Source: Armatimonadota bacterium
Lineage (GTDB): Bacteria; Armatimonadota; Hebobacteria; GCA-020354555; CP070648
Length of the DNA stretch: 37,384 nt
Assembly: GCA_035527535.1 (NCBI GenBank)
Contig: DATLAK010000065.1
Coordinates: 1 to 37,384 of the forward strand
Direction of reading: 5' to 3'
A program made the position numbers and the translations under genes. Shown here piece after piece: positions 1 through 37,384 of this stretch (positions within the stretch are counted from its first letter, which is position 1; the number at the start of each line of letters is the position of its first letter). A model generated the notes under the pieces. That model did no database searches. It saw only the letters and a program-made list of their open reading frames with translations, and was not told the origin of the DNA.

Positions 1-232
1 ACACCATGGCGCATGACGCGATGACCGCGCGCACGGCGGGATCGGGGGCGAGCAGAAGCAGGGGTGCGACGAATGCGACCAACACGCCGGTGCCGGAGAT
101 GATGCGCACCGTGCGCGCGTGGGGGAGCTTGCGCCACCCCGCGCGCGCCGCCACCCGCAGCCACGCCCATGGCAGCACGTAGGCCAGTAACGCGGCGAGT
201 ATGCCGATGACCAGCGCCCGGGCAGCATCCAT
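1..232 (-). CDS. partial membrane protein (N-terminal 77 residues)
   Basis: The ATG is at 232 on the minus strand and the frame stays open to the window edge, so only the N-terminus is seen. It has a hydrophobic segment at residues 5-24, a short basic stretch with LPHAR near residues 36-40, and a second hydrophobic segment at about 48-62. This layout resembles the start of MraY/WecA-type sugar-phosphate transferases, where a first membrane helix is followed by a basic loop with an N-A-R-like motif, but the match is too short to rely on. No clear Shine-Dalgarno sequence is visible. Confidence 0.4.
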   Translation of the reverse strand, partial: MDAARALVIGILAALLAYVLPWAWLRVAARAGWRKLPHARTVRIISGTGVLVAFVAPLLLLAPDPAVRAVIASCAMV

Positions 233-320
233 GAATCGTAGTCCGTGGTCCGTACGCCGTCAGCCTTAGACCGCAGAGTCCGCCCTTCCCCAGGTGCCGC
301 GATCGCCTCCTGATCAGCAC

Positions 321-2792
321 TCACTGCTTGGCGTCTGGCCCGTGAACGTCCGTGCTTCCGCCCAGTGCCGGCAGAGACATGGAGGCGAGCCCTGGGATAG
401 TTGCCGGCTGTGCTACTTCCGCCCCAAGCCGTGGGGTAACGAAGATTGCGAGGACGCTTTCCTCGGTCTTCTGGTGGGTGCTGCGGAAGAGCTGGCCGAT
501 GAGCGGCAGGTCGCCCAGCAGCGGAGTCTTCTTGGACGACTTCGTATCCTGGCGCAGCATAAGCCCACCGATCATGATGGTTTCGCCCTCGCTGACCATG
601 ACGCTGGTGGTCGCATTGCGGCTGGTCACATCCGGCAAAGTGCTCGTCCCGGTGAACGTGAAGTTGCCGACTGCCACCTCGACGTCCACCAGGATATGCC
701 CGTCCCCCAGGGCGCGAGGCGTGATCTTGCCGATAATGTCCGCCGAGATGTCGCTCTGCTGGATGATGGGGCGGCCGTACTGGTCGTAGCCCTGGGTGTA
801 GAAGTAGTATTTGGTGCGCCGGATGTTGATGGTGGCAACCCGACCGCTGAGGGCGACCAGCCGCGGATTGGCGCGAATGGTCACGTCGCCCTTCTGCTCC
901 AGCGCATTCAGGTTGACGTAGAACTTGCGGTCGAGCTTGCCCACGCCCTGGTAGAATATCTGCCCCGGCCCCAAGTCGCCGATGGGCAGCAAGCCGCCGA
1001 AGCGCCCCTTGGCATAGCTCCAGTCCAGCCCCAGGTCGCGGCTGGCGTCCTTGGACATCTCGGTCACCAGCACGTCCATCGTCACCTGGGGTGCCGGGGT
1101 GTCGAGGGCCGCGAGGTATGCGCGAATCTGCTCGGCCTTGTCAGCGGCCCCGACGCAGATTAGCAGGTTGCGCTCCGGCTCGGTGCGGCAGTAGCTCCGG
1201 TACTCCTCGGGCAAGCACGCCAGGGCCTGCTCGGTGGTCAGGTACTTAGGGCGGATCAGTTGGCCGTTGATGGCGCCGGTCGCCGGCGCAGTTGCAGTCG
1301 AAGGCGCGACCACGGTCTCGGGGGCGGGGGGCGCAGGCGTCACCGACGGAGCGGATGACCCGCTGCCAGGCGCAGTGCCCTTTACCGCCAACCTCTCCTC
1401 CGTCTTCGGGAGCGTCAGCACATACAGGTCCGGCTCGTACTGCTGCTGCTGCCAACTGATGACCTTGGCCTGGCAGAAGAGTATCCGCTCGCTGTCGGGG
1501 GCCCAGGACTCGCACTCATAGTAGATGTAGTACGGGTCCTTTCCCTGGCGGCACGATAGCAGCCGATTGACCTGTTCAGTGGTCGTCTCATAGACCTCGA
1601 GCGCATCTCCCGGGTCGGTCTTCTGTGCTTGGTCTCCCGTCCCCCGTAGGACGTACGTCAGCCCATGGCGAAAGACCCTCTTGGAATCCGGTGAAATCCA
1701 CCAGTCGTGATCCTCGCTCAGGTTGCGAGCGCCGACCGGGGTCCCCAGAATGCGCCGCCACTTTCCCTCTCGCCAGTCAATAAGGAACGTGCCCTTGTAG
1801 CCCCAGGCCTCATCCTGAATCACGCCATGGCAGATGATGTAGCTCTGGTCGGGGGCCCAGGAGGGATGGACGAACGTGCCCCTACCCGCGGTCGAGTGGC
1901 TTGCGCCTGAGACGATGGTGTGCTCGTCCGTGCCGTCAGGGCGCACAAGAAGGATGTCCCACTTCGAGCCCATCCTGACTTCGTCCGGGTACCGGTCCTT
2001 GGCGGAGAAGAAAACAATCCACTCGCCATCGGGGGACCATTTCGGCTCGCCGCAGCTGCGGTGGTCGTTCGTAACCTGGAATAAGCCGGTGCCGTCTATG
2101 TTGGAGCGCCAGATCTCCGGTGTCGTGGACGGCGCGGGACGTGCGGCAAAGGTGATCTGCTTGCTGTCGGGCGACCAAGAGCCATTGCTGTCGTAGGCTG
2201 TTGTCCCGAATAGATTGCCGCCAATGCGCACCGGCTCCGTACCGTCGGCAGGAAAGACCCATAAGAACCATTTCCCGCGCTGGCGGTCGCGAATCTGGTA
2301 GGCGAGATGCTGGCCATCCGGGGCCCAAATCGGCGGCGCATCGCCCCCCGCGCCGAAATCACCGCGCTGATAGCCGCCCATGATGCGCTTGGTGTCGCCA
2401 GTGGCGAGATCGTACACGCAGACGCACGCGTCGCTCTGGTCTTCGTTCTTGTTCGCGAAGACGTAACCGATCTTCGTCCCATCAGGCGACCAGCCGGCAA
2501 GCATCGGCCAGCCAACGGCGCTGATGGCGCGTGAGTCGGAGCCATCGCCGTTCATGACGCACAGCTCGCGATCCGACTTGCTGACCGTGCGGTAGAAGAC
2601 CACAAGATCACCCTTGGGGGCGAACCCCGCGCCGCGCTCGGTATAGGACTTCCCGTCTCTGGTGAGTTGTCTGATGACAACATCGGGCGCGACCTCGTAG
2701 GCCCAGGCCCCGCTCGTCGCGACTGCAATGACTGCCGCCAAGCACACTACCCGCGCAAGACAATACAGACGACCCCCACTGTCAGCACTCAA
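321..2792 (-). CDS. TolB-like beta-propeller / secretin-domain fusion protein
   Basis: This 823-residue exported protein starts at TTG 2792, with a GGGAAGGGGG ribosome-binding site upstream. Residues 1-31 look like a signal peptide ending in AWA. Residues about 35-470 contain repeated W-(S/A)-P-D-(G/S/Q) blades typical of PD40/TolB propellers. A Pro/Ala/Thr-rich linker (about 475-510) follows, then a short N-domain-like segment (515-575). The C-terminal secretin domain ends with the family signature VSEGETIMIGGLM, then PLLGDLPLIGQLF and a final LAIFVTPR. Secretins form outer-membrane rings in type II secretion and type IV pili. Here the usual extra N-domains are replaced by a propeller, and no other pilus or secretion genes are nearby. 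The assignment of both domains is firm; the role is unknown. Confidence 0.85.
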   Translation of the reverse strand: MSADSGGRLYCLARVVCLAAVIAVATSGAWAYEVAPDVVIRQLTRDGKSYTERGAGFAPKGDLVVFYRTVSKSDRELCVMNGDGSDSRAISAVGWPMLAGWSPDGTKIGYVFANKNEDQSDACVCVYDLATGDTKRIMGGYQRGDFGAGGDAPPIWAPDGQHLAYQIRDRQRGKWFLWVFPADGTEPVRIGGNLFGTTAYDSNGSWSPDSKQITFAARPAPSTTPEIWRSNIDGTGLFQVTNDHRSCGEPKWSPDGEWIVFFSAKDRYPDEVRMGSKWDILLVRPDGTDEHTIVSGASHSTAGRGTFVHPSWAPDQSYIICHGVIQDEAWGYKGTFLIDWREGKWRRILGTPVGARNLSEDHDWWISPDSKRVFRHGLTYVLRGTGDQAQKTDPGDALEVYETTTEQVNRLLSCRQGKDPYYIYYECESWAPDSERILFCQAKVISWQQQQYEPDLYVLTLPKTEERLAVKGTAPGSGSSAPSVTPAPPAPETVVAPSTATAPATGAINGQLIRPKYLTTEQALACLPEEYRSYCRTEPERNLLICVGAADKAEQIRAYLAALDTPAPQVTMDVLVTEMSKDASRDLGLDWSYAKGRFGGLLPIGDLGPGQIFYQGVGKLDRKFYVNLNALEQKGDVTIRANPRLVALSGRVATINIRRTKYYFYTQGYDQYGRPIIQQSDISADIIGKITPRALGDGHILVDVEVAVGNFTFTGTSTLPDVTSRNATTSVMVSEGETIMIGGLMLRQDTKSSKKTPLLGDLPLIGQLFRSTHQKTEESVLAIFVTPRLGAEVAQPATIPGLASMSLPALGGSTDVHGPDAKQ

Positions 2793-2953
2793 GGCAGAAC
2801 CCCCTTCCCGTGAGATCCCAGCGTGCTATCCTCACCTCGCCTGGACTCTGGCCGCCATCCAGCGTCCGAACCCCGTCATCTCGATTCGTCAGCGTTTGTC
2901 GGGATGAGCCAGAAAACGGAGCAAAGCGCGGTCCTTCATATTTCCGCCCGTTC

Positions 2954-4210
2954 TCAGGTCCCTTCCTCCCACGCCGCCAGGTACTTCTCCTGCTCCGGGG
3001 TTAGGGCGTCTATCTCCACCCCCATCGCCGCCAGCTTGAGGCGGGCGATCTCTTCGTCAATCTCGCGCGGCACCGAGTGCACCGCTTTGGTCAGCTCGCG
3101 CCCGTGCTGTGCGAGATGGACGCACGACATGGCCTGGTTGGCGAAGCTCATGTCCATCACGCTCGAGGGGTGCCCCTCGGCCGCCGCCAGGTTGATCAGC
3201 CGCCCGTCGCCCAGCAGGTACAGCCGCCGCCCGTCCGCTAGCTCGAACTCCTCCACGAACTCGCGCACGCGCCGGCGCGCGCGCGCCATCGCCGCCAGTT
3301 GGGGGAGATTGATCTCGACGTTGAAGTGCCCGGTGTTGCACAGCACCGCGCCGTCGCGCATCACCTCGAAGTGCTCGGCGCGGATGATGCCCGTGTCGCC
3401 GGTGACGGTAATGAAGATGTCGCCCACGCGCGCGGCCTGCGCCATGGGCAGCACCTGGTAGCCGTCCATGGTCGCCTCCAGCGCGCGCAGGGGATCAACC
3501 TCGGTGACGATGACATGCGCCCCCATGCCGCGCGCCCGCAACGCCACCCCGCGCCCGCACAGGCCGTAGCCGGCGACGACAAAGCGCTTGCCGGCGATGA
3601 GCAGGTTGGTGGCGCGCAGAATGCCGTCGAGCGAGCTCTGCCCGGTGCCGTAGCGGTTGTCGAAGAGGTGCTTCGTGTTCGCATCATTGACCGCGATGAT
3701 GGGATAGGCGAGCGCCCCGTCGCGCGCCATGTTGCGCAGGCGAATGACGCCGGTGGTGGTCTCCTCGCAGCCGCCGATGACGTTCGCCAGCAAGTCCTTG
3801 CGCTTGGTGTGGAGGATGTACGTGAAATCCGCGCCGTCGTCTATCGTGATCTGTGGCTTCAGGTCGAGCACGGCGTCTATATGCTGGTAGTAGGTTTTCT
3901 CGTCCTCGCCCTTGCGCGCGAAGGTGGGCACCCCCGCGGCGACCGCGAGATAGGCGGCGGCGTCATCCTGGGTGGACAGCGGATTCGACGCGCACAACGC
4001 GGGCTCCGCCCCCGCCGCCTTGAGCACGTGCATCAAGTTGACGGTCTCGGTGGTAACGTGCAGGCAGGCGCCGATGCGCACGCCCGTCAGCGGCTGCTCG
4101 CGAGTAAAGCGCTCTGTGAGCAGCTTGAGCACCGGCATTTCGCGCCCCGCCCATTCCGCGCGCAGGCGGCCCTGCTCGGCCAAACCGGCATCGGTCACGT
4201 CATAAGTCAT
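2954..4210 (-). CDS. ahcY: adenosylhomocysteinase (S-adenosylhomocysteine hydrolase)
   Basis: This 418-residue cytosolic NAD-dependent enzyme splits S-adenosylhomocysteine to adenosine and homocysteine in the methyl cycle. The ATG at 4210 was chosen over an upstream TTG because GGAGG lies six bases before it. Diagnostic stretches are [21 protein letters not shown] (substrate and catalytic region), the Rossmann motif [11 protein letters not shown] near residues 205-220, and [10 protein letters not shown]. It is the compact form without the roughly 40-residue insertion of the eukaryotic-type enzyme. It is transcribed alone, from the promoter at 4287-4316. Confidence 0.96.
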
Positions 4211-4231
4211 GGAAACCTCCGATCCTCGATG

Positions 4232-4255
4232 GTAGGGGCACAGCGTGCGGTGCCC
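4232..4255. repeat. GTAGGGGC-type hairpin in the ahcY leader
   Basis: GTAGGGGCAC and GTGCCC form a hairpin (stem 4236-4241 with 4250-4255). It lies between the ahcY promoter and ribosome-binding site, so it is transcribed into the leader. The sequence resembles the hairpins after argS at 20094-20121 and 20166-20184, so it is probably a dispersed repeat rather than a dedicated riboswitch. Confidence 0.5.
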
Positions 4256-4286
4256 AATCACGCGCGCCGCACTACATGCGCGTTGG

Positions 4287-4316
4287 ATTATAGCAACCGC
4301 CTCAATGAGGGGTCAA
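4287..4316 (-). promoter_or_regulatory. sigma70-type promoter of ahcY
   Basis: On the minus strand, TTGACC (4311-4316) and a perfect TATAAT (4287-4292) are separated by 18 bases. This predicts an mRNA start near 4280 and an untranslated leader of about 70 bases before the ahcY ATG. Confidence 0.75.
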
Positions 4317-4402
4317 GCAAACGCGGAAAGGGCGAGGTCGCCCAGGGTCAGTAATAGCTACAACCTTCGGCCGCATGGCTGCCGTCGGCTGGACCGGCAT
4401 GA

Positions 4403-4556
4403 GAGCCTATCCTAAGATTCACACTCCACGGGCATGTCATTCCGAACGACTTGTCCCCCGTAGCATCGGCGAAGGGGGAAGTGAGGAATCTCGGTTCGGA
4501 ACGAGATCCCTCGCTGCCGCTCGGGATGACAGTCAGCCGGTCTTTCGGATAGGCTC
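4403..4556. repeat. nested inverted-repeat element (MITE-like)
   Basis: The outer ends are a perfect 10-base inverted pair, GAGCCTATCC at 4403-4412 and GGATAGGCTC at 4547-4556. Inside lies a second palindrome-like unit running from GTCATTCCGAACG (4436) through GAGGAATCTC and GAGATCCCTCGCTGC to GGGATGAC (4530). Related GTCATTC/GAATGAC units occur at 16308-16390, 16726-16779 and 26107-26143. No protein is encoded. Confidence 0.6.
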
Positions 4557-4984
4557 TTAGCCGATCGAAGTGGTATGCCTGCGCGCCGGCCCGGAAAACG
4601 ACGACAGGCCGCGCGCCATTGTCTGGGAACGGCGTCGCGGCCTGGTGCCCGGATGAGTCGGCCCGGTGCATTCCGGCCTACCCGGTTGCCACCTATACCC
4701 CATGGCTGCCGCCAATGCGAGCGCGGCGCCCGAATGTACGGCTTCGCGGCAGCCGCCCCACGCAGGTGGAAACCCACTGCGGCTCCCTAGAGCAACGAAA
4801 GAAGGGAGGGGAGACGGGGAGGACTGCGAAAGAGCGTATGACTGCCGACAGCCTGCGCCCCGGCTCGCGCGCTAGCAACATAACCGACCTCGCCGCGACC
4901 TGTCAAGCCCTTTGCAGGCTCCTGAGGGGCTGGGTGTGAGCATTCTTCTTTGGTCAGATTGTTGAGCGGACGTGGGCGTTGCGG
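4557..4984. other. intergenic stretch without recognisable genes
   Basis: About 430 bases between the inverted-repeat element and the greA promoter. Short open frames exist on both strands, but none has a ribosome-binding site or recognisable protein motif. I see no tRNA or obvious terminator here. Confidence 0.4.
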
Positions 4985-5014
4985 TTGACAATCACGGCCG
5001 GTTTGTGGTATATA
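4985..5014 (+). promoter_or_regulatory. sigma70-type promoter of greA-lysS
   Basis: A consensus TTGACA (4985-4990) is followed after 18 bases by TATATA (5009-5014) in a locally AT-rich stretch. It implies a transcript starting near 5021 with a leader of about 150 bases. Confidence 0.7.
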
Positions 5015-5039
5015 TAACCTGGTAATTGAGGATGGCAGC

Positions 5040-5112
5040 CAAGCCCTGATGCCTGTAGGCACCGGGGCTAGCTTATTCCGGCGGAAGGTTGGCATACAGC
5101 CAGCCTTCCGCT
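5040..5112 (+). promoter_or_regulatory. structured greA leader (two hairpins)
   Basis: Two hairpins can be drawn in the untranslated leader. The first pairs AGCCC with GGGCT around an inner TGCC-TGT-AGGCA hairpin (5041-5072). The second pairs CGGAAGG and TGGC with GCCA and GCCTTCCG (5083-5112). The leader ends with a good ribosome-binding site, GGGAGGG, six bases before the ATG. It does not match a riboswitch I recognise, and any regulatory role is inference. Confidence 0.4.
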
Positions 5113-5168
5113 TACATGTAGAATGAGGCTCCACGGAGGTGCCGCGGGGCAGTCCGGGAGGGCGTCGC

Positions 5169-5663
5169 ATGGACCAGAGCACCTACGACGAAATGCAGCA
5201 AAGCCTGGCAGTCACTCGCGAGGGCTACACGAAGCTCCTGGATGAGCTGGAGCACCTGAAGACGGTGGAGCGCAAGCAGGTGGCAAATCGGATCCGCGAG
5301 GCCAAGCAGTTCGGTGACCTCGAAGGCAACGCCGAGTTCGAGGAAGCCAAGACCGAGCAGGCCCACGTCGAGGGCAGAATCCTGGAACTTCAGCGGCTGC
5401 TCCAAAACGCCTCGGTGATCGAGCGCAGCGAGGGGCCCGCCGACGAGGTGCGCCTGGGCTCGGTCGTCAAGCTCAAGGACCAGGCTGGTAAGAAGATCGA
5501 GTATCGCATCGTCGGGCCGGTCGAGGCGGACCCCGGCAACCATCGCATTTCCTACCAGTCGCCGGTGGGCCAGGCTCTGGTCGGGCACTCCAAGGGCAAT
5601 AAGGTCAAGGTGACGGCGCCGGCCGGCGCGGTATCGTACACGATCGTTGATGTGAAGAACTGA
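5169..5663 (+). CDS. greA: transcription elongation factor GreA
   Basis: This 164-residue protein rescues backtracked RNA polymerase by stimulating transcript cleavage through its coiled-coil tip. The ATG at 5169 is preferred over an in-frame GTG at 5139 because of GGGAGGG six bases upstream and because it gives a normal GreA length. The N-terminal coiled coil (about 1-80) and C-terminal FKBP-like domain (about 85-164; GSVVKLKD, YRIVGP, SPVGQALVG) are complete. The tip reads GDLEGNAEF, where typical GreA has GDLxENAEY. Asp50 is kept, but the second acidic residue is Gly53, with a Glu one position earlier (Glu52). lysS follows 154 bases downstream on the same strand. Confidence 0.95.
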   Translation: MDQSTYDEMQQSLAVTREGYTKLLDELEHLKTVERKQVANRIREAKQFGDLEGNAEFEEAKTEQAHVEGRILELQRLLQNASVIERSEGPADEVRLGSVVKLKDQAGKKIEYRIVGPVEADPGNHRISYQSPVGQALVGHSKGNKVKVTAPAGAVSYTIVDVKN

Positions 5664-5773
5664 TACGACGCGGCTGCGGGCCCCATGAGCGCTCATCGGC
5701 GAACCCGTTTGCCAGAGCGATGGTTCAGAGTAAGCAGTGGGCCGCGGTGCCGTCGCGCTAACGGTTTCAGTGA

Positions 5774-5796
5774 GGGCCGGCAGGTATCGCCGGCCC
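5774..5796 (+). terminator. GC-rich hairpin between greA and lysS
   Basis: An 8-base perfect stem (GGGCCGGC with GCCGGCCC, loop of seven) is followed by TTGCGTTT. The T-tract is poor, so this could be a weak attenuator or processing site rather than a full terminator. lysS lies directly after it with no separate promoter visible. Confidence 0.35.
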
Positions 5797-5817
5797 TTGC
5801 GTTTAACATAGCCTGCC

Positions 5818-7284
5818 GTGAGCGACGAAGAACACGAGCTTGTCCGTCAGCGCCGCCTCAAGCTCGAGCGCCTGCGCGAGCTCGGCCGCGACCCCTTTGC
5901 CATCACCCGCTTCGAGCGCACGCACCTGGCGCGCGAGGTGGTGGAGGGTTACTGCGAGCTCGAGGGCCGACAGGTAACGGTCGCCGGGCGCCTGAGGTCC
6001 CTGCGCACCCACGGCAAGGCGGCCTTCGGCGACCTCGCCGACATCTCCGGCACCATCCAGATCTTCTGCAAGCTCGACCGGCTGGGGGCGGAGAGCTTCG
6101 CGCTGCTGGAGGAAGTTGACATCGGCGACTTCCTGGGGGTCGCGGGCGAGGTCATGACCACCCGCAGCGGCGAGATCACCGTGGCGGCGGAGCGCCTGGA
6201 GGTGTTGTCGAAGTCCCTACGCCCGCTGCCGGACAAGTGGCACGGGCTGAAGGATACGGAGATCCGCTATCGCCGGCGCTACGTGGACCTCATCATCAAC
6301 CCCGAGGTTCGCCGCACCTTCATCGTGCGCAGCCAGGTCATCCGCGAGATCCGGCGCTTCCTCGACGGCCGCGGTTTCCTCGAGGTCGAAACGCCGATGA
6401 TGCAGGCCATCCCCGGCGGCGGCGCGGCCAAGCCGTTCATCACTCACCACAACGCGCTGGACCTCGACCTCTACTTGCGCGTCGCCCCCGAGCTCTACCT
6501 CAAGCGCCTGATCGTCGGCGGGTTCGAGAAGATCTACGAGGTCAACCGCAGCTTTCGCAACGAGGGCGTTTCGACGCGCCACAACCCCGAGTTCACCATG
6601 CTCGAGGTCTATCAAGCGTACGCCGACTACAACGACATGATGAAGCTGACCGAGGAGTTGATTGCCCACGTGTGCGGGGAGGTGCTGGGCGACCTGAGCC
6701 TGACCTACCAGGGGCGGCAGGTGGACCTGAGCCCGCCCTGGAGACGCATCGGCCTGCTCGACGCCATCGCCGAGCGCACCGGCGCCGACCCGCAGCGGCT
6801 GATGGAGGCCGACTCAGCGCGGGCGTTGTGCGGCGAGCTGGGGCTGCCCGCGGGAGCGGATCTGCGGCTAACCACGCTGGTCAACAACATCTTCGAGGCG
6901 CGGGTGGAGCCGCATCTCATCCAGCCGACGTTCGTGGTGGACTACCCGACCGCGATCTCGCCCCTGGCCAAGCGCAAGCCCGGCAACCCCGACCTGGTGG
7001 AGCGGTTCGAGCCGTTCGTCGCGGGACGCGAGTTGGGCAACGCCTTCACCGAGCTCAACGACCCCATAGACCAGCACCGCCGCTTCGAGGAGCAGGCGCG
7101 CGCGCGCGCGGCGGGCGACGAGGAAGCCCATCCCATGGACGAAGACTACGTGCGCGCGCTGGAATACGGGATGCCGCCGACGGGGGGCCTGGGCATCGGC
7201 ATTGACCGCCTGGTGATGCTGCTCACCGATTCCCCCTCCATCCGTGACGTCATCCTCTTCCCGCAGATGCGGCCGCAAGCCTGA
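5818..7284 (+). CDS. lysS: lysyl-tRNA synthetase (class II)
   Basis: This 488-residue enzyme charges tRNA-Lys with lysine in the cytosol. The start is GTG 5818, chosen because the N-terminus [19 protein letters not shown] matches the family; the ribosome-binding site is weak. The OB-fold anticodon-binding domain spans about residues 50-130. Class II motif 1 ([17 protein letters not shown]) begins near 171, motif 2 ([17 protein letters not shown]) at about 247-263, and motif 3 ([13 protein letters not shown]) near 456, with [11 protein letters not shown] closing the protein. It is probably co-transcribed with greA. Confidence 0.97.
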
Positions 7285-7358
7285 GCCGCAAGGCGTCAGC
7301 CAGGCGTGAAGATGGGGGGCGTTCGCATGCACCGCCCGCGTGAATCCCGGCGCAGCGC

Positions 7359-7817
7359 TCACGGCGCTGCGCCGGCAGGCGCGGCCTGCAGATTGACCTC
7401 CACCGGCTCCTCGCGGAACTCGCCCTTGCCGTTCTGCCACACCCACGAGCGCAGGGAGACGCTGTCGCCATTGCCGCCGCCGTTGCGGATGGAGACAATG
7501 AGGTAGGAGTAGTAGGGCCACGCCTTGGCGGCGTCGTGCACCGACGGGTGCGGCGGAAACCTCGGGTGGGAATGGTAGAAGCCGATGATCTGCTCCTCGG
7601 TACCCATGGTCGCGCGCGCCACGCGGTAGATCTCGGCGGGGTCAATCTCGTAGCGGTCGCGACGGCCGTCGCGGCTAACGTTGGCGGCGGGGTAGGCAAC
7701 GGTAACCGTTCGCGCGTGCTCGCGGCGGCCCACCAGGATGCCGCACGACTCGGCGGGATAGGCGCGTTCGGCGTGCGCGATGATCTGCTGCAGGATGCCT
7801 TTGCTGAGCGAGAGCAT
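7359..7817 (-). CDS. JAMM/MPN-type metalloprotease (M67 family)
   Basis: A 152-residue single-domain protein. The ATG at 7817 has GAGG upstream and is preferred over GTG 7841. The complete zinc-binding JAMM motif is present: Glu23 in AESCG, then His82-x-His84, seven residues, Ser92 and Asp95. Bacterial relatives remove C-terminal residues from small ubiquitin-like sulfur carriers, or act in cysteine/cofactor biosynthesis. No sulfur-carrier or ThiF-type partner is adjacent, so the substrate cannot be named. It converges on lysS and diverges from the glycosidase gene. Confidence 0.85.
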   Translation of the reverse strand: MLSLSKGILQQIIAHAERAYPAESCGILVGRREHARTVTVAYPAANVSRDGRRDRYEIDPAEIYRVARATMGTEEQIIGFYHSHPRFPPHPSVHDAAKAWPYYSYLIVSIRNGGGNGDSVSLRSWVWQNGKGEFREEPVEVNLQAAPAGAAP

Positions 7818-8113
7818 AACACGTTCCTCGGCGCGGGCCACGCCGCCGGCCCTTCAGATTCTATTCTACCACAGACGTCAGGCCCGCTAACCCTCAGCGC
7901 GTCACCGCGCCGCATTTTTCGGCGTCATCGGTGGGCACTTATTGCCACTTCGCAGGAGCTGCGGCACATTGCCGCCTCTCGCCGGGCGGCTGCGCATCGC
8001 GACCGGCCGCGGAAAAGGGATAAGCGCGCCCGCCGCCGAATGAAGCAGAGCGCCCGACTGATGTCCGGCGCCACTCCCCGGGGGTCGCCCCCCGGTACGC
8101 GGAATCGCAAGCG

Positions 8114-9676
8114 GTGGAGCTAGCCTCAATCGCCGCAGCCGCAGCGGCTGCGATTCCCCTGTTGGGCCTGGGTGCGGCTTCTCGCCGCAGGGCGGTCTTG
8201 CCGCGCAGCCGCCTCCCCGGCCTGGTGTCTCCCGAGCGCGCCTTGACCAGGCTCTACTGGAGCGCGTGGCAGGGAGCGTGGGAGCGGCTGCACGATCCCC
8301 AACTCACCCTCATACCCACCACCGGCGCCGACGACGGGACGGCGCTCGCCGCGCAAGATGCGAAATACGCGGCCGGTGTCCTGCCTGGTCAGCGCATGCC
8401 CATGCCGCGGCAGACTCCATCGGCGCCCGTCTGGGCATGGGCGGAATGGGACATCTACCTGGTCGGCGGAGATCGCGCGCGGCTGGCGCGGGTGCTGCCC
8501 GTGGTCGCGCGCTTTCATCGGTGGATGGTGGAGAACCATCGCAGCGCCGACGGCCTCTACCATCTCGACCGGGCGACGCCCACGCGAGTGGTCCTGTCGT
8601 CGCAGATGGCGCTGGACGCGCACCGCCTGTCGCTGATGGCGCGCGAACTCGAATGCCATGATGACGCCGCGGCGTTCGCCGCCGAACACGCCGAGTTGAC
8701 GCAGGGGATCAACCGCGAGTTGTGGGCCGCCGCCGGCCGCGCATACAACGAGAATGGCACCGCCGAGACGCCGGCCCTGGCCCAGGCGTGGCCTTTGCTC
8801 GCCGGGGTCGTTCCACCACAGCGCGCCGACGCCGTAATCGGCCATCTCGCCGAGTGGATGCTGCGCCGTTCCCCGAGCGGCGAAGACATGACGGCAACCT
8901 ACGTCGTCGTGCGCGCTCTGCTGGCGGCGGGGCGACCCGGTCTGGCAAGGACGGTTGCGCTCGAACACCTGCGCGCCTTGATGACGGAGCCGGGCGCGAC
9001 GGCGCCTCACGCCGGGGTCATCGCCGCGATCATCGAGGCGGTGCTGGGTTTGAGCGCAGACGCGCGCACTGGCACGCTGCGGTGGACACCGCGTGTGAGC
9101 GCCCGCCACGGCATCCAGAACCTGCGCTTTGGGGATCACACCGTGTCGGTCAGGTCCGCGGCGCGCGCGCCGGGACGGGATTACGTCATCCGCACCGAGG
9201 CCGACCGGCCCTTCACCTTACAGGTGGCAACCGATTTCTCGCAGGGCACTGCCTGGCGCGGAAAGAAGTCACTGGGGCCGCTGAATGCGGGAGCGACCGC
9301 GATCGAGGTGCGCGCGGGAACCGCCGAGTATCGCATCCGCGGCGAGCCCGGGCCCGACGGCTTCCCGCCTGGGCAGCCGCAGGGCCTGGCGGTTGTGCGC
9401 ACCGCGCAGGGGGCACGGCTGCAATGGCAGCCATGTGTGGATGATGACCTCGCGGGCTACTGCGTCTATCGCACCGAGGACCACGGTTGGCGCAACGTGA
9501 GCGGCGCCCTGTGCGCCTGGTCGTCATACACCGACGACGATCCGCCGCCAGGGGGCTGCCGGTACGCGGTGGCGGCGGTGGATGCCGCCAGCAACACCAG
9601 CCCCATGTCCGCGCCCGCGGACCTGGGAGCAGTGGGAGGCGCGCCATCGGCGCTGACACCACCGGAATCGGCATAG
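8114..9676 (+). CDS. six-hairpin glycosidase-like protein (GH63/GH37-like) with C-terminal Fn3-like domain
   Basis: 520 residues from GTG 8114, the first start in an open frame; the ribosome-binding site is poor, so the start is uncertain. The sequence PVWAWAEWDIYLVGGDRARL, then RWMVENHRSADGLYHLD, matches the (alpha/alpha)6-barrel of trehalase/GH63 enzymes, covering about residues 30-330. Residues about 330-420 form a beta-rich region. Residues about 425-505 look like a fibronectin type III domain (GLAVVRTAQGARLQWQP, LAGYCVYR). An Ala-rich N-terminus may be a weak export signal. The substrate is not predictable and I could not place the catalytic acids. The end overlaps acpS. Confidence 0.6.
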   Translation: MELASIAAAAAAAIPLLGLGAASRRRAVLPRSRLPGLVSPERALTRLYWSAWQGAWERLHDPQLTLIPTTGADDGTALAAQDAKYAAGVLPGQRMPMPRQTPSAPVWAWAEWDIYLVGGDRARLARVLPVVARFHRWMVENHRSADGLYHLDRATPTRVVLSSQMALDAHRLSLMARELECHDDAAAFAAEHAELTQGINRELWAAAGRAYNENGTAETPALAQAWPLLAGVVPPQRADAVIGHLAEWMLRRSPSGEDMTATYVVVRALLAAGRPGLARTVALEHLRALMTEPGATAPHAGVIAAIIEAVLGLSADARTGTLRWTPRVSARHGIQNLRFGDHTVSVRSAARAPGRDYVIRTEADRPFTLQVATDFSQGTAWRGKKSLGPLNAGATAIEVRAGTAEYRIRGEPGPDGFPPGQPQGLAVVRTAQGARLQWQPCVDDDLAGYCVYRTEDHGWRNVSGALCAWSSYTDDDPPPGGCRYAVAAVDAASNTSPMSAPADLGAVGGAPSALTPPESA

Positions 9677-10014
9677 ACGTCATCGAGATCAGCCGCCTGG
9701 AGGCGGCACTAGGTCGCCAGCCGCGCCTCGAGCAGCGATGCTTCAGCCCCGCCGAACGGGAGTACAGCAACCGCTGTCGCCGCCCGGGTCAGCATTTCGC
9801 CGCTCGGTTCGCGGCGAAAGAAGCGGTGGCGAAGGCGCTGCAAATCGGCGTGCGGTGGCGGGAGATCGAGATCATCGGCGCGGGGGGGCCGCCAAGGGTG
9901 GCGCTGTCGGGCCGCACCCGGGCGGCGGCTGCGGGGCGGCGGGTGATGGTTTCGCTGTCTCACAGCGGCGACATCGCGATGGCGGTCGCGGTCGCCCACA
10001 GGAGTCGGGAATGA
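9646..10014 (+). CDS. acpS: holo-[acyl-carrier-protein] synthase
   Basis: This enzyme of about 122 residues transfers 4'-phosphopantetheine from CoA to acyl carrier protein. The motifs are complete: GIGIDVIEISRLE near the N-terminus (Mg-binding Asp), FAARFAAKEAVAKAL in the middle and VSLSHSGDIAMAVAV at the end. The frame has no ATG, GTG or TTG near the expected start. GGGAGG (9634-9639) lies six bases before an ATC codon at 9646, which gives the normal family length, so ATC is proposed as the start. The nearest standard starts (GTG 9511, TTG 9487) would add 45-53 unlike residues inside the upstream gene. It overlaps the upstream gene by 31 bases and nnr by four (ATGA). Confidence 0.88.
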   Translation: MGADTTGIGIDVIEISRLEAALGRQPRLEQRCFSPAEREYSNRCRRPGQHFAARFAAKEAVAKALQIGVRWREIEIIGAGGPPRVALSGRTRAAAAGRRVMVSLSHSGDIAMAVAVAHRSRE

Positions 10015-11564
10015 AGGTTGTGACCGCCGCGCAGATGCGGGAGATTGACCGCCGGACGATCGCGGAACGGGGCATCGCCGGCCGCGAGTTGATGGAGAAC
10101 GCGGGGCGGGCGGTCGCCGATCTGGTGCGCCACGCGGTGGCCGCGCCCACCGGCGCGAGCGCGGCCATTTTCGCCGGCAAGGGCAATAACGGTGGCGATG
10201 GCTTCGTGGCGGCGCGCCACCTCGCGCAACGGGGCATGGAGGTGCGGGTGATCCTCGCGGCGCGAGCGACGGAAGTCACCGGCGATGCGGCGCATTACCT
10301 GGCGGCAGCGGGCAGCGGCGGCGTTGCGATAGCGGAAGCGACGCAGATGGGGCCCGGTGCCTTGCGCACAGCGGCGGGGGCGGAGGTTATCGTGGATGCG
10401 CTCCTGGGCACGGGCATGAGCGGCGAAGTCACCGGTGTCGTTGGCGAGATGGTGGACCTCATCAATGACCTGCGCCGCGAGGGAAAGTGCTTGGTGGTCG
10501 CCGTGGATGTGCCTTCAGGCATCAACGCCGACACCGGGGCTGTATGCGGGCGCGCGGTCGCGGCGGACCACACGGTGACGATGGGCCTGCCCAAGCTGGG
10601 GCTGCTGCTGGGGGAGGGGATAGCGCACGCGGGGGCGGTGATGGTGGCCGACATCGGCTTTCCGGCGGACGTGATCGCGGACTCGCCGTGCGCGGCCGAG
10701 CTAATCGAACGCGAGTGGGCGCAGGCGGCGCTGCCGGCGCCGCGGCTGGACGCGCACAAGGGCGACCGCGGCCGGGTGGCGGTTATCGCCGGGTCCGTGG
10801 GCATGACGGGGGCGGCGGCGCTGAGCTCGATGGCAGCCCTGCGCATGGGTGCGGGGCTGGTGACCCTGGGCGTGCCGGCAAGCGTGAACGACATCATGGA
10901 AGTGAAGCTGACCGAAGCCATGACGCGCCCCCTGCCTGAGACGCCGGAACATACGCTCGCGAGGGCAGCCTATGCGGCCGCACTCGATTTGGCGCATGGC
11001 GCCGACGCGGTGGTTCTGGGGCCGGGGCTGTCGCGCCATGAGGAAACGGCGAGCTTGATCCGGGATCTCGTGCCGGCGATCCAGCGACCGCTGGTGCTGG
11101 ACGCCGACGGGCTCAACGCGCTGGCCGGCCAGGGTGAACTGCTCCGGCGCCGACGCGCACCGACGGTGTGCACGCCGCACCCGGGCGAGATGGGGAGACT
11201 GGTGGGCCTGACGGCCGCGCAAGTGCAAGGCGATCGTCTGGGCGTCGCCCGGCGCGCGGCGGCCGACTTGGGCTGCGTGATCCTGCTCAAGGGGGCGAGA
11301 ACCATCATCGCGGAACCGGGGGACCGCGCGCGGATCAATCCCACCGGCAACCCCGGCATGGCTTCCGGGGGCACCGGCGACGTGCTGGCGGGGATGATCG
11401 GCGCGCTGCTGGGGCAGGGGTGCGAGGCCGGCGATGCCGCGAGCGCGGCGGCGTTCTTCCACGGCCTGGCGGGCGACCATGCCGCCCGTGATCGCGGCCA
11501 GCGCTGCCTGGTCGCGGGCGACCTCATTGATTGCCTGCCGTCGGCGCTGAAGCCGCCGACCTGA
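10011..11564 (+). CDS. nnr: bifunctional NAD(P)H-hydrate repair enzyme (epimerase + dehydratase)
   Basis: 517 residues. The protein repairs damaged hydrated NAD(P)H: the N-terminal YjeF_N domain interconverts epimers and the C-terminal ribokinase-fold domain dehydrates them using ADP or ATP. The ATG at 10011 overlaps the acpS stop as ATGA, with AGGAG upstream. The epimerase signature GKGNNGGDGFVAARHL is near residue 56. The dehydratase signatures TPHPGEMGRL and NPTGNPGMASGGTGDVLAGM lie near residues 390 and 445-463. The acpS-nnr pairing is common in bacteria. Confidence 0.95.
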   Translation: MKVVTAAQMREIDRRTIAERGIAGRELMENAGRAVADLVRHAVAAPTGASAAIFAGKGNNGGDGFVAARHLAQRGMEVRVILAARATEVTGDAAHYLAAAGSGGVAIAEATQMGPGALRTAAGAEVIVDALLGTGMSGEVTGVVGEMVDLINDLRREGKCLVVAVDVPSGINADTGAVCGRAVAADHTVTMGLPKLGLLLGEGIAHAGAVMVADIGFPADVIADSPCAAELIEREWAQAALPAPRLDAHKGDRGRVAVIAGSVGMTGAAALSSMAALRMGAGLVTLGVPASVNDIMEVKLTEAMTRPLPETPEHTLARAAYAAALDLAHGADAVVLGPGLSRHEETASLIRDLVPAIQRPLVLDADGLNALAGQGELLRRRRAPTVCTPHPGEMGRLVGLTAAQVQGDRLGVARRAAADLGCVILLKGARTIIAEPGDRARINPTGNPGMASGGTGDVLAGMIGALLGQGCEAGDAASAAAFFHGLAGDHAARDRGQRCLVAGDLIDCLPSALKPPT

Positions 11565-11583
11565 CGCCGGGTTGCGCCGCAGG

Positions 11584-11613
11584 TTGTCGCGGGCTGCGGG
11601 GCTGTGCTATAAT
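11584..11613 (+). promoter_or_regulatory. promoter of trpS
   Basis: TTGTCG (11584-11589), 18 bases, then a perfect TATAAT (11608-11613) preceded by TGC, an extended -10. It lies in the short gap after nnr and gives trpS a leader of about 20 bases. Confidence 0.7.
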
Positions 11614-11639
11614 CCGCTGCACATGCGTCGGAGGGTAGA

Positions 11640-12647
11640 TTGAAGCAGGGCGTCATCTTCAGCGGCATGCGCCCCACCGGGCGGCTGCACCTGGGCAACC
11701 TCGAGGGGGCGCTGCGCAACTGGGTGGCGTTGCAGGACGACTACGAGCTCTACTGCGGCATCGTTGACCTGCACGCCCTGACCACCGATTGCGAGGACAC
11801 CTCGCAGCTCGCCGAGCGCGTCCGCGAGATGGCCATGGACTTCATCGCCGCCGGCATTGATCCCGAGCGCGCGACCGTTCTGGTGCAGTCCCACGTTCGT
11901 GAGCACGCCGAGCTGCACCTGCTGTTGTCCATGGTCACCCCGGTGGGGTGGCTGGAGCGGGTGCCGACCTACAAGGAGAAGGTAGACGATCTCCACGGCG
12001 CCGCGCCGGGCTACGGTCTGCTCGGCTACCCGGTGCTGATGGCGGCCGACATTATGCTCTACCGGGCGGATACGGTGCCGGTGGGGCAGGACCAGCTTCC
12101 GCACCTCGAGCTCACGCGCGAGATCGCGCGGCGTTTCAACCATCTTTACGGGGAGGTGTTTCCGGAACCCGCCGCGAAGATAACGGCAAACGCGGTGCTG
12201 CCCGGCCTCGACGGGCGCAAGATGAGCAAGTCCTACGACAACCTGATATACGTGGCCGAGGAGCCGGAATCCATTCGCGCCAAGGTCAAGCGCATGTTCA
12301 CCGATCCGGCGCGGGCCTATCGCAGTGACGCGGGGCACCCCGACGTATGCCCGGTATTCACCTACCACTCCATCTACACCGAGACCGAGCTGACACGCCA
12401 GATCGCGTCCGACTGCAGGGGCGCCGCTATCGGGTGTGTGGACTGCAAACAGCGGCTGGCGCAGTCCATCGTCGAGGCGTTGGCGCCGATTCGCGAGCGC
12501 CGTCAGCAGTTGGAACGGACCCCCGGCCTGGTGGATGACCTCCTGCACCAGGGCGCCGAGCGGGCGCGCAAGGCGGCGCGCGCGACCATGACCCTGGTGC
12601 GAGAGGCGATGAAACTGCCCGAGGAGAAGATAACGGTAGGCACCTGA
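11640..12647 (+). CDS. trpS: tryptophanyl-tRNA synthetase
   Basis: This 335-residue class I synthetase charges tRNA-Trp. The start is TTG 11640, with GGAGGG just upstream and the extended -10 promoter behind it. The HIGH-type motif is RPTGRLHLGN (residues 11-20; His17, Gly19, Asn20), and the KMSKS loop is intact in DGRKMSKSYDN (about 194-198). ADIMLYRADTVPVGQDQ is typical of TrpRS. It heads a same-strand run with scpA, scpB, the carboxypeptidase and rluB. Confidence 0.97.
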   Translation: MKQGVIFSGMRPTGRLHLGNLEGALRNWVALQDDYELYCGIVDLHALTTDCEDTSQLAERVREMAMDFIAAGIDPERATVLVQSHVREHAELHLLLSMVTPVGWLERVPTYKEKVDDLHGAAPGYGLLGYPVLMAADIMLYRADTVPVGQDQLPHLELTREIARRFNHLYGEVFPEPAAKITANAVLPGLDGRKMSKSYDNLIYVAEEPESIRAKVKRMFTDPARAYRSDAGHPDVCPVFTYHSIYTETELTRQIASDCRGAAIGCVDCKQRLAQSIVEALAPIRERRQQLERTPGLVDDLLHQGAERARKAARATMTLVREAMKLPEEKITVGT

Positions 12648-12719
12648 AGCTGCAAGCACAATCCGGCAACCACATGCTGACCATTTCACGCAGCCACAAT
12701 CGCAGCAAGGAGAGCCGCA

Positions 12720-13499
12720 ATGATCACCGCCGCTAAGCCCCAGCTCGCGCCGGAGCTTCATGCCTGCTTCACGGGCCACCCGGTGCGGCTGCCGGTCTTC
12801 GAGGGGCCCCTCGACTTGCTGTTGCACCTCATCAATCGCCAGCAGATAGACATCTACAACATCCCCATCGCGCGCATCACCTCCCAGTACCTCGATTACC
12901 TCGCCCTGCTCGAGCAGTTCAACCTCGAAGTCGCCGGCGAGTTCCTGGTGATGGCGGCGACCTTGCTCGAGATCAAGTCCAAGCTGCTGCTGCCGCGGGC
13001 GGCGGTGGCCGGCGACGAGGACGAGGATGGCGCCGACCCGCGTGCGGCGCTGGTGGAGCGGCTGCTCGAGTACCGCAAGTACCAGGAGGCGGCCGCGACC
13101 TTGAGCGAGCGCGCGGAGTTCCAGCGCTGGGTCTTCAGCCGCTCCCTGCTGGGCCAGGAGGAGGATGACGGCGGCTACCTGATGCTCAACGCGGCCAGCG
13201 CTTTCGACCTCTGGGCCGCGGTGCAGCGGGTGCTGGAGCGAGCGCGGGAATCGCCGGTGGCCGAGCTGCGCCGGCCGCGGGTGACGGTGGCGATGAAGAT
13301 CGCCCAGATCGCCGCGCGCCTGCGCGAGGCGGGCGACGAGGGCGTGGATTTCCTCGGTCTGTTCCCCGACATGGTCACCCGCATCGAGGTCATCGTCACC
13401 TTCCTGGCGGTGCTGGAGATGATCCGGCGCCAGGCGATCCGCGTGCTGCAGAAGCGCGCCTTCGGCGATATCAGGATCTACCGCAATGGAACTCACTGA
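12720..13499 (+). CDS. scpA: segregation and condensation protein A
   Basis: The 259-residue kleisin subunit bridges SMC heads in the bacterial condensin. The ATG at 12720 has AAGGAG upstream. The N-terminal signature LPVFEGPLDLLLHLI (residues about 24-38) and QQIDIYNIPIARIT are classical. The C-terminal winged-helix region contains VTFLAVLEMIRRQAI and ends with FGDIRIY. It overlaps scpB by 14 bases, implying coupled translation. No smc gene is in this window. Confidence 0.96.
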   Translation: MITAAKPQLAPELHACFTGHPVRLPVFEGPLDLLLHLINRQQIDIYNIPIARITSQYLDYLALLEQFNLEVAGEFLVMAATLLEIKSKLLLPRAAVAGDEDEDGADPRAALVERLLEYRKYQEAAATLSERAEFQRWVFSRSLLGQEEDDGGYLMLNAASAFDLWAAVQRVLERARESPVAELRRPRVTVAMKIAQIAARLREAGDEGVDFLGLFPDMVTRIEVIVTFLAVLEMIRRQAIRVLQKRAFGDIRIYRNGTH

Positions 13500-14163
13500 G
13501 GCGTTGGGGCCGGCGAGCCACCGCGAGGACGACGAGGGTGACCTGAGCTGCTGTCTGGAGGCGCTGCTGTTCATGTCGGGCGGCCCGCTGAGCTTGCAGG
13601 ATCTGTGTGAGCTCACCGGGCGCGAGCCGGAGCAGATCAACGCCGCCCTCGATCGGCTGGGGGGGGAGTGCGCGGGGCGCGCGGTATGGGTCGTCAGCGT
13701 CGCCGGCGGCTTCCAGTTGGCGACGCGACCGCGGTACGGCGAGCTGATCGCGAAGCTGCTGCAGCCGAAGCGCTTCCGCCTGTCCCGCGCGGCGCTGGAG
13801 ACGCTGGCCATCGTCGCTTACAAGCAGCCGGTGACACGCCCGGAGATCGAGGAGATCCGCGGGGTCAACGTGGACGGGGTGATGGACACGCTGATGCAGT
13901 ACGAGCTGGTGCGGGAGTGCGGGCGGCGGCGAACCCCCGGCCGCCCCATCCAGTACGCCACCAGCGAGGCGTTTCTGACCCACTTCGGCCTCAACTCCGT
14001 GCACGACCTGCCCGACTTGGAGCGGTTGGGACGACGAGAACCGGTGGAGACGGAAGCGGAGGAAATCGAGGACGACGCCGCAGCGATGGCGCCGTGCGAC
14101 CAACACGGCGCGCAACCGCGAGCACCGAAGGAGCCGACGTGCGACCAGCCATCACCGCCCTAG
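13486..14163 (+). CDS. scpB: segregation and condensation protein B
   Basis: The 225-residue partner of ScpA in the SMC complex. The ATG at 13486 lies inside the end of scpA. Two winged-helix domains are visible: ALLFMSGGPLSLQDL at the start, and LETLAIVAYKQPVTRPEIEEIRGV followed by GRRRTPGRPIQYATSEAFLTHFGL. The last 40 residues are acidic then polar and variable, normal for the family. It overlaps the next gene by 25 bases. Confidence 0.95.
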   Translation: MELTEALGPASHREDDEGDLSCCLEALLFMSGGPLSLQDLCELTGREPEQINAALDRLGGECAGRAVWVVSVAGGFQLATRPRYGELIAKLLQPKRFRLSRAALETLAIVAYKQPVTRPEIEEIRGVNVDGVMDTLMQYELVRECGRRRTPGRPIQYATSEAFLTHFGLNSVHDLPDLERLGRREPVETEAEEIEDDAAAMAPCDQHGAQPRAPKEPTCDQPSPP

Positions 14164-15389
14164 TCACCGCTCTCATCGCCGCCGGCGCGGCGGCGGCTGC
14201 GCGCGCGGAGCCACCGCGCATCGCCGCCTCCGCGGCGATCCTGATGGACGCCGAAACCGGACAGGTGCTGTATGAGAAAAACGCCGATGAACGGCGCCCC
14301 ATCGCCAGCACCACCAAGGTCATGACGGCCCTCATCATCCTCGAACACGGCAAGCTGGATATGATGTGCGCCGCGAGCAAGCACGCCGCGCAGACCCCGC
14401 AAAGCTCGATCTGGCTGCAGCCGGGCGAGCACCTGCGCTTGGAGGATTTGCTGGCCGCGATCCTGGTCAAGTCGGCGAATGATGCGTGCGTGGCGGCGGC
14501 GGAGGCGGTGGCCGGCAGTGAGGCGGCGTTCGTCGAGCTGATGAACCGGCGGGCGCAAGCGCTGGGCGCGACCAACACCCACTTCGTCAACCCCAACGGT
14601 CTCTATGACCCGCGGCACTACTCGAGCGCCCGCGACCTCGCCCTCATCACCCAGGTTGCGCTGCGCGTGCCGAAATTTGCCGAGCTGGTGCGCACCAAGT
14701 CGGCCGCCATCCCGTGGGCGGGCAAGGATTATGAGCGCGCGCTGGTGAACAAGAACAAGCTGCTGAGCATGATGCCGAGCGCGGACGGCGTCAAGACGGG
14801 TTACGTGCGTGAGTCGGGGCAATGCCTGGTCGCGTCCGCCACCCGCGACCGATGGCAGCTGATCGCGGTGTTGCTGGACAGCCCCGACTTGTGGGAGGAG
14901 GCGCCGGCGCTGCTGGAGTACGGTTTCCACGACTTTCGCGCGCTGTGCTTCGCGCGCCGCGGCGAGCCGGCGCTGACGGTGCCGGTGCGCGGCGGGGCGC
15001 GTGCGCAGTTGCGGCTGGTGCCCGCGGCGACCCTGATGCTGGTGCTGCCGAAGTGGAGCAACCGTGGGTACACTCCGCGGGTGGAGCTGACGAGATCGCG
15101 CATCGCCGCCCCGGTCAGTGCGGGAGAGAAGATGGGACGCATGGTGTTGACGGCGGGCAACCATGAGCTGACCGCCGTGGACCTGGTCGCCGCCGAGACG
15201 GTGCCGCGCTCCGTGCTCGCCAGCGTCCGCCTGGGAACCACGTGGCTTGTCTTTTCGCTCTTCGCCGCGGCGATGGTCGTGCGCAGCTACTCCGTGACGA
15301 CCAGGAAGTACAAGTACCGCACCGGGCGTGTGCGGGTCAAGATGGCACCTGTGCAGCAAGCGCCGCGTTCCAGCGCCAGTCCGCGCTAA
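14139..15389 (+). CDS. D-alanyl-D-alanine carboxypeptidase (PBP5 family, S11)
   Basis: 416 residues. GTG 14139, with GGAG upstream, begins inside the end of scpB. The protein trims the terminal D-Ala of peptidoglycan stem peptides outside the membrane. Residues 1-23 form a signal peptide (ARAEP cleavage region). The three penicillin-binding motifs are complete: Ser57-Thr-Thr-Lys60, Ser112-Ala-Asn114 and Lys219-Thr-Gly. A C-terminal hydrophobic segment (WLVFSLFAAAMVV) before a basic tail likely anchors it. Genes of this family often follow scpAB and precede rluB, as here. Confidence 0.94.
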   Translation: MRPAITALVTALIAAGAAAAARAEPPRIAASAAILMDAETGQVLYEKNADERRPIASTTKVMTALIILEHGKLDMMCAASKHAAQTPQSSIWLQPGEHLRLEDLLAAILVKSANDACVAAAEAVAGSEAAFVELMNRRAQALGATNTHFVNPNGLYDPRHYSSARDLALITQVALRVPKFAELVRTKSAAIPWAGKDYERALVNKNKLLSMMPSADGVKTGYVRESGQCLVASATRDRWQLIAVLLDSPDLWEEAPALLEYGFHDFRALCFARRGEPALTVPVRGGARAQLRLVPAATLMLVLPKWSNRGYTPRVELTRSRIAAPVSAGEKMGRMVLTAGNHELTAVDLVAAETVPRSVLASVRLGTTWLVFSLFAAAMVVRSYSVTTRKYKYRTGRVRVKMAPVQQAPRSSASPR

Positions 15390-15490
15390 GCGCTTGCTTT
15401 GCCCTCGCCAGGCGTCCACCATCATCACCCATCAATCATCCGCAGGCGTCGCGCCCAGCCGCGGCACGCCCGCACCCGGGAGATTCCACC

Positions 15491-16249
15491 GTGGCCGAGA
15501 ACGGAAACACGACTGCCGTAGGTCCCATGCGGCTGCAGAGGTACATGTCGCAGGCGGGGGTCGCCTCCCGCCGCAAGAGCGAGGAGCTCATCGCCGCCGG
15601 ACGGGTCACTGTTGACGGGGTGGTCGCCACCCTTGGCGACAAAGCTGACCCCGCGCGTCAGGTGGTGGCGGTGGACGGCGCGCCCGTGCGCCGGGCGGCG
15701 CGCGAGTATTTCATGCTGCACAAGCCCAAGAAGTATCTGTGCACGGTGAGTGATCGCTTCGGGCGGCGCACGGTGCTCGACCTGATCCCGGAAGCGCCGC
15801 TGGGCACCCACCCCGTGGGGCGCCTGGACGCGGACGTCGAAGGGCTGCTGCTGCTGACCAATGACGGCGATTTCACCGCCGCCGTCACCCATCCGTCGCG
15901 CCAGGTCGAGAAGGTTTACCTCGCGCGCGTGCGTGGAGTGCCGTCACCGGGGGACCTCGCGCACTTGCGCTCCGGGGTGCGGCTCGAGGACGGTGTCAGC
16001 GCCCCGGCGCGCGCGCGGTTGATAGAGCAGCGGGACGATCAGGCGATCGTCGAGCTGGGAATTCACGAGGGGCGCAAGCGCCAGGTCAAGCGGATGATGA
16101 TGGCGGTGCGTCACCCGGTGCTGTCACTCAAGCGCGTACGCGTCGGGCCGTTGGAGTTGGGGGAGCTGGAGCGCGGCAAGTGGCGGCGGCTGACGCCGCA
16201 AGAGGTGGAGGCCTGCCTGGCGGCGGCGGGGGCGCGCAAGGGGCGTTAG
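15491..16249 (+). CDS. rluB: 23S rRNA pseudouridine synthase (RluB/RsuA family)
   Basis: 252 residues. The start is GTG 15491, with GGGAG about eight bases upstream; ATG 15527 is an alternative with a weaker site. An N-terminal S4 RNA-binding domain (MRLQRYMSQAGVASRRKSEE) is followed by the catalytic domain with GRLDADVEGLLLLTNDG, where Asp113 is the catalytic aspartate, and EGRKRQVKRMM. It isomerises a uridine in large-subunit rRNA; assignment to RluB rather than another RsuA-family member rests on overall similarity. Confidence 0.9.
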   Translation: MAENGNTTAVGPMRLQRYMSQAGVASRRKSEELIAAGRVTVDGVVATLGDKADPARQVVAVDGAPVRRAAREYFMLHKPKKYLCTVSDRFGRRTVLDLIPEAPLGTHPVGRLDADVEGLLLLTNDGDFTAAVTHPSRQVEKVYLARVRGVPSPGDLAHLRSGVRLEDGVSAPARARLIEQRDDQAIVELGIHEGRKRQVKRMMMAVRHPVLSLKRVRVGPLELGELERGKWRRLTPQEVEACLAAAGARKGR

Positions 16250-16275
16250 CCCGCACTATTCATGTCATGAACGCG

Positions 16276-16310
16276 GCGAAGCGAAGTGAAGTGAAGTGAA
16301 GTGAAGTGAG
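16276..16310. repeat. pentanucleotide tandem repeat
   Basis: Seven consecutive five-base units: GCGAA twice, GTGAA four times and GTGAG once. It lies between the convergent ends of rluB and rpmB and runs into a GAGGAATCC unit of the dispersed GTCATTC-type repeat. Confidence 0.7.
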
Positions 16311-16357
16311 GAATCCGTCGGCCTGGGCGGGCGGCCGCGGAGAGCCCTCGCCCACGC

Positions 16358-16561
16358 TCAGGATGACCCTCGCTGCGCTCGGGTCACCTTGCCCGCCTTG
16401 ATGCACTTGGCGCAGACGCGAAGCACCTTCGCGCCCTTGTGCCCGGCCGCCTTGACGCGCTGCAGGTTGGGCAGCCAGCGCCGCTTGGTGCGGATGTGAG
16501 AGTGGCTGATGCTGTACCCCACCTGGGGGCCTTTTCCGCAAACGGCGCAGCGCTGAGACAT
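16358..16561 (-). CDS. rpmB: ribosomal protein bL28 (zinc-binding form)
   Basis: 67 residues. The ATG at 16561 has GAGG upstream. The start [12 protein letters not shown] and end [11 protein letters not shown] carry two Cys-x2-Cys pairs (Cys5/Cys8 and Cys50/Cys53), the zinc-ribbon form of L28. [18 protein letters not shown] is the conserved core. It is transcribed alone and convergent with rluB. Confidence 0.94.
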
Positions 16562-17074
16562 GGTCGTTCCTCTTGAAAAGCCGCGGTCTTGCCCGTGCTG
16601 GCGGCAAGGCGGTGGCGAGTGGTCTTTTCCCCCGCAACGGAAACATGCTATCATAATGCGTCACCGTTGACAAGGCAGACCTGGCGCTAACGGTTACCCA
16701 GTTTTCGATCAGGCCGCAGCGAGATTCTTCACTTCGCGCGGCCGCGCGACTCGCGCGAGCACGCTCCGTTCAGAATGACACCACCAGACCGTTGTCACTC
16801 TGAGCGGCTAGGCCCGGAGGGCCGCCACGGCGGCCGCTCCGCGACCTAGCCGCGTTAGCGAAGAGTCTCGCCTGCGCAATAGCGCAAAGTGGGTAACTGT
16901 CAGAGACCTGGCGGGCGGGTGGAAACGGACAGGTTGATTGTTACCCCCTGGGAGAGACGTTGCGGGCCACCCGACGCAGACCAACGAAATTCGGTCATAC
17001 CACGGCCGGCCGTGAGCGGCCGGCCCTGGGGCCGGAGCCGAGGGACCGCCACGGCCGTAACGAGAGATAATAAG
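16562..17074. other. 513-base divergent intergenic region, rpmB / CBS-DUF1385
   Basis: No gene is seen. It contains a TATGAT hexamer (16650-16655, minus strand) suitable for rpmB but without a well-spaced -35, a GTCATTC-type repeat remnant (16726-16779), and a cloverleaf repeat (16806-16851). There is also a long imperfect inverted repeat, GGGTAACTGTC with GACAG and GTTACCC (16891-16946), and a 9-base perfect hairpin GGCCGGCCG/CGGCCGGCC (17004-17025) just before the CBS-DUF1385 gene. Confidence 0.5.
16806..16851. repeat. cloverleaf palindromic repeat, copy A
   Basis: 46 bases. The outer stem is GGCTAGG/CCTAGCC, extended by C-G. The arms are CCC-GGA-GGG, CCGCC-AC-GGCGG and CGC-TCC-GCG. It shares the stem and central arm with the copies at 26049, 26844 and 34223. 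Confidence 0.75.
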
Positions 17075-18304
17075 ATGATGCGCGTTACCCCGGACATGAC
17101 GATAGAAACCCTGGCTCGTCCCTGCCGGGCGCTGGAGGCAAGCGACAGACTGGGCCGAGCGGTGGAGGTTTTGCGCCAGGCGGGGCTGCCGGCGCTGCCA
17201 GTGTTCGCCATGGGGCGCCTGCTGGGCATGGTCAGTGCGGGCGACATCATGCGCCTCATCACCCGCGAGGCCGCGCACGGCGATGTCGAGGCTCTGCGCA
17301 CCATGCCCGTGAGCTGCGCGATGGCCTCGCCCGTGGTCGCGGTGTACAGCGGCCAGAGCCTGGAAGCGGTGCGCGACTTGCTTGCCTCCTCCGGTCTGCG
17401 CGTGCTGCCGGTGATGGACGCGGTCGGCGCCTTCCGCGGGGTGGTGACGCGCGCCGACGTCATGTCGGCCCTGCTCGGGGTGACCACGCCACCTCACGTT
17501 GGCGGGCTGGCAACGCCGCTCGGCGTGTTCCTGACCACGGGGCACGTGCGCGGCGGCGCCGGCAATCTGGGGCTGGTGCTGACCGGCATGACCTTGGTGG
17601 CGCTGTTTGTGGCGGCGAGCTTCCTGAGCACCCTGGCAGCGCTCGCCATCGAAGCCTGGCGCGGGGTGCCGCTGTTCGCGCTCGCCCTCAACCAGAACGT
17701 GATGGTGAACCACCTTTACGCGGGGGCGATGGTGGCGGGATACGGGAGCTTCGCCCTGCTGGTGCTGCAGCTCGTCATCTTCTTCATCATGCTGCGATTG
17801 GCGCCGCTGACCGGCACTCACGCGGCGGAGCACATGGTGGTGCACGCGATCGAGGACGGCGACGAGCTGACGCCCGAGCGGGTGGCGCTCAAGCCGCGCG
17901 TGCATCCGCGCTGTGGCACGAACCTGATGGCGCTGATGTTCATCCTCCTCGCCGGCGGATCGGTGATCATGTCCATGGAGGGGCGCCTGGGCGGCCTCGG
18001 CTCGCTGCTCGGCATCGCGGTCCTGCTCACGATCGTCTATCTCGCGTGGCGCGGCGTGGGCGCGGGGCTGCAGCGCTTCATCACCACCCGCCGCCCCAGC
18101 CGCCGCCAGATCGAGGGCGCCATCGCCGCCGCCGAGCAACTGCTGGCCCGCTACCAACGCAACCCGTCGCATCGCGCTCAGGGCGTCGCTCGCCTGTGGA
18201 ACATGGGCATGATCCAGGTCGGCGCCGGCTTCATCGCCGCCTGGACCGCCGCCGACTACCTGTCCGAGTGGCTCCGCCTCGGTTTGCTGCCCTTCGGCCG
18301 CTGA
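17075..18304 (+). CDS. CBS-domain pair fused to DUF1385 membrane protein
   Basis: 409 residues from ATG 17075; the ribosome-binding site is weak. Two CBS domains (about residues 8-62 and 73-132; LPALPVFAMGRLLGMVSAGDIM and LRVLPVMDAVGAFRGVVTRADVM) usually bind adenine nucleotides. The rest matches DUF1385: membrane segments near 160-190 and 222-245, then the family motifs AAEHMVVHAIEDG (about 250) and HPRCGTN (about 277), and two more membrane segments. The His/Glu/Cys residues suggest a metal or small-ligand site, but DUF1385 has no established activity. The fusion suggests nucleotide-controlled membrane function, which is inference. Confidence 0.8.
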   Translation: MMRVTPDMTIETLARPCRALEASDRLGRAVEVLRQAGLPALPVFAMGRLLGMVSAGDIMRLITREAAHGDVEALRTMPVSCAMASPVVAVYSGQSLEAVRDLLASSGLRVLPVMDAVGAFRGVVTRADVMSALLGVTTPPHVGGLATPLGVFLTTGHVRGGAGNLGLVLTGMTLVALFVAASFLSTLAALAIEAWRGVPLFALALNQNVMVNHLYAGAMVAGYGSFALLVLQLVIFFIMLRLAPLTGTHAAEHMVVHAIEDGDELTPERVALKPRVHPRCGTNLMALMFILLAGGSVIMSMEGRLGGLGSLLGIAVLLTIVYLAWRGVGAGLQRFITTRRPSRRQIEGAIAAAEQLLARYQRNPSHRAQGVARLWNMGMIQVGAGFIAAWTAADYLSEWLRLGLLPFGR

Positions 18305-18429
18305 CGGTTGCCAGCGGCGCCGAGGCGCTGACGCCCGCGGCGGCGCCCGCGGGCAGGTGCCGCGGGGGAAGGCGCCCCCCCCACGGAATCCGCTCGCCGC
18401 ATGGGCAGGAGGAGATCGAGGACCACCGG

Positions 18430-20097
18430 ATGATCAAGGAGCTACTGCGGGAGATACTGCGAAGGGCCCTCGACGAGGCGGTCACGGCGGGCGAGCTGAG
18501 GCCGGTGGGCGCGCCCGAGATCGAGCTCCTGGATCCTCCCGATCCTCGCTTCGGCGATTTCTCGACGAATCTGGCCATGGTTGCCGCCAAGGCGCAAGCG
18601 CGCGCGCCGCGGGAGGTCGCGCAGGCGTTGGTCGCGCGGCTGGAGGATGACCTCATCGAGCGGGCCGAGATCGCGGGCCCCGGCTTCATCAACTTCTATC
18701 TCAAGCCGACGTGGCTGGATGACGTCGTGTGCGCCATCCACGCGCAGGGCGAGCGCTACGGTGGGCGTGATGACGGCGGCGGCGAGCGCATCCTGCTTGA
18801 ATTCGTCAGCGCCAACCCGACCGGGCCCTTGAATGTGGTCAATGGGCGCGCGGCGGCCATCGGCGACACGCTGGCGCGCCTGCTGGAGTTGCGCGGCTAT
18901 CGGGTCTCCCGCGAATACTACATCAACGATGCCGCCAGCAGCACCCAGGTGCAGAAGCTTGCGCTGTCACTCGACGCACGCTACTGCCAGGCCCTGGGGC
19001 AGGATAAGCCGGTCCCCGAGGACGGCTACAAAGGCGAGTACCTGGCGCAGATGGCGCGCGAGCTGATCGCCGTCGCCGGCGACCGCTACCTGAGCCTGCC
19101 CGAGGCCGAACGCTTGGCGGCCTGCACCGCGTTTGCGGAGCGCGGCTTCGTTGAGAACCACCGCCATGTGCTGGAGACTTTCGGCGTGGCTTTCGACAAC
19201 TGGTTCCGCGAGAGCTCCTTGTTTGACAGCGGCGAGGTGGAACAGGTCATCGCCCGCCTCAAGGAACTCGGCCACACCTACGAAGCGGACGGAGCGGTGT
19301 GGCTGCGTGCGACGGCTTTCGGCGATGATAAGGACCGGGTCCTCGTGCGCAGCAACGGCAAGCCCATGTATGTCGCCTCCGACGCGGCCTATCACAGAAA
19401 CAAGTTTGACCGCGGCTTCTCGCGGCTGATAGACATCGTTGGTCCCGACCATCATGGGTGGGTCGCGCGTACGCGGGCGGCCGTCGCGGCGATCGGCTGC
19501 GCGGTGGACCGACTGGAGATTATCATCACCGGGACGCTGCGCCTGTTCAGGGGCGGCGACTTGGCTCACATGTCCAAGCGCGCCGGCGACATCATCACCT
19601 TGGAGGAGGTGCTGGAGCAGGTCGGCGCCGACGCCGCGCGCTACTTCTTCCTCATGCGCTCCACCGACAGCCCGCTCGATTTCGACCTCGACCTGGCGGT
19701 GCGCCAGTCGCCCGAGAATCCGGTTTACTATGTGCAGTACGGCCACGCGCGTATCTGCAGCATTCTGCGCAACGCCGAGGAGAAGGGAGTCGCTCTCCCC
19801 GACCCGCGCGCGGCAGATTTGACCCTGCTGCGCGAACCCGATGAGCTGGCGCTCATGCGCAAGCTGGCCGCCTTCCCGGAAGAGGTGGAAATGGCAGCTA
19901 GACTCTACGAGCCGCACCGCATGACGCGCTACGCATCCGAGGTGGCGACGGCCTTTCACGTCTTCTACACCAATTGCCGCGTTCTCGGCGACGATCCGAA
20001 GCTGACCGCCGCGCGGCTGACGCTGGTGGGGGCGGCGCTTATCGTCCTGCGAAACGTCCTGCGCCTGCTGGGCGTCAGCGCCCCGGAGCGGATGTAG
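18430..20097 (+). CDS. argS: arginyl-tRNA synthetase with altered HIGH motif
   Basis: This 555-residue class I enzyme charges tRNA-Arg. The ATG at 18430 has GAGG eight bases upstream. An N-terminal Add-1-type tRNA-binding domain (FGDFSTNLAM, then GPGFINFYL) leads into the catalytic domain EFVSANPTGPL. The usual HVGH signature reads Asn135-Val-Val-Asn138. The KMSKS-like loop is intact (HMSKRAGD, 380-386), and the C-terminal domain (FDLDLA, ENPVYYVQYGHARI) is normal. The gene is full length with good codon use, so it looks functional. Its TAG stop lies inside a perfect palindrome. Confidence 0.93.
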   Translation: MIKELLREILRRALDEAVTAGELRPVGAPEIELLDPPDPRFGDFSTNLAMVAAKAQARAPREVAQALVARLEDDLIERAEIAGPGFINFYLKPTWLDDVVCAIHAQGERYGGRDDGGGERILLEFVSANPTGPLNVVNGRAAAIGDTLARLLELRGYRVSREYYINDAASSTQVQKLALSLDARYCQALGQDKPVPEDGYKGEYLAQMARELIAVAGDRYLSLPEAERLAACTAFAERGFVENHRHVLETFGVAFDNWFRESSLFDSGEVEQVIARLKELGHTYEADGAVWLRATAFGDDKDRVLVRSNGKPMYVASDAAYHRNKFDRGFSRLIDIVGPDHHGWVARTRAAVAAIGCAVDRLEIIITGTLRLFRGGDLAHMSKRAGDIITLEEVLEQVGADAARYFFLMRSTDSPLDFDLDLAVRQSPENPVYYVQYGHARICSILRNAEEKGVALPDPRAADLTLLREPDELALMRKLAAFPEEVEMAARLYEPHRMTRYASEVATAFHVFYTNCRVLGDDPKLTAARLTLVGAALIVLRNVLRLLGVSAPERM

Positions 20098-20121
20098 GGG
20101 CAAGGCATGCCTTGCCCCTAC
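20094..20121. repeat. 28-base perfect palindrome over the argS stop codon
   Basis: GTAGGGGCAAGGCA is followed immediately by its exact complement. The argS TAG is bases two to four of the palindrome. It could fold at the 3' end of the argS mRNA as a terminator or stabilising hairpin, but there is no T-tract. A relative, GTAGGGGCGCAC-GGC-GTGCGCCC, is at 20165-20185. Confidence 0.7.
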
Positions 20122-20123
20122 GT

Positions 20124-20147
20124 GTGGCACAGCCGCCCTCGGCTGTG
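20124..20147 (-). repeat. CACAGsCG-type hairpin repeat, left copy
   Basis: Read on the minus strand it is CACAGCCG-AGGG-CGGCTGTG followed by CCAC, an 8-base perfect stem. The copy at 21341-21364 is identical except for a compensated base pair (C-G changed to G-C). The two lie in inverted orientation around the nuclease-like gene. Confidence 0.65.
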
Positions 20148-20164
20148 ACCGCGCCCTACGCAGG

Positions 20165-20185
20165 GTAGGGGCGCACGGCGTGCGC
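20165..20185. repeat. GTAGGGGC-type hairpin before the nuclease-like gene
   Basis: GGGCGCAC-GGC-GTGCGCCC preceded by GTAG. It is the same type as the ahcY-leader hairpin and the argS-end palindrome. Confidence 0.55.
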
Positions 20186-20208
20186 CCATTCCGTCCAGGA
20201 GGGGTATC

Positions 20209-21288
20209 ATGGCCAAGCTATGGCAGATCGCTGCGGGTGAACGTACCCGCTACTACGGCGATTGGTTCCTCGAGCACGACGTGATGTTCATGGGGCCGGG
20301 ACGGCACGGCTGTTATGCGGAGAACGAGGCCAAGTACGGCCAACTGAGGAATGGGTTGCGCCGCTTCGTCGACGTCAAGAAAGTGCAGCCTGGCGACGTT
20401 GTCCTCTTGCGCTGCGGCCAGAGGGCCAAGGCCATCGGACTGGTATTCGGGGACTATGCGTGGCGTGAGACTTTCGACGACGTGCACGGGTGGGACCTGC
20501 AGCACACTCGAAGAGTGATCTGGCAGGAAGACCTGAAGGATGAGCTGAATCGGGTCCAGCCCGAGGAAGGCTTCTTCCGTTCGAAGCAGGCCGCGACGTT
20601 CTCCGCGGTGAACGATCCGAAGGTCATCGAGCAGATAGAGCCGCTTGGCGGGCGCTGTCAACCGAGGGAACTGAAGCGGCTGCCCGAGGTTCCCCGCGAG
20701 GTCTCCCGTCCGCTGGAACTGCCCGAACTCGGACGCGAGCTCTACTCGCGCGGCATCCCGAACGACGCGGTGGACAGAGCACTGTCGGCAATCGAGCGGC
20801 AGCGGCAGCTATGGCAATGGTATGACGAGCACGGGCAAGCAAGCGGGCGACCGACGGAGCACGAAGTCGTCGCGCACCTGGTGTTGCCGCTATTGCTCGC
20901 GCTCGGCTGGTCGGAGCAACTGCTGGCGATCGAATGGAATCGAATTGATCTCGCGGGCTTCTTTCGCACACCGACGCGCAAGGAGGACTGTGTCCTCGCG
21001 TGTGAGGCCAAGGGAATGGGGCACGGGTTGCAGGATGAGAGGACATTCGACCAGGCGAAGAAGCACACGCACGGGCTTGCCCGGTGCGGAAGACTGCTGC
21101 TCACTAACGGCGCCAGGTTCTATCTGTACGAGCGACAAGGAGACAAGTGGTGCGACCAGCCCGCCGGTTATCTCAACATCAACCGGATTCGCACCGCGCA
21201 CCTCGTGCCGACCAACACCAACGCCGTGGATACCATCGAGGCCCTGACGCCGGCCGGAGTCCTACGCCCATTGAAAACGGCATCGTGA
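20209..21288 (+). CDS. PD-(D/E)XK nuclease-like protein with N-terminal PUA/EVE-like domain
   Basis: 359 residues from ATG 20209, with GGAGGGG six bases upstream. Residues about 1-110 (MGPGRHGCY, KKVQPGDVVLLRCGQRAKAIGLVFGDY) resemble small beta-barrel PUA/EVE-type readers of nucleic acid. Residues about 220-335 resemble the N-terminal nuclease domain of type I restriction HsdR-like proteins. PTEHEVVAHLVLPLLLALGW is followed by Asp-Cys-Val-Leu-Ala-Cys-Glu-Ala-Lys (about 261-269), the D...ExK arrangement, and ARCGRLLLTNGARFYLYE. No methyltransferase, specificity or helicase subunit is adjacent. A stand-alone defence nuclease is plausible, but the function is not established. Confidence 0.6.
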   Translation: MAKLWQIAAGERTRYYGDWFLEHDVMFMGPGRHGCYAENEAKYGQLRNGLRRFVDVKKVQPGDVVLLRCGQRAKAIGLVFGDYAWRETFDDVHGWDLQHTRRVIWQEDLKDELNRVQPEEGFFRSKQAATFSAVNDPKVIEQIEPLGGRCQPRELKRLPEVPREVSRPLELPELGRELYSRGIPNDAVDRALSAIERQRQLWQWYDEHGQASGRPTEHEVVAHLVLPLLLALGWSEQLLAIEWNRIDLAGFFRTPTRKEDCVLACEAKGMGHGLQDERTFDQAKKHTHGLARCGRLLLTNGARFYLYERQGDKWCDQPAGYLNINRIRTAHLVPTNTNAVDTIEALTPAGVLRPLKTAS

Positions 21289-21340
21289 CCCCGCGCGACG
21301 GCTGCAAACGAGTTTCGCGGTGTTGGGCCGCCTACGAGAT

Positions 21341-21364
21341 CACAGGCGAGGGCGCCTGTGCCAC
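21341..21364 (+). repeat. CACAGsCG-type hairpin repeat, right copy
   Basis: CACAGGCG-AGGG-CGCCTGTG followed by CCAC, with an 8-base perfect stem. It is the inverted partner of the copy at 20124-20147, with the nuclease-like gene between them. Confidence 0.65.
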
Positions 21365-21460
21365 ATGAGCATGCGCCCTCTCCCGGCAGGCTTGGTCGCG
21401 CCGTCGGCGAATAACGCGCTGCCGGAGTTGCCGGTAAGACCCGAGACCATGGAGAGAGGG

Positions 21461-22402
21461 ATGCCTGAGGTAGTATGCGTGGGGATACTGGTAGCCGACG
21501 TTCTCGCCAAGCCGGTAGACGTCTTCCCCGAGCGGGGACGGCTCACGCTGGTGGACCGCATGGAACTGCACACCGGCGGCTGCGCGGCCAATACCGCCGT
21601 CGGCCTGGCGCGGGTGGGAGTGTCGACGGGCCTCATCGGCAGGGTGGGCGATGACGGTTTCGGCGATTTCTACATGTCGGCGATGCAGCGCGAGGCGGTT
21701 GACGCCTGCGGTATCATCCGCGACCCCGCCGCCAACACCTCCAGCACCATGGTGCTGGTGCACGGCGACGGCGAGCGCTCTTTCATTCACTGTCTGGGGG
21801 CCAATGCGGCGCTGCGCGCGCAGGACGTTGATCTCGACGCCATCGCCGGGGCCAAGGTTCTGCACGTGGCCGGGACCTTCCTGATGCCCGCGCTGGACGG
21901 CGAGCCGACGGCGCGGCTGCTGCGGGAGGCGAAGCGGCGCGGAATCATTACCAGCCTCGACACCGCCTGGGACAGCACCGGTCGCTGGATGGAGCTGATC
22001 GAGCCCGCGCTGCCCCACCTCGACTACTTCGTGCCCAGCATCGAGGAAGCACGCAGGATCACCGGCGCCGACGATCCCGCGGACATCGCGCAGGTGCTGT
22101 TTGGCCACGGCGTCGGGGTGGTAGCGCTGAAGATGGGAGACGCCGGCTGCTACGTCGCCAGCCGCGATCAGCGCCTGCGCCTGCCCTCCTTCGAGGTGGC
22201 GACGGTTGACGCCACCGGCGCGGGCGACGCTTTCGCGGCCGGCTTCCTGGCGGGAGTGGTCGAGGGCTGGAGCCTGGAGCAGACCGCGCGTTTCGCCAAT
22301 GCCGTCGGCGCGCTGTGCGTGCTGGCGGTGGGGACAACCGCCGGCATCAAGAACATGGACGAAACGCGGGAGTTCATGGCGTCGGCGCGTCTTCGGCAGT
22401 AG
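21461..22402 (+). CDS. PfkB-family carbohydrate kinase
   Basis: 313 residues. The ATG at 21461, with GGAG six bases upstream, is chosen over ATG 21449. This cytosolic ATP-dependent sugar or nucleoside kinase has the two PfkB signatures: GGCAANTAVGLARVGV (about residues 43-58) and DATGAGDAFAAGFLAG near residue 250, with the catalytic Asp in GAGD. TSLDTAWDSTGRW and VPSIEEARRITG are typical of the ribokinase-like group. The substrate cannot be assigned from sequence. It ends 76 bases before the next gene. Confidence 0.88.
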   Translation: MPEVVCVGILVADVLAKPVDVFPERGRLTLVDRMELHTGGCAANTAVGLARVGVSTGLIGRVGDDGFGDFYMSAMQREAVDACGIIRDPAANTSSTMVLVHGDGERSFIHCLGANAALRAQDVDLDAIAGAKVLHVAGTFLMPALDGEPTARLLREAKRRGIITSLDTAWDSTGRWMELIEPALPHLDYFVPSIEEARRITGADDPADIAQVLFGHGVGVVALKMGDAGCYVASRDQRLRLPSFEVATVDATGAGDAFAAGFLAGVVEGWSLEQTARFANAVGALCVLAVGTTAGIKNMDETREFMASARLRQ

Positions 22403-22478
22403 GGAACCGACGACCGTCGCCCGCAACCACGGGACCGTGCGGGGCGAGACCAAGCTCGCTCCGGTAGCGAGCCACCGT

Positions 22479-25286
22479 ATGCGCACCAACTGGCACCAGG
22501 CCCAGGCGAGCATCGAGGCGGCGCTTGACCGGATGCGCTTGCCCGCATCGTACTGGCAGCACACCATGCCCGCGGTGGTGCAGGACTGGCTGCGCCGGAG
22601 CGCGGGTCAATCGGTGCGGTCGCGACGGTTGCAGGAGTTCGATGCCCTGACCGCGCGCCTCGACCGCGAAACGCCGGGATGGGAACGGCCGGCGAGCGAG
22701 TTCCTGCTCGCGCCCGCCATCCCGGCCAGCATGGCTTACTGGCGACCGGTGGCCGCGCTCTTGGGGGGCAGGGCCCTGGCGCGACCGGCGGAGCTGATCC
22801 GCTTCGTGGATCGCTGGGCCGATGCGTTCGCCGGTGGCGGGGGTCTCGGCTGGTCCGATAAGTACCGGGGAGCGCAGTGCGTCCTGGCGCTGATGAGCAC
22901 CGACACCACCGACACGCTGTCGCTGTGGCGAGGTGCGCTGGCGCGCCTGTGCGCAGGCGCCCGCGCGTGGCGTCGCGACCCCGCCTGCGGCGCCGACGGG
23001 GCGATCTTCCTGATTTGCTTGAAGCTCCTGCAACACCGGCTGCTGTCGTACGACGAGTTCGCGCGGGCGGCGCGCAGCGGCGAGGTCTTTCACCCGCGGC
23101 ACTACAGTGGGCGGCGCGTGCGGCCGCCCTTCTACCAGCCAGTGCTCGACCGCCTGGGCCTCAGCGCCAGCCGCTACTTCCGCGTCATGTACCAGCGCCT
23201 CGCGCATGAACAGCTTGACCGCGCGCGCGCGGGCGGCTGGGAGGACGTGTGGTGGCTGCGCAGGTTGAGCGGGCGCGACTATTTCTTCACGGCGCTGGAG
23301 GAGCTCGAGGCCGATCCGGTAGCGCTGCCGGCCCTGCACGCCGCCAAGTGGAGCTTCGATTTCGGCGAGCGGGGCCCGGCGCTCGTCCGGCGCCTCGGGG
23401 CCTTCGCGCCGCGCACTCTGGCCACGGTTTCCCTGCTGCGCGACGACCTCGACCAGGAGCTCGCCCAGGCGCTGGAGTGCGAGGCTCATCCCCGCGCGAT
23501 GGCCTGGCTGCGGGGATCCACCGCCGCGGCATGGGTCACGGCGCAGGAGCGACCGCCATGGCTGGCGGACTGGTGCGAGCGCCTGGCGGAGGTGGCAGCG
23601 GAGGCGGTGGAGCACCTGTGGCTGCTGGGGCTGCCGCCCATGCCCTCGCCGCACCTGCTGGAGACGCTGCGGGTCGCGCCCGCCAACGGCGCCGCGGCAG
23701 AGGCGGAAGCGGAGCGCTACGCGCTGGTCGAGAGGTTTCTGTGCGCGCACTTGTGTCCGGACTTCACGCGCATCAGTCTCAACCTCGACTACGCCGATGC
23801 CCTCGCCGGACGCAACGAGGACGCGCTCCTGCGGCGCGCCTGCGAGGATACCCCGACCGCCATTCGCGCGCTGGGCTTGGGCGACGGTGACGAGCGCGAG
23901 CGCGTCGAGGTGCTGCTGTCCTGCAAGCGCCGAGGCGACCGTTCGGTGCGCGCGGCCGCGCAGCAGGCGCTGGAACTGATCGCGCGCCGCCACGGCTGCG
24001 CCGATGCGCGTGAGCTGGAGCGCCGCCAGGAGTTGGCGATGGCATGGTCCGACGGCGGGCTCGAGGGACGTCCGTCGCGGGTGTGGTGGGATGTCGGCAA
24101 CTATCGCGTCAAGCTGTCGCCGGCCAACGGCAAGGTGCAGGTGATCGCATACGGACGCCGGGGGCCGCTGCGAAGCATCCCCCGCGCTGTGCGCGACCAT
24201 CCCGATTTCGCCGAGATCAGCAACGCACGCCGGGAGCTGACCCAGCAGTACGCCGAGTTCCGCGCGCGCCTGGAAGACGCGATGATAACCGGGCGCGCCT
24301 ACTCGCCGGCGGAGCTGGCGATGCTGCGCTCGAACCCGGTTTTCGCGGACCTGATCGGGCGCTTGCTGCTGGTGGTGGGCGGCGATCTCAGGCTCGGCTG
24401 TGGGCAATGCGCGCAGCCGGCGCGTATCGCGCATCCGGCGGAGCTGCTGGCCATGGGGGCGCTGGAGACGTGGCAGCGGAGGATCGTGGACGAGCGGGTC
24501 ATCCAGCCTTTCAAGCAGTGCTTCCGCGAGGTCTACCATCCCGCGGCGGACGAAATGGCCGCCGCCAGCACCGCGCGCTTCGCGGGGCACCGCGTGCTGG
24601 TGCCACGGGCATTCGCCCTCCTGCGATCGAAGGGCTATTCCCCCGGACGCGGCCAGGCGCGCCGGGATTGGCCGCATGCCGCCATCCAGTCGCATTTCGC
24701 CTGGGGCGTCGGCCGACCCCGGCTCGATTACCACCTCAGCGAGGACGGCCGCGACCAACCCGTGGTCACCGGCAACATCGCCTTCCACCGCCTGGGGAGC
24801 GACGGCAAGCCATGCGCACCGTTGACGATCGGGGAGGTGCCGCCGATCGTCTTCAGCGAGACCATGCGCGACGCCGACCTGGTAGTCTCACTCGCCGCCG
24901 CCGGCGAGCTCGGCTTCACCTCGGAGCAGACAGTGCACCTGCGTCTCGCCCTTGCGCGCCAGCTCGCTCGCATCCTGGGCTTGACCAACGTCGCCGGCCC
25001 CGACACGGGCAGCTACGTGGTCGTGCAGGGGGAGCTGGCAACCTATCGCGTGCATCTGGGCAGCGCCAGCATCTTCATCGAGCCCACCGGCGCCCACCTG
25101 CCCGTTCCGCAGTCGCCCGGGCGCCAAGCACCCCTGCCCGCTTACCTGCCGTTCGAGGACGTGGATTCGCGCACGGCGGAGGTGCTGCGCGTCATTGTCA
25201 CCCTCAGCCGCGACGCCGCCATCGAGGATGAGCGGTTTCGTGACTGCCTGGCGCGCCTGACCGAGGCCGCCCGGCGGCGCGGGTAG
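22479..25286 (+). CDS. large DUF4132-like protein of unknown function
   Basis: About 935 residues from ATG 22479; GTG 22437 is an alternative and neither has a strong ribosome-binding site. The first 550 residues are helical and Arg/Leu/Ala rich, possibly HEAT-like. The C-terminal third carries stretches typical of DUF4132-type proteins: ETWQRRIVDERVIQPFKQCFREVYHP, RFAGHRVLVPRAFALLRSKGY, and PPIVFSETMRDADLVVS near residue 790. No catalytic motif, signal peptide or membrane segment is obvious. Relatives such as E. coli MolR/YehF are poorly understood. It follows the sugar kinase on the same strand, but a functional link is not evident. Confidence 0.6.
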   Translation: MRTNWHQAQASIEAALDRMRLPASYWQHTMPAVVQDWLRRSAGQSVRSRRLQEFDALTARLDRETPGWERPASEFLLAPAIPASMAYWRPVAALLGGRALARPAELIRFVDRWADAFAGGGGLGWSDKYRGAQCVLALMSTDTTDTLSLWRGALARLCAGARAWRRDPACGADGAIFLICLKLLQHRLLSYDEFARAARSGEVFHPRHYSGRRVRPPFYQPVLDRLGLSASRYFRVMYQRLAHEQLDRARAGGWEDVWWLRRLSGRDYFFTALEELEADPVALPALHAAKWSFDFGERGPALVRRLGAFAPRTLATVSLLRDDLDQELAQALECEAHPRAMAWLRGSTAAAWVTAQERPPWLADWCERLAEVAAEAVEHLWLLGLPPMPSPHLLETLRVAPANGAAAEAEAERYALVERFLCAHLCPDFTRISLNLDYADALAGRNEDALLRRACEDTPTAIRALGLGDGDERERVEVLLSCKRRGDRSVRAAAQQALELIARRHGCADARELERRQELAMAWSDGGLEGRPSRVWWDVGNYRVKLSPANGKVQVIAYGRRGPLRSIPRAVRDHPDFAEISNARRELTQQYAEFRARLEDAMITGRAYSPAELAMLRSNPVFADLIGRLLLVVGGDLRLGCGQCAQPARIAHPAELLAMGALETWQRRIVDERVIQPFKQCFREVYHPAADEMAAASTARFAGHRVLVPRAFALLRSKGYSPGRGQARRDWPHAAIQSHFAWGVGRPRLDYHLSEDGRDQPVVTGNIAFHRLGSDGKPCAPLTIGEVPPIVFSETMRDADLVVSLAAAGELGFTSEQTVHLRLALARQLARILGLTNVAGPDTGSYVVVQGELATYRVHLGSASIFIEPTGAHLPVPQSPGRQAPLPAYLPFEDVDSRTAEVLRVIVTLSRDAAIEDERFRDCLARLTEAARRRG

Positions 25287-25299
25287 GGGTCTGTGGCGG

Positions 25300-25372
25300 G
25301 AGGGACTGTCCCCGAATGGGGACTGTCCCCTTCCGGGCGGGTACAGTCCACATAGGGACAGTCCCCGCCTGC
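25300..25372. repeat. GGGACTGTCCC palindromic repeats
   Basis: Three versions of GGGACTGTCCC or its complement GGGACAGTCCCC are packed into about 70 bases between the convergent DUF4132-like and flavoprotein genes. They can pair with each other and may serve as a bidirectional terminator. Confidence 0.5.
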
Positions 25373-25382
25373 CCGGCGGCGG

Positions 25383-25976
25383 TCAAGCGCCGATTTCGCC
25401 CGCCTGGGCCGCCAGCCGGCGCCCGGCCGCTCGCGCCTGCTCCAAGGTCTCCGGCCGCGACCATACGTCACCCAGCGAGTCGAGCCCGTGAACGAAGACC
25501 GTGGCCGACAGCTCCACCTCCAGCACGTGGAACACCGGCCGCACTACCGCCAGTCCGCCGTCGAACATGGTCGGAATCCTGGTGCCGCAGGTCGAGATGA
25601 ACAGGCCCTTGCGCCCCGGCGGGCGCGGCTGCACCAGGCGCTTCATCAGGTACTTCTCACTCCAGCATGCCTGGCAGCGGTCGAATACCGCCTTCAGCCA
25701 CGCGGTGACGCTGCCGAAGAAAATGGGCGACGCGATGATCAGGCGCTCCGCCCCCCGCAGCAGCGGATATAGCTGCTGCATGTCATCGCGGATCACGCAC
25801 AGGCCGGTCTCGCTGCATCCCCCGCAGGCTCGACACGGCCAGATCCGCATCCACGCCACCTGAAACGACGCGATCTCGACCTCCGGTCGCTCCGACGCGC
25901 CTTCGATGGCGGCCCGCATCAGCTCTTCGCTGTTGCTGGGCCGATGGGGGCTGCCTGCCAGGGCCAGAATCTTCAT
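25383..25976 (-). CDS. NAD(P)H-dependent FMN reductase / iron-sulfur flavoprotein family
   Basis: 197 residues. The ATG at 25976 has GGAGGGG upstream. The flavodoxin-like fold starts with MKILALAGSPHRPSNSEEL, the FMN-phosphate loop. The cysteine cluster Cys48-x2-Cys51-x2-Cys54-x5-Cys60, followed by VIRDDM, is the pattern of iron-sulfur flavoproteins that carry a 4Fe-4S centre beside FMN. ASPIFFGSVTAWLKAVFDR is the conserved FMN-binding middle. It probably acts as a cytosolic electron carrier or reductase with unknown partner. Confidence 0.85.
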   Translation of the reverse strand: MKILALAGSPHRPSNSEELMRAAIEGASERPEVEIASFQVAWMRIWPCRACGGCSETGLCVIRDDMQQLYPLLRGAERLIIASPIFFGSVTAWLKAVFDRCQACWSEKYLMKRLVQPRPPGRKGLFISTCGTRIPTMFDGGLAVVRPVFHVLEVELSATVFVHGLDSLGDVWSRPETLEQARAAGRRLAAQAGEIGA

Positions 25977-26048
25977 GCGACCCCTCCTGCGGGTGAGAGT
26001 TCTGCCCGTGCCGATCGCCGGCCTTCGTCGTCGGTGACCAACTTGAGT

Positions 26049-26097
26049 GGCTAGGGCCGACGAATCGGCCCGCCACGGCGGCCCGACGGGCCTAGCC
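26049..26097. repeat. cloverleaf palindromic repeat, copy B
   Basis: 49 bases. Outer stem GGCTAGG/CCTAGCC; arms GCCGA-CGAA-TCGGC, CCGCC-AC-GGCGG and CCC-GAC-GGG. It is nearly identical to copy C at 26844, 750 bases away, on the other side of the lipoprotein gene and in the same orientation. Confidence 0.8.
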
Positions 26098-26216
26098 GCC
26101 GCACGGAGATCATTCCGATTCCCTCGCTGGCGCTCGGGGTGAAAGTCCCCAACGGCAAGGGAGGGCGTGTGCGCGCGTCGAAGAAGACGGTCGGAACCGG
26201 TACGGGGAGGTGCCGC

Positions 26217-26840
26217 ATGCGTCCCATGACCAGTGCCCTCGCTGTGGCGACACGCCCCCGGATGGCGGCCTGCGCCGTCGTCCTGGCCGCGGCGGTCGCG
26301 CTGTCGTCATGCGGGGGCGGTGCCCCCGGACCGGTGCCTGCGGTTACCGCCTGGCGGCCCTACGAGTCCGCTGGCGGCGGCTTCCGCACGGAGGTGCCGT
26401 CCGCATGGGTGATTGCGGAGCGAGGCGGGCCGGGCGGCTACGAGACCGAGGTTCGCGCGAACACGCGCAACTGGATCGTGCTCCGGAAGCAGTTCCTGTC
26501 CGGGAGCCTGGAGACCGCCGTGCTGCGAGACGCGACGCGCGACAAGGCGCTCATCGGCGCCGTACAAGAACACTACGATCAGATCGCCCAGCCATGTGTG
26601 AGTTTCCATGGTGATGCGCCCGAGGTCTCCAGCGCCGCGAGCAGCTTCGCCGGGTTTGGCAAGTTCACCTGCGAGAGGAAGGCCGGGCGCGGCGGCCCGG
26701 TCGAACTCCAGGGCGCCACCGTCATCATTATCGGGCTCAACGATCTCTACATCATTGACGCGTACGCGGATGCGCAATCGGCGAAGGTCGTGCTTGCCGC
26801 CTTTGACCGCGTCGTCGGCAGTTTCAAGTACGAGGACTGA
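26217..26840 (+). CDS. predicted lipoprotein with PsbP-like fold
   Basis: 207 residues from ATG 26217, with GGGGAGG upstream; a longer frame from 26139 has no such site. A type II signal sequence ends with the lipobox LSSC, making Cys32 the lipidated residue, followed by a GGGAPGPVPA linker. The rest (YESAGGGFRTEVPSAWVIAE, then a C-terminal AKVVLAAFDRVVGSFKYED) resembles small PsbP-like extracytoplasmic domains. Function is unknown. The gene is bracketed by cloverleaf repeats B and C. Confidence 0.7.
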   Translation: MRPMTSALAVATRPRMAACAVVLAAAVALSSCGGGAPGPVPAVTAWRPYESAGGGFRTEVPSAWVIAERGGPGGYETEVRANTRNWIVLRKQFLSGSLETAVLRDATRDKALIGAVQEHYDQIAQPCVSFHGDAPEVSSAASSFAGFGKFTCERKAGRGGPVELQGATVIIIGLNDLYIIDAYADAQSAKVVLAAFDRVVGSFKYED

Positions 26841-26843
26841 GGT

Positions 26844-26892
26844 GGCTAGGGCCGACGAATCGGCCCGCCATGGCGGCCCTTCGGGCCTAGCC
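26844..26892. repeat. cloverleaf palindromic repeat, copy C
   Basis: 49 bases, or 53 with the extra GT/AC pairing (26842-26894). Outer stem GGCTAGG/CCTAGCC; arms GCCGA-CGAA-TCGGC, CCGCC-AT-GGCGG and CCC-TTC-GGG. It begins three bases after the lipoprotein stop codon. Confidence 0.8.
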
Positions 26893-27027
26893 ACTGCAGG
26901 TGGATGCGTGCGCGATCATGCAGCTCCTCCGGTCGCGGCGCAACCCGCCGGTCGAGTGGCGGTGAGGTATTGGCGCTGCTCGGTTGGTGGGTGGGCGGGC
27001 GCGCCAATCCCGGGCCGGATTCCGGCC

Positions 27028-28563
27028 CTATCCCCACAGCTTGCGGTCCAGGCTGCGGTACTGGATGGCCTCGGCGATGTGGGCGACCTCGATCTCGGCG
27101 GCGCGCTCGAGGTCGGCGATGGTGCGCGCGACCTTGAGGATGCGGTGGTGCGCCCGCGCTGACAGGTGCATGCGGTCGAAGGCTAATCGCAGCAGCGCCT
27201 GCGCCTCGGCGCCGAGGGGGCAAAGCTGCTGCACCTGCCGGGCGGACATCTGGCCGTTGCAGAAGACGCGGGTGCCGGCGAAGCGCTGTCGCTGCATCTG
27301 TCGGGCTTTCGCCACCCGCGCACGGACGCTCGCCGACGGCTCGCCGTCGCCCGGATCCATGATCTCCCGCGCCGGCAGCCGCGGCACCTCGATGTGAATG
27401 TCAATGCGGTCGAGCAGCGGCCCCGAGATGCGCTTGTGATAGCGGCGGATCTGCCCGAAGCTGCACGAGCACTCGCGCTCGGGATCGCCGAAGTACCCGC
27501 ACGGGCACGGGTTCATGGCCGCCACCAGCACCAGCTTCGCCGGATACCGCAGCGACGCCAACGCCCGGCTGATGACGACGTGGCCGTCCTCCACCGGCTG
27601 GCGCAGCGCCTCCAGCGCGTCGCGGTGGAACTCCGGCAGCTCGTCGAGGAAGAGTACGCCGAGATGCCCCAGCGTCACCTCGCCCGGCCGCGGGATGCTG
27701 CCGCCGCCCACCAGGCCGGCGGTCGAGATGGTGTGGTGCGGCGCGCGAAACGGGCGCGTGGTCACCAGCGACGATGCGGCGGGCAGCAGCCCGGCGATGG
27801 AGTAGATTTGGCTGACCTCCAACGCCTCGTCCGGGGTGAACGCGGGCAGGATGGTGGGCAGCCGGCGCGCGAGCATGGTCTTGCCGGCCCCGGGCGGTCC
27901 GATCATGATCAGGTTGTGTCCGCCGGCGGCGACGATCTCCAGCGCGCGCTTGACATGCGCCTGTCCCTTGACCTCCGAGAAGTCCACGTCATAAGTGGCG
28001 TCGGTGAGCACGGTCTCCAGGCGCTGCGGGATGAGGGGCTCGGCGCCGTCGCGATGCTCCAACACCTGCGCGGCCTGGTAGAGGCTCTCGACCGCATAGA
28101 CCGCGACGCCCTCCACCACCGTAGCCTCGGCGCCGTTGGCGGCGGGCACTATCACCGCCTTCTTTCCGGCGCGCCTGGCGGCAAGCACCGTAGGCAGCAC
28201 CCCGGCTACCGGGCGTACCCCGCCGTCGAGCGAGAGCTCGCCCACGACCATGAAATCGTCCACGCTCTGGGGCTTGATCTGCTCGGTCGCGGCCAGCACC
28301 CCGAGGGCGATGGGGAGATCAAATGCAGGACCCTCCTTCTTCAAGTCGGCGGGTGCCAGGTTGACGACGACATTGCCGCTGCGGCCGAACTTGAAGTTGG
28401 AGTTCCTGATCGCGGACTCGACGCGGTGAGCGGATTCCCTGACTGCGGCATCGGGCAGGCCGACGACAACGAAGGAGGCCAGCCCGATGGTGAAGTCAAC
28501 CTGCACCCGCACCGGGCGGGCCTCAATACCGACGATGGCTGCGCTGTCGAGTTGGGCGAGCAT
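27028..28563 (-). CDS. comM: Mg-chelatase-like AAA+ ATPase ComM (YifB family)
   Basis: 511 residues. The ATG at 28563 matches the family N-terminus MLAQLDSAAIVGIEARPV; the open frame upstream is a different, broken sequence. An N-terminal Lon-S5-like domain (VGLPDAAVRESAHRVESAI) is followed by the AAA+ core with Walker A GPPGAGKT and Walker B LGVLFLDELPEF, the Cys-rich NPCPCGYFGDPERECSC segment, and the C-terminal domain LSARAHHRILKVARTIADL. ComM homologues are branch-migration helicases that help integrate incoming DNA during transformation. No good ribosome-binding site is visible. Confidence 0.93.
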   Translation of the reverse strand: MLAQLDSAAIVGIEARPVRVQVDFTIGLASFVVVGLPDAAVRESAHRVESAIRNSNFKFGRSGNVVVNLAPADLKKEGPAFDLPIALGVLAATEQIKPQSVDDFMVVGELSLDGGVRPVAGVLPTVLAARRAGKKAVIVPAANGAEATVVEGVAVYAVESLYQAAQVLEHRDGAEPLIPQRLETVLTDATYDVDFSEVKGQAHVKRALEIVAAGGHNLIMIGPPGAGKTMLARRLPTILPAFTPDEALEVSQIYSIAGLLPAASSLVTTRPFRAPHHTISTAGLVGGGSIPRPGEVTLGHLGVLFLDELPEFHRDALEALRQPVEDGHVVISRALASLRYPAKLVLVAAMNPCPCGYFGDPERECSCSFGQIRRYHKRISGPLLDRIDIHIEVPRLPAREIMDPGDGEPSASVRARVAKARQMQRQRFAGTRVFCNGQMSARQVQQLCPLGAEAQALLRLAFDRMHLSARAHHRILKVARTIADLERAAEIEVAHIAEAIQYRSLDRKLWG

Positions 28564-28684
28564 GAGTGACGCGGCCCCAGGCAGCGAGTTTCCAGGCGGG
28601 GGGCGGGTTATCCTCTCGCTTGCGAGGCGCATCAGCATCGAGGGCGACACGCGCGCCTTCGCCCTGAGGACCGACTTCACTTCG

Positions 28685-28864
28685 CAGGAGATCGGCGAGC
28701 GCCTCCAACACCGTGCGCTCGGTGGTGCGGTCGGCGTTGTTGAGCATCTCCGCCAGCGCCTTGGCGCCGCCGGTGACGCGGGTGGCCGCCATGTCCACCG
28801 CCGCCTGCAAGTTCCGGCTGTCGTCGGCGCTCAGTTGCAGCCCGCGCCTCGACCCAATAAACAT
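28685..28864 (-). pseudogene. fliG: fliG remnant, middle-domain fragment
   Basis: On the minus strand the frame reads NLQAAVDMAATRVTGGAKAL then AEMLNNADRTTERTVLEALA. This matches the FliG segment that in intact proteins reads roughly GG-x-x-x-x-AE-I-(L/M)-NN-x-DR-TTE-x-x-I. The homology stops after LEALAD, and the reading then runs into the comM promoter region. It is on the same strand as, and 2.3 kb downstream of, the N-terminal fliG fragment. It cannot encode a working flagellar switch protein. Confidence 0.65.
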
Positions 28865-28993
28865 GGAATATACATAATCTGCTAAGGCGCCTGTACCATG
28901 CGGTCGGACTGAATCATATCCGTATCCGTTTTGGCAGAGCTCCGGCCGCGCACGACGATGAACGGCGTATCGAAGATTGATCGGGGGGACGGA

Positions 28994-30982
28994 ATGAGAT
29001 CTCAAAACGCGATCAACATGAGGAGACGAATCTCACATATCCTCGTTTGCTTCACCACCCTCATGGTCCTCCTCGCTATCCTCTCCAGCGCCACCGTCGC
29101 TGTAGCGGTGCCTCTGAAGATCGAGGCCGGTCCGGACAAGACCATCGCCCCCGGCGGTTCGTGCATCCTGGAAGGGTCGGCGACGGGTGGGACGCCTCCG
29201 TACACTTACTCCTGGACACCGACGACGGGGCTGAACAACCCCAACATAGCGCAGCCGACGGCCTCGCCGACGGTCACAACGACCTACACGTTGTCCGTGC
29301 GGGATTCAGTGGGGGTGGATACCAGAACAGATACCGTGACGGTGACGGTGACTGTGCGAGCGGACGCCGGCCCGGACAAGACCATTGCCTCGGGCGGCTC
29401 ATGCGTCCTGGAAGGGTCGGCGGCGGGTGGGACGCCTCCGTACACTTACTCTTGGACGCCGACGACGGGGCTGAGCAATCCTAACATCGCCCAGCCGACG
29501 GCTTCGCCCGCCGCCACCACGACTTATACTCTGACGGTGACCGACAGTCTGTCCCAGGTCAGCACCGATACCGTTCTGGTGACGGTGGCTTCGGCGGTGG
29601 TGGCGAACGCCGGCCCGGACAAGACCATCGCCTCCGGCGGCTCGGCGACCCTGGAGGGATCGGCCTCGGGCGGGGTAGGGCCTTACACCTATTCCTGGAC
29701 GCCGACGACGGGGCTGAGCGATCCCAACATCGCCCAGCCGACGGCCTCGCCGACGGTGACTACGACCTATACCCTGACGGTGACCGACGACCTGGGGCAG
29801 ACCGCGGACGGCAGCATGACGGTGACGGTGGCCTCGGCGGTGGTGGCGAACGCCGGCCCGGACAAGACCATCGCCTCCGGCCGCTGGACGGCTCTGGAAG
29901 GATGGGCCTCGGGCGGCTTGGCGCCTTACACCTATTCCTGGACGCCGACGACGGGGCTGAGCAATCCCAACATCGCCCAGCCGACGGCTTCACCGACGGT
30001 GACCACGGCCTATACCCTGACGGTGCGCGATAGCCTGTTGCAGGTGAGCACTGACACAACCGTGGTGACGGTCGACCGGCCGCCGACTGCGGCCTTCAGC
30101 TATGCGCCCTCCAGCCCAACCACAGCGGACACAGTCGCCTTCGCCGACGGCTCGAGCGATGCGGATGGCACGATTGTCGCCTGGGCATGGGATTTCGGCG
30201 ACGGCGCGACCTCCAGCGAGCGGAACCCAGCACACCGCTACGCTGAGGCCGGTGACTACGAGGTGCGCCTCAGCGTCACCGATGACGACGGAGCCAGAGG
30301 CTCGCATTCTGCCTTGCTGCATGTCGGTGTGGAACTCCACGGGGGGGTTCCGGGGGGCGAGCCACTAGCGCTGGCATACACGGGTAGCAGGATGGTGGCT
30401 GCGGGCTGCACCCTCGGGCTCTCCGCATCAGCCGCTAGCGAGTTTGGCGAGGACGTGACCTCGCAACTGCGGGAAATGCTGTCATTCTGCGTCTTGGACG
30501 CGCAGAACCGTGTCGGTCCGCAGCCTGAAGTCGTTTGGAGTGGCGGATCGATCTCGCCCCGAGTCGAGGCGACGCTTTCGCCGGGGATATATCGAATCTT
30601 CGTCTGGTTTCCCGGAAATGACCGCTTCGGACCGGCCGGCATCGGACCTGAACTGGCCGTGGTCGTTCCGCCGGGGGCAGAGGCGGCATGGGGAAGCATG
30701 GACGCCGGCAACAAGCAGTTCGCTCTGCTTGTGTCATCAGACGCGGACGGGATGCCTTCGCTTCAGCAATTCGTCTACTACGACGCCGAAACCAGAAACG
30801 AAGTGACGAGCACCTCGCTGGATTCGGTCACTTGCAGTGGTGGCGCCTGGCAGGCAAGTGGCCACTGCGCGGCGGACGGGGTGTACGAACACCAGTTCCA
30901 CGTCGACTTGACGCAAGTGCAGGGGCAATGGACGTTCGCGCTCGAGGTATCTAACGGGCTGTTGGTTCAGGGGACACGGTAG
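28994..30982 (+). CDS. secreted surface protein with four Ig-like repeats and a PKD domain
   Basis: 662 residues. The ATG at 28994 is preceded by a G-rich site; ATG 28961 is an alternative. A signal peptide or anchor occupies about residues 13-38. Four near-identical repeats of 80-81 residues follow, each with AGPDKTIA..G, PYTYSWTPTTGL, NPNIAQPTASP and TYTLTV. They begin at bases 29126, 29366, 29609 and 29852. Next is a PKD domain (about 362-447; WDFGDGATSSERNPAHRY, YEVRLSVTDDDGA) and a C-terminal region of about 210 residues that I do not recognise. It is probably an adhesin or surface fibre. It lies opposite in strand to the fliG pieces on both sides. Confidence 0.8.
   Translation: MRSQNAINMRRRISHILVCFTTLMVLLAILSSATVAVAVPLKIEAGPDKTIAPGGSCILEGSATGGTPPYTYSWTPTTGLNNPNIAQPTASPTVTTTYTLSVRDSVGVDTRTDTVTVTVTVRADAGPDKTIASGGSCVLEGSAAGGTPPYTYSWTPTTGLSNPNIAQPTASPAATTTYTLTVTDSLSQVSTDTVLVTVASAVVANAGPDKTIASGGSATLEGSASGGVGPYTYSWTPTTGLSDPNIAQPTASPTVTTTYTLTVTDDLGQTADGSMTVTVASAVVANAGPDKTIASGRWTALEGWASGGLAPYTYSWTPTTGLSNPNIAQPTASPTVTTAYTLTVRDSLLQVSTDTTVVTVDRPPTAAFSYAPSSPTTADTVAFADGSSDADGTIVAWAWDFGDGATSSERNPAHRYAEAGDYEVRLSVTDDDGARGSHSALLHVGVELHGGVPGGEPLALAYTGSRMVAAGCTLGLSASAASEFGEDVTSQLREMLSFCVLDAQNRVGPQPEVVWSGGSISPRVEATLSPGIYRIFVWFPGNDRFGPAGIGPELAVVVPPGAEAAWGSMDAGNKQFALLVSSDADGMPSLQQFVYYDAETRNEVTSTSLDSVTCSGGAWQASGHCAADGVYEHQFHVDLTQVQGQWTFALEVSNGLLVQGTR
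29126..30070 (+). repeat. four coding tandem repeats of 240-243 bases
   Basis: Units start at 29126, 29366, 29609 and 29852 with GCCGGyCCGGACAAGACCAT. Nucleotide identity between units is high, with units 3 and 4 most alike, suggesting recent duplication. The fourth unit is slightly divergent at its start (GRWTALEGWAS). Confidence 0.85.
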
Positions 30983-31089
30983 ATCGGCACGGCTAGGTTT
31001 CTAGGTAGGCCAAGGCACTGGCGCCTGGGGACGAACGTGGCTCGGTCGCTTGGGGCGCTCGTAGCGCGCCAAGGTCATGCCGCCAACGC

Positions 31090-31332
31090 AGATACTGTGG
31101 CGAGTCCACTCGAAGACTGATTAGACTCGCCGCCCTCCTCGGAATCGATCACGCGGCTCACCACTTCGTCGTCACGTAGGGGATCTGCGCGATGACTTGC
31201 GACAGGCGCTGCACTTCCTCCGAGCCCAGGTAGGCCAGCACCTCCGCCGATTTGTCGCGCCCCAGGGCGATGAGGAGGATCGCCGCCTTCTCCCACCCCC
31301 GTCAGTGCGTCGCTGCGTTGTGCGGTCGGCAT
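31090..31332 (-). pseudogene. fliG: fliG remnant, frameshifted N-terminal fragment
   Basis: From ATG 31332 the minus strand reads MPTAQRSDALTG and then loses frame at a run of five G (plus-strand C 31296-31300). Removing one G restores LTGWEKAAILLIALGRDKSA, then EVLAYLGSEEVQRLSQVIAQ, the classic FliG N-terminal domain. A second frame change near 31178-31182 is needed to continue with RDDEVVSRVID. Homology then ends. It starts three bases after the stop of the flgB/fliF hybrid, the order expected of a flagellar operon. Confidence 0.75.
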
Positions 31333-31335
31333 CGC

Positions 31336-31701
31336 CTATTCCTGCTCCTCGCGGATGAGTCCGCGCACGATTTTGGCCAAGCCTGCCGGATCGGCACTCG
31401 ATAGGTCCGGTAGTGGCGGCTGTGATGTCGGCTGCGCCAGAGACCGGGATGCGTGCTCAGCGATGGGTCGGGTTTCCGGGATCTCGGCTGCGATTATTGG
31501 CTCCTCGTCTCCGGCAGGCTTGACCTTGAATGCTGGCAGATGGCGCGCCAACTGATCATCGAACGACACGTCGCGGCGAGTGAACCCCGGCGTGTCAACG
31601 TTGCCGATGTTGTGGGCGATGACGCGTTGAGGCGCGGCTGTGGAGTCCAGCACCTTCTCCATGGCCGACAGCGTCACGTCGGATATGAGGTCGCGCGGCA
31701 T
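31336..31701 (-). pseudogene. flgB: flgB start joined in frame to fliF end (deletion hybrid)
   Basis: An open frame of 121 residues from ATG 31701, with GGGAG upstream. Residues 1-55 are clear FlgB, the proximal rod protein: AMEKVLDSTAAPQRVIAHNI, GNVDTPGFTRRDVSFDDQLA. The usual FlgB C-terminus (DGNNV and following helix) is absent. The last residues, DPAGLAKIVRGLIREEQE, instead resemble the extreme C-terminus of FliF, the MS-ring protein that normally precedes FliG. fliG begins three bases after the stop. The simplest reading is a deletion from inside flgB to near the end of fliF. The FlgB part is firm; the FliF part is inferred. Confidence 0.6.
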
Positions 31702-31723
31702 CGTACTCCCTCGTTTCCGCCCC

Positions 31724-31767
31724 GTGCGTCCGGGCGGAACGGGCACGCCCGCTCCGCCCGGACGCAC
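31724..31767. repeat. long hairpin between merR-like gene and flgB hybrid
   Basis: A 15-base perfect stem (31724-31738 with 31753-31767) encloses a 14-base segment that itself forms a CGGGC-AC-GCCCG hairpin. There is no T-tract on either strand, so a terminator function for the MerR-like gene is only possible. Confidence 0.55.
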
Positions 31768-31773
31768 CAGCGC

Positions 31774-32037
31774 TCAGACGCGCTGTAACTCCCCTTGCTC
31801 CTTCGCCTGCAGCATGCGGCTCACCACCAGCAGGTTGAGGCCCTGGTCAAGCATCCCCTTGACGAGCTTGATGCGCCCCACGTCGTCCTTCGAGTAGAGG
31901 CGGCGCCCCATCGGGTCGCGCGCCGGCTGGATGAGCCCATACCTCGTTTCCCAGAACCTCAGCTTCGGAGCTGCAACCCCGGTCATTCTGACCACCGTCC
32001 CCATGGGGTAGATGGCCATGTCCGGCGGCGTGTGCAT
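31774..32037 (-). CDS. short MerR-family regulator
   Basis: 87 residues from ATG 32037, with GAGGAG upstream. The sequence YPMGTVVRMTGVAAPKLRFW followed by ETRYGLIQPARDPMGRRLYS is a canonical MerR winged helix-turn-helix, with KDDVGRIKLVKGMLDQGLNL as the second helical part. There is almost no effector-binding region, as in HspR/GlnR-like short members. Targets are unknown. It is the first gene upstream of the flagellar remnants on the same strand. Confidence 0.85.
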   Translation of the reverse strand: MHTPPDMAIYPMGTVVRMTGVAAPKLRFWETRYGLIQPARDPMGRRLYSKDDVGRIKLVKGMLDQGLNLLVVSRMLQAKEQGELQRV

Positions 32038-32453
32038 CACAGGCACTCCTCTCTTCGGTTTTTCAGCGCTAGCTCGGGCTGCCCGGCGCCCCCGAAAGCA
32101 GGCGGCAGCCTGCCCGAGCACCAGCAAATCAAGCACCGTTGAGCCTTATTCCACAGAATTGCGCCCAATTTAGATGAATGTGAGGATTGTTTCGGCGCCG
32201 CGCAGGCATCAAGCAGCAGACTGACCCCAGAACGGCAAAGCGCGGGCGGCCCGGTGTGGTCGCACAGGAGGTCGGATCGGCGGACGGTGGCAGCCCCGAG
32301 GCTCACCGCCGCGAGCATCGCGGCGGCGAAATGGCCGCAGGCGGCGCAATCCCCCGCCTGCTGACGGGCGCGGATCCGGATGCTACCCGCCCCGGCAGGG
32401 AATCCAGGCGACCAAGGCGGGCGCGATAGTGCTCGCCCCAGGCTACGGCCGCC
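32038..32453. other. intergenic stretch without recognisable genes
   Basis: About 416 bases between the MerR-like and polysaccharide deacetylase genes. Open frames here lack ribosome-binding sites and show no recognisable motif. The segment 32140-32200 is locally AT-richer and may hold the MerR promoter, but no well-spaced hexamer pair is visible. Confidence 0.4.
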
Positions 32454-33233
32454 TCATCGCGCTCCCGCCCTCAGTTCGAGCAACTGCGGCACGGTCACGA
32501 ACCGATAGCCCTGGTGTTGAAGCCCGTCCACGAGGATTGGCAGCGCCCTCATCGTCTTCTCGCGATTGGCAGGATGACAAGGCTCACCGTCGTGGGCGAG
32601 AACGATCATGCCGGGACGCACCTTGTCCAGCACGCGCTGGGCCATCTCCTCCGGCGTGTGCGCGGAATGGTGCTCCAGCGCCACCGACCACAGGATCATG
32701 CGGTATCCGAGCGCTTCCGCTGTCAGGAACGTGTCCCTGTCCCACAGCCCCTTGGGAGGCCTAAACAGATGGGTGCATTCGCCGCAGATCCTCTCGATTT
32801 CGTCCTCGCAGCGCTCGATCTCCAGCAGGTCCTGAACCGCGGTCTCGCCCGCCATCACGGGGTGATCCCAGGTATGGTTCCCAATGGCGTGCCCCTCGGC
32901 GACCTCCTCCGCCGCCAGTGCGGGATGAAGCTGGATCTCCCTGCCCACGAGGAAGAAGGTGAGCTTCAATCCCCGCTTCCGGGCGAGCCGAAGAACAGAG
33001 GAGGTATAACGGGGATCAGGGCCGTCATCGAAGGTCAGGGCAACCACCTTCTCGTCGCTCTTCACGCGCCAGATGATCTCGCTGGGCTCGTTCTCCGCGT
33101 GCTGCGATGTATTCGCCGCCGCGCCCTCGCGTTCGCCCATGGCGCCGGGCGACCGCGCGGCCACCATGGCGCACAGGGCAAGCGTCGGCAGGCAGATGAG
33201 CACAGTTCGCCCTGTGTTCGTCCGGATCATCAT
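32454..33233 (-). CDS. polysaccharide deacetylase (NodB/CE4 family), secreted
   Basis: 259 residues. The ATG at 33233 has GGAG five bases upstream and is preferred over TTG 33248. A hydrophobic N-terminus (residues 10-27) is a signal peptide or anchor. The CE4 motifs are complete: TFDDGPD (catalytic base Asp69, metal ligand Asp70), GNHTWDHP (metal ligands His120 and His124), RPPKG, and a late LAHDGE. Such enzymes remove acetyl groups from peptidoglycan or other aminosugar polymers outside the cell. Confidence 0.9.
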   Translation of the reverse strand: MMIRTNTGRTVLICLPTLALCAMVAARSPGAMGEREGAAANTSQHAENEPSEIIWRVKSDEKVVALTFDDGPDPRYTSSVLRLARKRGLKLTFFLVGREIQLHPALAAEEVAEGHAIGNHTWDHPVMAGETAVQDLLEIERCEDEIERICGECTHLFRPPKGLWDRDTFLTAEALGYRMILWSVALEHHSAHTPEEMAQRVLDKVRPGMIVLAHDGEPCHPANREKTMRALPILVDGLQHQGYRFVTVPQLLELRAGAR

Positions 33234-33492
33234 CGGAACTCCGGTCAACGCAACAGGCGGCAGCGGCTCACAGCTCCCTCAGCAGAGGCCGGATTCCTGT
33301 GCGCTGGAGCAGAGAATACGGGGCCGGTGAGAAATGAACGGCCTCGCCGCCCACCTGGAGCCGGCCGTGCGAGCGCTGAACGAACCGTCGCGGCGGCCGG
33401 CGCACCAGGCGCGCCGACTCCGGACTGTTCACCGCGCGGCCAGGTTCCCTGGAGCTGGCGACCTGCGCCACCGCGCCCGTGCGCGGTCCCGG

Positions 33493-33759
33493 CTACGCCT
33501 CCAGCACAAAGACCTGGTCGCCCTCGTGGACGCGCTCATCCACCTTGGTGCCGATGACCTGGCCCGCCGCCGCCTGCTGCACCTGCTCGTGCTCGACCTG
33601 CATCGAGCCCACGGTCTGGGTGAAATCAGCAGTGGCGCCGCGGATGTGGATGGTGTCGCCGACCTTGAGGCTGTCGGTGAGCTCGACAATCCCCACGCTG
33701 ATCTTGCCGAAGTAATGCGTGATTCTTCCGACGGCACGCTCGTGCGGCTTCTCAGTCAT
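33493..33759 (-). CDS. stand-alone EF-Tu domain 2-like protein
   Basis: 88 residues from ATG 33759, with GGGAGGAGG upstream. The protein consists only of a translation-factor beta-barrel: VGRITHYFGKISVGIVELTD, LKVGDTIHIRGATADFTQTV, GSMQVEHEQV, then VDERVHEGDQVFVLEA. Such elongation-factor-like proteins occur in archaea and bacteria, with unknown function. There is no GTPase domain. The gene lies just beyond the dead transposase. Confidence 0.85.
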   Translation of the reverse strand: MTEKPHERAVGRITHYFGKISVGIVELTDSLKVGDTIHIRGATADFTQTVGSMQVEHEQVQQAAAGQVIGTKVDERVHEGDQVFVLEA

Positions 33760-33862
33760 GGTCGCGCCTCCTCCCTGCGGTAGTGACCAACGACGGATCC
33801 GCGCTCGGTCCAGTTTCGGCATCTGCGCCACGGCTCCTGCCGTCCGCCGCCGTCCTTTCCGC

Positions 33863-35192
33863 CTATCCCGGCGAGCCCCTCAGAGCGCCGCTCCGCCGCG
33901 CACTCTTGCGTTTGAATCGCAGGTCAATTACGTGCTTGCACCCTCCTTCAACCACCCCCGAACCGATGGGCCAGCCGGCAGCTCGAGACAGGGGATAGCG
34001 CAGTCGCGCCTGAGGGGCCCCCAGGTAGTTAGCCGTTTTGCGCAGCACTTCGTCAGGATCGGCCACCGTGTGCGCCAGCTCGCGCAGCTCTTCCTCCAGT
34101 CCTTCGGAATGCCCGCATCGCAGTTCCCCATTCCAGTGCCCCACCAGCGCCGCCGTCTCCGCCGTGCCTTCCCCATGCACCACCCGCCCCGCCGCCCACA
34201 AATGCTCACATGCGTGATACCAGTGGCTAAGCCCTTCGGGCCGCCATGGCGGTCTTTCAGACCTAGCCATCCAGAATCTGGGTCGGGCGCGATAACATCG
34301 TGGTCGCGGTCTCCCAAATCCACGGCGCGCCATCGGCGACGACCGCCGTCGCCTGGGCCGTGGGTGCGCCGCGGACCAATGCTTCCCGGTACAGTGGTTC
34401 TTCGAACTCCTGCGCTGGCAGCCAATCGGCAATGTAGGTCACCGCTCGTGGTTTGCCCTGTCGCCAGCCCATGAAAGTGGCCACCTTGATCTCGCGCCAC
34501 CCGTCTTCCAGGTGCGTCGTGGTACCGTCAATCTCCGCCACCATACGCCCCTTGACCCGCTGCGCATACGGCTCCGGCGTCAGTTCCGCCGCTCCCCAGC
34601 GCCCCACGATGCGCTGCGCCGCCCGCAGCGACACCTCGATTGCGCATAAGCGGCGCAAGCTGGTGAGCGCCTGGCGGTAAGGCAGCGCCGCTGCCTGCTG
34701 CGCCACCGCTTCCTCGAGGTGGCGACTGAAGCCATGCTTCCACCCCAGCCACTCGTCCGCGGGAAAACTGCGGGCCCCACATCCCTGACACCGCAGGTAC
34801 TGCCGCACCACCCGCACCGGCCCCAAGCGGGTGAGTACGGTGCGCGAGCGCTGGCTGTGGGCGTGGCGACGATTGCCGCACTCACATTGGCGCTCGGCTT
34901 GCGCCTGCGCCGTCTCTGCCCGTACCTGTAACCCCGCCTGCAATACCCGCTGGCCTAGTTTGCGGCTCCATGCCAGCGCCATTTGTTCCGCCGCTTCCCC
35001 ACTGGCGGCGGTCATCACCTGCGCCCATAACGCTTGAACTTCCCCTGCCACCGACCGTGCCAACTGCGCCACCCGCGGCAGCCCGGCTGCGTTTAGTGCT
35101 ATCACAAGGCCGCTATCCTTCCCGCCGAGCTTCGGCCCGGCTGCGATTTGGTCATCCACGGAAGGATAGCACTTTTTTCTCCCCATCCCCAC
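33863..35192 (-). pseudogene. ISKra4-type transposase disrupted by a cloverleaf repeat
   Basis: The N-terminal 309-residue frame (35192 to 34263) has a zinc-ribbon-like CECGNRRH...CQGCGARSF segment, VRVVRQYLRC, and AEIDGTTTHLE; it ends at VVADGAPWIWETA...TQILDG-stop. The C-terminal frame resumes HWYHACEHLWAAGR, then AAGWPIGSGVVEGGCKH. Intact relatives read ILD(W/F)YHA-x-EHLW here. Deleting the 46 bases at 34223-34268 joins LD to WYHACEH in frame, giving about 427 residues. The C-terminus after SARRSG looks short. I could not identify terminal inverted repeats. Confidence 0.85.
34223..34268. mobile_element. cloverleaf palindromic repeat, copy D, inserted in transposase
   Basis: 46 bases: GT, then outer stem GGCTAAG/CCTAGCC, with arms CCC-TTC-GGG, CCGCC-AT-GGCGG and TCT-TTC-AGA. 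It is in the opposite orientation to copies B and C. It interrupts codons GAT|TGG of the transposase and brings in an in-frame stop (TAG at 34263-34265 on the minus strand). No target duplication longer than about one base is visible. Confidence 0.85.
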
Positions 35193-35225
35193 TCTTTGGA
35201 GTCACACCCCCGCAAGGCATAGGGG

Positions 35226-35255
35226 TTTACAAGTGGCTGGGGGTTGTGTTATACT
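35226..35255 (+). promoter_or_regulatory. promoter of initiator tRNA gene
   Basis: TTTACA (35226-35231), 18 bases, then TATACT (35250-35255). The expected start lies a few bases before the tRNA at 35267. Confidence 0.65.
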
Positions 35256-35266
35256 TCGACTAGGAT

Positions 35267-35343
35267 TGCGGGGTGGAGCAGTCAGGAAGCTCGTCGGGCT
35301 CATAACCCGAAGGTCGCTGGTTCGAATCCAGCCCCCGCTACCA
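35267..35343 (+). tRNA. initiator tRNA-fMet (CAT)
   Basis: 77 bases including an encoded CCA. Acceptor stem GCGGGG/CCCCGC at positions 2-7/66-71; D stem GAGC/GCTC with the A11-U24 pair; anticodon stem TCGGG/CCCGA with three G-C pairs; loop CTCATAA with anticodon at 35301-35303; T arm GCTGG-TTCGAAT-CCAGC. The three G-C pairs and the unpaired 1-72 position mark it as the initiator. Position 1-72 is U-U here rather than the usual C-A. The 3' half is overlapped on the other strand by the recombinase gene. Confidence 0.95.
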
Positions 35344-37198
35344 TCCCGATTGCATCGCCCGTCTCGCGAGAGGCGGGCGATGCCTTTCTGGCCGCCAGCG
35401 GCGGGCCGGCGAACAGGTGCATCCAGACGTCGCCGGTGTCGGGGTCAAGCTCGATGCGCTTGACGAACAGCCGGGCGAAAGCGCGCTTCTCCTCGTTCGT
35501 GCCTTCCGCGAAGACCTCGGCAAAGGCCTGGCGGCATTCCTCGACGTGGGTCATGTCGAACTCCGGCACCTCTGGCTCGGCTCCGACCGTCGCCTGGCGG
35601 GCGAGTAGCCCCTCGCGCTCGGCCCGGAGACGCCGCAGCTCCTCGTTCGCCCACGCAACGTCATCCAGGCCCTTCCTGATGGCCTCCCGGATGTTGGTGG
35701 TCTCCTGCTCGATGCTGGCCAACTGGCGTGCGATCTCGACTGACTCCGCCGCCTCCTGCTGGCGCACGCCGCGCAGGCCCTGGTTCATGGCCTCCATCAG
35801 CCGCTTGGTATCGGCCCAGGACTCGAAGAGCAGCCCGACCTCCTCGACCACCGCGTCCTCAATCGCCTCCTTGCGCACCTGCAGCGCCGGCCCGCAGCCC
35901 AGGCCGCGGCGGTAACGGTACGCGCCGCAAACGTAGTAGAGCCGCCCCTGGTTGCGGTATCCCACCAGGTTGGCTCCACAGCGCTTGCACACCAGCAGCC
36001 CTCCCGTCAGCAGGTACCGGCTGCCGTCGGTGCGCACCGTGGCCATGCGTCCTTTGGAACGGTCCGACCCGATGCGCCTCATGTCCTCGTTGACCTGCAT
36101 GATGGCCTCGGCCTCTTCGAGGGTGATGACGGCGGGGTGCGCGTTCTCGACGATTTCCCATTCGGAGGGGGGCCGGTGGCTCCCGCGCTTGCCGTGGACG
36201 TTCCAGACCGCGTAGCCCGCATATTGCAGCAGCGCCGATGGCTCCAGCAGGCCGTGCCAGGTGCTGACCGCCCAGTAGCGCTTGCGCGGCGACGGCACCT
36301 CGTGCCGGTTGAGGAAGTCGCAAATGTGATCGAGCGATGCCCGCTGCTGCAGCCGAAGCTCGACCAGCGCGTGGCGTGCCCACTCCCACACCGGGCGTCC
36401 CGAGACGATGGTGTCGTCTTTCTCCCAGAGCGTCTTCATGATGGGCGCGCCCCGGCGGTCGCTGCCGCGCTGCACCTTGTACGCCTTGAAGCCCCACAGC
36501 GGCGCGCCGCCGTTCTTGTAGCAGAACCCAATCTCCGAGTCACGCCGCCCGGCGTTCTCGCGCATGCCCTTGCGGGTGTGGAAGGCCACGTCGAGCGAGT
36601 AGGAGGCGTTCTTGAACTCGGTCATCTTTTCCAGCGCCAGCCCGGCTACCGTGCGCGGATCGAAATCCGGCTCGGTCACCGAGACCACGCGCACGCCGTG
36701 GGTGAGCAGTCTTCCCTTGACCATAGGCCCGGCATAGGGATCGCGGAAGAACCGGGAATGGTCGTGCACGAGGATGGCGGTGACCTTGGGGTCGCGCCGG
36801 GCATGCTCGACCATGCGCCAGAAGACGGAGCGGCGGCTCTCGTCCGAGAAGGCGCTCTCGGCCTCCTGGTATGTCTCGACGATGGAGAGGCCCTTTTGCC
36901 GGGCGTAATCGCGCATGGCCCGGATCTGGGCAGGAATGGACAGGCCGGCGCGCTCCTGGTCATCGGTGGAAACCCTGGCGTATGCCAGGCATCGCACCTC
37001 AACCGGCGCCTCGTCCGCGTGCTCCTGCACAACGCCCGAAATGATGTCGCTCAGCTTCATGCCCTCATCCTCCTTGCGCCTCCCCGGAAAGCGCCACGCG
37101 CCCAGGCCACCGCCTTGATGGCTTGGGTAGGGGAGGAATCGCGCTCGCCGCTCGGCGCGCCCACCAGAAGCCTCAACCAGGTTCTGTGTAGCACTCAT
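35300..37198 (-). CDS. large serine recombinase (integrase)
   Basis: 632 residues from ATG 37198, which overlaps the upstream stop as ATGA and has a perfect AAGGAGGTG site; ATG 37060 (586 residues, GGAGG upstream) is a good alternative, since third-position GC is lower in the first 46 codons. The resolvase domain has YARVSTDDQE with catalytic Ser77 (Ser31 from the shorter start). A Recombinase domain (WGFKAYKV to PHAVI region) follows, then a zinc ribbon CKRCGANL...YYVCGAYR, and a coiled coil rich in Glu/Arg. The C-terminus GAGFEPATFGL is translated from the complement of the tRNA, and the TGA stop overlaps the anticodon. Confidence 0.92.
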   Translation of the reverse strand: MSATQNLVEASGGRAERRARFLPYPSHQGGGLGAWRFPGRRKEDEGMKLSDIISGVVQEHADEAPVEVRCLAYARVSTDDQERAGLSIPAQIRAMRDYARQKGLSIVETYQEAESAFSDESRRSVFWRMVEHARRDPKVTAILVHDHSRFFRDPYAGPMVKGRLLTHGVRVVSVTEPDFDPRTVAGLALEKMTEFKNASYSLDVAFHTRKGMRENAGRRDSEIGFCYKNGGAPLWGFKAYKVQRGSDRRGAPIMKTLWEKDDTIVSGRPVWEWARHALVELRLQQRASLDHICDFLNRHEVPSPRKRYWAVSTWHGLLEPSALLQYAGYAVWNVHGKRGSHRPPSEWEIVENAHPAVITLEEAEAIMQVNEDMRRIGSDRSKGRMATVRTDGSRYLLTGGLLVCKRCGANLVGYRNQGRLYYVCGAYRYRRGLGCGPALQVRKEAIEDAVVEEVGLLFESWADTKRLMEAMNQGLRGVRQQEAAESVEIARQLASIEQETTNIREAIRKGLDDVAWANEELRRLRAEREGLLARQATVGAEPEVPEFDMTHVEECRQAFAEVFAEGTNEEKRAFARLFVKRIELDPDTGDVWMHLFAGPPLAARKASPASRETGDAIGMVAGAGFEPATFGL

Positions 37199-37347
37199 TT
37201 GCCCACCTCCTTCGGCACCTGGACCTTGGCCATCGCCTTCTCCAGCAACTCCAGCATGATGTCGTGCTGGCTGCGCCGTTCCTTGTAGGCCACCCAGCGC
37301 AGCTTCTCGTGCAGCTCCTCCGAGACCCGTAAGCTCAGTCTCACCAT
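37195..37347 (-). CDS. ribbon-helix-helix DNA-binding protein
   Basis: 50 residues from ATG 37347, with GGGAGG eight bases upstream. MVRLSLRVSEELHEKLRWVA followed by YKERRSQHDIMLELLEKAM is the Arc/CopG-type beta strand plus two helices. Its stop overlaps the recombinase ATG (ATGA), so the two are translationally coupled. It may regulate the recombinase or act as a directionality factor, by position only. Confidence 0.75.
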   Translation of the reverse strand: MVRLSLRVSEELHEKLRWVAYKERRSQHDIMLELLEKAMAKVQVPKEVGK

Positions 37348-37384
37348 CACAAGCACCTCCCGTGCGTTCCTGATGTGCACATTA

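Follow-up and report, generated by a model that had tools for sequence, protein, structure and literature searches.

The window analysed here, a stretch of 37,384 nucleotides from the genome of an Armatimonadota bacterium, contains an intact open reading frame (ORF) whose product is predicted to join a reader of modified bases to a nuclease (Table 1). The ORF listing of the window gives the product 359 amino acids, and the start codon is preceded by a probable ribosome-binding site. The gene lies between argS and a gene for a PfkB-family kinase, all three being on one strand; GC content is 63-65% near the gene and 65-67% within argS, as compared with 70-72% farther out. An earlier note on this DNA had described a lone nuclease-like gene among housekeeping genes, with no methylase or helicase partner. 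The flanking genes agree with that description, and a Pfam search of the 14 other window proteins, those of the larger ORFs, found neither a methylase nor a helicase partner.

The gene is bracketed by two inverted 24-nt hairpin repeats, which coincide with the top-quality inverted pair that the repeat search found around it (31 nt, 87% complementary, 20123-20153 and 21335-21365). Their stems, CACAGCCG/CGGCTGTG and CACAGGCG/CGCCTGTG, are one compensated pair apart, and each hairpin folds alone (-15.4 and -13.8 kcal/mol). Repeat search, stems and folding therefore agree with the earlier note on the two hairpins and the compensated pair between them, and the palindromes that it had reported to the left of the gene are indeed there, as a GTAGGGGC palindrome and a second, cut-down one.

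Table 1. Features of the locus, in window coordinates.
Feature	Position	Strand	Basis
Neighbouring gene argS (arginyl-tRNA synthetase)	18430..20097	+	Pfam
GTAGGGGC palindrome, as GTAGGGGCAAGGCATGCCTTGCCCCTAC	20094..20121	.	Overlaps argS stop codon; 52 exact genome sites
Left 24-nt hairpin repeat	20124..20147	+	Inverted-repeat search; folding
Second, cut-down GTAGGGGC palindrome, as GTAGGGGCGCACGGCGTGCGCCC	20165..20187	.	Read directly
Probable ribosome-binding site AGGAGGGG	20197..20204	+	Read directly; 4 nt before ATG
Gene for predicted EVE-like reader and PD-(D/E)XK (HsdR-N-type) nuclease, 359 aa	20209..21288	+	ORF, structure, family
PUA-superfamily EVE/YTH-like domain, predicted modified-base reader, residues 1-150	20209..20658	+	VIA-align, alignment
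PD-(D/E)XK nuclease domain, HsdR N-terminal type, residues 212-357	20842..21279	+	VIA-align, alignment
Codon, predicted catalytic D247	20947..20949	+	Invariant 9/9
Codons E266-A-K268	21004..21012	+	E and K invariant 9/9
Right 24-nt hairpin repeat, inverted, one compensated pair	21341..21364	-	Inverted-repeat search; folding
Remnant, 3' end of the membrane-protein-like gene seen in G001	21385..21460	+	Local DNA alignment
Neighbouring PfkB-family kinase gene	21461..22402	+	Pfam

Elsewhere in the window, Pfam identifies a large serine recombinase (Resolvase, Recombinase and zinc ribbon; 35300-37198, minus strand), beside which lies a transposase-like ORF that seems to be split by a frameshift (33863-35192, minus strand; judged by eye, with no Pfam match). 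A further ORF (321-2792, minus strand) combines WD40-like propeller repeats (PD40) with a secretin domain (Pfam), a combination that we judge unusual.

Two predicted domains of the protein

The structure prediction proposed in the earlier note recovers both domains. An AlphaFold2 model built from a 7-row alignment of the family reached a pLDDT of 76.6 and a pTM of 0.73, with values below 50 at residues 30-54, 84-88 and 94-96. When compared by VIA-align, residues 2-150 matched the EVE-HNH restriction enzyme VcaM4I (6yex_A; Z 9.6, 127 aligned residues, rmsd 3.2), which was also the sole Foldseek match in the PDB at E<=0.001. The same residues matched 2p5d (Z 9.4) and 2hd9 (Z 9.0), both of which we take to be EVE-type proteins, and the N-terminal domain matched YTH domains, some of them with m6A ligands, at Z 7-8. 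Residues 212-357 matched the HsdR fragment 3h1t (Z 11.8, 113 aligned residues, rmsd 4.0), and much the same C-terminal part matched DrdV (Z 9.7) and BpuSI (Z 9.3).

Conservation within the family follows both domains. In the nuclease domain, E217-H218-E219, D247, E266, K268 and Q282 are invariant in all nine aligned homologues; the loss of the D-ExK residues in orthologues, which the earlier note had named as evidence against its reading, is thus not seen. In the reader domain, W85, W95 and W105 are kept in 9/9. The tyrosine of a QxxxY-type motif, present in the homologue at L007, is replaced by H in the window copy.

Among the seven family members searched with domain profiles, three matched HSDR_N_2 (best E 1.3e-7) and two HSDR_N, and none matched the curated EVE profile (Pfam). 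The window protein itself had no match at E<=0.1 in Pfam and none in NCBIfam, and its matches in PADLOC were weak; assignment to PDC-S02 or mad2 was rejected on that ground (PDC-S02 E 1e-3 for the window protein, 2.8e-6 for the Cupriavidus homologue). Searched by sequence against the PDB, the window protein alone gave matches at chance level and the A2 profile gave none. As no EVE profile matches, the evidence for an EVE domain comes from a predicted model that is weak in places. With that qualification, the claim of an N-terminal reader-like domain followed by a nuclease is supported by the predicted EVE/YTH fold (Z 9.6 to 7), by the predicted HsdR-type nuclease fold, by the catalytic residues and by the HSDR_N_2 matches.

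A shared fold proves no function, and there are PUA domains, YTH among them, that read RNA. The reader might bind modified RNA, as YTH domains do, or some other ligand, in which case the protein would be a stress or abortive-infection nuclease and no restriction enzyme. The YTH domains with m6A ligands among the structural matches speak for such a role, as does the occurrence of prokaryotic EVE and YTH domains in toxin-antitoxin and other contexts, as outlined in PMC7641849. We nevertheless consider it unlikely, for the N-terminal domain finds its best match in a restriction enzyme that depends on DNA modification, and the matches of the C-terminal domain are type I and type IIG DNA nucleases.

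Distribution of the family and the displaced resident gene

The gene is sparsely distributed. With the protein as query, 2 of 61 genomes had a match, the organism's own and G019; with alignment A1 as query, matches were found in 13 of 291 genomes of the phylum, six of them (the own genome included) near full length and seven weak and partial. None of the 13 relatives in the class has the gene, and conserved presence at the same site in all relatives, the other observation that the earlier note would have counted against its reading, is therefore not what we find. Among the homologues are a protein of 363 aa in a Zixibacteria MAG (50% identical), one in Cupriavidus metallidurans (32%), a decayed copy in a Planctomycetes MAG (start lost, one stop and one frameshift) and a copy on a Photobacterium toruni plasmid that starts next to an IS3 and lacks the beginning of its N-terminal part. 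Transposition genes of the TnsA, Mu/TnsB and TniB types lie ~4 kb from the Cupriavidus metallidurans homologue (L056 8911-18215).

With one exception, the neighbours at six homologue loci are ordinary (FecR, DUF4838, AP_endonuc_2, TldD, YbeY, HD, DUF1501, Colicin_V/CvpA-type and YqeY), housekeeping genes such as those for YbeY, TldD, YqeY and the CvpA-type protein among them, and standing alone is the usual state in the family. The exception is G159, where the homologue adjoins a phage-type integrase, with DISARM-type DrmD and DrmMI ~2.7 kb away. Two homologue contexts hint at defence and mobile DNA. The stretch L047 1936-14914, where the homologue beside the integrase has DISARM-type DrmD and DrmMI together with a Fic-like protein (PDC-S04) within 12 kb, resembles a defence island. 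A viral origin was also considered and set aside: no relative was found in viral contigs or, with two queries, in phage records, and a fold search of BFVD gave a single match (E 1e-4, TM 0.34), to a phage protein from the Caudovirales whose annotation is HsdR N-terminal.

Since one homologue has decayed and another has lost part of its N-terminal domain beside IS3, the family is not under constant selection. A rival idea is that the window gene is itself decaying under neutrality, a passenger that at present does nothing, to which the broken Planctomycetes copy and the histidine at the otherwise conserved tyrosine of the window copy lend some weight. That idea is distinctly improbable, however, given a full-length ORF with a plausible ribosome-binding site and catalytic positions that are intact despite deep divergence (50% identity to the nearest homologues).

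The interval between argS and the kinase gene differs among relatives, as became clear from the comparison that the earlier note had suggested. All 14 genomes given have argS. In G001, the only genome of the same family, argS is followed by a gene for a membrane-protein-like product of 268 aa (judged by eye, with no Pfam match) and then by the kinase gene, so that the site is occupied there by another gene. A similar membrane-protein-like gene adjoins the kinase gene in G016 and G018 and lies ~1.2 kb from argS in G015, and the order in G001 therefore looks ancestral. Between the right hairpin and the kinase gene of the window, positions 21385-21427 match the G001 gene at its 3' end (alignment score 55, as compared with a maximum of 30 in 500 shuffles), and the remnant, which corresponds to the last ~16 codons, is in frame (AGLVAPSANNALPELP in the window, AGFVALVANNALLELL in G001). 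No other copy of the membrane-protein-like gene was found in the organism's own genome (G000). The remnant and the lack of a second copy imply that most of the resident gene was lost and that the nuclease gene stands in its place. From these comparisons of sequence, the nuclease gene was probably acquired horizontally in this lineage; an assembly fault is an unlikely but conceivable source of the gene replacement.

Hairpins and palindromes across the genome

The repeats around the gene have many counterparts. In the own genome of 3,241,837 bases, the hairpin pattern occurs at 57 places with <=2 mismatches (22 of them without mismatch) and at 87 with <=3, and the reversed pattern, used as a control, occurs at none; the perfect GTAGGGGC palindrome has 52 sites and its control 0. 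Compensation in the stem extends genome-wide, with 15 of the 22 zero-mismatch copies in one form, six in the other and one unpaired there. Among 20 relatives, G001 has 11 hairpins, G005 two, G015 one and the remaining 17 none. In a side-by-side comparison of 55 copies, from which the three copies on G000:C44 were left out, the flanks had little in common except an A and a T immediately preceding the repeat (69% and 85%). Behind several copies a palindrome ending in GCCCCTAC follows directly, as in compound arrays, and the left side of the nuclease gene is such an array of hairpin and palindrome. Where hairpins form doublets 50-62 nt apart, 7/7 are in (+,-) orientation, head to head. G000 doublets 50 nt apart (for example L102 294-367, L074, L078, L086 and L042) have a GGCGCC-type palindrome between their head-to-head copies and are REPIN-like in appearance.

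Hairpins and palindromes thus form a REP-like family scattered over the genome: like REPs and REPINs, they are palindromic, recur in many copies and often stand as inverted doublets. A PF01797 search found three Y1-type transposase genes in the own genome; the stretches read around these Y1_Tnp genes held no hairpin at <=3 mismatches, and halves of the GTAGGGGC palindrome lie near two of the three. As GTAG-tagged REPs and REPINs are outlined in PMC3733652 and PMC3116915, the likeness extends to short intergenic palindromes, compound arrays, inverted doublets and the presence of Y1-type genes in the genome, and the present elements differ in that no hairpin lies in the stretches read around the three Y1 genes and in that the GTAG palindrome is symmetric at both ends.

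The earlier note had taken gene and repeats together for a cassette, in which the inverted hairpins would be the ends of a mobile unit that brought the gene in, a REPIN-like pair stretched around its cargo. This claim is not supported. If 57 hairpins are scattered at random and pairs are defined as neighbours 300-2500 nt apart, 2.1 pairs are expected and five were observed at <=2 mismatches (P = 0.057), and ~1.1 single genes would have a hairpin in both adjoining gaps by chance (assuming 2,900 gaps). At <=3 mismatches there are eight gene-sized pairs: five are (+,-), three have both copies in the same orientation and none is (-,+), a bias for which our own arithmetic gives P of about 0.03 and which, with the REPIN-like orientation of the close doublets, favours a cassette. 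The five (+,-) pairs hold the EVE-nuclease gene, a NOV_C gene, a class-III aminotransferase gene (in an arginine-type operon, with a small ORF inside the pair too), a gene resembling a TIM-barrel isomerase and an ORF resembling a transporter, both of these last being identified by eye. Two of the five thus hold lone, patchily distributed nuclease-like genes and three hold ordinary genes.

The NOV_C gene lies alone between uvrA and uvrC, bracketed by the inverted pair L103 5098-5779 (G000:C38:25097-25778). It encodes 152 aa (PF13020, E 2.4e-6) and was found in 1 of 61 genomes. In the sister genome G001 its site is empty, with uvrA directly next to uvrC.

Although the orientation bias and the NOV_C pair point toward a cassette, the genome-wide counts, the ordinary genes in the other three pairs and the chance estimates led us to reject it as the best explanation. 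The repeats are specific neither to the nuclease gene nor to its empty or filled sites. They also do not travel with the gene, since the G019 genome has a homologue and 0 hairpins, and the remnant of the displaced gene is detectable from 20 nt beyond the right hairpin, so that the hairpin need not be the edge of the replacement. The evidence for a cassette is insufficient in our judgement; REP-like elements settling in new permissive gaps explain the arrangement with less. We regard a cassette as highly improbable, and likewise the broader idea that inverted REPIN-like pairs carry single nuclease genes (EVE-nuclease at argS, NOV_C at uvrA-uvrC) that have no transposase gene of their own and are moved by one of the Y1-type transposases of the genome. 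The repeats occur beyond chance, yet they are not special to the nuclease gene.

Proposed function and relation to known systems

On the basis of the predicted fold of both domains, the conserved catalytic residues, the solitary context, the patchy distribution, the displaced gene and the dispersed repeats, we consider it likely that the product is a modification-dependent (type IV-like) restriction enzyme, complete in a single chain, whose gene was acquired horizontally, the repeats being dispersed REP-like elements. How such an enzyme would work we infer, from base flipping and the modification read to dimerisation, cutting and phage defence, and the same holds for the order of events at the locus. 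By analogy with VcaM4I, the EVE-like domain (PUA superfamily) would seize a modified base, most likely a modified cytosine, on phage or plasmid DNA entering the cell and flip it into an aromatic pocket. The linker would then let the HsdR-type PD-(D/E)XK domain cut nearby DNA, probably as a dimer and with Mg2+. No methylase would be needed, because unmodified host DNA would not be a substrate, and the lack of one beside the gene is consistent with this; the gene is probably a one-gene phage defence. The acquired gene would now stand in the place of most of the resident membrane-protein gene between argS and the kinase gene, and the hairpins and palindromes would be REP-like elements that came to rest in the flanking non-coding gaps.

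The closest parallels are found among enzymes that read modified DNA. EVE-PD(D/E)XK fusions already figure among the putative type IV enzymes of Bell, Wolf and Koonin (2020, PMC7641849); as presented there they have the same two-part architecture and are predicted to carry out modification-dependent restriction. Their EVE domains were found by sequence methods, whereas the window protein has no Pfam EVE match, although many EVE-type domains are stated by Bell et al. (PMC7641849) to need HHpred for their detection. VcaM4I, whose EVE domain is described as flipping 5mC or 5hmC into a pocket formed by P24, W82 and Y130 (PMC7897488), is likewise a single chain with an N-terminal EVE-like domain (residues 2-150 of the window protein); its nuclease, however, is HNH, whereas that of the window protein is of the HsdR-type PD-(D/E)XK class, and the likeness of the two EVE-like domains is one of fold. 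The nuclease domain shares its fold, and in three of seven members its HSDR_N_2 match, with the N-terminal nuclease of type I HsdR (3h1t; EcoR124I 2w00), from which the window protein differs in having no helicase or translocase and no HsdM or HsdS. A type I restriction enzyme was rejected, as the 359-aa chain ends after the nuclease domain and no partner was found among the neighbours tested.

Among the titles listed in literature searches on EVE and type IV enzymes, none names a bench-tested EVE-HsdR-type enzyme. The architecture had already been predicted by Bell et al. 2020 (PMC7641849), and the gene adds one more predicted enzyme of this kind.

For hairpins found around a lone gene, the present case illustrates that a genome-wide count is needed before they are named the ends of a cassette, and the comparison with the sister genome shows clearly how a probable defence gene can come to occupy the place of a resident gene. 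The gene adds a compact, sparsely distributed branch, composed of an EVE-like reader and an HsdR-type nuclease, to the predicted modification-dependent restriction enzymes. If active, its product would form a small one-gene barrier to phages whose DNA is modified and might serve to map modified bases.

Follow-up and report, generated by a model that had tools for sequence, protein, structure and literature searches.

Results

The interrupted transposase gene

The window, i.e., the whole stretch of 37,384 nucleotides of contig DATLAK010000065.1 (assembly GCA_035527535.1, Armatimonadota) that was analysed, carries an ISKra4-type transposase gene that is split in two by a 46-bp insert, which shifts its reading frame (Table 1). 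In an NCBIfam search the gene is cut between positions 288 and 289 of the NF033572 profile, which is continuous across the insert, and 15 uninterrupted relatives from other genomes of the phylum, none of which has the 46 bases, align with both parts with zero gap and no residue between them. The initial annotation had proposed that a repeat cleanly interrupts this gene and that intact relatives be aligned across the junction; the insertion is hereby confirmed. Compared with the relatives, the C-terminus lacks approximately 30 residues, so this copy is probably decayed anyway, be it from before or after the insertion. No second copy of the transposase was found in its own genome, and a Pfam search with the transposase fragment gave no match, whereas NCBIfam did.

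The window also contains a tRNA gene directly followed by a large serine recombinase gene (35267-37198; the recombinase at 35300-37198 on the minus strand), an arrangement that resembles one end of an integrated element, and four tandem 240-bp repeats (29095-30043; 72-89% identity) within an open frame with PKD domains. Searching the window with Rfam 15 returned only the tRNA, and no known structured RNA family matches the insert.

Table 1. Positions of the transposase parts and of the repeat copies in the window
Feature	Position	Strand	Evidence
ISKra4-type transposase, part before the insertion	34270-35192	-	NF033572 positions 21-288; relatives
ISKra4-type transposase, part after the insertion	33863-34223	-	NF033572 positions 289-401; C-terminus shorter than in relatives
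Double-hairpin mobile element, 46 bp, in the transposase gene	34224-34269		Model R1 61.4 bits, E 8e-12; ends from family covariation and empty sites
Hairpin 1: T-GGC-TAA-[GCCCTTCGGGC]-C-GCC-A	34224-34246		Sequence; pair counts
Hairpin 2 (inverted unit): T-GGC-G-[GTCTTTCAGAC]-CTA-GCC-A	34247-34269		Sequence; pair counts
Second copy, within a CATTCTGAG...GCGAAGAGTCTCGC repeat	16805-16852		Model E 4e-9; flanks
Third copy, between open reading frames	26048-26098		Model E 2e-11
Fourth copy, 795 bp from the third, left hairpin arm common to both	26843-26893		Model E 3e-11

Copies in the genome

The three other places in the window at which the repeat had been noted were all recovered (model E-values of 4e-9 or better). 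In the whole genome the strict pattern GGCTAR..CGCCRYGGCG..YTAGCC gave 60 matches, counted per strand, and the reversed control gave 0; the pattern is near-palindromic and the number of separate sites behind the 60 matches depends on double counting. We read 50 distinct sites with their flanks, and the genome-wide search suggested at the outset revealed a family of elements without coding capacity, which measure 42-59 bp where read with flanks. Given the 15 relatives that lack the insert and the 60 matches against none in the reversed control, there is practically no room for the 46 bases being an old in-gene segment of the transposase or a chance palindrome. Several copies in genome G000 (L103:984, L103:2295, L096:1007, L091:3093, L069 and L080) lie within other dispersed repeats, of the CATCTGCGTAATCTGCGG, AATCTGTGC and CATTCCGAGCGCAGCGAGGAATC families.

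Ends and fold of the element

Aligned flanks reveal that the bases just outside GGCTA and TAGCC vary with the two bases at the centre: where the centre is GT the end bases are C and A, where it is AC they are T and G, and where it is AT they are T and A. The end base is complementary to the centre base at 97 of 100 ends in the own genome and at 50 of 50 in relatives (Fisher 2e-24). The end bases complement the centre as if each half folded alone, and the element, as read from its sequences, is therefore two complete hairpins in inverted tandem that abut directly and leave no base over on either side, having the formula Y-GGC-TAR-arm-C-GCC-R followed by Y-GGC-G-arm-YTA-GCC-R. In each hairpin a bulge places TAR against C, and the conserved motif CTAR sits within the outer stem. 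Although the arms differ greatly from copy to copy in both sequence and length, they pair almost perfectly (mean outer arm stem 4.2 bp compared to 0.5 in shuffles). The insert had been placed at 34223-34268; its sequence and length were as described, but the covarying end bases and the empty sites (see below) put the true ends one base rightward.

The shape had initially been described as a cloverleaf, and homodimeric copies do permit such pairing, of GGCTA...TAGCC and of CGCC..GGCG. On an alignment of 26 elements, in which four heterodimer rows were picked by a finder requiring paired feet and so favour the double hairpin, and the remaining rows by a pattern that if anything favours the cloverleaf (the end/centre rule already emerges from these rows by themselves), 99.7% of cells pair in the double hairpin and 10 of its 14 pairs show two-sided changes; in the cloverleaf 91.2% of cells pair and 4 of 17 pairs show such changes, all four in arms common to both folds. 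For the outer stems the figures are 100% of cells paired with compensatory, i.e., two-sided, changes in six of eight pairs in the double hairpin, and 83.5% paired (failing in 16.5% of cells) with zero two-sided changes in the cloverleaf; in the commonest element type the latter would be closed by a C.A mismatch at its outermost pair. Moreover, in the four heterodimers, which join a half with a YGGC/GCCR foot to one with a YCCC/GGGR foot (L081:898, L082:3696, L160:1383 and L027:62), each hairpin can form and the cloverleaf cannot. Pair counts and heterodimers contradict the cloverleaf, which we consider very improbable.

Insertion mode and target

Paralogous empty sites in the own genome define the junctions: the site of the copy at L080 is present uninterrupted in L158, L160 and L170, which read TCTCGCTGCGG^CCTGATCG and are gapless at the junction, and that at L069 in three ungapped copies (L154-L156). 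Excising exactly Y...R restores tandem repeats at L095 and L096 (at the latter a AATCTGTGC tandem repeat), and CGAGCGCAG^CGAGGAATC at L091:3093. The family has inserted independently many times, and some copies are nested in others (L110 and L114 in G005, L072 in the own genome). Five elements of G005 that were compared are absent in G009, with spacers too rearranged for exact junctions. The G005 loci L104-L119 also comprise composite arrays of double hairpins that lie within one another and within GTAGGGCGGG...CCCGCC repeats; the larger of these composites look as if they were amplified as a block.

No target duplication was detected at 46 of 50 sites, where random pairing predicts 46.8. A purine occupies position -1 in 96 of 100 half-sites and position -2 in 77 of 100; the target is therefore RR^YY, and judged from these sites and the empty ones insertion is seamless. 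What had been said of a discrete, non-coding unit that inserts cleanly and with little or no target duplication held up against the profile, the 15 relatives and the empty sites. The level of duplication and the empty sites are not those of a MITE of a DDE transposon, which would leave a target-site duplication. Nor was a 2-bp core common to both junctions, as in IS110 or serine-recombinase products, found: at many sites the RY dinucleotide of one junction is not that of the other, as at 34224-34269 with GT on the left and AT on the right. No preference for hairpin loops was seen in 47 target sites relative to shifted controls, and a guide-like role of the centre dinucleotide in selecting the target base was rejected, there being no correlation (p 0.32 and 0.29).

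Distribution across genomes

A covariance model built on the double hairpin was searched in 101 genomes of the phylum, the counts per genome being lower bounds. It matches nine of the 101, all of the own class (families f1, f3 and f4), with no match in f2 (G002, G004) nor outside the class among these genomes. Scanning 84,980 species with the strict pattern gave only Candidatus Hebobacteria MAGs, Armatimonadetes S016_27, and CSMAG_1093 and CSMAG_728, both labelled Bacillota; in what was searched the family is hence restricted to one class of Armatimonadota, Ca. Hebobacteria, described in PMC10290634. Matching element positions assign the CSMAG contigs to the class genomes G013 and G011 (public contigs DAOVEW01 and JAUVSA01), so that their Bacillota labels look wrong. 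The family could not be matched to any named family, and a search of open-licence papers found nothing of the kind described for Armatimonadota.

The viral contig IMGVR_UViG_3300035099_000273 (IMG/VR) has a 48-bp copy (L218:546-593) in frame and without a stop inside the open frame 335-826. A phage thus probably carries the element, which may link it to a host of this class.

Candidate mobilising enzymes

The element has no coding capacity, and we infer, as did the initial annotation, that something must act on it in trans. Most genomes of the class encode HUH Y1 genes, element carriers and non-carriers alike, and the presence of a Y1 transposase was rejected as an explanation of the distribution of the element. 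No Y1/RAYT gene was found in the carriers G008 and G011, both of which are incomplete genomes. RAYT genes above the curated cut-off (NF047646) are encoded in G000, G005 and G013, and these have GTAG-REP hairpins upstream, in G000 GTAG-GGGCCGATCTCCTGATCGGCCC twice, which makes GTAG-REP hairpins probably their natural substrate. The RAYT loci L143, L132 and L129, with canonical GTAG-REP hairpins directly upstream, represent ordinary REPtrons in Armatimonadota. No strict double-hairpin unit was present beside the Y1 genes examined, and no enzyme was found beside any element copy examined. TnpAREP proteins require GTAG and cleave at CT (PMC8266576). The mobiliser may be a RAYT serving both kinds of hairpin, one of the other Y1 enzymes (in the own genome, C61 or C175) or a different enzyme.

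Discussion

We favour, with a probability of roughly 0.6, that the insert in the transposase gene represents a copy of a non-autonomous mobile element, built as an inverted tandem pair of short hairpins, that is moved in trans as single-stranded DNA, most likely by an HUH/Y1 enzyme. The element would be excised or copied as single-stranded DNA with cuts exactly at the feet of the two hairpins, and a trans-acting enzyme, most likely from the HUH/Y1 (IS200/IS605-RAYT) superfamily, would then join it to a new R^Y site. It works like a REPIN. This choice rests on the seamless insertion, the ends at hairpin feet and the likeness to REPINs, all in keeping with single-stranded HUH transposition, and carrier genomes do have RAYT-type HUH genes; against it stand the Y1 genes examined, which lack a family unit beside them and also occur in non-carriers, the GTAG-REPs upstream of the RAYT genes, the incomplete carriers G008 and G011, in which no Y1 gene was seen, and the missing GTAG. 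More tentatively, the family could represent miniature mobile DNA of a separate class, with ends set by structure alone: an enzyme that is not a RAYT would cut exactly where two abutting hairpins have their feet, and the terminal bases and even the foot stems would be free to change provided that pairing with the centre is kept.

In REPINs an inverted REP doublet, and not a single hairpin, is the mobile unit and a RAYT the transposase (PMC3116915). The element shares with them an inverted pair of short hairpins as the mobile unit, a non-autonomous and non-coding nature and the occurrence mainly as doublets, with 64 distinct exact inverted hairpin pairs among the loci read in addition to the pair counts. 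The element differs in having no spacer between the hairpins, its ends being the hairpin feet, and in having hypervariable arms and fixed feet; furthermore, GTAG does not stand at the 5' foot of each hairpin (the base outside is only R^Y, with CTAR within the stem), and the element was not found beside a RAYT, the Y1 genes examined including no cognate RAYT flanked by the same hairpins and those of G000, G005 and G013 having GTAG-REPs instead. Because both the tag and the flanked RAYT are missing, the element is a REPIN-like variant and not a REPIN. That its copies are after all REP doublets mobilised by the RAYT of the genome appears unlikely, since the foot without GTAG, the conserved CTAR inside the outer stem and the classical GTAG-REPs upstream of the RAYT genes weigh against it, even if a doublet of imperfect hairpins, bulged in each, in genomes that encode RAYTs above the cut-off is what it predicts.

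We deem it equally doubtful that the family spreads with no dedicated transposase, via RNA or template-switching or a structure-specific nuclease plus repair, as discussed for organellar hairpin repeats. Boundaries that coincide with the hairpin feet, the lack of target duplication and the lack of an enzyme beside the copies examined would all fit, but the RR^YY preference and the confinement to one class suggest a specific enzyme. Fungal mitochondrial double-hairpin elements, as cited from Paquin et al. 2000 in PMC10085805 and PMC2800124, are likewise two short tandem GC-rich hairpins dispersed as a unit within and between genes; they are organellar, and we liken them by architecture only and claim no homology. 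The yeast GC clusters, a related kind, have AG or ACT direct repeats (PMC4478555).

Compared with the GTAG-/CGTC-tagged REPs (PMC3733652; for TnpAREP biochemistry PMC8266576), the element is similar in that these are 20-40 bp imperfect hairpins with a stem bulge and many copies per genome, and different in having CTAR in the outer stem and R^Y junctions versus the CT cleavage sites of TnpAREP (PMC8266576).

The favoured reading, a hairpin pair moved in trans as single-stranded DNA, concerns a process, the movement of very small non-coding repeats in bacteria, that is largely unknown. Small dispersed repeats of cyanobacteria, a different phylum, were reportedly described by Elhai and co-workers in 2008 as very small, mobile, cleanly inserting and hairpin-forming, and would resemble the element in these respects. 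The present family provides unusually sharp evidence, with exact ends, exact empty sites, the RR^YY rule and covariation that reveals the recognised structure, so that the mechanism could be probed with short oligonucleotides and the Y1 proteins that carriers encode. Finally, it demonstrates that a REPIN-like architecture need not include the GTAG tag and can occur beside normal GTAG-REPs in the same genomes.
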